Below are positions 1-45,027 of a stretch of DNA of 45,027 bases, one piece after another; the first letter of the stretch is position 1; each line of letters opens with the position of its first letter. The notes under the pieces were generated by a model that was given only the letters and a program-made list of their open reading frames with translations, searched no databases and was not told where the DNA came from. Made by a program: the position numbers and the translations under genes. Where the stretch lies: NCBI GenBank assembly GCA_021371915.1, contig JAJFVG010000038.1:1-45027 (forward strand), in the 5' to 3' direction. This DNA comes from Nitrospiraceae bacterium. GTDB taxonomy: Bacteria; Nitrospirota; Thermodesulfovibrionia; Thermodesulfovibrionales; Dissulfurispiraceae.

Positions 1-1896
1 CTGCTTCAGGTAGTCTTCATTGAGATTGTATTCAACGCTCTCTTCGGCAACAGCGTCAACCACTGTTGCGTAGTCTGATTCATAAATCGAGCTTAGTATG
101 TCCTTGATCTCGCTCTTTACGCTCTCCGGCGTTATCTTCATCTTTTTGTTGTATGCTGCCTGTATCTTTCTTCTGCGCTCTGTCTCATCAATCGCACGCT
201 GCATCGAGCCTGTAATCCTGTCAGCATAAAGGATCACAAGGCCGTTCACATTTCTTGCTGCCCTGCCTGCTGTCTGTATGAGTGAGCGCTCTGAGCGGAG
301 AAAGCCCTCTTTGTCAGCATCGAGTATTGCAACAAGAGAGACTTCCGGCAGGTCAAGGCCTTCTCTCAACAGGTTTACGCCTATAAGCACATCGAATTTG
401 CCGAGCCGCAGATCGCGCAGTATCTCTATGCGCTCAAGAGTGTCTATGTCAGAGTGCAGGTATCTCGTCTTGACCCCGAGCTCTGTGTAGTATGCTGAAA
501 GGTCTTCTGCCATCTTCTTTGTGAGTGTTGTGACAAGCACCCTTTCTCTAGCAGCAGCTCTTGTGTTTATTTCTCCAAGCAGGTCCTGCACCTGGCTGGC
601 AATTGGCCGCACTACCATTGAAGGGTCCATAAGTCCGGTGGGTCTTATTATCTGTTCAACAAAACTGCCGCCTGACTGCTTGAGTTCATACGCGCCTGGC
701 GTGGCTGATACATAAATGGCCTGGTTGATGCGGGACTCGAACTCCACAAATTTGAGCGGCCTGTTGTCGAGTGCAGAAGGCAGTCTGAATCCATAATCTA
801 TAAGCGTCTGCTTGCGCGATCTGTCGCCCTCGTACATCGCGCCTATCTGCGGCACTGTTGCGTGAGATTCATCAATAATCAGCAGGTAGTCGCCTTTTGA
901 CGGGCCGCTTATCAAATAGTCTATGAGCGTATATGGAGGCTCGCCTTCTTTTCTGCCGCTCAGGTGGCGGGAATAGTTCTCTATGCCATGGCAGTACCCG
1001 AACTCGCGCAACATCTCCATGTCAAATCTTGTCCGCTGTTCTATGCGCTCTGCGCTTTGTACGTTTCCAGCGCGTGCAAAATATTCAGAGCGCTGGAGCA
1101 TCTCCTGCTCTATGTTTTTCATTGCCCGTTCGAGTTTTGGTTTCGGGGTTATCCAGTGGCTGTTTGGGTAGATGACAGCCTTGTTCAGCCGCGCTGTTTT
1201 TACTCCTGTAAGCGGGTCGAATTCATTGATAGCGTCAATGTCATCACCAAAAAACTCTATCCTCAATGCGCGGTCGCGGGCAAACGCAGGAAAGACTTCA
1301 ACGCTGTCGCCCCGCACCCTGAAGCCTCCGCGCTTGAAGTCAGCATCAGTGCGCACATAGAGCATCTCAACCAGACTCATAAGCAGCTCATCCCTTTTTA
1401 TCCGCATGCCCTCTTCTATAAACATATGCATGCTGAGATAATCTTCAGGCGCGCCTATGCCGTAGATGCATGATACAGAGGCAACAACAATAACATCCCT
1501 GCGTTCCAGTATGGACATGGTGGCTGAGTGGCGCAGTCTGTCGATATCATCATTTATCATCGAGTCTTTTTCAATATAGGTGTCTGTTGTGGGTATGTAT
1601 GCTTCAGGCTGGTAGTAGTCATAGTAGCTGACGAAAAACTCCACTGCATTGTCCGGGAAGAGCTCTTTGAATTCTCCGTAGAGCTGCGCTGCAAGAGCCT
1701 TATTGTGCGCGATGATGAGCGCGGGCTTGTTCACCTTCTCTATTACATTGGCGATTGTGAAGGTCTTGCCTGAGCCTGTTACGCCCAGCAGGACCTGATG
1801 CTTCTGGCCCTGCTGGATCGCATTGACGAGTTCGCTTATCGCCCCGGGCTGGTCGCCCTTTGGCTCAAACTGTGTAGAAAGCCTGAAATGATCCAC
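1..1896 (-). CDS. uvrB: UvrABC excision nuclease subunit B (partial, C-terminus beyond window)
   Basis: UvrB is the damage-verifying helicase-like subunit of nucleotide excision repair. It is loaded by UvrA and recruits UvrC. The reading frame stays open from 1896 to the window edge, giving 632 residues. It begins with [16 protein letters not shown] and has the Walker A motif GVTGSGKT. The beta-hairpin region [12 protein letters not shown], used to probe the damaged strand, is followed by the conserved [16 protein letters not shown] segment. Family members have about 660-675 residues, so only about 30-45 C-terminal residues (the UVR motif that contacts UvrC) lie outside. The start is GTG at 1894-1896. 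It has no Shine-Dalgarno, and a TATACT box sits 5 nt upstream. The upstream TPR gene ends 23 nt away, so readthrough is also possible. uvrC lies about 20 kb further on in this window. Confidence 0.96.
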
Positions 1897-1907
1897 TCAT
1901 TAGTATA
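1897..1907 (-). promoter_or_regulatory. possible leaderless -10 box of uvrB
   Basis: TATACT (1902-1907) lies 5 nt before the GTG start of uvrB, matching the -10-to-start geometry seen at other genes in the window. There is no convincing -35 box, and the upstream gene is co-directional, so this is a weak call. Confidence 0.35.
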
Positions 1908-1919
1908 ATCGATACAAGC

Positions 1920-3884
1920 CTATCGTTTGCCTGTTGCCTTTTCCTGCATCAGCTCCCATTTTATGATCTCATCCCTGGCAGCACGCGCGTTTGGCGCATC
2001 AGGCGCTGCCTGAAGATATATCTTCATGTTGCTGATGGCATCATCATACTTTTTTATTTCACCGCAGATCAGCGCAAGGTTGAAATAAAGTTTTGCAGAG
2101 TATGGCGCAAGACTTATGGCTTTTCTGTATTCATTGACAGCATCAGGCATATTTTTGTCCTTCACAAGCAGCTCGCCCCTAAGCACATGCCTGCGGGCCT
2201 GTTCGGTTATTTCAGGAGGAGAAGGCATTCTTCGCACAACGCTGAACATCCTGCTGCGAAGCGCTTCTTCCTGGCTGGCGTCTTCTGCGAGCACCAGAGC
2301 CCTTGAAAGCTCATTCACAGCATCAATGTATCTTGTACGCGACTCATACTCTGATGCCTGGGAAAGATGACTGTTCTTTATGTTCTCAACGAGCCTGATG
2401 AATGCCTTGCGTGCATTGGAAGTGGGCACACTGACTGATGACAGTTTTGAGGGCGGAATTTTTATATACTTTTCAACAGCTGCCTTGAGGTCTCCTTTTT
2501 TTGCTGTTGCTGTTGCTGAAAAGAGCTTTGCAACAGGCGCATCATATGTGAGCCTTGCCAGCATCTCCACTGACTCATCATACATACCCTTGTCCAGATA
2601 TGCTATGCCCAACGAGTAGATTGCCCAACTGCTTGCAGGATTAAGGAGCGATGCTGTTTTAGCATCCTGATATGCCTGTTCCAGACTACCCTTCTCTCTC
2701 AGGATAACGCTTCTTATGCCGTAAGCATCTGCTGCCCTGTTATCAGATATTTTTTCACGGATGATGTTTTTGATTATGGACTCAGCCCCATCGCCCCTGT
2801 AGACTTCCAGCGCAAGCGCTGTTCCAGGCTCTCCCCGCATCTTCTGCACCACTTCAGCTACTGTTTTGTTTTTCATGGATATGCTGTCTATTGAAACAAT
2901 TTTGTCTCCACTCTTTATTCCAGCCTTATCAGCAGGCAAGTTCTTGTGTGCTGACTTGATAACCACAAACTCCTTGCCAGCTTCAACTTCAGCGCCTATG
3001 CCGCTGAATGTGGTGAATGATATGGATTTATCAACAGCAACAAGGGCCTCGTCAAAACGACCCATATTTAAATAGGCAATACTAAGGTTGTTGTAGCTGC
3101 CATAATCATCAGGAGATATCTCTATGGCTTTTTTTATTGCTGCAACAGCTCCTTCATAGTTTCTTCGTTCCACGTTGAAGTAGCCTATATTTTTGTTTGC
3201 CAGCAGGCTTTTGGGATTTATCGAGAGCGCTTTGTCAAAATATTTGAATGCTTCATCATACTGTTCCTTTTGTCCATACGAGTATCCGAGATTGTTATAA
3301 GCGGTCTCATCATCCTGTTTAAGTTCAATAGCCCTTTTTGTGGCTGTAATAGCCTCATCATATTTCTGCTGGTTGTTCAGATAATAGCCGAGCGAAGAGA
3401 AGCCTGCGCTGTCATTCGGGTCAAGAGCTATATATCTGTTCATGGAGCTGACTGCTGCCTCTGTCTGCCCCATGCTGTCAGATGCCCTGGCATGAAGCAT
3501 GAGCAGCTGCTTGACAGTGCTGTTGTCAGTTGAATTGAGGTCGAGCGCTTTCTTTGCTGTTGCCAGCGCGTCTGAAGCCCGGTTGTTATAAAAATATGCG
3601 TGTGCAAGCCAGTTGTAGTAATTAGCGTTAGGCGATAATTTTACTGCCTTCTCAAAATATGGAATGGCCTCTTTATAGCTGCCCTTTTCGTGATATGCCC
3701 TGCCTGTCATGAATTGATAATATGCATTGCCTGGCTCCATATTCGCAGCTGCCTGAAAATTGCTTATGGCAGCGTCGTAATTTTTTTGATTCAGATAGGC
3801 ATTGCCGAACATAGCCATGTCCGAAGCACAGGCAGAAAGAATAAAAACTGATGCAATAGAGATCACAAAACGGATAATATTCAT
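1920..3884 (-). CDS. TPR-repeat lipoprotein with embedded PDZ domain
   Basis: This 654-residue protein starts with a lipoprotein signal peptide whose lipobox is LSAC (lipidated Cys near residue 19), so it is predicted to be membrane-anchored and to face the periplasm. Residues about 25-290 form a run of about seven TPR units, with repeated patterns such as AYNNLGYSYGQKEQYDEAF. A PDZ domain follows at about 293-378 (GIGAEVE start, AGIKSGDKIVSID core), then more TPR units at about 390-460 and 570-640. The PDZ is of the type found in C-terminal processing proteases and resembles the PDZ of the CtpA in this window. TPR lipoproteins such as NlpI act as protease or hydrolase adaptors, so a scaffold role is a reasonable inference. 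A GGGGGG Shine-Dalgarno precedes the ATG. It is the last gene of the trio with 3902-6462. Confidence 0.85.
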   Translation of the reverse strand: MNIIRFVISIASVFILSACASDMAMFGNAYLNQKNYDAAISNFQAAANMEPGNAYYQFMTGRAYHEKGSYKEAIPYFEKAVKLSPNANYYNWLAHAYFYNNRASDALATAKKALDLNSTDNSTVKQLLMLHARASDSMGQTEAAVSSMNRYIALDPNDSAGFSSLGYYLNNQQKYDEAITATKRAIELKQDDETAYNNLGYSYGQKEQYDEAFKYFDKALSINPKSLLANKNIGYFNVERRNYEGAVAAIKKAIEISPDDYGSYNNLSIAYLNMGRFDEALVAVDKSISFTTFSGIGAEVEAGKEFVVIKSAHKNLPADKAGIKSGDKIVSIDSISMKNKTVAEVVQKMRGEPGTALALEVYRGDGAESIIKNIIREKISDNRAADAYGIRSVILREKGSLEQAYQDAKTASLLNPASSWAIYSLGIAYLDKGMYDESVEMLARLTYDAPVAKLFSATATAKKGDLKAAVEKYIKIPPSKLSSVSVPTSNARKAFIRLVENIKNSHLSQASEYESRTRYIDAVNELSRALVLAEDASQEEALRSRMFSVVRRMPSPPEITEQARRHVLRGELLVKDKNMPDAVNEYRKAISLAPYSAKLYFNLALICGEIKKYDDAISNMKIYLQAAPDAPNARAARDEIIKWELMQEKATGKR

Positions 3885-3901
3885 TACGGATTCCCCCCAG
3901 G

Positions 3902-5152
3902 TTATTTATCTTTGCTTATTGCCAGATCCTGCTGCTGTTGTTTGAGACTGTCATACTTCTGCTGCGCTGTTGTCTTAAGCTCTTCCTCGCTTTTAACAGT
4001 CTGCGCGAGCTCTTTTTCCGCTTCCTGCTGGAGCCTTAGCGCCTCTGCCAGAAGCGCATCATACTCAGCCTTTTTCTCCGGCTTGTCAGCAGGCGGCTGC
4101 TGGGCCTTTATCTCGTTAACCTTCTGCTCTGTCTGCTGAACTTTTTCCTGAGCCTTGACCTTCTGCTCGGAAACCTCCTGCATCTTAACCTCTATCTGCT
4201 GGATCTCCTTTATATCAGAGTTGACCTGCTCCATCATCTTTTCGAGCTTCTTCATCTCTTCAGCTGCAACCGGCACAGGATCAGGCACATCAGGCACCTG
4301 CGGCATACTGTCAAGCTGGCAGCTCACTCCAACAGGCTGTCCTGCGCTCACCCTTGATGCCTGTTCATTAAGGTATCTGGCGTTTTCAGACTTGCCCTTC
4401 TTCATCGCAACCAAAGCGCTGCTCGAAAATTGTGCTGCGCACGCAAGCCTCTGCCATTCAGGCATGGATGATGTGTCATACTTTGCATCTCCGATCTGGT
4501 CAAGAGCCAGCTTCTTGTCAGCAGCATTGTCCCATTTGAACGGCTGAAGCCCGCTGCTGCCAATATCTTCCCTGCTCAGACCTCCTTCGCTTATGCTGCC
4601 CATCCGCTGCGCAAGCAGTTCAGCCTGCCGGTCTTTCTCAGCCTGCTCATTCGCAGCCTCCTGCTGCATTGTCTGCCATCTGTCAAGGCCTGCCTGATGC
4701 TTTTTGCGCTGTTCTTCCTTCAGGCGTGCTGCCTCTGCCTCCTGCTGCTGCTTGAGCATCTGCTGATATGCTGCTGATGCACTGTCATTATTATTTTTCG
4801 GCGGGTCGAAAAGCCCCTGAAAAAGCCCGCTCAACATGGAGCTCATTATCTGCGCGGCAACCGCATGTTTGCCGTAATAACCGGTAGTGCCGCCATAACT
4901 GCCTGATGCTGAATCAGAGCCAACGCATTTTGACCAGCGCATCATATTGGAATAGTCTCCACTTGCCCTGGCTGCCTGCTGCCGCATCTGTTCGCATTGC
5001 GATTGGGTGGCAAAATTGCCTCTGCGTTTTGGGCCGCCGACGAAGTTTATCAGGAAATCGGAGTATTCTATCTGCCATGCAGCAGAGACCTCGGAAACAG
5101 CAAACACCAGTAAAACAAAACATGCGGGGAGTATGGTTTTTATTCCGTTCAT
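3902..5152 (-). CDS. secreted Gln-rich coiled-coil protein, unknown function
   Basis: I do not recognise a family for this 416-residue protein. It starts with a signal peptide (MNGIKTILPACFVLLVFAVS, cleavage near EVSA-AW). The frame is open 51 codons further upstream, but the ATG at 5150-5152 forms a 4-nt ATGA overlap with the preceding stop, which is the coupled start I chose. A 95-residue N-terminal region contains three Cys and Gly/Tyr-rich sequence. Next comes a charged, Gln-rich helix, a middle segment with two Cys (RLACAAQF, VSCQLD), a Pro-rich linker (VPDVPDPVPV), and a long C-terminal coiled coil rich in Gln, Glu and Lys. It sits between another coiled-coil exported protein and the TPR-PDZ lipoprotein, all in one operon, so an envelope-associated assembly is likely. 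The function is unknown. Confidence 0.75.
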   Translation of the reverse strand: MNGIKTILPACFVLLVFAVSEVSAAWQIEYSDFLINFVGGPKRRGNFATQSQCEQMRQQAARASGDYSNMMRWSKCVGSDSASGSYGGTTGYYGKHAVAAQIMSSMLSGLFQGLFDPPKNNNDSASAAYQQMLKQQQEAEAARLKEEQRKKHQAGLDRWQTMQQEAANEQAEKDRQAELLAQRMGSISEGGLSREDIGSSGLQPFKWDNAADKKLALDQIGDAKYDTSSMPEWQRLACAAQFSSSALVAMKKGKSENARYLNEQASRVSAGQPVGVSCQLDSMPQVPDVPDPVPVAAEEMKKLEKMMEQVNSDIKEIQQIEVKMQEVSEQKVKAQEKVQQTEQKVNEIKAQQPPADKPEKKAEYDALLAEALRLQQEAEKELAQTVKSEEELKTTAQQKYDSLKQQQQDLAISKDK

Positions 5153-6462
5153 AATCTTATACTGTATTTTTTTAAAATCCTCTGCCTGCATTCGTCCAGT
5201 TCCCCGACTGTTTTTTTCATCTGCTCGCCATGGACTTTTACTGCCTTGAGCTGTTCTTCGCTGAGATTGTACTGCTGGAGTATCCGGTTTCTGCTCGTCA
5301 TCCATTCAGCAGCGCTGTAACCGTAATCAGCAAGGAATGATGCAAACTCAACAGGCACTGCTGCACCCCCGGCTCCGCGCACAATGCCTCTTATGTTATC
5401 GCTGAATTTGGCAGCTTGCTTTAGCACCTCTTCTGCGCTCGCAGCAGCAAACATCTGGCTGAGATTAACGCCAGGATGCTCAAGCTCAAACACCTTCTGA
5501 ACCCGCGGGTCTTCAAGAAGCGCTTTTACAGAGGCATCCTGCTGTGCTATATCCTGCGCCACCATGCCGGTCTCATTTTTAAACGCCTGGTACAGTTCTT
5601 TTGCAGCCATTGTTTTATTGATGATATTGGATACGTCAGCCTGTCTAGCCACACCAGCTTTGATACCCTGTGATTGGAGAGCATACCTCATGGATTTATT
5701 GAAGTCAGCATATTTTGCTGCCTTCTCATAGCCCTCAATCGTTCTTTCGAGTTTTGGAAGAACGCTATCAACAGCCACTCCCTGCGCTGCGAGCTGCTTC
5801 TGATATTTTGTTATCCAGCCCTTGAATGCTGCTGCTGACCTCTGCTTTGCCTCAAGCTGCATGCCGAAGCCCTTTGTGAGCGCTTCCACTCCACGCCACA
5901 TGGCATCAGATGCTGCCTTTTCATTCATCTTTTCCCACTGCTCTATCTCTTTTATACCCATCTCGCTCGTCTTCTGCATCTGCCTGGCCATCTCTGTCTC
6001 TCTGGCGAGCCTGCTGTCTATTGCGTTGCACTGCCTTATATCCTCTGAAGCAGCGCCTGATTGCAACTGGGAAAGAAGCGATCTGAGCTTTCTTATGTCA
6101 GCCTCTGCATTCTGTCTGTTGGTCTGAGCTTTTTCTTTTGTCTGGCGTGCTGCGTTCATTGCCTGCGATGCAGCAGCCTCTGCCCTGGCATTGTTTGCAG
6201 CCTGGGCTCTCTGGAGCATGTCCTGAGATCTCTGGATATTGGTGTCAGCCCTGCTGATCTGCACTGATGAGTCCTGCTGCACTTTTTCGAGCCTTGCTAT
6301 AAGGCTGTTCAGCCACTTGATAGTCTCTGCAAAATCTGCTGATGCTGCATCAGTGCAATGGAAGCAAAAAATCATCGAAACAGCAAGAAGGAGTGACAGA
6401 AAAAATGTTGGCAAGGCAGTTAGGCATCTGACGATTGTATGAAATTCCCCGGATATTTTCAT
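5149..6462 (-). CDS. secreted coiled-coil protein, unknown function
   Basis: This 437-residue protein has an N-terminal export signal: basic residues, then a hydrophobic stretch at about 16-38, with likely cleavage after DAASA. Residues about 45-150 form a heptad-like Ala/Gln/Arg-rich coiled coil (ARLEKVQQDSSVQISRAD onward). The remainder is predicted mostly helical with no motif I recognise. It is the first gene of a three-gene minus-strand operon and overlaps the next start by 4 nt (ATGA). A TTTACA-18-TATTTT promoter lies upstream, with the -10 box only 11 nt from the ATG, so the 5' leader would be just a few bases. The protein could be a periplasmic structural component, but no activity can be assigned. 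Confidence 0.72.
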   Translation of the reverse strand: MKISGEFHTIVRCLTALPTFFLSLLLAVSMIFCFHCTDAASADFAETIKWLNSLIARLEKVQQDSSVQISRADTNIQRSQDMLQRAQAANNARAEAAASQAMNAARQTKEKAQTNRQNAEADIRKLRSLLSQLQSGAASEDIRQCNAIDSRLARETEMARQMQKTSEMGIKEIEQWEKMNEKAASDAMWRGVEALTKGFGMQLEAKQRSAAAFKGWITKYQKQLAAQGVAVDSVLPKLERTIEGYEKAAKYADFNKSMRYALQSQGIKAGVARQADVSNIINKTMAAKELYQAFKNETGMVAQDIAQQDASVKALLEDPRVQKVFELEHPGVNLSQMFAAASAEEVLKQAAKFSDNIRGIVRGAGGAAVPVEFASFLADYGYSAAEWMTSRNRILQQYNLSEEQLKAVKVHGEQMKKTVGELDECRQRILKKYSIRL

Positions 6463-6473
6463 TTCTTTTACCT

Positions 6474-6503
6474 AAAATAACAGATGCCCTGCCATGATGT
6501 AAA
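6474..6503 (-). promoter_or_regulatory. sigma70-type promoter of the coiled-coil/TPR-PDZ operon
   Basis: TTTACA (6498-6503) and TATTTT (6474-6479) are separated by 18 nt, and a TG element sits just upstream of the -10 box. The -10 box is 11 nt from the ATG, leaving a leader of about 4-5 nt. Confidence 0.5.
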
Positions 6504-6531
6504 TCCTGCTGCTCATATTTTGGAGTCATTA

Positions 6532-6540
6532 TGTTAAAAT
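6532..6540 (+). promoter_or_regulatory. possible extended -10 promoter of purF
   Basis: TG-T-TAAAAT (6532-6540) lies 32 nt before the purF ATG. No good -35 box is visible. It is divergent from the promoter at 6474-6503. Confidence 0.35.
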
Positions 6541-6572
6541 AAAGCACAAACCTTCAGAGAGTTAAAGGCCTG

Positions 6573-8009
6573 ATGAAAAAATATACTGATTTTGCTGTGA
6601 CCAAGCCGCTCTTTCATGATATCCATGAAGAGTGCGGTGTTTTTGGAGTATTCGGACATCCTGAGGCATCAAACCTCGCGTATCTTGGACTCTACGCGCT
6701 CCAGCATCGCGGCCAGGAGGGCGCCGGCATATGCTCCTCAGACGGCAAGCAGCTCTACATAGAAAAATCCATGGGCCTTGTTGCTGATATATTCAGCGAA
6801 AAAAGGCTCAAGCGACTGCCCGGACATATAGCCATCGGGCATAACAGATACTCCACAGCAGGAAGCAGCAGCCTCAAAAATGTACAGCCACTCACAGCAA
6901 ACTACTCTCTCGGATCAATAGCAGTAGCCCATAACGGAAACCTTATTAACGCAGACTATCTAAAAGCCAAACTCGAAGCTGATGGTTCCATCTTCCAGTC
7001 CAATGCTGACAGCGAGGTGATACTGCACCTGATCGCAAAAGCAGACGGCAATACTCCTGCTGAACGTATAGCGTATGCAATAAGCAAGGCGCGCGGGGCA
7101 TACAGCCTGCTGGTTATGACAGAAAAAGAACTTATAGCTGTGCGCGACCCATATGGCGTAAGGCCGCTCTGCATAGGCAAGGTTGATAACGCATATGTTG
7201 TAGCATCAGAAACATGCGCCCTCGATCTTATTGATGCAGAATACATACGCGACATAGAACCCGGCGAGATGGTGATAATAAACCATAACGGCCTGCAATC
7301 AGCCAGGATAATGAACTCTGAACGCAAGGCGTTTTGCGTGTTTGAATTCATATACTTTGCCAGGCCGGACAGCTACATTTACAACCATCTTTGCGTAAAC
7401 ACCATTAGAAAGAATTTCGGAAAGCAGCTCGGCAAAGAGTCTTTTATCGATGCTGATATTGTAATACCCGTGCCTGACTCCGGCGTGCCCGCAACAATAG
7501 GCTTTGCCGAGCAGACCAGCCTGCCTTTTGATTTCGGCCTGATCAGAAACCATTATGTTGGCAGGACTTTTATAGAACCAAAGCAGTCCATCAGACATTT
7601 CGGCGTGAAGATAAAGCTCAACCCTGTGAGAGACATACTTGCAGGCAAGAGGGTTGTTGTTGTTGACGACTCCATTGTGCGCGGCACAACAAGCAAAAAG
7701 ATCGTAAAGATGGTCCGCGAGGTTGGCGGGGCAAAAGAGGTGCATATGCGCATATGCTCTCCCCCAACCGTTGGTCCATGCTTCTATGGCATTGACACTC
7801 CTACCAGGCAGGAACTTATTGCGTCGAGCCATCATAGCGATGAAATAAAAAAATACATTACAGCCGACAGCCTCTCATATCTGAGCATAGACGGCTTAAA
7901 AAATGTTTTGCCCAATCCGCAGGACTTTTGTTTCGCCTGTTTTGACAATATGTACCCGATCAACTTCTCTGAAGACAAGACTTCGCAGATGGAGTTGCTG
8001 CTCAGATAA
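6573..8009 (+). CDS. purF: amidophosphoribosyltransferase
   Basis: PurF makes 5-phosphoribosylamine from PRPP and glutamine, the first committed step of de novo purine synthesis. The 478-residue protein has a class II glutamine amidotransferase domain. Its nucleophile is Cys21 in EECGVFG, preceded by a 20-residue segment that fits a cleaved propeptide. [12 protein letters not shown] follows. The C-terminal phosphoribosyltransferase domain carries the PRPP loop [13 protein letters not shown]. Cysteines in [15 protein letters not shown] and CFACFDN match the set that holds a 4Fe-4S cluster in the Bacillus-type enzyme. A short AAAGG Shine-Dalgarno precedes the ATG. It is followed by a terminator-like hairpin and is probably monocistronic. 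Confidence 0.97.
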
Positions 8010-8023
8010 TACTTGCTGATCAG

Positions 8024-8047
8024 CAGCCTGTCACAGGGGCTGTTTTT
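8024..8047 (+). terminator. rho-independent terminator of purF
   Basis: CAGCC and GGCTG arms flank a 9-nt segment and are followed directly by TTTTT. It lies 15 nt after the purF stop. The stem is short and imperfect inside. Its presence argues against extending the next gene upstream to 8013. Confidence 0.55.
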
Positions 8048-8074
8048 GTATATTAAGCTGTATTTTGATAATAT
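8046..8074 (+). promoter_or_regulatory. possible promoter of the 8115-9104 gene cluster
   Basis: TTGTAT (8046-8051), a 17-nt spacer, and TAATAT (8069-8074) with a TG just upstream. It matches 4 of 6 positions at each box, so it is a moderate call. Confidence 0.35.
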
Positions 8075-8114
8075 ATTTGAAAAAACAAGGCAGCGCGGAG
8101 TGTTTAGGGTGCAC

Positions 8115-8459
8115 ATGAACAGCAAATTCAAAAAGACCCTGCTTGCAGTGATCGGTGCTGCGCTTATCATAGCAGGATATGTGAATCTCTTTGTAGTAGA
8201 CCCCCCGGCAAATCTCTCGAACAAAAATATAACAGCAATCAAAAACAATAACGAAATTATAACCGGCATACTCGTTGCGTCAAATGATAATATGCTGCTC
8301 CTTTACTCCAAAGGGCAGTTGATAGAAGTTCAGAAAAGCGATCTCTTGAAAATCGAGGGCCTTGCAACAGAACAGTACATCAGAAACAGAGTGCTAAAAT
8401 GGGTTATTGTTACCATTGTCGGCGGAATAATGATATGGGCCTCAATATTCCTGATTTAG
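8115..8459 (+). CDS. small two-TM membrane protein, unknown function
   Basis: This is a 114-residue protein starting at the ATG at 8115. The frame is open upstream to 8013, but that would run through the purF terminator and adds no recognisable sequence, so the shorter form is preferred. It has one hydrophobic helix near the N-terminus (about residues 9-28, LLAVIGAALIIAGYVNLFVV) and another at the C-terminus (about 93-114, ending GGIMIWASIFLI). The intervening 60 residues are polar and probably face the periplasm. I recognise no family. Its stop sits inside the AGGAGG Shine-Dalgarno of cutA 10 nt on, so the two are very likely co-transcribed. Confidence 0.6.
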   Translation: MNSKFKKTLLAVIGAALIIAGYVNLFVVDPPANLSNKNITAIKNNNEIITGILVASNDNMLLLYSKGQLIEVQKSDLLKIEGLATEQYIRNRVLKWVIVTIVGGIMIWASIFLI

Positions 8460-8469
8460 GAGGTGCGGG

Positions 8470-8793
8470 GTGGAACCTGTTATTGTCTTTATAACTGCAA
8501 AAGATGAAACAGAGGCAGCATTAATTGCCCATAGCCTGGTTGAAGAGAGACTTGCTGCCTGTGTGAATATCATAAAATCAGTACGGTCAATATACAGATG
8601 GGAAGGGAAGGTCGAAGATGAAAATGAGACCCTTTTGATCGCAAAAACCAGAAGGGGCCTTTTCGACAAACTCCGCAAAAAGGTAAAGACCCTGCATAGC
8701 TATGCTGTTCCAGAGATAATAGCTGCACAAATAGCTGAAGGGTCTGCAGAGTATTTGAGCTGGCTTATGCAGGAGATAGAGCCGCCTGCCTGA
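8470..8793 (+). CDS. cutA: CutA1 divalent-cation tolerance protein
   Basis: CutA1 proteins are small trimeric ferredoxin-fold proteins, named for copper tolerance mutants in E. coli; their actual role is unsettled. The 107-residue sequence matches the family's full length: PVIVFITAKDETEAALIA at the N-terminus, LVEERLAACVNI with the conserved Cys, SIYRWEGKVEDENET, and HSYAVPEI with the conserved His. The start is GTG at 8470, placed by an AGGAGG Shine-Dalgarno that overlaps the end of the preceding gene. The next gene follows after 5 nt. Confidence 0.93.
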   Translation: MEPVIVFITAKDETEAALIAHSLVEERLAACVNIIKSVRSIYRWEGKVEDENETLLIAKTRRGLFDKLRKKVKTLHSYAVPEIIAAQIAEGSAEYLSWLMQEIEPPA

Positions 8794-8798
8794 TCAAA

Positions 8799-9104
8799 AT
8801 GAAGGAAGCGCCATATACCAGAATCATATGTGCTGAAAGCTGTGCATTTTACAAGCCAGGCAAAGAAGAAATGCATTGCGGAGGATATCTGTTTCTCAAA
8901 CAGCACCTGTCTGCCAAAGAGCTTTCAGCGCTACTTCCCGGCAGCAAGCAGAAATCATATGTAAGGGGGTCGGCAAAAGACAGATGGATAATGAAGAAGG
9001 TATGCAGCAGATGCGATTTCCTCGTGGACGGCTGCGACTTCAGGGACAACCTAGCCAGCCCTCCGTGTGGTGGATGCATTATCATCTACAGTCTCATACG
9101 CTGA
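8799..9104 (+). CDS. small protein with eight cysteines, possible metal-cluster protein
   Basis: This 101-residue protein has no family I can name. It has eight Cys at 11, 15, 27, 69, 72, 79, 90 and 93, including CxxxC near the N-terminus and two CxxC pairs (CSRC, CGGC) near the C-terminus. This spacing suggests iron-sulfur or zinc binding. There is no signal peptide or membrane segment, so it is probably cytoplasmic. The ATG lies 5 nt after the cutA stop without a strong Shine-Dalgarno, so translation may be coupled to cutA. Being downstream of cutA suggests, but does not prove, a role in metal handling. Confidence 0.65.
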   Translation: MKEAPYTRIICAESCAFYKPGKEEMHCGGYLFLKQHLSAKELSALLPGSKQKSYVRGSAKDRWIMKKVCSRCDFLVDGCDFRDNLASPPCGGCIIIYSLIR

Positions 9105-9467
9105 CGCAATACATAACATATCCAGCATATTTCGCACTTGTTCTCAACAGTAGATCATCAGTAATTAGCTCCAATCCTTGATATCCTGCACCAATTGCAG
9201 TACAACCAATTTAGCGTCCCAAATAGGACAAAAACGCAGAAAAAAAGATCTGCCGAACGGGAATGCATTGCCCCAAAAAACGTAAATTTTGTAAATTTAC
9301 TTGCAACCACTTGTATTTAAAACATAAAAAACCATTTTGCGACGTTAAAAGATTTTACGTTCTCGGGATTTTATTTTACGCCAAATCGTAGACAAAGCGT
9401 TTTTTTAAAGTTAAAATATTAACACAAGTCAATTTTAAGAATTATCTCTGTGGGGTGGGACGTAATA
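9105..9467 (+). promoter_or_regulatory. AT-rich intergenic region with several palindromes
   Basis: No gene is visible in these 363 bases. Four inverted repeats stand out: CTGCA-N5-TGCAG (9186-9200), GTCC-N6-GGAC (9216-9229), GTAAATTT-TGT-AAATTTAC (9282-9300), and ACGTTAAAA-GA-TTTTACGT (9342-9360, one bulged base). TTTACG recurs at 9354 and 9375. Such a cluster ahead of a solitary gene suggests operator sites, but no regulator can be named. Confidence 0.4.
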
Positions 9468-10040
9468 GTGAGCAGTTCAAGACAAAGCAATAAAGATTTT
9501 TTACTCGATAAATTTCTGATCAGTTTCTCAGGAACAATTGCTGTTGCATTTTATCCATCCTGCCAACAGGAAGGTGCAGCAGAACCATTAGCCGCTGTCT
9601 TCAAAGTGAGCAACGGCCTTATTCTCGCCACGCTCGATACCAGCCGCCAGATAAAGCCTTCTGATGTAAAAAAGGCTGAACGACTTGTTAGCAACCTGGT
9701 AGCAGGTTTTGAGCCTGACCTTGGTTTTGAGCCGATATCCGATGAAATATACGAAGCCTCCGGCAGCAAGGTCGTTTTCCTGCTTATTCAACGCCACTAT
9801 CCGCTTCTTAAAAAAGGAGCGCTCTCGTGGCTTGTGGACAAGGCAATATTCAGGGCAAAACTGGCAGAAAAAAAAGCCAGGGCAGCGGATGAACAATTTA
9901 ACAGTTCCAGACCCGAGATATGCAGCACACTTCTTGATCAGGATAGCCAGCAGATTGCTGACATAAGCTCAACTGCAAAAATTACTCAGGAAGAGAGCAG
10001 CTACATACCCAAAGGCAGCATCAGGATGCGCCTGAACTGA
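9468..10040 (+). CDS. hypothetical protein
   Basis: I do not recognise this protein of 190 residues. The frame is open from a GTG at 9450. The GTG at 9468 is preferred because a GGGGTGGG purine-rich Shine-Dalgarno lies about 8 nt ahead of it. The sequence is soluble, with an alternating strand/helix pattern (SFSGTIAVAFYPS, AVFKVSNGLILATLD, SKVVFLLIQRHYPLLKK), then a charged helix (AKLAEKKARAADEQFN) and a polar tail. There is no signal peptide or membrane segment. It stands alone between an unusually long upstream region and a set of hairpins, so it is probably its own transcription unit. Confidence 0.6.
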   Translation: MSSSRQSNKDFLLDKFLISFSGTIAVAFYPSCQQEGAAEPLAAVFKVSNGLILATLDTSRQIKPSDVKKAERLVSNLVAGFEPDLGFEPISDEIYEASGSKVVFLLIQRHYPLLKKGALSWLVDKAIFRAKLAEKKARAADEQFNSSRPEICSTLLDQDSQQIADISSTAKITQEESSYIPKGSIRMRLN

Positions 10041-10053
10041 GATAAAGGAGCTT

Positions 10054-10136
10054 CTGGCCTACAAGGCCAGGGGTATTGGGTCCCTCCCCAATTCCGCCGT
10101 TATCAACCCTTAATCCCGGAGGGGAGATAACGGCGG
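10054..10136. terminator. three tandem hairpins between convergent genes
   Basis: Three stem-loops fill the gap between the stop codons of the 9468 gene and dusB: CTGGCCT-ACA-AGGCCAG (10054-10070), ATTGGG-N6-CCCAAT (10075-10092), and an 11-bp perfect stem CCGCCGTTATC/GATAACGGCGG (10094-10136). T-tracts are poor. They probably terminate or protect the 3' ends from both sides. Confidence 0.6.
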
Positions 10137-10138
10137 GC

Positions 10139-11104
10139 TTATTTCTGCCCCATCAATTCATCTATCAACATGAGCATTCCGTCTCTTTTACAGGCCTTGA
10201 ATGCGCTACTCTTGAGAGCATGTGATCCGGGAAGCCCCTTTGAGTACCAGCCAAAGAATTTTCTGAACATCTTCACAGCCTGTTCCTCGCCATGATAACC
10301 GCACATCATATCGAGATGCCTCTTCATCGTAAGACAGATATCTGACTTTTCAGGCTTTGCAGGAACAGCCCCTGTTGTGAGGTATGCGTCTGTCTCTCTG
10401 AATATCCATGGATTGCCAAGTGCGCCGCGCGCAATCATGACAGCGTCGCACCCTGTCTCATCAAACATCTTTTTGGCCAGGTCTGCTGAAAGCACATCTC
10501 CGCTGCCTGCAACAGGAATTGTAACGTTCTTTTTGATCTTTTCAATAGCAGCATAATCAACCATGCCGCTGTATCCCTGCTGCCTTGTCCTTCCATGCAC
10601 AAATACAGCAGATGCTCCTGCTTGTTCTGCCCTCTTTGCCACTTCTACCGCATTAAGGGAGCCGCTGTCCCATCCTGTCCTTATCTTGACTGTAACAGGC
10701 ACAACTGATCTTTCGACCATCACCCTCAATACAGCCTCTATATTCAGCGGATCCCTTAGCATGGCCGAACCTTCTCCGCGGCCGGTAACTTTGCTTACAG
10801 GACATGCGGCATTAAGGTCTATCGAATCAACAGGCATACTGTTCACAATATCAACTGCCCTTGCCATAACTTCAGGATCATTCCCCAAAAGCTGAAGGCC
10901 CAGAGGCCTGTCCTCTTTATTGCTGTCGAGCATTTTGAGTGTATTGCGGTTAGTAAATACAAGCGCCCTTGCGCTGACCATTTCTATAAATGCGTATTCA
11001 CAGCCAAAGCTCCTGTTGAGCATCCTGAACGGCAGATCGCTTATGCCTGCCAGGGGCGCAAGAAGGCAGCCTGAATTTATTGTAATATTGCCAAGCCTGA
11101 ACAT
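10139..11104 (-). CDS. dusB: tRNA-dihydrouridine synthase
   Basis: Dus enzymes are flavoproteins that reduce uridines in the D-loop of tRNA, using NADPH. The 321-residue protein has the typical TIM-barrel start LAPLAGISDLPFR, the catalytic loop DLNAACPVSKVTGRGEGSAM with the proton-donor Cys, and the FMN-binding stretches VKIRTGW, VHGRTRQQGYSG, and GSGDV plus ARGALGNPW. Length and motifs fit the DusB subgroup, though the exact target uridine cannot be read from sequence. It starts 11 nt after the stop of the M23 gene, with no obvious Shine-Dalgarno, and is the last gene of the osmC-M23-dusB operon. Confidence 0.93.
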   Translation of the reverse strand: MFRLGNITINSGCLLAPLAGISDLPFRMLNRSFGCEYAFIEMVSARALVFTNRNTLKMLDSNKEDRPLGLQLLGNDPEVMARAVDIVNSMPVDSIDLNAACPVSKVTGRGEGSAMLRDPLNIEAVLRVMVERSVVPVTVKIRTGWDSGSLNAVEVAKRAEQAGASAVFVHGRTRQQGYSGMVDYAAIEKIKKNVTIPVAGSGDVLSADLAKKMFDETGCDAVMIARGALGNPWIFRETDAYLTTGAVPAKPEKSDICLTMKRHLDMMCGYHGEEQAVKMFRKFFGWYSKGLPGSHALKSSAFKACKRDGMLMLIDELMGQK

Positions 11105-11115
11105 GACTTGAATGC

Positions 11116-11967
11116 CTAGATGCCGAGTCTCAGGAAAGAGACAGGATTAACGCTAATGGATTGAACCTTGATGCCAAAATGCAGATGAGGCCCGCTCGAC
11201 CTGCCTGTTGATCCTGCAAGGCCTATGGCCTGGCCTTTTGCCACCAGGTCTCCATTGCTGACTGAAAATTCCGAAAGGTGCATGTAGAATGTGAATACAC
11301 CCAGGCCGTGATCAATCACAACCGTATTGCCGCCAAAGAACAGCTCCTCTGCAAGGACAACTCTGCCTGTGTTTGCCGCCTTTACAGGATCTCCTGCCTT
11401 TGCCCGCATATCGATGCCCCTGTGTATGCTGTTCATCTTTTTGTTTATTAACCTCTTTACGCCAAAAGGAGAGGAAACTTCCGTACTGACCGGATAGGTA
11501 AAAACATCAGTCCATATCCTGCTGCCGATCTGCATAAAAATCGCATCAAGCTTCTGCTTTTCTTCCTGGGATCTCTTCAGATTCTCAGGACTCAGCACAA
11601 CCCTGTCCTGAGAAAGCGTAAGGTGTATCTCTGGGAATGCTGCGGGTTTTACAATAAGCTCTAGATCCATGCTCTTTGAGCTGTTGCTTATCTGCACCTT
11701 ATGGTTGCCAACCGGATCTGCATTAACATCCAATGCCCCGATGCACACGTAGCAATCCTTTCCGCAGCCTGATAAAGCAAGGCTCCTGCCTTCGAATATT
11801 ACATCCGGAGCAGAACTGGAGCCTGAGACCTTCACAATAAACGGGTCTCCTGGCATTATTTCCTTTGGGCTTATCTCAACATCAAAAGCATAAGAACATA
11901 CCGGTGAAAAAAACATGGCAACAAACAAAAGGATAAAAACCGGAAAAAGTTCTCCGCTTCTGGTCAT
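11116..11967 (-). CDS. secreted M23-family peptidoglycan endopeptidase
   Basis: This 283-residue protein has a signal peptide (FPVFILLFVAMFFSPVCSYA), a beta-rich N-terminal region (about 27-120) resembling the extra domain in many periplasmic M23 enzymes, and a C-terminal LytM/M23 domain. The zinc ligands are all present: His182 and Asp186 (HRGID), and His263 within HLHFG. It is therefore predicted to be an active metallo-endopeptidase cutting peptide cross-links in the cell wall, unlike the EnvC homologue at 27318. It overlaps the osmC-like gene by 4 nt (ATGA), implying translational coupling. Confidence 0.9.
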   Translation of the reverse strand: MTRSGELFPVFILLFVAMFFSPVCSYAFDVEISPKEIMPGDPFIVKVSGSSSAPDVIFEGRSLALSGCGKDCYVCIGALDVNADPVGNHKVQISNSSKSMDLELIVKPAAFPEIHLTLSQDRVVLSPENLKRSQEEKQKLDAIFMQIGSRIWTDVFTYPVSTEVSSPFGVKRLINKKMNSIHRGIDMRAKAGDPVKAANTGRVVLAEELFFGGNTVVIDHGLGVFTFYMHLSEFSVSNGDLVAKGQAIGLAGSTGRSSGPHLHFGIKVQSISVNPVSFLRLGI

Positions 11968-12374
11968 CCGGCGGCCGTCTTTGTTATGACGTCAAACTTA
12001 GGCGGATTGAGGATGGTCTTTTTTACAGCGCACTGCTCTGCGACTTTTTTGATCGCATTAAGATACTTGTCTGGAAATCCCGGCGGCACCTGTATTTCGA
12101 GCACAATGCTGTCCAGCTTTTTCTCGCCCTTTTCTCCTGTCACATATTCAACATGCTGGATAATATTCATGCCTTCTGTCGGTATTCCGCGCTCCCTGCA
12201 GAAACTCAGCACATAAATGCCGGAGCATGTGCCTATTGAGGCAAGAAAATACATATATGGACTCGGCGCTGTTGCATCCCCGCCGTTTTCTATTGACTGG
12301 TCTGTTTCAATTACATACCCCCCTGCCTCTGCAAAAACCTTTTTGTTGCCCGGGAAGGTGATTTTTATATCCAT
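11964..12374 (-). CDS. OsmC/Ohr-family protein
   Basis: OsmC-like proteins are small dimeric thiol peroxidases for organic peroxides, or have related thiol roles. The 136-residue sequence has the family pattern: an N-terminal beta sheet, APSPYMYFLASIGTCSGIYV with the first Cys, and EQCAVKKTIL with the second Cys. An extra Cys sits in SFCRERG. The frame extends 13 codons upstream, but an AAAGGAGGTT Shine-Dalgarno right before MDIKITFPG fixes the start at 12374. It leads a three-gene operon with the M23 peptidase and dusB. Confidence 0.88.
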   Translation of the reverse strand: MDIKITFPGNKKVFAEAGGYVIETDQSIENGGDATAPSPYMYFLASIGTCSGIYVLSFCRERGIPTEGMNIIQHVEYVTGEKGEKKLDSIVLEIQVPPGFPDKYLNAIKKVAEQCAVKKTILNPPKFDVITKTAAG

Positions 12375-12395
12375 GCCAACCTCCTTTTGATCTTT

Positions 12396-12424
12396 ATTAT
12401 AAAACCTTTGCATGAACCTTTTAA
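12396..12424 (-). promoter_or_regulatory. promoter of osmC-like/M23/dusB operon
   Basis: TTAAAA (12419-12424), 17-nt spacer, TATAAT (12396-12401). A short leader with a strong Shine-Dalgarno follows. It lies back to back with the HDOD promoter. Confidence 0.6.
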
Positions 12425-12438
12425 ACCAGCGTTTCTTC

Positions 12439-12467
12439 TTGACACTGGCATGCTTTTCTGATAGCTT
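12439..12467 (+). promoter_or_regulatory. leaderless promoter of the HDOD gene
   Basis: TTGACA (12439-12444), exactly 17 nt, then TGA-TAGCTT (-10 at 12462-12467), then 6 nt to the ATG. No Shine-Dalgarno. Transcription would start at or next to the ATG. Confidence 0.7.
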
Positions 12468-12473
12468 TTAGTT

Positions 12474-13676
12474 ATGACCGCTCACTACAATGAACAGGAG
12501 ATAATAGACAGGATCAAATCCGGCTACTCCCTGCCTTCGCTCTCAACCGTAGCAATGAAGCTGGTTGACATGGCATCAAGCGAAACAACCTCTGTTGATG
12601 AGATGTCTGACCTTATTGAAAAGGATCCTGCTCTTACAGTACGACTGCTCAAGACAGCCAACAGTGCTTTTTTCAGATCGCAAACGCCAATAACCACTGT
12701 TCATCAATCGATAATGCGCATAGGGGTCAATCACCTCAGAATGATGGCTCTGTCGCTCTCTCTCAGAGACACGTTTCCGCTCGGCAAGGTAGGGACAATG
12801 GACTATGAGAAGTTCTGGAGATCATCCATATACCAGGCCCTTCTCGCAAAATCGCTTGCTGAACAGCTTAGAACATGCAAGCCCGAAGAGGCCTTTGTCG
12901 GCGGACTGGTGCTTGAGATAGGGTTCCTTATTTTCCATGATCTGTTCATAAAAAGATCCAATATCGAATTCCAGAACCGGCTCTATCCTGTAGAGGACCA
13001 GATAGCCTGGGAAGAGGAAAACTTCGGTACTAACCACAGAAAGGTCGGCAGGGCTGCTCTCACTTACTGGCAGTTTCCGCAGGTGATTATAGAATGCCAG
13101 GACTATTACGCCGCAAACATCAGCGATGACAAGATACCTCCGCTTGCAAGAATGACCGCGATTGCGCACGAATTTTCATCACTGATATGCGATGAGTCGC
13201 TGCAATGGAACACCATCTTCAGCAAAACCGAGCATATCTACAAGATAGACCACGATATACTTACAGACATGCTGATCAAAACCTTCGAGGATGTTGAGCA
13301 GATAGCAGCCTCTCTTAAGGTGGATATGGATAGACAGAAAGACATTATCAGCCTGATAGAGAAGGCTCATTCCTCACTTACAGGACTTTCCGATAAGCTC
13401 TTTGCGCCGGCAGGCAGCCAGGACAAATGCGATACTCCCTCATTTACAAATATTTCTGAAACACTTGATGACGCCAAGGTTAAATCAACGCTCCAGGCTG
13501 TTGCGCACGAAATACGCAATCCTCTTGTTGCTGTGGGAGGATTCGCAAAAAAACTGGCTGCATCAATTGACCCGTCCTCAGCCGAGTGGGAGTATGTGCA
13601 GGTGATTGCGCAGGAAGCAGAGCGCCTGCAGAAAGCCTTTTCCATCATGACCGGCAATATCAAAAGCGCCAACTAA
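12474..13676 (+). CDS. HDOD protein with C-terminal HisKA phospho-acceptor domain, no ATPase
   Basis: This 400-residue signalling protein has an N-terminal HDOD domain (about 15-215), a nuclease-like HD fold without catalytic residues that is common in motility and nucleotide signalling. It starts YSLPSLSTVAMKLVDMA and has LLKTANSAFF. After a linker with a likely regulatory helix bundle (about 215-320), the C-terminus carries a clear HisKA dimerisation/phospho-acceptor helix, AVAHEIRNPLVAVGGFAKKL, with His345. The protein stops 55 residues later. No HATPase domain follows in any frame before the hemerythrin gene starts 18 nt on. It cannot autophosphorylate alone and may be a phosphotransfer partner or a dimerisation module. 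It has a leaderless-type promoter. Confidence 0.85.
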   Translation: MTAHYNEQEIIDRIKSGYSLPSLSTVAMKLVDMASSETTSVDEMSDLIEKDPALTVRLLKTANSAFFRSQTPITTVHQSIMRIGVNHLRMMALSLSLRDTFPLGKVGTMDYEKFWRSSIYQALLAKSLAEQLRTCKPEEAFVGGLVLEIGFLIFHDLFIKRSNIEFQNRLYPVEDQIAWEEENFGTNHRKVGRAALTYWQFPQVIIECQDYYAANISDDKIPPLARMTAIAHEFSSLICDESLQWNTIFSKTEHIYKIDHDILTDMLIKTFEDVEQIAASLKVDMDRQKDIISLIEKAHSSLTGLSDKLFAPAGSQDKCDTPSFTNISETLDDAKVKSTLQAVAHEIRNPLVAVGGFAKKLAASIDPSSAEWEYVQVIAQEAERLQKAFSIMTGNIKSAN

Positions 13677-13694
13677 TCATTCTGCGGAGGCTCG

Positions 13695-14120
13695 ATGCTA
13701 CAGTGGACAACTGCCCTTTCCGTTGGAGTAATCGAGATCGACAGCCAGCACAAGGAGCTCATATCGCGTGTAAACAACTTTTTAACCTCTGTTGAAGACC
13801 ATAAGGGGCCGGAAGAGATCAAAAAGCTCTTTGGGTTTCTTCAGGACTACATAAAATATCATTTCAGCACTGAAGAAAATTATATGGACCACTACGCATT
13901 ATACGGATACAGCAACCGCGACAGGCATAAGGCAGAGCACAAGGCCTTTATACGCGATTTTACCGAATTTAAAAAGGACATTGATTTTTCCGGCGCAGAC
14001 CAGCTGATGATCAAGGAGTTTTGCGAGTGGATATATAACTGGTATGTGCTGCATATCCAGAAAACCGACAAAGACCTTGCTGAAGTACTCAAAAAATCCT
14101 TTCCTTTCATGTCAACCTGA
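13695..14120 (+). CDS. bacteriohemerythrin
   Basis: This 141-residue single-domain hemerythrin binds O2 at a di-iron site in a four-helix bundle. The ligand pattern is complete: His in SQHKEL, HFSTEE (His and Glu), HKAEHKAF (two His), and HIQKTDKDL (His and Asp). It starts 18 nt after the HDOD-HisKA gene with a GGAGG Shine-Dalgarno, so the pair forms an operon. Oxygen storage or sensing next to a signalling protein suggests an aerotaxis or oxygen-response role, but that link is inference. Confidence 0.95.
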   Translation: MLQWTTALSVGVIEIDSQHKELISRVNNFLTSVEDHKGPEEIKKLFGFLQDYIKYHFSTEENYMDHYALYGYSNRDRHKAEHKAFIRDFTEFKKDIDFSGADQLMIKEFCEWIYNWYVLHIQKTDKDLAEVLKKSFPFMST

Positions 14121-14129
14121 AAAGTCCGA

Positions 14130-14159
14130 TTGACTTAACCTTTTTTGGGCGGGTAAACT
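14130..14159 (+). promoter_or_regulatory. leaderless promoter of dnaE
   Basis: TTGACT (14130-14135), 18-nt spacer, TAAACT (14154-14159), then 6 nt to the ATG at 14166. No Shine-Dalgarno at the usual distance. Confidence 0.6.
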
Positions 14160-14165
14160 TTTCGG

Positions 14166-17100
14166 ATGCAACATTCTGACTTTGTCCCTCTCCATCTTCA
14201 TACGGAATACAGCCTGCTTGACGGCGCAATAAAGATCGATGAGCTTCTTGCGCAGGCCACTGCGTTCAAAATGCCTGCTGTTGCCATTACTGACCACGGC
14301 AACCTGTTTGGAGCAGTTGAGTTTTACAAAAAGGCTATGAAGGCCGGGATCAAGCCTGTAATAGGGTGCGAAGTATACATAGCGCCAAACAGCAGGCATG
14401 ACAGGCAAAAAACAAGTATTGACAACAGCCTGTCTGAAGAAGCATCCTTCCATCTCATTCTCCTTGCCAGGGATGCCGAGGGCTACAGGAACCTTACCAA
14501 GCTCGTCACCTTCGCCTACACAGAGGGCTTCTATTACAAGCCGAGGATAGACAAGGAACTTCTCGCCAGGCACAGCAAAGGCCTTATCGGACTTTCAGCA
14601 TGCCTGAAGGGCGAAGTATCATATTTTCTTTCGAACGGAATGTATGACAAGGCAAAAGAAGCAGCTCTTTCATACAGGGATATCCTGGGCAGTGAAAACT
14701 TCTACTTCGAACTCCAGCACAACGGCATGCAGGAGCAGGAAGAGGTTAATAAAAAACTTATAGCGCTCGGCAGAGAGCTGGGCATACCTTTTGTCGCAAC
14801 AAACGACTGCCACTATCTGAAGCGTGAAGACTCAAAAGCTCATGACGTGCTGCTCTGCATAGGAACAGGCAAGACCCTGAAAGATGAAAAGAGACTTTCA
14901 TTCTCAACTGATGAGTTCTACTTCAAATCACCCGATGAAATGAAGGCTGCATTTGCAGACATACCCGAGGCGATCAGAAATACAATAGTCATTGCCGAAA
15001 GATGCAATGTGGATTTCACGCTGGGCAAGCACTACCTGCCGAAATTCGATCCGCCGCAAGGCATGACAGCTGACCAGTACCTGTCAAAACTGGCGCAGGA
15101 TTCAATGGACCGTTTATTCGACAACAACTGTCCTGCTGAGTATTGCGACAGGCTGAAGTACGAGCTCCAGGTTATCAAAAATATGGGGTACTCCTCATAC
15201 TTTCTTATCGTATGGGACTTCATCAATTATGCAAAAAGCAACGGCATACCGGTTGGCCCGGGCAGGGGTTCGGCAGCAGGCAGTCTTGTTGCCTACTGCA
15301 TAGGAATAACAGACATTGATCCGATAAAGTACAAGCTGCTCTTCGAGAGATTCCTGAACCCTGAGCGCGTCAGCATGCCGGATATAGACGTGGACTTCTG
15401 CAGGGACAAACGGCAGGACGTTATCACATACGTATCAGAAAAGTATGGCCACGACCATGTATCGCAAATAATAACATTCGGCACGCTGGCTGCAAAATTG
15501 GCAATAAGAGACGTGGGACGCGCGCTCGGCATGCCTTATGCTGATGTTGACAAGATAGCCAAGCTCGTGCCTGTTGGCAGCACAACAATTGAAGAGGCGA
15601 TCAAGGCTGAGCCTCAGCTCAAGGAGATGCGCGATGAGAATCCTGATGTTAAAGAACTGCTCGACATCGCCATAAGGCTCGAAGGACTCTCGCGCCATTC
15701 AGGAACACATGCTGCCGGAGTTGTTATAGCACCAAGACCGCTCACGGATTTTATGCCGCTCTACAAAAATCCTTCTGACGAGATAATCACAAGCCAGTTC
15801 GATATGAGTTCCGTAGAGAGCATCGGACTGCTCAAGTTCGACTTTCTGGGGCTCAAGACCCTTACTGTAATCGACAGGACCATACAGTACATAAAGCAGC
15901 AGGGCAAAGACCTCAATATATCCAGAATTCCGATGGATGATGAAGCAACATACAAAATGCTCAGCTCAGGAGAGACAACAGGCATATTCCAGCTCGAGAG
16001 CGCCGGCATGCGCGACATACTCATACGAATGCAGCCGAACAGATTCGAAGACCTTATCGCGCTTGTTGCTCTATACAGACCAGGCCCCATGGCATGGATC
16101 GATGATTTTATCAGGAACAAAAAAGATGAGTCGCAGATAACATATGAACTGCCCGAGCTGAAAGCTATACTTGGGGAGACATACGGCATCATTCTATATC
16201 AGGAACAGGTTATGATGATAGCGAATGAGGTCGCAAAGTTCTCTCTCGGACAGGCGGATTTGCTCAGACGGGCAATGGGCAAAAAGAAGCCTGAAGAGAT
16301 GGCAAAACAAAAAGAGGACTTTATCGCAGGTGCGATAAAAAACAACATCCCTGAGAAAAAAGCAAAAGAGCTTTTCGAAAAGATGGAGCCGTTTGCGCAG
16401 TACGGATTCAACAAATCCCACTCAGCAGCATACGCTTATGTTGCTTACCAGACAGCCTATTTGAAGACCCACTTCAAGGTGGAGTTCATGGCAGCAAACC
16501 TGAGCACAGACATGGGCGACACGGACAAGATTGTCAAACTGATAAACGAGTGCAGAAGCATGTCCATAGAAGTGCTGCCTCCTGATATAAATGAGAGCGG
16601 ACGCGAGTTCAATATAATCGGCAGCTCGATACGCTTCGGCCTCGAGGCTGTCAAGGGAGTTGGAACAGCAGCCATAGAAGCGATGCTTTCTGAGCGCAAC
16701 AGCGGCAAATTCGAATCATTCGATCAGTTTCTTTCGCGTGTCGAGAACAAGAAGGTGAACAAGAAGGTGCTGGAAAGCCTTACCAAGGCAGGCGCGTTTG
16801 ACTCACTCTTTTCTGAAGCGCCGAATGTATCGCGCGCATCAGCAATAGCACGCATCAGCGGCGCTGCACTAAAAAACAGCGGCATGAGCCTGTTCGGGAA
16901 TGAACCTGCTGAGAACAAGGTTGAGGGTTGGGATGAAAATACGCTTCTGAATTCTGAAAAAGAGGCGCTCGGGTTTTATGTCTCAGGCCATCCGATCACA
17001 CGATACAGAAACAAACTCTCCTCAACAGGCGTAATGCCTCTTGAGGGCGTGGCAAACCTCTCTGAGCGGGCTGAGGCATATGTTGCAGGAGTTATTACAG

Positions 17101-17552
17101 ATACAAAAAACCGCTCAGGCGCAAGGGGAGTTACAACGTATCTTACATTGGAGGACGAGACAGGCAGCTGCGAGGCGATGGTATTTCAGGATGCAGCAAA
17201 AAAAGCAGGAGACCTGCTCCGCAAGGGCGAGCTGGTGATAATACGGGGCAATGCGCTGAGCGGAGACAAGGGCTCAAGGCTCATAGCAAGAGAGATAGAC
17301 AATCTTAAAGACATCGGCATAAACATAAAATATGAAGTGCCTGTTAAATGCAGCCTTATCAACAGCGACAAACTAAAGAAAATAAGCAGTCTGATGGTAA
17401 GAAACTCTGGCAGCAAGGACAGCATATCCGTTGTATTTAAATTCTTTTTGCCCTCATGCTGTGTTATATTATCTTCATGCCTGCAGCCAGGGCCGGGCTT
17501 TCTGCTGGAAGTGGAAAAGATAACCGGCTGCAAAGTAAAAATCTATTGTTAG
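14166..17552 (+). CDS. dnaE: DNA polymerase III alpha subunit
   Basis: This is the replicative polymerase catalytic subunit, 1128 residues, slightly shorter than E. coli DnaE (1160). The order is: PHP domain (about 5-220), palm with PDIDVDF (Asp406 and Asp408 region) and KFDFLGLKTL (third Asp near 559), the FNKSHSAAYA motif in the fingers, a helix-hairpin-helix region with GVGTAAIEAML, and an OB-fold (about 970-1060, AYVAGVITD and TYLTLEDETG). The PHP domain keeps all nine metal-ligand positions (H10, H12, D19, H44, E69, H96, C146, D214, H216), as in DnaE enzymes with intrinsic 3'-5' exonuclease. accA follows after 40 nt. Confidence 0.97.
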   Translation: MQHSDFVPLHLHTEYSLLDGAIKIDELLAQATAFKMPAVAITDHGNLFGAVEFYKKAMKAGIKPVIGCEVYIAPNSRHDRQKTSIDNSLSEEASFHLILLARDAEGYRNLTKLVTFAYTEGFYYKPRIDKELLARHSKGLIGLSACLKGEVSYFLSNGMYDKAKEAALSYRDILGSENFYFELQHNGMQEQEEVNKKLIALGRELGIPFVATNDCHYLKREDSKAHDVLLCIGTGKTLKDEKRLSFSTDEFYFKSPDEMKAAFADIPEAIRNTIVIAERCNVDFTLGKHYLPKFDPPQGMTADQYLSKLAQDSMDRLFDNNCPAEYCDRLKYELQVIKNMGYSSYFLIVWDFINYAKSNGIPVGPGRGSAAGSLVAYCIGITDIDPIKYKLLFERFLNPERVSMPDIDVDFCRDKRQDVITYVSEKYGHDHVSQIITFGTLAAKLAIRDVGRALGMPYADVDKIAKLVPVGSTTIEEAIKAEPQLKEMRDENPDVKELLDIAIRLEGLSRHSGTHAAGVVIAPRPLTDFMPLYKNPSDEIITSQFDMSSVESIGLLKFDFLGLKTLTVIDRTIQYIKQQGKDLNISRIPMDDEATYKMLSSGETTGIFQLESAGMRDILIRMQPNRFEDLIALVALYRPGPMAWIDDFIRNKKDESQITYELPELKAILGETYGIILYQEQVMMIANEVAKFSLGQADLLRRAMGKKKPEEMAKQKEDFIAGAIKNNIPEKKAKELFEKMEPFAQYGFNKSHSAAYAYVAYQTAYLKTHFKVEFMAANLSTDMGDTDKIVKLINECRSMSIEVLPPDINESGREFNIIGSSIRFGLEAVKGVGTAAIEAMLSERNSGKFESFDQFLSRVENKKVNKKVLESLTKAGAFDSLFSEAPNVSRASAIARISGAALKNSGMSLFGNEPAENKVEGWDENTLLNSEKEALGFYVSGHPITRYRNKLSSTGVMPLEGVANLSERAEAYVAGVITDTKNRSGARGVTTYLTLEDETGSCEAMVFQDAAKKAGDLLRKGELVIIRGNALSGDKGSRLIAREIDNLKDIGINIKYEVPVKCSLINSDKLKKISSLMVRNSGSKDSISVVFKFFLPSCCVILSSCLQPGPGFLLEVEKITGCKVKIYC

Positions 17553-17592
17553 AGTCCGCGATTTCTTGTTTTAATTTGATGGAGAATGATTG

Positions 17593-18576
17593 ATGAACTA
17601 TTATCTTGATTTTGAAAAGCCGCTCGAAGAACTCGAGCGCAGGATAGAGGATCTGAAAAAGCTCTCGGACACATCCGAGATCAATATAGACTCTGAGATA
17701 AAAAAACTCGAAAAAAAGGCCGAGGACCTGAGGTCAGACATATTTGCAGACCTCAATCCATGGCAAAAGACACTCATAGCGCGGCACCCCGAACGGCCCT
17801 ACACAATCGACTATATAAACATGATGATCGATGAGTTTATCGAACTGCATGGCGACAGGCGCTTTGCTGATGATGCTGCCATAGTGGGCGGCATAGGGAA
17901 GCTCAGGGGGATACCGGTTGTTATCATCGGACACCAGAAAGGAAGGGGAACCAAAGAGCGCATACAGCGCAACTTCGGCCAGCCCAATCCTGAAGGCTAC
18001 AGAAAAGCGCTGCGCTTGATGCAGCTTGCTGAACGCTTCAAAAAGCCGATAGTCACTTTTATTGACACACCCGGAGCTTTTCCCGGCATAGGAGCTGAAG
18101 AGCGCGGACAGGCTGAAGCAATCGCGCTCAATCTTCAGGAGATGTCAAAGCTAAATACACCTATAATCTCGGTTGTGATCGGCGAAGGAGGCAGCGGAGG
18201 CGCGCTCGGACTGAGCGTTGCTGACAGGCTCTTCATGCTTGAGCATTCGGTCTACTCTGTCATCTCTCCAGAAGGCTGCGCAGCCATACTCTGGAAGAAG
18301 AACGGGGCTGCTGTTGGAGCAGTGGAATACGAAAAAGCTGCTTCAGCATTGAGGATCACAGCGCAGGACCTGAAGTCATTCAAGATAATCGATGACATAA
18401 TTCCAGAGCCGCTTGGCGGCGCACACAGAGATCCTAAACTCACAGCAGAAAATATTTCAGAATACATTGTAAAAGCCATAGAGACCATAGGCTGCAAATC
18501 ATGCGCAAAGCTTATTGATGAAAGGTACAAGAGACTGCGCAGGATGGGCAGCATAGTGCAGGCAGAAGCTGTTTAA
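17593..18576 (+). CDS. accA: acetyl-CoA carboxylase carboxyltransferase subunit alpha
   Basis: AccA, with AccD, transfers the carboxyl group from biotin to acetyl-CoA, making malonyl-CoA for fatty acid synthesis. The 327-residue protein has the N-terminal helix [18 protein letters not shown], the [13 protein letters not shown] segment, [26 protein letters not shown], and the crotonase-fold oxyanion stretch [10 protein letters not shown]. The length is normal. The ATG at 17593 follows a GGAG Shine-Dalgarno at 17581; a TTG one codon earlier is less likely. It sits 40 nt after dnaE, an arrangement found in many bacteria, and converges on the HD-GYP gene with a 23-nt gap and no clear terminator. 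Confidence 0.96.
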
Positions 18577-18599
18577 CAATCTTTCCGCAATTCTGAAAA

Positions 18600-19574
18600 T
18601 CAGTTCACAATTTTCCTGGAAGGCATCAGCGGGCTGTCAACCTCAAGCTTCAGAAATACAAGATTAAATGCCTCTACCACTATTTGATCAAACTGCGACC
18701 CCGCATTTTTATTAATTTCATCTTTTGCCTGCATCGGGCTGAATGCCTTGCGGTAAGGCCTGTCAGTTGTAAGCGCATCATAAACATCTGCAACCGCTAT
18801 TATCCTTGCTCCGAGCGGTATCGCATCTCCTGAGGCATTGTAGTAACCTCCGCCATCAACTCTCTCATGATGAGATAGTATTATGGGCAGCAGATCGAGC
18901 ACTCTGCTGCCAAGAGGCTGGAGTATGCCAGCAGCATGGTCAGTATGTTTTTTAATCTCTTGCCTCTCTGTCTCGGATAGAACGCCGACCTTTTTCAGTA
19001 CATCAGCGCTTACACCTATCTTGCCAATGTCATGCAGCAGTGCCGCAACCCTTATATTTTCAGTCTCAACCTCACTGCATCCGAGCTGTTTTGCAATCAT
19101 CTCGGCTATAGTTGAAACTCTGTATGAGTGACTCTGCGTATGGCTGTCAACAGACTCTATGACTATCGAGAGCATCTCGATTATGCCCTGGTATGTCTGT
19201 CTCACTTCATGAATCGCGGACTCCTTCTTTTCGTAGAGATGGCCCATAAGATATCCTGTAACCATCAGGAATCCGCCCCATGTTGCTATATCCAGCCATT
19301 TCGAAAATTCAGAATTATCAGAATCGAGGCTGAACTTGTCAGGTATAAAATAAGCGATGCACCCAACAATGATGATCGAAAGAAGCGCGGAAAAAACAGC
19401 ATAACGCTTTCCATAAAGATACGCGCCGATCAGTATCGGTATATAGAAAAAGCTGAGGAATGTTCTCTGGTTTGTGACAAAATGGAAAATGAAGCCGGTA
19501 ATCGCAACAAGCAAAAAAACTATCACCAGCTCTTTATCAACACGAAGCTGCCTTTTAAGACCAGCCATTTTCAT
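18600..19574 (-). CDS. membrane HD-GYP-type phosphodiesterase-like protein
   Basis: This 324-residue protein has four hydrophobic helices in its first 115 residues (for example ELVIVFLLVAITGFIFHFV and ATWGGFLMVTGYLMGHLY), a membrane sensor region, then a helical linker and an HD-GYP domain. Metal-binding features are present: DSHTQSHSYRV, LLHDIGKIG, KKHTDHAAG, LSHHERVDGGGY, and VADVYDALTTDRPYR. HD-GYP enzymes hydrolyse cyclic di-GMP. The signature is HHERVDGGGYY here instead of ending GYP, so the namesake proline is missing. Activity is plausible but not certain. It is predicted to have its own leaderless-type promoter and lies downstream of the PBP1A gene's stop on the same strand. Confidence 0.9.
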   Translation of the reverse strand: MKMAGLKRQLRVDKELVIVFLLVAITGFIFHFVTNQRTFLSFFYIPILIGAYLYGKRYAVFSALLSIIIVGCIAYFIPDKFSLDSDNSEFSKWLDIATWGGFLMVTGYLMGHLYEKKESAIHEVRQTYQGIIEMLSIVIESVDSHTQSHSYRVSTIAEMIAKQLGCSEVETENIRVAALLHDIGKIGVSADVLKKVGVLSETERQEIKKHTDHAAGILQPLGSRVLDLLPIILSHHERVDGGGYYNASGDAIPLGARIIAVADVYDALTTDRPYRKAFSPMQAKDEINKNAGSQFDQIVVEAFNLVFLKLEVDSPLMPSRKIVN

Positions 19575-19579
19575 TTATC

Positions 19580-19608
19580 AGTATAACCTTCGCTTTTCCC
19601 GTAGTTAA
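19580..19608 (-). promoter_or_regulatory. promoter of the HD-GYP gene, -10 box 5 nt from start
   Basis: TTAACT (19603-19608), exactly 17 nt, TATACT (19580-19585), 5 nt, ATG. A second in-frame ATG lies 6 nt further on; neither has a Shine-Dalgarno. Confidence 0.6.
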
Positions 19609-19623
19609 TACTGAGTGTTATTA

Positions 19624-21396
19624 TCATTGCAGGGATTTCATAAAGTCAATCCAGATCGGCAGCGCTGCCCTTGCTCCTGCTTCCTTGTTGCCTATTGGCT
19701 TGTGGTTGTCCCTTCCGACCCAGACTCCAACAACAAACCTGTCATCAAACCCGATGAACCATGCATCAGAAAAATCATTAGTCGTGCCTGTCTTGCCGTA
19801 TACAGGCCTTTTTAGCGATTTCGCCTGAACAGCTGTGCCTGAATTTACCACCTCTGCAAGAAGGGTCTTCATGCCTTCAACAACATCTTCTGAAAATGCC
19901 TCTGTCTGGTATGGGAAGACCTCTTCGATCAATAGGCCGTCCCTGTTCAGAATCTTTTCGTATGTGAGAGGTTCAATCTTTTTGCCAGTGGCAAAAGAGC
20001 CGTATGCTGCTGTGAGCTCCATAAGCGTAACATCAGAGGCCCCGAGCGCTATGGGAAGGTACGGCTGCATGACACTTCTTATGCCTGCCTTTCGCGCGGT
20101 TGCTATGATCTTGTCCACTCCCACCTGGTGAGCAAGCCTCACTGTTGCTGTATTGAGTGAGAGCGCGATCGCCTTTTTCAGTGTTACTATGCCGTGAAAC
20201 TTGCCGTCATAGTTTTTGGGAGACCACTTTGCCCCTGGCCTTGAGCCTGGGAAGACTATCGGACCGTCAGCTATGGTGTCATCAGGCTCATACCCTTCCT
20301 GCAATGCGGTAGCATAAACAATCGGCTTGAAAGCCGAGCCAGGCTGGCGAAGGGCCATTGTGGCCCTGTTGTACTGGGTAACCCAAAAATCCGTTCCCCC
20401 AACAAGAGCCTTTATCTGTCCTGTCTGCAGATCAATGGCAACAAGCGCTGCCTGCACAGTAGGCTTCACTCTTTTTTGAACGGACTCTATGCCTTTTTTG
20501 ACCGCTTCTTCAGCAGTCTTCTGCATGCCATAGTCTATGGTTGATACTATTTTCAACCCTGATGTGTAGACCTGATCATTGTATTTTGATTCGAGCTGCT
20601 GCCTAAGATGCTCAACAAAATAAGGTGCTTCATACTTTCTGAAATAGGGCGAAGGAGGCAGAGGCTCTGTCCTCGCCTTTTCATACTCCTCGGTAGTGAT
20701 AAATTTGTTGGCGAGCATCTTTTTGAGAACGAGCTGCCTGCGGTTAAGGGCCTTTTCAGGATTCTTGAACGGTGAGTATACTGATGGAGCCTTTGTCAGC
20801 CCTGCAAGCATTGCTGCTTCAGCAACATCCAGATTAACAGCTGACTTGTTGAAGTATGTCTGCGCAGCAGCCTCTATGCCGTATGCCCTTGTTCCAAAGT
20901 ATGCCTGGTTCATATACATTCCCAGGATCTCGTCTTTTGTGTAGCGCCGCTCGATCTGAGCAGAGAGCACTGCTTCCTTGATCTTTCTCGAAAGGCTGCG
21001 TTCTGACTTCAGAAAAAGCATCTTTGCGAGCTGCTGGGTTATTGTACTGCCGCCTTCCACAATGCCGCCGGCCATAATGTCTTTTACCAGCGCCCTTATA
21101 ATGCCGATCATGTCAACACCAGGATGGGAATAAAAACGCTCATCCTCGATCGCTATGAATGCGTTCTTCAGTCTTGCAGGGATGTTAAAGTGCTGAATGA
21201 ATATCCTGCGCTCCAGATAAAACTCAGCCAGCACTTTATTGTCTGATGAATATACAACAGAGGTCTCAAGAGGCTTGTATATCTCCAGCTGCCTTATCTC
21301 CGGCAGATCAGAGAAGTTCCAGTAGAGCAGTCCTGCAAAGCCGCCGAAGATGACTGCTGCAAGACAGACTATAACAACAACCGGCCATTTTTTCAT
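19624..21396 (-). CDS. mrcA: class A penicillin-binding protein 1A
   Basis: This is a bifunctional peptidoglycan synthase of 590 residues. An N-terminal membrane anchor (WPVVVIVCLAAVIFGGFAGL) precedes a GT51 transglycosylase domain (IAIEDERFYSHPG with the catalytic Glu, EGGSTITQQLAK, RKIKEAVLSAQIERRYTKDE). The transpeptidase domain has the active Ser in SAFK (RQPGSAFKPI), the SLN motif (ALSLNTATVRL) and KTG (YGKTGTTNDF). The frame extends 26 codons upstream, but that stretch would overlap the uvrC start, so MKKWPVVV is chosen. TATAAT lies 6 nt before this ATG. It is somewhat shorter than E. coli PBP1a because it lacks the large inserted domain. Confidence 0.94.
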   Translation of the reverse strand: MKKWPVVVIVCLAAVIFGGFAGLLYWNFSDLPEIRQLEIYKPLETSVVYSSDNKVLAEFYLERRIFIQHFNIPARLKNAFIAIEDERFYSHPGVDMIGIIRALVKDIMAGGIVEGGSTITQQLAKMLFLKSERSLSRKIKEAVLSAQIERRYTKDEILGMYMNQAYFGTRAYGIEAAAQTYFNKSAVNLDVAEAAMLAGLTKAPSVYSPFKNPEKALNRRQLVLKKMLANKFITTEEYEKARTEPLPPSPYFRKYEAPYFVEHLRQQLESKYNDQVYTSGLKIVSTIDYGMQKTAEEAVKKGIESVQKRVKPTVQAALVAIDLQTGQIKALVGGTDFWVTQYNRATMALRQPGSAFKPIVYATALQEGYEPDDTIADGPIVFPGSRPGAKWSPKNYDGKFHGIVTLKKAIALSLNTATVRLAHQVGVDKIIATARKAGIRSVMQPYLPIALGASDVTLMELTAAYGSFATGKKIEPLTYEKILNRDGLLIEEVFPYQTEAFSEDVVEGMKTLLAEVVNSGTAVQAKSLKRPVYGKTGTTNDFSDAWFIGFDDRFVVGVWVGRDNHKPIGNKEAGARAALPIWIDFMKSLQ

Positions 21397-21402
21397 TTCT
21401 AA

Positions 21403-21408
21403 ATTATA
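21403..21408 (-). promoter_or_regulatory. -10 box of the PBP1A gene, 6 nt from start
   Basis: A consensus TATAAT sits 6 nt before the ATG at 21396. No good -35 box is seen at 16-18 nt. It is divergent from the uvrC -10 box 40 nt away. Confidence 0.5.
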
Positions 21409-21443
21409 ACCGCAATCCGAACGAATACTCCATATGCTGAAAA

Positions 21444-21452
21444 TGATATTAT
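21444..21452 (+). promoter_or_regulatory. extended -10 box of uvrC, 6 nt from start
   Basis: TG-A-TATTAT (21444-21452), then 6 nt, then the uvrC ATG. There is no Shine-Dalgarno and no -35 match; the TGn extension would compensate. Confidence 0.55.
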
Positions 21453-21458
21453 TATTGT

Positions 21459-23231
21459 ATGAAACAGATCGCACTCGCCCCTTCTTCTCCAGGCGTCTAT
21501 ATGTTCAGGGGCAGGAATGAAAAAATTCTCTATGTCGGCAAGGCCAAAAATCTCAGAAACAGGCTGCGCAGTTATTTTCAGAACTCATCAGCGCTTGATG
21601 CAAGAAAAGCCGCAATGGTGAAGCTGATAAAGGACTTTACATTCATTGCCACATCAAATGAGCTGGAAGCATTCATACTCGAAGCCAATCTCATCAAACA
21701 GCACAAGCCCCGTTTTAATATCGTGCTGCGCGATGACAAAAATTATCCCTACATCAGGCTTACTATTCAGGACAAGTGGCCGTGCATTGAGGTGGTCAGA
21801 CGGATAAAGAAGGACGGCAGCGCGTATTTCGGGCCGTATGTGCCTGCACAATCCATGCATGAGGCGCTCTCATTCATCCGCAGGCACTTTACGCTCAGGC
21901 CGTGCAGATACAACCTGGACAAACCAATAAGGCCATGCATACAGCACCAGATGAAAAAATGCCCTGCCCCATGCGCGCAAAAAATATCCAATGAAGCGTA
22001 CAGAAAAATTGTGGACGAGGTTGTGCTGTTTCTCAGAGGCAAGCGTACTGAACTCATCGCTGCACTTGAGGCAAAGATGCGCCGCCTCTCAGAAGACATG
22101 CATTATGAAGAGGCTGCGTCTGTCAGGGATGAGATCAGCCTTTTGCAGAAGGCCTTTGAGTCGCAAAAAGTAATATCGCCTGATCTCGGGGATATTGATG
22201 TGATCGGTTTTTATGAAGATGCTGAAGAAGGGGTAAACAGGAGCGCCAGCGTCCTCTTCATCAGAAACGGGATAATAACAGGCTCAAAGGAGTTCAGCAT
22301 AAATGACCATGTTGCTGATGACAAAAAACGGGCTGCCACCGGTTTTGTTCAGGGTCTTTATGCAAGAGAGATAATTCCTCCGCCGGTTATAATATTGCGC
22401 AGCAGGCCTTCTGACAGCAGCCTGCTTGCATGGCTTGAAGAAAAGGCCGGCCGCAGGGTCAGGTTTGAATCACCGCAGAGAGGGAAAAAACTCGATCTGC
22501 TCAAAATGGCTGAAGAGAATGCAAGGCTGCTTGCGAGGATGAGCGAAAAAAACAAAGCAACTTCTGCTGGGCAAGAGCTTGCTGAAAGGCTCGGCATGGA
22601 TTCTGCCCCTGAATCAATAGCTGCATTTGATGTCTCAACAATACAGGGCAGCGAGTCTGTCGGCGCGCTGGTATACTGGTCAGGAGGCGCCTTCAGAAAA
22701 GACCTCTACAGGCATATAAAAATCAGGAGCGTTGACGGTGTTGACGACTATGCGATGATGCGCGAGAGCGTTGAAAAAATATTGACCAGCATAAAAGAGC
22801 ACCTGCCTGATCTTGTGCTGATCGACGGAGGCCGCGGCCAGTTGGAGGCAGCAAAAGAGATTATCAGCAGCATGGGGCTCGATCTGAACGTGATAGCTGT
22901 TGCAAAAAAACCTGACAGGGCGTTTGTAAGCAGCAGAAAGTTCATTGACCTGGAAGATAGAGCCAAGTCCTCTTTACTCTTGAAAAGAATCCGTGACGAG
23001 GCGCACCGCTTTGTTATAAGCTTCCATAGAAAGCTGCGCGACAAGCGGCTCACCTCTTCTGTTCTTGATAACATACACGGCATCGGGAACAAAAAACGAC
23101 TCGAACTGCTGCGCCACTTCGGCAGCCTGCAAAAGATACGAGCCGCCACTGTTGATGAGATAAGAGGGGTGAAGGGGTTCAACACAAAGACCGCTGAAAA
23201 GCTGCTTGCAGAGCTCAATAAAGCAGAATAA
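21459..23231 (+). CDS. uvrC: UvrABC excision nuclease subunit C
   Basis: UvrC makes the 3' and 5' incisions flanking a DNA lesion bound by UvrB. The 590-residue protein has a GIY-YIG domain at the N-terminus (PGVYMF and ILYVGKAKNLRNRLRSYF), a Cys cluster for a likely Fe-S site (CRYNLDKPIRPCIQHQ then KKCPAPC), and a UVR motif (about 200-235, MRRLSEDMHYEEAASVRDEI). It also has the RNase H-like nuclease domain (AAFDVSTIQGSESVGALV, DLVLIDGGRGQLEAA), and a C-terminal double helix-hairpin-helix (HGIGNKKRLELLRHFG, GVKGFNTKTAEKLL). Length is normal. It starts a plus-strand operon with a PfkB kinase and an APH-fold kinase. Confidence 0.97.
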   Translation: MKQIALAPSSPGVYMFRGRNEKILYVGKAKNLRNRLRSYFQNSSALDARKAAMVKLIKDFTFIATSNELEAFILEANLIKQHKPRFNIVLRDDKNYPYIRLTIQDKWPCIEVVRRIKKDGSAYFGPYVPAQSMHEALSFIRRHFTLRPCRYNLDKPIRPCIQHQMKKCPAPCAQKISNEAYRKIVDEVVLFLRGKRTELIAALEAKMRRLSEDMHYEEAASVRDEISLLQKAFESQKVISPDLGDIDVIGFYEDAEEGVNRSASVLFIRNGIITGSKEFSINDHVADDKKRAATGFVQGLYAREIIPPPVIILRSRPSDSSLLAWLEEKAGRRVRFESPQRGKKLDLLKMAEENARLLARMSEKNKATSAGQELAERLGMDSAPESIAAFDVSTIQGSESVGALVYWSGGAFRKDLYRHIKIRSVDGVDDYAMMRESVEKILTSIKEHLPDLVLIDGGRGQLEAAKEIISSMGLDLNVIAVAKKPDRAFVSSRKFIDLEDRAKSSLLLKRIRDEAHRFVISFHRKLRDKRLTSSVLDNIHGIGNKKRLELLRHFGSLQKIRAATVDEIRGVKGFNTKTAEKLLAELNKAE

Positions 23232-23260
23232 ATAAAGCTGAAAACAACAGGAGATCAACA

Positions 23261-24190
23261 ATGAACATTTTTGTATCAGGATCGCTCGCTTACGACAGGA
23301 TAATGGATTTCCCAGGTAATTTTTCAGACCATATACTGCCTGACAAGATACATATCCTCAATGTCTGCTTTACAGTAAACGGCATGGCTGAAAAGTTCGG
23401 CGGCACAGCAGGCAATATCGCCTATTCGCTTAAACTGCTTGATGAAAAACCCCTCATACTTGCAACCATTGGAAAAGACCATCACAATTATAGCAGATGG
23501 CTGAAGGAACTCGGACTGCCGCTCGACGGCATAAAGGTGATAGAAAGCGAGTTCACGGCTGGAGCATATATCACAACAGACAAGGCTGACAACCAGATAA
23601 CAGGTTTTAATCCAGGCGCGATGAAGCACAGGTCAGAACACAGCTTCAGCACCAATGCAGCTGACTCGATAGCCATAATGTCACCCGGCAATCTGGATGA
23701 TATGAAGATATACGCTCAGGAGTATAAAAGGCTCGGCATCAAGTGCATATGCGATCCGGGCCAGTCCCTTACAGCATGGGACAGCCAGAGCCTCACTGAA
23801 TGGATAAAAGGCTCCTCGATCCTTATATCCAATGACTATGAGCTTGAGCTGATAATGAAAATGACTGGGATGAAAAAGAATGAACTGCTCAGCATGACAG
23901 GCGCGATAATCACAACACTTGGAGAAAAGGGATCAATTGTGGCTGACGCATCAGGCGAGACAATGATACCTGCTGCAAAGATATCAAAAGTGGTTGACCC
24001 GACCGGCGCAGGTGATGCGTACAGGGCAGGACTTATAAAAGGTCTCGCTATGGGAAAATCGCTTGTGAATGCTGCAAAGATGGCTGCTGTTGCTGCTGTA
24101 TATGCTGTTGAGCAATACGGCACGCAGGAGCACAGATACACTTTCAGCGAATTTGCCGAGCGGCACGCTGACAACTTCGGCGCTCTTTAG
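23261..24190 (+). CDS. PfkB/ribokinase-family sugar or nucleoside kinase
   Basis: This is a 309-residue member of the ribokinase/PfkB family, which phosphorylates sugars or nucleosides with ATP. Family signatures are visible: VSGSLAYDRIMDFPG at the N-terminus, the substrate-side FGGTAGNIAYSL motif, and the C-terminal anion-hole and catalytic motif DPTGAGDAYRAGL, where the last Asp is the base. The N-terminal region (HILPDKIHILNVCF) resembles the adenosine-kinase-like branch, but the substrate cannot be decided. It lies 29 nt after uvrC with an AGGAG Shine-Dalgarno and 27 nt before an APH-fold kinase. Confidence 0.88.
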   Translation: MNIFVSGSLAYDRIMDFPGNFSDHILPDKIHILNVCFTVNGMAEKFGGTAGNIAYSLKLLDEKPLILATIGKDHHNYSRWLKELGLPLDGIKVIESEFTAGAYITTDKADNQITGFNPGAMKHRSEHSFSTNAADSIAIMSPGNLDDMKIYAQEYKRLGIKCICDPGQSLTAWDSQSLTEWIKGSSILISNDYELELIMKMTGMKKNELLSMTGAIITTLGEKGSIVADASGETMIPAAKISKVVDPTGAGDAYRAGLIKGLAMGKSLVNAAKMAAVAAVYAVEQYGTQEHRYTFSEFAERHADNFGAL

Positions 24191-24217
24191 CAATACCCTT
24201 TCGACAGCGGAGGTGTC

Positions 24218-25288
24218 ATGATCAACCAGGATGCGATAAAGCAGCACCTCCGCAATATCCTGCCAGGCGCACTCAATATAAACATAACCATGCTCGGCTC
24301 AGGCGTTCATGGAACAGGATTTCTTGCTGATATAGAGTCAGCTGCCGGCCGCAAGCGCTATGTGCTGAAAGCCCTCTTTGCTGAAGGCCTGGGTCATGAC
24401 TATCCATCAGACAGGGCTGCCTCGTTTCTGTTGGACCTTGATGAGTTCGGCAATATACCAAAACATGTTGCTGCGCTGGATGTGCTGGCTGAGATGGACA
24501 ACGGCACAATAAAGTCCGTTGGCGGAGGCAAAGAATATTACCTTCTGATGGAAGAGGCATCAGGCACAAACTATTTCCATGACCTCAGGCTGATGGCAGA
24601 AAAAAAGTCCCTTGATGATACTGACAGAAGCAAAATAAAACTGCTCGCTGAATACCTCGCTGAAGTGCACTCAGTAAAAAAAGAGTCAAGAGCTCTGTAC
24701 TGGAGAAAACTGCGCGACAACATTGGTCATGGAGAATGTTTGATGGGTGTTTTCGATTCCTACCCTGACGGAGTATTGAGCTACCGCCAGATGGCAGAGA
24801 TAGAGAAGCTCTGCATTGACTGGAGAGTCCGCATAAAGAGAAAGGCGCACAGGCTCTGCCGCGTGCATGGCGATTTTCATCCTGGCAACATATGGTTCAA
24901 TAGCGCTGGAGACGATTTTGTTGTACTCGACAGGAGCAGGGGGCCGTGGGGAGATGCTGCTGATGACATAACCGCGCTCGCAATAAACTATGTCTTCTTC
25001 TCAATAATGCTGAAAGACAGTTACGAAGGGGCTTACAAACAGGCGATGGATGAATTTCTGAAGGTCTATGTCGACGCAACCTCTGACTCTGAGATATTTG
25101 AGGTGGCTGCTCCGTTTTTAGCTTTCAGGGCAGCTGTGGTCGCAAATCCCATCTTCTATCCTGAACTGACTGAGAGCGGCAGAAAAAAGATATTATCCTT
25201 TATACGCGGAGTGCTGCATGAAGAGCGTTTTGAACCAGGCAAGATCGCTGACTACATAAACACTGACATCACTACTGCGGCGGCTTGA
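24218..25288 (+). CDS. aminoglycoside-phosphotransferase-fold small-molecule kinase
   Basis: This 356-residue protein has the APH/choline-kinase fold. Motifs are a Gly-rich start (MLGSGVHGTGF), a VLKALF strand with the likely ATP-binding Lys, the catalytic HGDFHPGNI loop, and VLDRSRGPWGDAADDI as the metal-binding segment. Such proteins phosphorylate alcohol groups of small molecules (sugars, choline, homoserine, antibiotics). Chromosomal placement with a PfkB kinase points to metabolism rather than resistance. A GGAGGT Shine-Dalgarno marks the ATG. Its 3' end overlaps the convergent exonuclease gene by 17 nt. Confidence 0.82.
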   Translation: MINQDAIKQHLRNILPGALNINITMLGSGVHGTGFLADIESAAGRKRYVLKALFAEGLGHDYPSDRAASFLLDLDEFGNIPKHVAALDVLAEMDNGTIKSVGGGKEYYLLMEEASGTNYFHDLRLMAEKKSLDDTDRSKIKLLAEYLAEVHSVKKESRALYWRKLRDNIGHGECLMGVFDSYPDGVLSYRQMAEIEKLCIDWRVRIKRKAHRLCRVHGDFHPGNIWFNSAGDDFVVLDRSRGPWGDAADDITALAINYVFFSIMLKDSYEGAYKQAMDEFLKVYVDATSDSEIFEVAAPFLAFRAAVVANPIFYPELTESGRKKILSFIRGVLHEERFEPGKIADYINTDITTAAA

Positions 25289-25946
25289 TGAATGATTCCC
25301 ATACACTGAAAAGTTCTTTTGTTGCCCTGACATCCCTGGCGCAGTAGCGCGCTATATCAACAAACTTCTTTTCCTTGTATAGTGTCCTCACATCCTGGCC
25401 TGATATGCCTTCAGCCTTGGGGCTCTGTATGCCGAATGTCCTGCACCACATGTCAAGGCTGAATCTGCGGCGCGAGACTCCATAAAATGAAAGCTGATCG
25501 AACAGGTCTATATGGCTCTTGTCATACCTGTTGGGTATTAGGTTCACTGACGGTCTGATCCTGTGCACAGCAGAGCGGACGGCAAGAAACGGCGCATCAA
25601 AAGAACGGCCGTTGAATGTTATGACCTGATCATAGGACTTGACTGCTGCCCAGAATTTTTCGAGCAGTTCCTTTTCTGTGCCGCATTCGTATTTTATGCC
25701 TTCCTCTTCAAACGGCAGCAGCATGTCCCCATGAGTCTGGAAATATACAGCGCCCTTGTTGGTATCAGGATTGAGCATGCCGATGGCAACAACCTCGGCT
25801 GTAACAGGAAAGAGTCCCAGACTGTCTCGCACCTTGAGTTCATCTTCAGGCGTTTCAGCAGACTTCAGGAGGTAGTCCTGCACCTCCTGATCAAGGGAGT
25901 CAAAATCAAGACCGTATGTTTCTATGTCAAATACAAGGCGGCTCAT
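25272..25946 (-). CDS. PolB-like 3'-5' exonuclease (DEDDy type)
   Basis: This is a 224-residue stand-alone exonuclease of the DnaQ-like fold, the predicted PolB-exonuclease group. It has DIE (Asp7 and Glu9), FNGRSFDAPFL with Asp117, and YCARDV with Tyr201 and Asp205, giving the DEDDy set. The N-terminal MSRLVFDIETYGLDFD matches this group. It likely trims 3' ends of DNA or RNA in repair, but the substrate is not known. It is the last gene of the tktN-to-exonuclease operon, 4 nt after ctpA. Its final 17 nt overlap the convergent APH-fold gene. Confidence 0.85.
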   Translation of the reverse strand: MSRLVFDIETYGLDFDSLDQEVQDYLLKSAETPEDELKVRDSLGLFPVTAEVVAIGMLNPDTNKGAVYFQTHGDMLLPFEEEGIKYECGTEKELLEKFWAAVKSYDQVITFNGRSFDAPFLAVRSAVHRIRPSVNLIPNRYDKSHIDLFDQLSFYGVSRRRFSLDMWCRTFGIQSPKAEGISGQDVRTLYKEKKFVDIARYCARDVRATKELFSVWESFIKPPQ

Positions 25947-25950
25947 TTAA

Positions 25951-27240
25951 TCAGGCCGCCTTCTTCATCTTTTCCAGCACTTTCCATGTGTTGATGGTCT
26001 CTATGGCCCTTTGGAGCTGGAGATCGTCTTTTTCATCAACCTCAATCGGCATTGTCTCTTTTTCGCTTTCGCCTTCTTTCATCTGGTCATTCTTCAGATG
26101 CCTCTCGAGGTCGCGCTCTCTCACAACTGTAATCTCTTTTCCGTTTTTGGCCTGAAGCTTCACAACTATATCAGGTGTTATGCCGACCCCCTGTATGCTT
26201 GTGCCATTGGGCGTGTAGTATTTTGCTGTTGTGAGCCGCAAACCCGAGCCGTCGCTCAACGGCAGCAGGCTCTGGACAGATCCCTTGCCGAATGTCTGCA
26301 CACCAACCACAACTGCCCTGTTCCAGTCCTTCAGCGCGCCTGCGACAATCTCAGAGGCGCTCGCGCTGCCCTGGTTTACAAGCACAACCATCGGCGTGTC
26401 GAGATAGGGCTCTTTGTATTCAGTAAAGTATTCCAGCTTTTCATTCTTGCGGTTCTTTATGTATACAACCAGCTTGTTTGCAGGCAGAAACTGCTCAGCC
26501 ACCTCAACAGCGCTGTTCAACAGACCACCCGGATCATTTCTGAGATCAAGAATGACCGATGCCATCCCAGCTTTTTTGAGTTTTGAAAGTGCGTCCTCAA
26601 GCTCTGCGCCTGTGCCTTCCTGAAACTGGGTTATCTTCACATAGCCGATATTATTTGGCAGCATCTTGCTCTTTACGCTCTTGACCTTTATGATGTCGCG
26701 CACAAGGGTGAAGTCTTTTGTATCCTTCCACCCTTCTCTTATAATCGTAAGTACTATTTTTGTGCCCTTCTGACCGCGCATTTTCGATACAGCATCCTGA
26801 AGGCTCATCTCTTTTGTTGATGCCTGGTCTATCTTCAGTATGCGGTCTCCGGCAAGAATGCCTGCCTTGTAAGCCGGCGTATCTTCTATGGGCGCTATTA
26901 CCGTAAGCAGTCCGTCCTTTATGGCTATCTGTATGCCGAGCCCGCCGAACTCTCCCTTGGTCTCCACCTTTATCTCTTTGTAAGCCTCAGGGGTCATGTA
27001 TGATGAGTGTGGATCAAGAGAACTGACCATGCCTTTTACAGCATTCCTGATAAGGTCTTTTATCTTCACATCCTCGACATAGTTCTTCTTTATCTGGGTG
27101 ATGACTTCCGTAAACATCCTGAGGTCTTCATAATCACTCTCAGCGCTCACAGTGGCTATGGCCCAGCGGCCGGCAAGAATGCCGGCTGCTCCGAGCACAA
27201 ACACGAGTCCGGCAATGATAAATTTCTTCTTCAGAGACAT
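25951..27240 (-). CDS. ctpA: C-terminal processing peptidase (S41, CtpA-type)
   Basis: CtpA proteases cut periplasmic proteins at their C-termini, often peptidoglycan hydrolases. The 429-residue protein has an N-terminal anchor or signal (KKFIIAGLVFVLGAAGILAG), an S41 N-terminal helical segment, a PDZ domain (about 95-180, GGLGIQIAIKDGLLTV and AGILAGDRILKID), and a protease core. The core has LDLRNDPGGLL, the nucleophile Ser in NQGSASASEIVAGAL, and the general-base Lys in QTFGKGSVQ. An AGGAGG Shine-Dalgarno precedes the ATG. It lies 77 nt downstream of the EnvC homologue, so its target may be a septal hydrolase system; that is inference. Confidence 0.96.
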   Translation of the reverse strand: MSLKKKFIIAGLVFVLGAAGILAGRWAIATVSAESDYEDLRMFTEVITQIKKNYVEDVKIKDLIRNAVKGMVSSLDPHSSYMTPEAYKEIKVETKGEFGGLGIQIAIKDGLLTVIAPIEDTPAYKAGILAGDRILKIDQASTKEMSLQDAVSKMRGQKGTKIVLTIIREGWKDTKDFTLVRDIIKVKSVKSKMLPNNIGYVKITQFQEGTGAELEDALSKLKKAGMASVILDLRNDPGGLLNSAVEVAEQFLPANKLVVYIKNRKNEKLEYFTEYKEPYLDTPMVVLVNQGSASASEIVAGALKDWNRAVVVGVQTFGKGSVQSLLPLSDGSGLRLTTAKYYTPNGTSIQGVGITPDIVVKLQAKNGKEITVVRERDLERHLKNDQMKEGESEKETMPIEVDEKDDLQLQRAIETINTWKVLEKMKKAA

Positions 27241-27317
27241 CTGTTTTATCCTCCTGGCAAATTACAAAAAGGGGTGCAGCTGATTAAGGATCTTGACAGG
27301 ACCGCAGCTGCGGCAAT

Positions 27318-28526
27318 CTATTTTTTGAGCCACTGTTGAGGGTCAAGAGGCTTTCCTCTGTACCTGATCTCGAAATAAAGACCGTGACTCCCCAGGGCAT
27401 CTGAATCGCCGACTTCCCCTATGGACTGCCCTTCCTTAATTATACTCTCATTCTTTGCAAAAATCCTCGCAAGATTGCCGTACAAAGAGTGATAACCATC
27501 GCCATGACTCACTATAACCATCTGGCCGTATCCCTTGAACTCATCCGCAAACACAACCCTGCCTTCACTGACCGCTTTTACAGGAGCAGCTGCGGCTGCC
27601 TTTATATGCACGCCGCTTCTGAACACAGGCAGGTTGAATACAGGATCAAGCTGCGATCCGTATTTTATCGCCACATGCCCGTTTACAGGCCATGGCAGAT
27701 GGCCCTTTAGTCTGCTGAAAGAGCTGCCTGCATCTTCAGCATGTTCTTCCTTTTTCTGGCCTGGCTTTGCGGCCTGCCTGCGCTTTTTGTCTCTTTCAGA
27801 CCGTTCTGACTCCTGTATTATCCTGAGCATTCTCTTTGATGACTCATTAAGATCTTTTATCATCTTTTCATACACGCCTTTTTCTTTTCTCACGGATGCG
27901 AGAAGCGCCTCATGCTCCTTCTTTTTTTCAGCAAGAGAGGAGTTGAGTCTTGCTAAATGCTCTTCCTCTTTTTTAAGGTCTTCAAGAGATGCTTTCAGGG
28001 TGTTATGCTTTTCGTACAACACTCTGACAGCCTTATTGAAATTATCTATTGTTTTTTTGTCGTAAGCAGCTATATCGCTGATATAACGCACAATCCGGAG
28101 AGAGTCTGTAATATCCTCCCTGCTAAGCAGAACCAGAAGGGCGTCCTGTTCAACATTGTACTTCTGAAGTGCGCGGAGTCTCTTCTGAAGATGCCTCTTC
28201 TGAATTTTGAGCGCATCCTCCTTGCGAAGTATTTCCTGGCTTATAGATAAAATGTCTTTCTGGAGTTTTGAGACCCTGGCTTTTTGCGCGGTGAGCTGTG
28301 CTTCAATATCCCTCAGCTCATTCGAAACCTTCTTAATCTCGTCGAGCACATTGCGTTCCGCCTTCCTGGCGGTGGCGAGTTTTTTCTTGCTCTCCTTGAG
28401 GTCCTGCTGTATCTTGCCGTACTCGTCCTGAGCGCTCTTGCAAAAAGCAGGAGAGTGCCATGCTGCAAAACAGAGCGCAGCAGCCATACATATTGAAGCC
28501 TTTTTTATAAGGCCGTGGACAGGCAT
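27318..28526 (-). CDS. envC: EnvC-like amidase activator with degenerate LytM domain
   Basis: This 402-residue periplasmic protein has a signal peptide (about 1-29), a long coiled coil (about 30-260, for example LEDLKKEEEHLARLNSSL), and a C-terminal LytM domain. Compared with the active M23 enzyme at 11116, the zinc-site residues are gone. The HxGxD position reads RSGVH (Arg303 and His307), and HLHFG is replaced by GLYFE (Gly382 and Tyr384). E. coli EnvC likewise has a degenerate LytM domain and activates amidases when FtsEX opens it. The gene directly follows ftsX (3-nt gap), which strongly supports the same role at the division septum. Confidence 0.9.
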   Translation of the reverse strand: MPVHGLIKKASICMAAALCFAAWHSPAFCKSAQDEYGKIQQDLKESKKKLATARKAERNVLDEIKKVSNELRDIEAQLTAQKARVSKLQKDILSISQEILRKEDALKIQKRHLQKRLRALQKYNVEQDALLVLLSREDITDSLRIVRYISDIAAYDKKTIDNFNKAVRVLYEKHNTLKASLEDLKKEEEHLARLNSSLAEKKKEHEALLASVRKEKGVYEKMIKDLNESSKRMLRIIQESERSERDKKRRQAAKPGQKKEEHAEDAGSSFSRLKGHLPWPVNGHVAIKYGSQLDPVFNLPVFRSGVHIKAAAAAPVKAVSEGRVVFADEFKGYGQMVIVSHGDGYHSLYGNLARIFAKNESIIKEGQSIGEVGDSDALGSHGLYFEIRYRGKPLDPQQWLKK

Positions 28527-28529
28527 GGG

Positions 28530-29408
28530 TTATAGCTTGAGTCTCCCTATCGCGATCGCAGCGCCGATTATGCCGAGCGCAAGACCTGCGGCAGGAAGGG
28601 CAGCAAGCATCACAAGAGGGAAGGCCAGTTTGTTAAGCAGCGGGATAACAGAGCTGAGCCTGTATGTTACGCCCACATAGAATACAAAAGCGCCGAACAC
28701 TCCAAGCGCTCCTCCCAACAGCCCTATAATGCCGCCCTCTATAAGAAAAGGCTGTCTTATGAACCCTCTGGTAGCGCCTAGCAGCTTGAGGGTCTCTATC
28801 TCATCAGTGCGCCTGTAAAAGAGTATCTTCACCGTGCTGTAGATGACAAAGACAACTCCGAGCGCCATTGCCAGGAATATTATTATGCTGCTGTTCTGAA
28901 TGGATCTCTGGACAAGGTGAAATGCTGTTACAACCTTTTCACCATAGTAGACATCATCCACTCCAGGCATCTTCATTATTTCATCATGTATTTTTTTTAC
29001 CGTCTTCTGGGTGAGCGCAGCCTCCCGCGTCAGCTTGAGCTCAAATGACGATGAGAGAGGATTCTCCTCAAGGCCTTCAAGCAGAAATCTCGATGTACCG
29101 AGCTTTTCCTTAAGATCTTCAAGCGCGCGCTCCTTTGAGCTGTATTTTGCTATCTCTATGTCCTTGCGCTTTTTGAACTCTTCGAGCAGCGCCTGCGTAT
29201 CATCCTGGGAAATATTGTTTTTGAGATAAACCACCATTGAAAAGCGCTCGGGCAGCTTCTGCACAAGCACATGGGTGTTGTAGAGAAACAGAAAGACGAA
29301 TATCAGCATAAGCAAACTCGATGCAACTGTAAATACGGAAAGGAGGTTTATCCACTTCTCCTTTACGAGGCTCTTTGCAGCTGACTTGAAGGAATATGAT
29401 AGACTCAT
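28530..29408 (-). CDS. ftsX: cell division permease-like protein FtsX
   Basis: This is a 292-residue protein of the FtsX/MacB fold with four membrane helices: one near 22-45 (LLSVFTVASSLLMLIFVFLF), then a periplasmic domain (about 50-165) containing LEENPLSSSFELKL, and three helices near 170-195, 222-250 and 262-285. FtsX pairs with FtsE and transmits ATP-driven movement to periplasmic hydrolase activators. The start overlaps the ftsE stop by one base (TAATG), and envC starts 3 nt after its end. Length is normal for the family. Confidence 0.95.
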   Translation of the reverse strand: MSLSYSFKSAAKSLVKEKWINLLSVFTVASSLLMLIFVFLFLYNTHVLVQKLPERFSMVVYLKNNISQDDTQALLEEFKKRKDIEIAKYSSKERALEDLKEKLGTSRFLLEGLEENPLSSSFELKLTREAALTQKTVKKIHDEIMKMPGVDDVYYGEKVVTAFHLVQRSIQNSSIIIFLAMALGVVFVIYSTVKILFYRRTDEIETLKLLGATRGFIRQPFLIEGGIIGLLGGALGVFGAFVFYVGVTYRLSSVIPLLNKLAFPLVMLAALPAAGLALGIIGAAIAIGRLKL

Positions 29409-30127
29409 TATCCCACCACCTCTTTGGCAAGTTCTCCTGAATCCAGATAAAAAACCCTCTTGCCGGAATTAGTGAATACATCCTTGTTGTGAGTAGCGAT
29501 CAACATGGTGCAGCCGCTAAGGTTTATCTCGCCAAAGAGTCTCCATATGCCGGCAGCAGTGTCCCAGTCAAGGTTGCCTGTGGGTTCATCAGCAAGTATG
29601 ATCTGCGGCTTTGTTACTATAGCCCTTGCTATCGCTATCCTCTGCTGTTCTCCGCCTGAGAGCGTTCTTGGATAGCTGTCTGCCTTGTGTCTCAAATGCA
29701 CTCTTTTAAGCGCCTCGGAAACAAGAGACTTGATCTCTGACTCTTTTTCATCCCGCACCCTTAGGGCAAGGGCTATGTTTTCGAATATTGTCCTGTTGGG
29801 CAGAAGCTTGAAATCCTGAAAGACTATTCCAATGTCACGTCTGAGGTATGGTATGTCGGTTATCTTAAACGGCTTGCACTGGGATATGTCTGACTTGGAG
29901 ACCTCCCAGCCGAGTTTGGAGTCCCAGAAGGAAAGGTGAAAATCCCCTATAGTCATTTCGCCCTCATCAGGCCATTCTGCAAGGTAGATCATCTTGAGCA
30001 GCGTGGTCTTTCCCGCTCCGCTGGGGCCGGTTATGTAGACCATCTCGCTCTTTCCCACTGATAAGCTTATGTTCTTCAGTACAGACTGGCTCTCATACAG
30101 CTTGGATACATTCTGCAGGGAGATCAA
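29408..30127 (-). CDS. ftsE: cell division ATP-binding protein FtsE
   Basis: FtsE is the ABC ATPase of the FtsEX complex. The 239-residue protein shows Walker A GPSGAGKTT (about 34-42), the FtsE-typical LRRDIGIVFQDFKLLP, signature LSGGEQQRIAIARA, Walker B ILADEPTGNLD, and a switch His in IATHNKD. It is longer than E. coli FtsE (222). The extra length lies between GEMTIGDFHL and PYLRR (residues about 66-88), which reads SFWDSKLGWEVSKSDISQC and continues a few residues. It starts one base before the end of the transketolase gene's spacer (1-nt gap) and overlaps ftsX by one base. Confidence 0.95.
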   Translation of the reverse strand: MISLQNVSKLYESQSVLKNISLSVGKSEMVYITGPSGAGKTTLLKMIYLAEWPDEGEMTIGDFHLSFWDSKLGWEVSKSDISQCKPFKITDIPYLRRDIGIVFQDFKLLPNRTIFENIALALRVRDEKESEIKSLVSEALKRVHLRHKADSYPRTLSGGEQQRIAIARAIVTKPQIILADEPTGNLDWDTAAGIWRLFGEINLSGCTMLIATHNKDVFTNSGKRVFYLDSGELAKEVVG

Positions 30128-30128
30128 A

Positions 30129-31118
30129 TCAACCCTCCGTCAGGAATTTTCTCGCCTTCTCCGCTATATCTGCAGCCGTGAGCTTAAACAGCTTCAACAG
30201 CTCCTTCGGCGTGCCTGAACATCCGAATGTGTCGTTCGTGCCGATCCTGATCAACGGCTTCGGGCAATTCTCAGAAAGACACTCTGCAACAGCTCCGCCA
30301 AGACCGCCTATAACAGAATGCTCCTCAGCAGTGATAATGAGCCTTGATGCCTTTGCTGCCGAGATCACAGCCTCTTTATCAAGAGGCTTTATACAGGCCA
30401 TGTTTATTACGCCTGCGTCTATGCCCTCTTTTGAAAGCAGCTCCTTTGCTGCAAGGGCTTCTGCAACCATTATCCCTGTAGCTATTATCGTCACATCCCT
30501 GCCAAGGCTGAACACATGCGCCCTGCCGATCTTGAACTTGTAGTCAGCGGGCATCACTGCCGGGACTTTTGCCCTGCCGAGCCTTATGTATACAGGCCCT
30601 TCATACTCGGCAGCAGCATTGATTGCCTGAACTGTTTCGTATCCATCAGCAGGAACTATAACTGTCATGTTCGGCAGCGCCCTTGTTATCGCAATATCTT
30701 CGAGCGACTGGTGCGATGCGCCGTCTTCGCCGACAGTGAGTCCGCCATGAGTTGCAGCTATCTTCACATTAAGGTTGGAATAGCATACGCTCTGCCTCAG
30801 CTGCTCCCATGCCCTGCCTGTTGCAAACACTGCAAATGTGGATGCAAAAGGTATTTTGCCTGCGAGCGAAAGCCCACATGCTGTGCCAACCATATCCTGC
30901 TCTGATATGCCTATATTGAAAAACCTTTCAGGAAAAGCCTTTGCAAATTTATTTGTCTTTGTGGAGCACGAAAGATCCGCATCAAGCGCAACAACCCTGC
31001 TGTTCTTCCTGCCGAGTTCCGCAAGAGCTGTACCGTAGGCATCTCTTGTTGCAACAGCCTCGCCTGCAAAATCAGTTGATATGTTTTTTTTGTCTTCTGC
31101 TGATTCTCTACTGCCCAT
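30129..31118 (-). CDS. transketolase, C-terminal half subunit
   Basis: Split transketolases carry the pyrimidine-binding and C-terminal domains on a separate chain of about 310-330 residues; this one has 329. Visible signatures are TRDAYGTALAELG, the segment RFFNIGISEQDMVGTACGLS with the catalytic Glu, THGGLTVGEDGASHQSLEDIA, and RIGTNDTFGCSG near the end. With the N-terminal subunit it shuttles two-carbon units in the non-oxidative pentose phosphate pathway. A GGAGGAG Shine-Dalgarno inside the end of the upstream gene and an 11-nt overlap indicate coupled translation. ftsE follows after 1 nt. Confidence 0.95.
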   Translation of the reverse strand: MGSRESAEDKKNISTDFAGEAVATRDAYGTALAELGRKNSRVVALDADLSCSTKTNKFAKAFPERFFNIGISEQDMVGTACGLSLAGKIPFASTFAVFATGRAWEQLRQSVCYSNLNVKIAATHGGLTVGEDGASHQSLEDIAITRALPNMTVIVPADGYETVQAINAAAEYEGPVYIRLGRAKVPAVMPADYKFKIGRAHVFSLGRDVTIIATGIMVAEALAAKELLSKEGIDAGVINMACIKPLDKEAVISAAKASRLIITAEEHSVIGGLGGAVAECLSENCPKPLIRIGTNDTFGCSGTPKELLKLFKLTAADIAEKARKFLTEG

Positions 31119-31956
31119 CTTTATTCAACTCCTCCAGAGCTTTATTCAGTTCATCCTGCGTGGGCGGTGTGCCGTGGTACTCTACCTTGCCCTCAAAAAA
31201 TGATACGCCCTTGCCTTTTACTGTCCTGGCAAGAATCACAGTCGGCCTGCCTTTTGATTTCTCAGCCTCATCAAGCGCATCTGTTATCTGAGCCATATCA
31301 TGCCCATTTATCTCTAAAGCATTCCAGCCGAATGCCCTCCACTTGTCAGGCACAGGTTCTATCTTCATAACATCTTCGCAAGGCCCATCTATCTGGAGTC
31401 CGTTCAGATCAACAAAAGCGCAGAGGTTGTCCAGGCCGTAGTGGTGCGCTGTCATCGCAGCCTCCCACACCTGGCCTTCCTGCGTCTCTCCATCACCAAG
31501 CAGGCAATATACCCTTGCAGGATTTTTGTCGAGCTTCAGGCCAAGCGCGATGCCGTTTGCAATCGAGAGCCCCTGGCCGAGCGAGCCTGTTGAGACCTCA
31601 ACGCCCTCTACCATCTTTGAGCATGGATGACCCTGAAGATTGCTGCCCACCTTTCTGAGAGTGCAGAGGTTGTCTGTCTCCATGTATCCGCAAAGAGCGA
31701 GCGCTGAATACAGAAGCGGCGCAGCATGTCCTTTTGAGAGTATGAACCTGTCCCTCTGCTGCCAGGAGGGATCTGATGGATTGTGCTTCATCTTGTAGAA
31801 ATAGAGAGCAGCCACTATGTCGGCTGATGAGAGAGAACCGCCTGTGTGTCCTGATGCAGCGGCTGTAAGCATTTTGAGAATTTCGATTCTGATCTGTCGG
31901 GCCTTTCCCTTCAGAAAAGCTGTGTCCCGAGATTGTTGAAGTACAGTGTCGTTCAT
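31108..31956 (-). CDS. transketolase, N-terminal half subunit
   Basis: This 282-residue subunit binds thiamine diphosphate. It has SGHTGGSLSSADIVAALYF, LSKGHAAPLLYSAL, LGQGLSIANGIALG, and the ThDP/Mg motif GDGETQEGQVWEAAM followed by FVDLNGLQIDG. It is complete for a split-type N-half. The start has a GGGGAAGGA Shine-Dalgarno. It is the first gene of a seven-gene minus-strand operon (tktN-tktC-ftsE-ftsX-envC-ctpA-exonuclease), driven by a promoter at 31992-32021. Confidence 0.95.
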   Translation of the reverse strand: MNDTVLQQSRDTAFLKGKARQIRIEILKMLTAAASGHTGGSLSSADIVAALYFYKMKHNPSDPSWQQRDRFILSKGHAAPLLYSALALCGYMETDNLCTLRKVGSNLQGHPCSKMVEGVEVSTGSLGQGLSIANGIALGLKLDKNPARVYCLLGDGETQEGQVWEAAMTAHHYGLDNLCAFVDLNGLQIDGPCEDVMKIEPVPDKWRAFGWNALEINGHDMAQITDALDEAEKSKGRPTVILARTVKGKGVSFFEGKVEYHGTPPTQDELNKALEELNKDGQ

Positions 31957-31991
31957 AAAAGCATCCTTCCCCTTTATTGGTACAACGCAAT

Positions 31992-32021
31992 ATTATATAA
32001 AAGAGGGTAATGAAATGTAAA
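31992..32021 (-). promoter_or_regulatory. promoter of the tktN-ftsEX-envC-ctpA operon
   Basis: TTTACA (32016-32021), 18-nt spacer, TATAAT (31992-31997). The leader of about 30 nt carries a Shine-Dalgarno, unlike the leaderless-type promoters elsewhere in the window. Confidence 0.65.
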
Positions 32022-32028
32022 AGCAGCG

Positions 32029-32535
32029 CTACTTGCTTTTGGGCAGGATGCTGTAAATCTTCTCCTTCATCTTTTGCGAGCCCCACGGCCTTTCGCCGAT
32101 CAGCTTTTCCGTAATTGTTCCATCCGGCTTTATCAGAAAAGTTGTAGGCAGACCATATGTTCTGTATTTGCTGCCTGCAACATCCTTGGTCTTGTCATGA
32201 AGTATAGGGAAGAGCAGCTTTTTCTTTTTAACGAAATATCTCACAGACTCTTCCGACAGATCCACAGAAACTCCTATGACAACAAGCCCCCTGTTTTTCA
32301 AGGTTACATAAAGATCATTAAAGTCTGACATCTCCTTAACGCATGGGCCGCACCATGTGGCCCAGAAGTTCAGAAGCACTGCCTTGCCTCTGAAATCCGA
32401 CAGCCGTACTTTTTTGCCTTCAAGATCAGGAAGCATAAAATCTGGCGCAATTACTCCGGCCTGATATGCCTGAACATAAGGCGCAAAAGAAAATATGATA
32501 ACAGCGACCAACAGCAGCAATACGGCTTTTCTCAT
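32029..32535 (-). CDS. TlpA/ResA-family periplasmic thioredoxin-like protein
   Basis: This 168-residue protein has a signal peptide (AVLLLLVAVIIFSFAPYVQA), then a thioredoxin fold of the AhpC/TSA-Redoxin type: IAPDFMLPDLEGKKVRLSDF, the active site FWATWCGPCVKEM, GVSVDLSEES, and the cis-Pro in YGLPTTFLI. Such proteins reduce disulfides in the periplasm, often apocytochrome c thiols during heme attachment. The nearby kinase with a CxxCH motif at least shows that c-type heme proteins may be made here. A TGA-TATACT box lies 6 nt before the ATG with no Shine-Dalgarno. Confidence 0.93.
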   Translation of the reverse strand: MRKAVLLLLVAVIIFSFAPYVQAYQAGVIAPDFMLPDLEGKKVRLSDFRGKAVLLNFWATWCGPCVKEMSDFNDLYVTLKNRGLVVIGVSVDLSEESVRYFVKKKKLLFPILHDKTKDVAGSKYRTYGLPTTFLIKPDGTITEKLIGERPWGSQKMKEKIYSILPKSK

Positions 32536-32541
32536 GGTCTA

Positions 32542-32550
32542 AGTATATCA
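32542..32550 (-). promoter_or_regulatory. extended -10 box of tlpA-like gene, 6 nt from start
   Basis: TGA-TATACT (32542-32550) is followed by 6 nt and the ATG. It is divergent from a similar box for the 32630 gene. Confidence 0.55.
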
Positions 32551-32614
32551 TGCAGACAATGGCATGGCCTAACAAATTACACAAATTTTGCTTGAGATTT
32601 AATTTTCAGCCAAA

Positions 32615-32623
32615 TGATATAAT
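32615..32623 (+). promoter_or_regulatory. extended -10 box of the 32630 gene, 6 nt from start
   Basis: TGA-TATAAT (32615-32623), then AAGGGC, then ATG. The GGG could act as a weak Shine-Dalgarno, but the geometry matches the leaderless pattern. A TTGAGA lies 20 nt upstream of the -10 box, longer than usual. Confidence 0.5.
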
Positions 32624-32629
32624 AAGGGC

Positions 32630-33112
32630 ATGGAACTGCACAGAGAGATTCGCGCGCTTTATGTAAAGCTCTCCACTCCTGCTGATCAGGTCGGCAGGGA
32701 TACCATAGAGAATATATGGAACTTGTCGAATGAACTGCTTATCACCTCTGTTGATCTCACCAGTGAGGCAGAACTTATCATTCATGCTGACATAGCCTTT
32801 TCACTTAAACACTGGAATGATACAGTCAACTTCCTGCGTGACGCCATGAACTCCACCAGCGCAAAAAGCGGTTTCATAATCATCAGAAAAGTAATGGGCT
32901 CCGCTGAAAAACTGAGCACGGAAATAGAGACCTACAAGGTCACAAAACGCGGAGTTTACAATTCAGACTCTCCTGAGTCACCGGATTTTATCGAAGATGT
33001 TATCAGATATTCAGGCAGCAACAAGCGGCTTCAGCAGATTGATGCAATGGACAATCTCTTCAGGTTCATTGAAGAGAAGGAGAACGACGAGAGTTCTGAA
33101 GAGAGCCGTTAA
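32630..33112 (+). CDS. hypothetical soluble helical protein
   Basis: I do not recognise this 160-residue protein. It is predicted almost entirely helical and soluble, with no signal peptide or Cys motifs, an acidic C-terminus (EEKENDESSEESR) and regular hydrophobic spacing (LTSEAELIIHADIAFSL). It is a single-gene unit bounded by its own -10 box and a strong terminator at 33134. Codon use looks like its neighbours. Confidence 0.65.
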   Translation: MELHREIRALYVKLSTPADQVGRDTIENIWNLSNELLITSVDLTSEAELIIHADIAFSLKHWNDTVNFLRDAMNSTSAKSGFIIIRKVMGSAEKLSTEIETYKVTKRGVYNSDSPESPDFIEDVIRYSGSNKRLQQIDAMDNLFRFIEEKENDESSEESR

Positions 33113-33133
33113 GCTGAAAAGCTTTTAACTAAA

Positions 33134-33159
33134 AAAAGGGCCTCTTTCGAGGCCCTTTT
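33134..33159. terminator. bidirectional rho-independent terminator
   Basis: AAAAGGGCCTC-TTTC-GAGGCCCTTTT: an 11-bp stem with a 4-nt loop and A/T tracts on both sides. It serves the convergent 32630 and acyl-CoA synthetase genes. Confidence 0.9.
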
Positions 33160-33167
33160 CTGTTTCA

Positions 33168-34841
33168 CTACTTTTCTATTCCGTCAAAGTTTTTGCCTAT
33201 CTTCCTGTCAAACTCCATCTTCCTAAGCACAGCCCTCTTTATCTTGCCGCTGGTGGTCTTTGGCAGCTCTTCGACAAACTCGATCTCTCTCGGATATTTG
33301 TATGGAGCTGTATTCTTCTTCACATATTCCTGTATGTCGTGCATCAGCTCTTCAGACGGTTTGTATCCGGGAGCAAGTATGATAAATGCCTTTACGATCT
33401 CGCCCCTTATATCATCAGGGCTGCCAACAACAGCGCTCTCTGCAACAGCCTCGTGCTCCTGCAAAACGCTCTCCACCTCAAACGGGCCTATCCTGTAGCC
33501 GGAAGCCTTTATAACATCATCCGCTCTTCCGAAGAAGTAGAGGTAGCCGTCATGATCTTTATATGCCTTGTCTCCTGTAAAGTACCAACCATCCTTGAAT
33601 ACGCGCGAGTTTTCTTCAGCCTCATCAAGATACTCATCAAAGATGCCTACCGGTTTTTCAGGCTTGACCCTTACAGCTATAAATCCAGCCTCTCCCGATG
33701 GCAGAGGCATATTGTTGTCATCAAGTATTTCAACCTGAAGGTCTGGAGAGGGTTTGCCCATTGAGCCGGGCTTTACAGGAAGAAACCTGTAGTTGCCCAC
33801 AAGCATAGTTGTTTCTGTCTGTCCGTATGCCTCGCGTATGGTGCTGCCTGAGGCCTCGCGCCATGCCTTTATCACCTCTGGATTGAGCGGCTCTCCTGCT
33901 GATGTGCTTACGCGAAGGCTCGAAAAATCATAGCCTGAGAGGTCTTCCAATATGAGCATTCTGTATACCGTGGGAGGTGCGCAGAATATGGTTACCCCAT
34001 GCTCCTGCATAAGCTTCATGGTCAGCTTAGGATTGAATCTGCCCTCAGCATTGTGAATGAAAAGTCCGGTGCCGAGCACCCACTGGCCGTAAAAACCCCA
34101 TGCTGCCTTTGCCCATCCGGTGTCTGAAAGCACCCATATGAGATCGCTCGGATGCGCATCATGCCAGAGGCCTGCTGTGCGTACATGGCCAAGCGGATAT
34201 GTGCACCTGTGCAGAACCATCTTTGGATATTTTGTTGTGCCTGATGTGAAGTAGAGAAGAAACGGATCATTGGATGATGTCTGCTCAATATCCTCTCTAC
34301 TGAGGGATGCTGAGGCATGCTCCATCATGGACTCAAAATTGCGCCAGCCCTCAACATCGCCGTCCAGAAGTATCTTGTGCCTCAGGTGAGGAAACTCTGT
34401 CTTTTTGCACTCCTCTTCAACCTTCAGATAATTTGAGACATTGGTTATGATTACGTTTGCCTTTGATTTAAGCAGTCTGTATTCGATGTCAGCTGCGGTA
34501 AGAAGTCCTGGCGCAGGTATAACAACAGCGCCGAGCTTGTGACAGCCCACAATGATACCGTACCACTCAGGTATGCGAGGGAGCATAAGAAATACCTTGT
34601 CGCCTTTTTTAATGCCTATTTTTCTGAGCGCATTTACAACCTTGTTTGAATAGCGGGAGAAGTCCCAGAAGGTAAACTTTTTTACATCCTTGCCTGAAGA
34701 GTCTGTCCATATCATCGCAAGCCTGTTCCTGTCCTTGGCATGCTTGTCAATAACATCGAAACCGAAATTGAAGTTTTCAGGGACATCTATCCTGAAATTC
34801 TTTTTTGCGCTCTCGTAATCCTTCAGATCGTAAATAGACAT
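33168..34841 (-). CDS. AMP-forming acyl-CoA synthetase (medium-chain/acetyl type)
   Basis: This is a 557-residue ANL-superfamily ligase that activates a carboxylic acid to an acyl-AMP and then to acyl-CoA. Motifs are the P-loop LLYFTSGTTKYPKMVLH, DLIWVLSDTGWAKAAWG typical of the acetyl/medium-chain branch, EAYGQTETTMLVGN, WYFTGDKAYKDHDGYLYFFGR, and the catalytic Lys in TTSGKIKR. The substrate chain length cannot be read. Two adjacent ATGs occur; the second (34841) has the better spacing (6 nt) from a GGAGGG Shine-Dalgarno. It may be co-transcribed with the phosphate transporter genes 54 nt upstream. Confidence 0.92.
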   Translation of the reverse strand: MSIYDLKDYESAKKNFRIDVPENFNFGFDVIDKHAKDRNRLAMIWTDSSGKDVKKFTFWDFSRYSNKVVNALRKIGIKKGDKVFLMLPRIPEWYGIIVGCHKLGAVVIPAPGLLTAADIEYRLLKSKANVIITNVSNYLKVEEECKKTEFPHLRHKILLDGDVEGWRNFESMMEHASASLSREDIEQTSSNDPFLLYFTSGTTKYPKMVLHRCTYPLGHVRTAGLWHDAHPSDLIWVLSDTGWAKAAWGFYGQWVLGTGLFIHNAEGRFNPKLTMKLMQEHGVTIFCAPPTVYRMLILEDLSGYDFSSLRVSTSAGEPLNPEVIKAWREASGSTIREAYGQTETTMLVGNYRFLPVKPGSMGKPSPDLQVEILDDNNMPLPSGEAGFIAVRVKPEKPVGIFDEYLDEAEENSRVFKDGWYFTGDKAYKDHDGYLYFFGRADDVIKASGYRIGPFEVESVLQEHEAVAESAVVGSPDDIRGEIVKAFIILAPGYKPSEELMHDIQEYVKKNTAPYKYPREIEFVEELPKTTSGKIKRAVLRKMEFDRKIGKNFDGIEK

Positions 34842-34895
34842 CATTTTCCCTCCGAATGTATGGTCTGTCGCCTTCGCTTTAATCTATGCAGGTGT

Positions 34896-35891
34896 TTATC
34901 CGACAGCAAGCAGCAGCAGCTTGCAGACTGCCCAGGCAAGGAATCCGCACAAGGGGATTGTGATAACCCATGCCATAATTATGTTGCCGCCAACACCCCA
35001 TCTCACTCCCGAAAAACGCTTTGATGCGCCAACGCCCATTATTGTCGATGAGATGACATGTGTTGTGGACAGAGGCAGGCCTATTCTTGATGCTATTTCT
35101 ATAAGTGTTGCAGCAGATGCCTCTGCTGCAAAGCCGTTTATAGGCCTGAGGTTCACAAGTTTGACTCCGAGGGTTTTTATTATCCTCCAGCCTCCTGCGG
35201 CAGTTCCAAGCGCCATGACTGATGCGCAGGTAAGCACAACCCAGAACGGCACATGAAAGTCCGCAAGTCCGTAATAGCTGACGAGCGCCATTGTTATGAT
35301 TCCCATTGTCTTTTGCGCGTCATTGCTGCCATGGCTGAATGCCATATATGCTGCTGACACTATCTGGAGCCTGCTGAAAAGACCGCTTACTGTAGAGGGC
35401 GCTGACTTTTTGAATATGTGCAGCAGCACCATCATAAGCAGGTAGCCGAGTGCAAAGCCTATGATCGGAGAGACCAGAAGACCTGCAAGGACTTTGTATA
35501 CACCCTTGCTTATTACAGCCTCAGTGCCAACAGACGCTATTGCAGAACCCACTATGCTGGATATAAGCGCATGGCTCGAAGAAGTCGGCAGGCCGAAATA
35601 CCATGTAAAGAGACCCCATGTTATTGCTGAAATAAGCGCTGCTATTATGGTTATCTGATTTATCGCCCCGGCATTCACTATGCCTGCGCCCATGGTCTTT
35701 GCAACTGCCGTTCCTGACAGAGCGCCCACAAGATTGAGGACCGCGGCCATGAGCACTGCTATTTTTGGAGAGAGCACTCTTGTTGATACTGATGTGGCTA
35801 TTGCGTTTGCAGTGTCGTGAAATCCATTTATGAAATCGAATATTAAGGCGAGAAAAATGACTACAAGCAGAAGGGTGAATGTCTCATGCAT
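34896..35891 (-). CDS. PiT-family inorganic phosphate transporter
   Basis: This 331-residue, roughly ten-helix membrane protein carries both PiT repeats: FINGFHDTANAIATSVSTRVLSP near the N-terminus and SHGSNDAQKTMGIITMAL in the middle. Ion-coupled phosphate uptake is the family role. It overlaps the DUF47 gene by 8 nt (35884-35891), a standard pairing in which the PhoU-like protein regulates the transporter. Confidence 0.95.
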   Translation of the reverse strand: MHETFTLLLVVIFLALIFDFINGFHDTANAIATSVSTRVLSPKIAVLMAAVLNLVGALSGTAVAKTMGAGIVNAGAINQITIIAALISAITWGLFTWYFGLPTSSSHALISSIVGSAIASVGTEAVISKGVYKVLAGLLVSPIIGFALGYLLMMVLLHIFKKSAPSTVSGLFSRLQIVSAAYMAFSHGSNDAQKTMGIITMALVSYYGLADFHVPFWVVLTCASVMALGTAAGGWRIIKTLGVKLVNLRPINGFAAEASAATLIEIASRIGLPLSTTHVISSTIMGVGASKRFSGVRWGVGGNIIMAWVITIPLCGFLAWAVCKLLLLAVG

Positions 35892-36501
35892 ATTTAAGCA
35901 TTATGGCTTCTAGGATGTTGGCAACATCTTCACACCTGTCTGAGGCATCCTCAAGCAGCTCATAAATTTCCTTCCACTTTATGATATATATGGCGTCCGA
36001 GGTGCCGTTGAAGAGTTCACAAAGGGCGTTTCTGAAGTCGCGGTCGATCTTGTTCTCGAGCCTATTTATCTCTATGCAGTACTCCTGCACGTGCTGATAA
36101 TTCTTTTTTCTCAATTCTTTTATGGCTTTGGTTATAACTTCTGTTGTGAGCAGCAGATCTTTTGATATCGCTACGACAGCCGGAGTGGGGGCATCGAGCT
36201 TGAAGAGCACCAGCCTGTCAACAGCAGCCCATATCATATCAAGCACATCATCAAGCCTCGAAGCGAGCGCGTGCAGGTCTTCTCTGTCGATAGGCGTTAC
36301 GAACGTGCTGTTGAGCTTTTTCATGATGTCATGGGTAACCATGTCGCCATCCTGCTCAACTTCGTAGAGATTTTTGGCGAGTACGTCAATATTGTCATAC
36401 TGCTGCATCAGGTTTACAAGTATGCCGGCGCCTTTTGTCAGGTTCAGCGCTGCCCTGTCAAAAAGCTCGAAGAAATCTGTCTCTTTAGGAAATAATCTCA
36501 T
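35884..36501 (-). CDS. DUF47 PhoU-like regulator of PiT transporter
   Basis: This 205-residue helical protein of the DUF47/PhoU-related family starts MRLFPKETDFFELFDRAA and has EVEQDGDMVTHDIMKKLN and FVTPIDREDLHALASRLDDVLD, all family-typical. It probably controls phosphate flow through the overlapping PiT transporter. The promoter upstream is TTGACA-18-TATTCT, with the -10 box 13 nt from the ATG and no Shine-Dalgarno. Confidence 0.94.
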   Translation of the reverse strand: MRLFPKETDFFELFDRAALNLTKGAGILVNLMQQYDNIDVLAKNLYEVEQDGDMVTHDIMKKLNSTFVTPIDREDLHALASRLDDVLDMIWAAVDRLVLFKLDAPTPAVVAISKDLLLTTEVITKAIKELRKKNYQHVQEYCIEINRLENKIDRDFRNALCELFNGTSDAIYIIKWKEIYELLEDASDRCEDVANILEAIMLKYA

Positions 36502-36514
36502 ATACGCAATCGCT

Positions 36515-36544
36515 AGAATAATTAAAAACCATTCATTGTGTCAA
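36515..36544 (-). promoter_or_regulatory. promoter of DUF47-PiT operon
   Basis: TTGACA (36539-36544), 18-nt spacer, TATTCT (36515-36520). The leader is about 6 nt and lacks a Shine-Dalgarno. Confidence 0.6.
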
Positions 36545-36557
36545 CCGAACCGAAGGA

Positions 36558-38516
36558 TCAGTCTCCTGCATTCTTAAGAAGCGCCCTCTTGAGGTTATCG
36601 ACAACAAATGGTTTTTGTATAAAGATCATGTTCCGTTCACCTGATATGCTTTTTGGCACTGATCCATGGCTGTATCCGCTGGCAACGATTATTTTTATTT
36701 CAGGATCAATCTTCCTTATTTCAGCAAATGTCTCAGCCCCGCTAATTCCCGGCATCGTCAGATCAAGTATGATACTGCCTATTTCTTTGTTGTGAGCCCT
36801 GAACAGGGCAACTGCCTCATTTCCGTCGTGTGCGGCAATCGTATCAAAGCCCAGGAATTTTACTATCTCAACACATACTTCGCGCACCATGTCTTCATCA
36901 TCAACCACCATTACCTTCTTCTTAAAAAGTTCCCGGTCTTTGCCTGCATCCACGTCACCCTGCACAGCAGGCTGCCTCGACTCGGGCAGATTTGCAAGAG
37001 GAAACAGCGCAAAAACCGTTGTGCCTTGTTCAAGTTCGCTCTTAACAAAGATCGCACCTTCATGCCGCCTTATTATGCCGAGCACAGCGCTCATGCCGAG
37101 CCCTCTTCCTGTGAATTTTGTGGTGAAAAACGGGTCAAAAAGATTTTGCAGTGTATGTGCACTCATGCCGCAGCCCGGGTCTGAAACCTCAAGCCATACA
37201 TACCGGCCAGGTTCAGGCTTTTCATTGAGCCGACTCTTTTCAAGAGCATCCTTGTCAAAGAATGAAACGCCTGTGGTTATGGTAACAACGCCGTCCCTGT
37301 CGCCTATCGACTCAGCAGCATTTGTGATAAGGTTTATGACTATCTGCTGGATCTGCCCGGCATCAGCCTCTATAACAGGGATGTCCTTATCCAGATTCAG
37401 CCTGAGCATTATCTTTTTGGATATCGCTGTTCTGAGTATGTCTATGTTATCCTGCACGATCTCGTTTATATTCAAAAGATCGACCGTATAGTGGCCTTTG
37501 CCTGAGTAGGCAAGCATTTGCCTTGTTAGTTCAGCTGCCCTGTTTGTGCCTTTTATTGCATTGGATATAAACCGTCTTTCAGATGAATCCTGATCAATCT
37601 TTTCAAGCGCAAGTTCAAGGTTCCCCTGCACAGCCATCAAAAGATTGTTGAAGTCATGGGCTATGCCGCTGGCCATAACGCCGAGGCTTTCGAGTTTCTG
37701 CGCATGCAGAAGACGGCGTTCCATTTCACGCTTTTCATCTTCAGCATTTTTTAGCTCAAGCATATACTGCCTTGTGCGCCTGCCTGCCATGATTATACCG
37801 ACAAATCCTATTGCCCATAAACTGAAATATCCGAATATGTCCGGCAGTGTTTGACTGTTAAAAAGCCGTTGGTATTTGTCCCATGGGATTAATATGCTTA
37901 TACCTCCGCGCACATCGCCCTCTTTGTATCCCTGCGAGCCATGGCATTTGAGGCAATCCTTCTGCGTGAGAAAAGCCTGGATGTAGCGCAGGCTCTTGAC
38001 GCCATCCTTCTCCTGAAAAGCCCAGACCTCATTCTTTCCTTTTTCTATCTGCTGAAGGGCTGTTTTTTCCCACTCATCAGGAGCGTTTTCCGGACGCAGC
38101 GGATTCAAGCTTGTTATCCGGGTCTGAGAACCATAGTCCTTTCCCATAAACTCATATATCTGCCTCGCCATGTATGCGCCATTTATCAGGGTCAGCTTTC
38201 TGCCTGATGGTGTTGTTATATCTCTTTCAGGAATATTGCTAAGGTAAGGATTGGGTGGTGTCTTTTCTGTAACTGGCACATAAACACCGCCATGAATCGC
38301 CACCCAGTGTCTGTATGCGGCATCTTTGTCAAACGCGGTTTTTGCCTCTGTAATTGCAAGATTGAAAATGGAATTGGAATCCCTGTTGTATTGCCACAAG
38401 GCAAGTATCAGAAGAAGCAGGGTCCAGAAAAAAAGAAGCAACAGAAAGAGTTTCTTCAGCCTGGAAGCGTCGGGATCAGCATGCCCTGGCTTGGTCTCTG
38501 AATTTATACTCAGCAT
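36558..38516 (-). CDS. hybrid histidine kinase with periplasmic heme-motif (Tll0287-like) sensor
   Basis: This 652-residue protein has a membrane helix at about 25-43 (LFLLLLFFWTLLLLILALW), then a periplasmic domain of about 180 residues resembling the Tll0287-like (DUF3365) fold. That domain carries a c-type heme motif CLKCH (Cys188, Cys191, His192). A second helix follows (FSLWAIGFVGIIMAGR), then HisKA with the phospho-accepting His287 in IAHDFNNLL, HATPase with NLITNAAES, DPGCGM and GRGLGMSAVLG, and a C-terminal receiver domain with Asp585 in IILDLTMPG. It could sense redox state, O2 or NO through heme and phosphorylate its own receiver. No DNA-binding partner is adjacent. The start is set by a GAGGG Shine-Dalgarno 4 nt upstream. 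Confidence 0.93.
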   Translation of the reverse strand: MLSINSETKPGHADPDASRLKKLFLLLLFFWTLLLLILALWQYNRDSNSIFNLAITEAKTAFDKDAAYRHWVAIHGGVYVPVTEKTPPNPYLSNIPERDITTPSGRKLTLINGAYMARQIYEFMGKDYGSQTRITSLNPLRPENAPDEWEKTALQQIEKGKNEVWAFQEKDGVKSLRYIQAFLTQKDCLKCHGSQGYKEGDVRGGISILIPWDKYQRLFNSQTLPDIFGYFSLWAIGFVGIIMAGRRTRQYMLELKNAEDEKREMERRLLHAQKLESLGVMASGIAHDFNNLLMAVQGNLELALEKIDQDSSERRFISNAIKGTNRAAELTRQMLAYSGKGHYTVDLLNINEIVQDNIDILRTAISKKIMLRLNLDKDIPVIEADAGQIQQIVINLITNAAESIGDRDGVVTITTGVSFFDKDALEKSRLNEKPEPGRYVWLEVSDPGCGMSAHTLQNLFDPFFTTKFTGRGLGMSAVLGIIRRHEGAIFVKSELEQGTTVFALFPLANLPESRQPAVQGDVDAGKDRELFKKKVMVVDDEDMVREVCVEIVKFLGFDTIAAHDGNEAVALFRAHNKEIGSIILDLTMPGISGAETFAEIRKIDPEIKIIVASGYSHGSVPKSISGERNMIFIQKPFVVDNLKRALLKNAGD

Positions 38517-38654
38517 TATACCCTCGCAGGTTGGGTAAAAAATTAAGATGACAGCAGTTTATGCTGCCAGCATCCATATTGTCAGTAGTATATATAAATC
38601 CTGCAGTGATGTAAAACAAGAGGAATGGTAATAACAACTGGAATGGAAGTAAAG

Positions 38655-38727
38655 CTCCCGGGGAGGGATTCGAACCCCCGACAGGGTGGTTAACAGCCAC
38701 CTGCTCTGCCGGCTGAGCTACCCGGGA
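38655..38727 (-). tRNA. tRNA-Asn (GTT)
   Basis: This 73-nt gene has a complete cloverleaf: a 7-bp acceptor (TCCCGGG/CCCGGGA), TAGCTCAGCCGGCAGAGCA as the D-arm, anticodon loop CTGTTAA (anticodon GTT), a T-loop GTTCGAATC, and discriminator G. The 3' CCA is not encoded. It has its own promoter at 38770-38799. Confidence 0.97.
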
Positions 38728-38769
38728 AATTGTTCAGTTGATGCAAAACCGCATGAAAACTGAAAGGAT

Positions 38770-38799
38770 TTTATAGCAGAAAACACTTTGAGTTGTCAA
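38770..38799 (-). promoter_or_regulatory. promoter of tRNA-Asn
   Basis: TTGACA (38794-38799), 18-nt spacer, TATAAA (38770-38775), 42 nt before the mature tRNA 5' end. Confidence 0.65.
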
Positions 38800-38801
38800 A
38801 T

Positions 38802-38837
38802 AAAGAGGCAGTGCGGTTATAACCGCACTGCCTCTTT
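38802..38837. terminator. 36-bp perfect palindrome, terminator of the hsp20 operon
   Basis: Two 18-nt arms are exactly complementary (AAAGAGGCAGTGCGGTTA and its reverse complement), with T-tracts on both sides. It lies 8 nt after the hsp20 stop and insulates the heat-shock operon from tRNA-Asn. Confidence 0.9.
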
Positions 38838-38844
38838 TAACAAT

Positions 38845-39306
38845 CTATTTGACCTCTATTTTTATCTCTTTGGCCTTTGACTCTTCCTTTTTGGGCAGCA
38901 CTATTTCGAGCACTCCATTTTCAAAAGATGCCTTTGCCTTTTCACTCTCAACCTCAACAGGCAGGGCGAGTGAGCGGGTGAATGTGCCGTAGCTTCTTTC
39001 AGAGAAGTAGTAGTTTTCCTGCTTCACCTCCTCCTCTTTTTTAACCTCGCCTTTTATGGTGAGTGAATCCTTGGTTATCGTAAGGTCAAGTCCGTCCTTT
39101 TTCACTCCCGGCACTTCAGCCTTTACCACAATCTCATTCTTTCTGTCATACATCTCTACATTGGGCGCCATCAGCCCTGCCTCTGCCTGTACAGGCCAGG
39201 CGTGTCTTCTCCTTGAGGAGGGAACAAAGAATTCTTCAAAAATTCTGTCCATATCCCTTCTCATGTCTTCCAGCTCCCTGAGAGGGCCCCACTTTACGAT
39301 CGACAT
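38845..39306 (-). CDS. hsp20: small heat shock protein Hsp20
   Basis: This is a 153-residue alpha-crystallin-type chaperone that holds unfolding proteins without ATP. The start is MSIVKWGPLRELEDMRRDMD; 13 extra upstream codons are excluded because GGAGG lies 9 nt before 39306. The alpha-crystallin domain (about 45-140) has VEMYDRKNEIVVKAEVPGV, FSERSYGTFTRSLALPVEV and FENGVLEIVLPK, and the tail ends in the IxI-like motif IKIEV. It is the last gene of dnaJ-hspR-clpB-hsp20, 65 nt after clpB, with two hairpins in the gap. Confidence 0.95.
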   Translation of the reverse strand: MSIVKWGPLRELEDMRRDMDRIFEEFFVPSSRRRHAWPVQAEAGLMAPNVEMYDRKNEIVVKAEVPGVKKDGLDLTITKDSLTIKGEVKKEEEVKQENYYFSERSYGTFTRSLALPVEVESEKAKASFENGVLEIVLPKKEESKAKEIKIEVK

Positions 39307-39320
39307 GTTCGACCTCCATT

Positions 39321-39371
39321 GTCCGGCGCTGATTCGTCCGGACATCTTTTAGTTACCAGGCCAAGGGCCTG
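39321..39371 (-). other. two hairpins in the clpB-hsp20 gap
   Basis: CAGGCC-N3-GGCCTG (39357-39371) sits directly after the clpB stop, and GTCCGG-N11-CCGGAC (39321-39343) sits just before the hsp20 Shine-Dalgarno. They may affect mRNA processing or attenuation. The Shine-Dalgarno itself is not inside either stem, so this is not an obvious thermosensor. Confidence 0.5.
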
Positions 39372-42017
39372 TTATTGAACAAGCTCGGCTGCTGCTGTCT
39401 TTTCAAAGACCAGCTCACTGCCATTGTAATCAACTTCTACCTTATCTCCCTCGCTGAAAGCGCCTGAGAGCAGCTTTACTGCAAGAGGATTGAGTATTTC
39501 CCTCTGTATTGTCCTTTTGAGCGGCCTTGCCCCATAAACAGGATCATATCCTGCTGATGCTATGTGCGCCTTTGCAGCATCAGTGAGTGTGATATCGATC
39601 TTTTTGTCTTCGAGATACTTTTTCATCCTGCTCACCTGTATATCAACCACCTGCCTGAGCAGTTCTTCACTTAATGGATTAAAGATGATCACCTCATCTA
39701 TCCTGTTTATGAACTCAGGTCTGAAGAATGACCTCAGGTCTTCCATCACCTTGTCGCGGAGGTCCCTGTTGCTGCTGCCTGACCAGTGCGCTGGCGCTTT
39801 TTTTGTGCTGCGCTCGAGTATTTCCTGTATATGGCTGCTGCCTATGTTGGATGTCATTATCACCACTGTATTTCTAAAGTCCACTGTCCTGCCGTGTCCG
39901 TCAGTAAGCCTGCCGTCATCAAGCAGCTGCAAAAGCACATTGAATACCTCCTGATGCGCTTTTTCCACCTCATCAAACAGCACGACCGCGTATGGCTTTC
40001 TGCGGATCGCCTCTGTAAGCTGTCCGCCCTCATCATATCCCACATAGCCTGGAGGCGCTCCTATCATCCTGGCAACTGTGTGCCTCTCCTGGTATTCGGA
40101 CATGTCTATGCGCACAAGCGCTGTTTCATCATCAAACATAAACTCAGCAAGAGCCTTTGCAAGCTCTGTTTTTCCGACTCCTGTCGGCCCCAGAAAGAGG
40201 AATGAACCTATCGGCCTGTTTGGATCCTGAAGCCCTGCGCGCGACCGCCTTATGGCATCTGAAACAGCTCTTATCGCATCCTCCTGTCCAACAACACGTG
40301 TGCTTATGGCTGATTCCATATTGATGAGCTTGTGTATTTCGCTCTCCAGCATCCTTGCCACAGGTATGCCTGTCCACTTGGAAACCACTTGTGCAATATC
40401 CTCTTCATCCACCTGCTCCTTGAGCATCTTTCTTGTCTGCTGTGCTGCATCAAGCCTGCTGCTTTCTGACTCGAGCTCTCTCTGGAGTTCGAGCAGCTTG
40501 CCGTACCTCAACTCTGCTGCCCTGCCAAGGTCTCCCTCGCGTTCAGCCTTTTCAGAGTCCATCTTTGCTGTCTCGATCTGCTCCTTTATGTCGCGTATCT
40601 TTTTGATGATCTCTTTTTCGCTCATCCACTGCGCGCGCAGCTCATTGCGCTGGCCTTGAAGCTCTGCTGACTCCTGGCCGATCTTCTCTATCTTGCGTTT
40701 TGCATCAGCGCTGCCGTCCTTAACAAGAGCCTGCCTCTCTATCTCAAGCTGCCGCAGCCTGCGCTCTATCTCATCCAGCTCAACAGGCATGCTGTCAATT
40801 TCCATTCTTAGTTTTGCTGATGCCTCATCAATAAGGTCTATTGCCTTGTCCGGCAGAAAACGCTCTGTTATGTATCTATTTGAGAGCATGACAGCAGCTA
40901 TAAGAGCAGCGTCCTTTATCTTTACTCCGTGATGCACCTCATACTTGTCCTTGAGCCCCCTTAAAATTGATATTGTGTCCTCAACAGAAGGCTCGTTTAT
41001 CATCACCGGCTGAAACCTTCGCTCCAGCGCTGCATCTTTCTCTATATGCTTCCTGTACTCATCAACAGTCGTTGCTCCTATGCACCTGAGCTCTCCTCTT
41101 GCCAATGCAGGCTTCAGCATGTTTGATGCATCCATTGCTCCCTCAGCAGCGCCTGCTCCTACAAGAGTGTGCAGCTCGTCGATGAACATGATTACTTCAC
41201 CTTCTGACTGCTCCACTTCCTTGAGTACAGCCTTGAGCCTTTCTTCAAACTCGCCCCTGTACTTTGCGCCTGCTATAAGATTGCCAAGGTCCAATGCTAT
41301 GACCTGCTTGTTGCGCAACGTTTCAGGCACATCACCGGCAACTATTCTCTGTGCAAGGCCCTCCACAATAGCTGTCTTGCCGACTCCAGGATCGCCTATC
41401 AGAACAGGGTTGTTCTTTGTCCTCCTCGATAAGACCTGAACAATTCTTCTTATCTCCTCATCCCTGCCTATAACTGGATCGAGCTTTCCTTTCTTCGAAA
41501 GGTCGGTCAGGTTTTTACCGTATTTTTTGAGAGCCTGGTACTTCTCTTCAGGATTGGGATCAGTCACCCTGTGGCTGCCCCTTATCTCCTGCATGGCTGC
41601 AAGCACGCTGTCCGGATTTGCTCCGTTTCTCTTGAGTATTTCTGAAGCCTTGTCATCTGATCCTGCAACAGCAAGAAGCAGATGCTCAACGCTTATGTAT
41701 TCATCGCTCATATGTTCTGCGCGCTTCTCAGCGTCTTCAAGCACGGTCTTCAGTTTAGGCGAAATATAAACCTGGTCCATCGGCACAGCGCCTGATACCT
41801 TGGGCAGCTTGTCGAGCTCTTTTTCGAGTTCAGTGCGTATTGCCCTCAGGTCAGCTCCAACCCTCTTGAGTATCTGGACGCTGAGGCCTTCTTCGTTCTG
41901 AAGCAGGCCATGCAGCAGATGCAGCACATCAAGCTGCTGATTGCCTTTTTTTGCTGCAACAGCCTGCGCATCCTGTATCACTTCCTGGCTTTTGAGCGTT
42001 AATTTATCGAGTCTCAT
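39372..42017 (-). CDS. clpB: ClpB protein disaggregase
   Basis: ClpB is a hexameric AAA+ disaggregase that works with DnaK/DnaJ. The full-length 881-residue protein has an N-terminal double-repeat domain, AAA-1 with Walker [10 protein letters not shown] and Walker [16 protein letters not shown], a coiled-coil middle domain (about 400-540, [15 protein letters not shown] and following), and AAA-2 with [10 protein letters not shown] and [11 protein letters not shown]. There is no ClpP-binding loop signature that I can see. A TAGGAGG Shine-Dalgarno lies 7 nt before the ATG. It is the third gene of the heat-shock operon, 18 nt after hspR. Confidence 0.97.
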
Positions 42018-42035
42018 GCATATTCCTCCTAAAAC

Positions 42036-42389
42036 TTATTCCTCTGAAAATATTTTTTTAAGCCTGCGGTGAAAGTTCTCTCTCATATCCTCTTCCATGC
42101 TGTCCATCAGTTGCAGCAGCTCATCCTGAAGAGACTCGAACCGGTTGCGCATCTGAAGTATCACATCCACGCCTGCCTTGTTCACACCCAGCTCTTTTGT
42201 CAGCTTTATCACCATGTTGAGCCTGTCAACATCTTCCTGCGTATAAAGCCTCTGCTGATTCACCCTGTGCGGATGCACAAATCCTTCCCTTTCGTACATC
42301 CTGAGTGTCTGCGGATGCACCTCGAGCATCTTCGACACAACGCTTATCATGAACAGAGGCGCTTCCTTATCCTTTTTGTTCCTGTTCAT
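42036..42389 (-). CDS. hspR: HspR-type MerR-family heat-shock repressor
   Basis: This 117-residue protein has a MerR-type winged helix (PLFMISVVSKMLEVHPQTLRM, YEREGFVHPHR) and a C-terminal helical part. HspR represses dnaK/clpB operons in Actinobacteria and several other phyla, with DnaK as co-repressor. It starts directly after the dnaJ stop (TAGATG, no gap). The order dnaJ-hspR-clpB supports autoregulation; a HAIR-like repeat at 43487-43507 is the candidate operator. Confidence 0.92.
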   Translation of the reverse strand: MNRNKKDKEAPLFMISVVSKMLEVHPQTLRMYEREGFVHPHRVNQQRLYTQEDVDRLNMVIKLTKELGVNKAGVDVILQMRNRFESLQDELLQLMDSMEEDMRENFHRRLKKIFSEE

Positions 42390-43457
42390 CTATCTGCTCC
42401 CCAGCCCTTTGCGCGGGCTCTCTTTGTATGCTGTCTCTACCTCTTCAACAGCCTCTTTCACCTTCTCGCTTATATGTTTGGGAACAGCGATTATTATGTC
42501 CACATACTGATTGCCATGCGCCTTTGTCTTTGCGGATACAAAACCCTTGCCGCTCAACTTGAACCTCTGGCCGCCCTGCGTACCAGCTGGTATCTTCATG
42601 ATCGCTTCGCCATCCATGGTTGGAACCTCCACCTTTGCGCCAAGCGTTGCTTCGCCAAATGTGACAGGCAACTGCATGAATATGTCATTGCCCTTGCGCT
42701 TGAAGAGCGGATGCGGTTTAAGCGAAACCCTTAGCAGAAGATCGCCTGGAGGCCCTCCGGCTGTGCCGGCATCTCCCATGCCCCTCAGTTTTACAACCGA
42801 GTCATTATCAACTCCTGCTGGTATCTTCACCTTCAGGTTTTCTGATGATGAAGTGCTGCCCCTGCCTTCGCATTTGCGGCACAGTGCTGTTGCTGATCTG
42901 CCGGCTCCACCGCACTCGCCGCATGGCTGCGCCATTTTGAAAAATCCCTTTGAAGCATCTGTATGTCCTGTGCCCTTGCACCTGCTGCATGTCTCAAAAG
43001 ACTCTGCGCCAGTGCCTCCGCACGATCTGCAGGAAGCATTTCTTGAGAGAGCTATGGGCTTTGTCACACCGCTGTAAGCTTCTTCAAGGGTAAGTTCTAT
43101 GGGATACTCGATATCAGATCCGCGCGCCTGCATGGAGCTTTCACGAAAGCCGCGCATACCAAATATGTCGCCAAATATATCCGTAAAATCAAAAGGCTGG
43201 CCTTGCCCAAAACCGCTAAAACCCTCAAACTTGAAAGAATCTCCCGCAGTGTCATATTCATTCCTCTTCTGAGAATCTCCCAGCACTGCATAGGCCTCAT
43301 TAATCTCCTTGAACTTCTCTTCAGCGCTCTTGTTGCCAGGATTCATGTCAGGATGGTATTTACGTGCGAGCTTCCTGTATGCCTTTTTGATATCTTCTTG
43401 GGATGCTTTTTTATCAACATCCAGAATCTTGTAATAATCTTTTACGCCAGTTGTCAT
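42390..43457 (-). CDS. dnaJ: DnaJ co-chaperone
   Basis: This is a 355-residue type I DnaJ. The J domain (about 5-70) includes HPD in KYHPDMNPG, followed by a short Gly/Phe-rich region ([19 protein letters not shown]). Four zinc-finger repeats are intact: [24 protein letters not shown] and CRKCEGRG. The substrate-binding C-terminal domains follow. It stimulates DnaK ATPase and delivers clients; dnaK and grpE are not in this window. A GGGGG Shine-Dalgarno precedes the ATG. It is the first gene of the heat-shock operon. Confidence 0.96.
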
Positions 43458-43477
43458 ATGCCGGCCCCCTTTTCTAA

Positions 43478-43506
43478 ATCATAAGCCATTAGTCGATTCA
43501 TGTCAA
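43478..43506 (-). promoter_or_regulatory. sigma70-type promoter of dnaJ-hspR-clpB-hsp20
   Basis: TTGACA (43501-43506), exactly 17 nt, TATGAT (43478-43483). A short leader with a Shine-Dalgarno follows. Confidence 0.75.
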
Positions 43507-43507
43507 G
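43487..43507. promoter_or_regulatory. HAIR-like HspR operator candidate
   Basis: CATTAGT-N7-TGTCAAG on the plus strand fits the HspR inverted repeat CTTGAGT-N7-ACTCAAG with 5 of 7 matches in each half and exact spacing. It overlaps the -35 box and spacer of the dnaJ promoter, where a repressor would block polymerase. Confidence 0.5.
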
Positions 43508-43645
43508 TGTCTTATATGATACGAGTAAAGCTCTCGAGCTGCTCGCCGAAGGAGCCGGATATTTGCGATCAACACGCGAAAGACACTCTGTATGAACATT
43601 ATGATTCAAAAACATCCTGTCCGTTAGTCCGGCTTTTTAGGGTTG

Positions 43646-43654
43646 TGTTATATT
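43646..43654 (+). promoter_or_regulatory. extended -10 box of hisA, 5 nt from start
   Basis: TG-T-TATATT (43646-43654) is followed by 5 nt and the hisA ATG. No Shine-Dalgarno or -35 match is seen. Confidence 0.5.
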
Positions 43655-43659
43655 AAACG

Positions 43660-44382
43660 ATGATAATAATACCTGCTATTGATCTTAAAGACGGACAGTG
43701 CGTAAGGCTTTTACAGGGCAAAAAAGAGGATGCAACCGTATACTCTGACGACCCGGCATCAACAGCCAGAAAGTGGCAGTCTTGCGGAGCCCAATTGCTG
43801 CATGTTGTAGACCTCGACGGCGCATTCACAGGCAGCCAGTCAAACATCGAGAGCATAACAAACATCAGAAAAGCTGTATCAATGAAGATACAAGTTGGCG
43901 GAGGCATAAGGGATCTGCAGAAAATTGACAGCCTCTTTTCAGCAGGCATCGACAGGGTAATCCTTGGCACAGCAGCCATAAATAATCCTGATCTTGTGAG
44001 CAAGGCGTGCTCGAAATATCCTGGCAGGGTGCTTGTGGGCATTGACGCAAAAAAAGGTTTCGTTGCGATCAAGGGGTGGACAGAGACAACTGAAGTTACA
44101 GCAGTTGATCTGGGTAAAAAGATGGCAGAGCTCGGCGTATCAGGCATCATCTATACAGACATATCAAGGGACGGCATGCTCCAGGGCCCAAACATAGAGA
44201 CCACAAAAGAGATGGCTTATGAGCTTCCTATCCCGGTAATTGCCTCTGGCGGCATTTCTGTAATGGATGACATAAAAAACTTGCTCACAATAAAAGGATT
44301 ATGGGGCGCTATAACAGGCAAGGCAATATACTCAGGAACCCTTGACCTGACTGAAGCGATAAAAACAGCAGAGGCAAGATAG
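43660..44382 (+). CDS. hisA: ProFAR isomerase
   Basis: HisA isomerises the ProFAR intermediate (phosphoribosylformimino-AICAR-phosphate) in histidine synthesis. The 240-residue TIM barrel has Asp8 in IPAIDLKDGQCVRL, VDLDGAFTG, the phosphate loop QVGGGIRD, VGIDAKKG, YTDISRDGMLQGPN with the second catalytic Asp, and IASGGI plus GAITGKAIYSG. It lies upstream of hisF, as in many his operons, but with an unusually long 312-nt gap. Its -10 box is 5 nt from the ATG. Confidence 0.96.
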   Translation: MIIIPAIDLKDGQCVRLLQGKKEDATVYSDDPASTARKWQSCGAQLLHVVDLDGAFTGSQSNIESITNIRKAVSMKIQVGGGIRDLQKIDSLFSAGIDRVILGTAAINNPDLVSKACSKYPGRVLVGIDAKKGFVAIKGWTETTEVTAVDLGKKMAELGVSGIIYTDISRDGMLQGPNIETTKEMAYELPIPVIASGGISVMDDIKNLLTIKGLWGAITGKAIYSGTLDLTEAIKTAEAR

Positions 44383-44427
44383 CCTGTGGATGAATAATTA
44401 AGGATGTGCGTTCAGATTTTTTAGCAT

Positions 44428-44632
44428 ACTGAAACTATCCTGCAATCTGGATAAATGTTTAAAGGAATATAAAGTATGCATGTTTTTTTGAGTTTACTGC
44501 ACGGGTCTATTTAACAGGGGCAAGTAACACCTTGCCCCGTCACAAACTGACGCTGAACGTAAGTTAATAGACAAGTCCGGATTAAATTGTTAAAGATAGT
44601 TTCAGTGAACTCAAAAAAACATGCATACTTTA
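44428..44632. repeat. palindromic intergenic element between hisA and hisF
   Basis: Two 30-nt arms (44470-44499 and 44603-44632) are inverted copies with one mismatch. Inside lie a shorter inverted pair (44505-44515 and 44563-44572) and a hairpin GGGGCAAG-N6-CTTGCCCC (44517-44538). ACTGAAACTATC at 44428-44439 also has an inverted copy at 44595-44606 that overlaps the right arm. Both arms end in TA, as in small non-autonomous elements of the IS630/Tc1 type, but no transposase is present. It may be a MITE-like insertion or a structured RNA. The rest of the 44383-44694 gap shows nothing except the hisF Shine-Dalgarno. Confidence 0.75.
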
Positions 44633-44694
44633 CGATATTAATCAAATTTAGCTTTTAATAATATTTGTCGCATGTATTTTTTCTGGAGGATTGA

Positions 44695-45027
44695 TTGTTC
44701 ACAAAAAGAATCATCCCGTGTCTTGATGTAAAAGACGGCCGCGTTGTAAAAGGCGTAAGCTTTGTTAATCTGCGCGATGCCGGAGACCCTGTGGATAATG
44801 CAAAATTCTACGACGAGCAGGGCGCTGACGAGCTTGTCTTTTTAGACATAACCGCATCGCACGAAAAAAGAAACATCATACTCGACATCGTCGAAAAGAC
44901 AGCAACAGATGTCTTTATGCCGCTCACAGTAGGCGGTGGCATACGCACTTTTGATGATATAAGAAACCTGCTAAACTCAGGCTGCGATAAGGTATCTCTC
45001 AACACAACTGCTGTTAATGACCCTGAC
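44695..45027 (+). CDS. hisF: imidazole glycerol phosphate synthase subunit HisF (partial, 3' end beyond window)
   Basis: HisF is the cyclase that, with HisH, makes imidazole glycerol phosphate and AICAR. The first 111 of about 255 residues are present: [19 protein letters not shown] with the catalytic Asp11, [28 protein letters not shown], and [11 protein letters not shown]. The start is TTG at 44695, after a TGGAGGA Shine-Dalgarno. Unlike hisA it has a proper ribosome-binding site, consistent with being an internal or separately led gene after the palindromic element. Confidence 0.95.

Follow-up and report, generated by a model that had tools for sequence, protein, structure and literature searches.

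The window analysed here is a 45,027-nucleotide stretch of a Nitrospiraceae bacterium contig (JAJFVG010000038.1, assembly GCA_021371915.1), which ends with the genes hisA and hisF (Table 1). The two coding regions are separated by 312 nt; hisF starts with a TTG codon at 44695, and a GGAGG motif lies at 44685-44689. Upstream of hisA, the genes clpB, a MerR-type regulator (hspR-like) and dnaJ are consecutive on the minus strand (39372-43457). The hisA-hisF gap contains a self-folding element of roughly 165 bases, spanning 44470-44632.

Table 1. Features of the hisA-hisF region and parts of the element.
Feature	Position	Strand	Evidence
hisA, upstream of the element	43660..44382	+	PF00977, E=1.5e-85; hisA in nearly all searched relatives
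Degraded inverted copy of the element 3' end	44400..44439	-	Source of the 12-nt crossing repeat
5' arm of terminal stem, TAAAGTATGCATGTTTTTTTGAGTTTACTG, 30 nt	44470..44499	+	29/30 complementary to 44603-44632; equivalent arms in all family members
Conserved junction motif CACGGGT	44500..44506	+	Retained in nearly all family members
Short second stem, 5' strand CTAT	44507..44510	+	Pairs with 44596-44599; covaries in the family
GC-rich 8-bp hairpin, GGGGCAAG-TAACAC-CTTGCCCC	44517..44538	+	98.8% of cells paired (70 distinct sequences), some compensatory changes
Variable inner segment	44539..44594	+	Aligns poorly between copies
Second stem 3' strand and TTT spacer, ATAGTTT (family consensus GTAGTTT)	44596..44602	+	
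3' arm of terminal stem, 30 nt	44603..44632	+	29/30 complementary to the 5' arm
hisF, downstream of the element	44695..45027, cut by window end	+	PF00977, E=3.7e-40; directly after hisA in most relatives

The initial annotation had described 30-nt inverted arms matching at 29 of 30 positions between hisA and hisF, and this was confirmed. The sole difference between the arms forms a G-U pair, and six shuffled versions of the gap gave 30-nt inverted repeats with 17-18 matches at best, never more than 18 of 30. RNA folding of 44420-44640 gave -75.9 kcal/mol (z = -8.2), with none of 200 shuffles equally good. The short palindromes nested inside the arms and the GC-rich 8-bp hairpin are real. Regarding the terminal TA, both window arms carry it, but it is not a general feature of copies elsewhere.

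A 12-nt repeat (44428-44439/44595-44606), whose pairing would cross the main stem, had been thought to allow a second fold. The repeat is exact in the window, but the alternative fold is not conserved: the 12-nt pairing of the sister species includes one A-C mismatch and one G-U pair. Since this damage is uncompensated, the alternative fold was not accepted. The repeat is better read as belonging to a decayed element end: 44400-44439 matches the reverse complement of the element's 3' end at 28 of 36 aligned positions, and none of 2000 mononucleotide shuffles scored as high.

Among the readings first proposed were a MITE-like insertion and a family of dispersed repeats, to be looked for in the same genome and in relatives. 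The 1.8-Mb draft genome of the window holds one copy and no others; multiple copies were found in relatives. The sister species (G001) has one copy in the same hisA-hisF gap with 92% identity. Two pairs of its arms changed on both sides (TATGCAT/ATGCATA to TAAGAAT/ATTCTTA), and two other arm positions lose pairing. Most relatives in the window's taxonomic family have a short hisA-hisF gap without the element, and a few have longer unrelated gaps. A diverged copy was found in G005, from another genus of this family, with a conserved core (TGCACGGGTCTAYT..AACAGGGGC) and different arms. Genomes were then searched with two covariance models built from the element (R1 and R2), giving 18 strong copies in G005, 11-14 each in G043, G054 and G090, and further copies in G017, G016, G070 and G098. 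Weak model matches in G022, G006, G012, G018 and G041 were left out of the family, although the one in G006 looks real by eye.

In genus g29, which belongs to another family of the same order, all eight sampled genomes carry the element; BLAST with the g29 consensus gave 24, 20, 16, 15, 11, 7, 6 and 2 matches in them, some partial. A phylum-wide sample of Nitrospirota showed matches in only 9 of 396 genomes. Arm-sequence DNA matches in G087 and G072 lie inside apparent coding sequence and were dismissed as chance. None of three core patterns had an exact match in viral contigs, and a core pattern searched in 84,980 genomes matched only in the two Nitrospirae MAGs already known. No Rfam family was found at the gathering threshold or with a plausible score, the best matches being plant miRNA models far below the cut-offs, and the literature search returned general repeat papers, none describing this repeat family. 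The family is a previously uncatalogued one of dispersed, non-coding intergenic repeats in Thermodesulfovibrio-type Nitrospirota.

Family members are about 160-180 nt long. A terminal stem of 25-40 bp encloses a constant architecture, running from the CACGGGT junction on the 5' side through a short stem, the GC-rich hairpin and a variable stretch to GTAG-TTT on the 3' side. The loop of the GC-rich hairpin ranges from about 12 nt to a long extension. At L115, L116, L118, L119, L122 and L123, the hairpin has the long extension, whose stem is of the AAAAAATCTTTGATTTTTT type; such copies form a second size class of the element and make up about half of those in G005. In an alignment of 11 sequences, made by MAFFT without structure and with the pairs chosen by the analyst, double changes were present in 13 of 26 pairs. 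With 70 sequences they were present in 22 of 26 pairs, with 169 double-change cells against 36 expected from shuffles, in an alignment that was fitted to the covariance model and leans towards it. Both results were above every shuffle and slid control.

The arms behave differently from the core. Between G005 copies, 5' arm identity averages 53%, whereas core identity over its first 26 nt is 89%; within each copy the arms are about 95% complementary. This bears on a classical terminal-inverted-repeat (TIR) MITE, derived from a DDE transposon of the IS630/Tc1 type with a TA target, whose sequence-specific transposase would be missing from the assemblies. Such an element would account for the terminal inverted repeats, the small size, the intergenic dispersal, the terminal TA of the window copy and the conserved ends of the g29 elements (AAGGAGGCTG/CAGCCTCCTT). 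However, a sequence-reading transposase does not predict arms that vary almost freely in G005 and yet stay complementary; the TA is not general, no duplication was seen, and the inner stem and hairpin covary. We consider this origin unlikely.

Mismatches were unevenly distributed. Counts were 56 G-U (over 14 columns) against 12 A-C (over 7 columns) in the g29 outer stem, and 13 G-U against 5 A-C outside g29, with the limit that the copies are related, so the counts are not independent and the raw values overstate the significance of the wobble bias. Since double-stranded symmetry alone predicts equal numbers, the excess of G-U over A-C favours a folded single strand.

Nearly all copies sit in short gaps between ORFs, in both orientations, and their neighbours include hisG/scpA, ruvA/ruvB, an oxidase operon, parA and lysA. 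Relative to the flanking genes, 13 copies are in convergent, 37 in co-directional (16 + 21 by direction) and 13 in divergent arrangements, with no preference, where orientations rest on ORF-based gene calls and neighbour names were read from translations. The initial annotation had also suggested a structured leader affecting hisF. Such a leader was considered here as a cis-regulatory attenuator or riboswitch-like RNA. The element's position between hisA and hisF, its conservation in the sister species, where two arm changes are compensatory, and the G005 copy that adjoins hisG agree with this role. Nevertheless, the other copies lie beside unrelated genes in every orientation, no promoter- or terminator-like site is present in 44300-44760, and the hisA-hisF gap of most relatives is without the element. 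The leader proposal is not supported and is very improbable.

Element ends are sharp, and the flanks are not conserved between copies. G017, a congener of G005, has no element at the G005 sites ruvA/ruvB, hisG/scpA and oxidase operon, and several congeners of G043 are likewise empty at one of its sites. When empty or near-empty sites were aligned, no target-site duplication was readable against the too large intergenic drift. Dispersal, sharp ends and absence from relatives' sites support past mobility but not present-day movement, many g29 sites being common to several species (about 88% identity). Several other orthologous g29 gaps contain arm remnants only, or nothing, as if the element had been lost there by internal deletion.

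At four orthologous gaps (L095/L132, L100/L133, L109/L111, L127/L176), the element has opposite orientations, which may be inversions or separate insertions, as the immediate flanks differ. At two others (L181/L162, L187/L129), the core was replaced between the same arms. The swapped cores (L181:1513-1688, L187:1731-1912) are rich in GAGCAGTAG-like hairpins, and the congener site has an ordinary element. Since orientations differ and two cores were swapped, recombination involving the arms probably happens. Such events, together with the long near-perfect arms, also fit a reading in which template switching or gene conversion within the element keeps a DNA palindrome symmetrical and no folded strand is under selection. 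Gene conversion, however, does not predict the strand asymmetry of G-U over A-C mismatches, and the conserved junction and the covarying short stem and hairpin inside the arms also speak against this explanation, which we regard as improbable.

Two further arrangements were observed. In the g29 copies at L082, L106, L125, L126 and L137, extra sequence like GGCAGGCATGTGTAA lies just outside one end of the copy, as if a second repeat often neighboured the element. At L109:1487-1780, an intact element is directly followed by the remnant arm of another (ATCGGCAATTCAGACACAGCCTCC), which suggests nested or repeated insertion at one site.

Regarding the mobiliser, no transposase was found beside solo or partial ends in twenty g29 regions, where solo ends flank ordinary genes, and no autonomous element sharing the terminal repeats was found around them. 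A Y1 (RAYT/TIRYT) transposase was rejected for this function, since it has the wrong inverted repeats and a patchy presence among carriers. The Y1 regions of carriers have their own unrelated inverted repeats, with only one weak element match (E=0.004), and Y1 genes are absent from the carriers G000, G001, G017, G054, G072 and G154. At L199, L201, L204, L206, L210, L211, L212 and L216, long inverted repeats stand on both sides of the Y1 genes and begin with GGGGTCAGG-, GGGGACAC- or AGGGACAC-like motifs, a layout that resembles the TIRYT arrangement (PMC3733652).

Each copy could also be transcribed on its own as a functional small RNA or a ribozyme. The conserved junction nucleotides and covarying stems are consistent with this, but no sigma-70-like promoter is found near the window copy, no Rfam family matches, copy number goes from 1 to 24, and the element is lost at many sites; this possibility is judged quite remote.

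The ERIC/IRU repeats of enterobacteria are imperfect palindromes of 127 bp. ERIC is intergenic, dispersed and non-autonomous, folds whole as one long stem-loop and can affect co-transcribed mRNA (PMC2229807, PMC2267715). The Nitrospirota element is the same in its intergenic, dispersed and presumably non-autonomous nature and its single long stem-loop, a likeness that is architectural only, with no sequence relation known. The ends of ERIC are reported to contain TA, with duplication of the target (PMC2229807). In contrast to ERIC, the Nitrospirota element has arms that are hypervariable between copies yet complementary, around a conserved core. Other bacterial MITEs (Correia/NEMIS, RUP) are below 200 bp, with terminal inverted repeats and stable RNA stem-loops (PMC2229807). 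Their size, terminal repeats and stem-loops are the same as in the Nitrospirota element, but for the latter neither a target duplication nor a transposon bearing its ends was found. Like MITEs in general, the element is short, non-coding and dispersed, with terminal inverted repeats.

REP/TIR repeats associated with RAYT or TIRYT tyrosine transposases are intergenic palindromes too, and the Nitrospirota element has a GTAG tetranucleotide at its junction. Some carriers hold Y1 transposases flanked by long TIRs (PMC3733652), but these (GGGGTCAG..., AGGGACAC...) are unrelated to the element, and several carriers have no Y1 genes, one of them with 15 matches. REP sequences are also shorter, 20-40 nt compared with 160-180 nt. 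Invertons have inverted arms around an asymmetric core, as the element does, and its orientation is opposite at some orthologous gaps; however, no invertase or promoter was found, and the apparent flips may be separate insertions, given the differing immediate flanks. By comparison of these features, the element is closest in its working to ERIC and the other MITE-like repeats of bacteria. Because the tested transposase association failed, it was not filed as a MITE of known parent or as a REP/TIRYT repeat.

The copies are dispersed in gaps in either orientation, have sharp ends, are absent from some orthologous gaps and keep their pairing despite sequence turnover. The best explanation, which we hold to be probable, is a structured dispersed-repeat family, MITE/ERIC-like and mobilised in trans, of which the hisA-hisF copy is a passenger. 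The repeat-family proposal was thus supported through relatives, whereas terminal TA duplications and a matching transposase were not. Mobility and a structured, compensating RNA had been set as alternatives, but both signatures were found together.

According to this explanation, the element would be small and non-autonomous and would be moved by separate machinery. Trans mobilisation is suggested because no transposase lies at solo ends, the Y1 repeats are unrelated and several carriers have no Y1 genes. The mobilising machinery, or the life cycle of the element, would recognise a folded single strand (RNA or ssDNA) and not the arm sequence. Recognition of, or selection on, this strand is proposed because the arms change in pairs, and it would explain how they diversify and stay complementary. 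A more specific version is a structure-addressed selfish miniature element, which would spread through recognition of its folded strand; the recognised core would be the junction motif and hairpin, and the arms would diversify freely but always in complementary pairs. We put it forward tentatively, as less probable than not. Insertion of the hisA-hisF copy would date to the common ancestor of the genus's two known species. If it is co-transcribed, a strong hairpin would stand between the hisA and hisF coding regions and might incidentally affect the hisF mRNA.

Dispersed palindromic repeats are common. What is unusual in this family is that the terminal repeats are about half identical between copies of one genome and about 95% complementary within each copy. 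The family lets one ask directly whether sequence recognition, arm-to-arm conversion or folded-strand selection maintains such repeats. With the covariance model, genomes can be searched for it, and insertion and loss can be traced by comparing carriers of up to about 20 copies with congeners that have very few. In genome annotation, the family accounts for a long hairpin inside a biosynthetic operon, which might otherwise be mistaken for a leader or a terminator.
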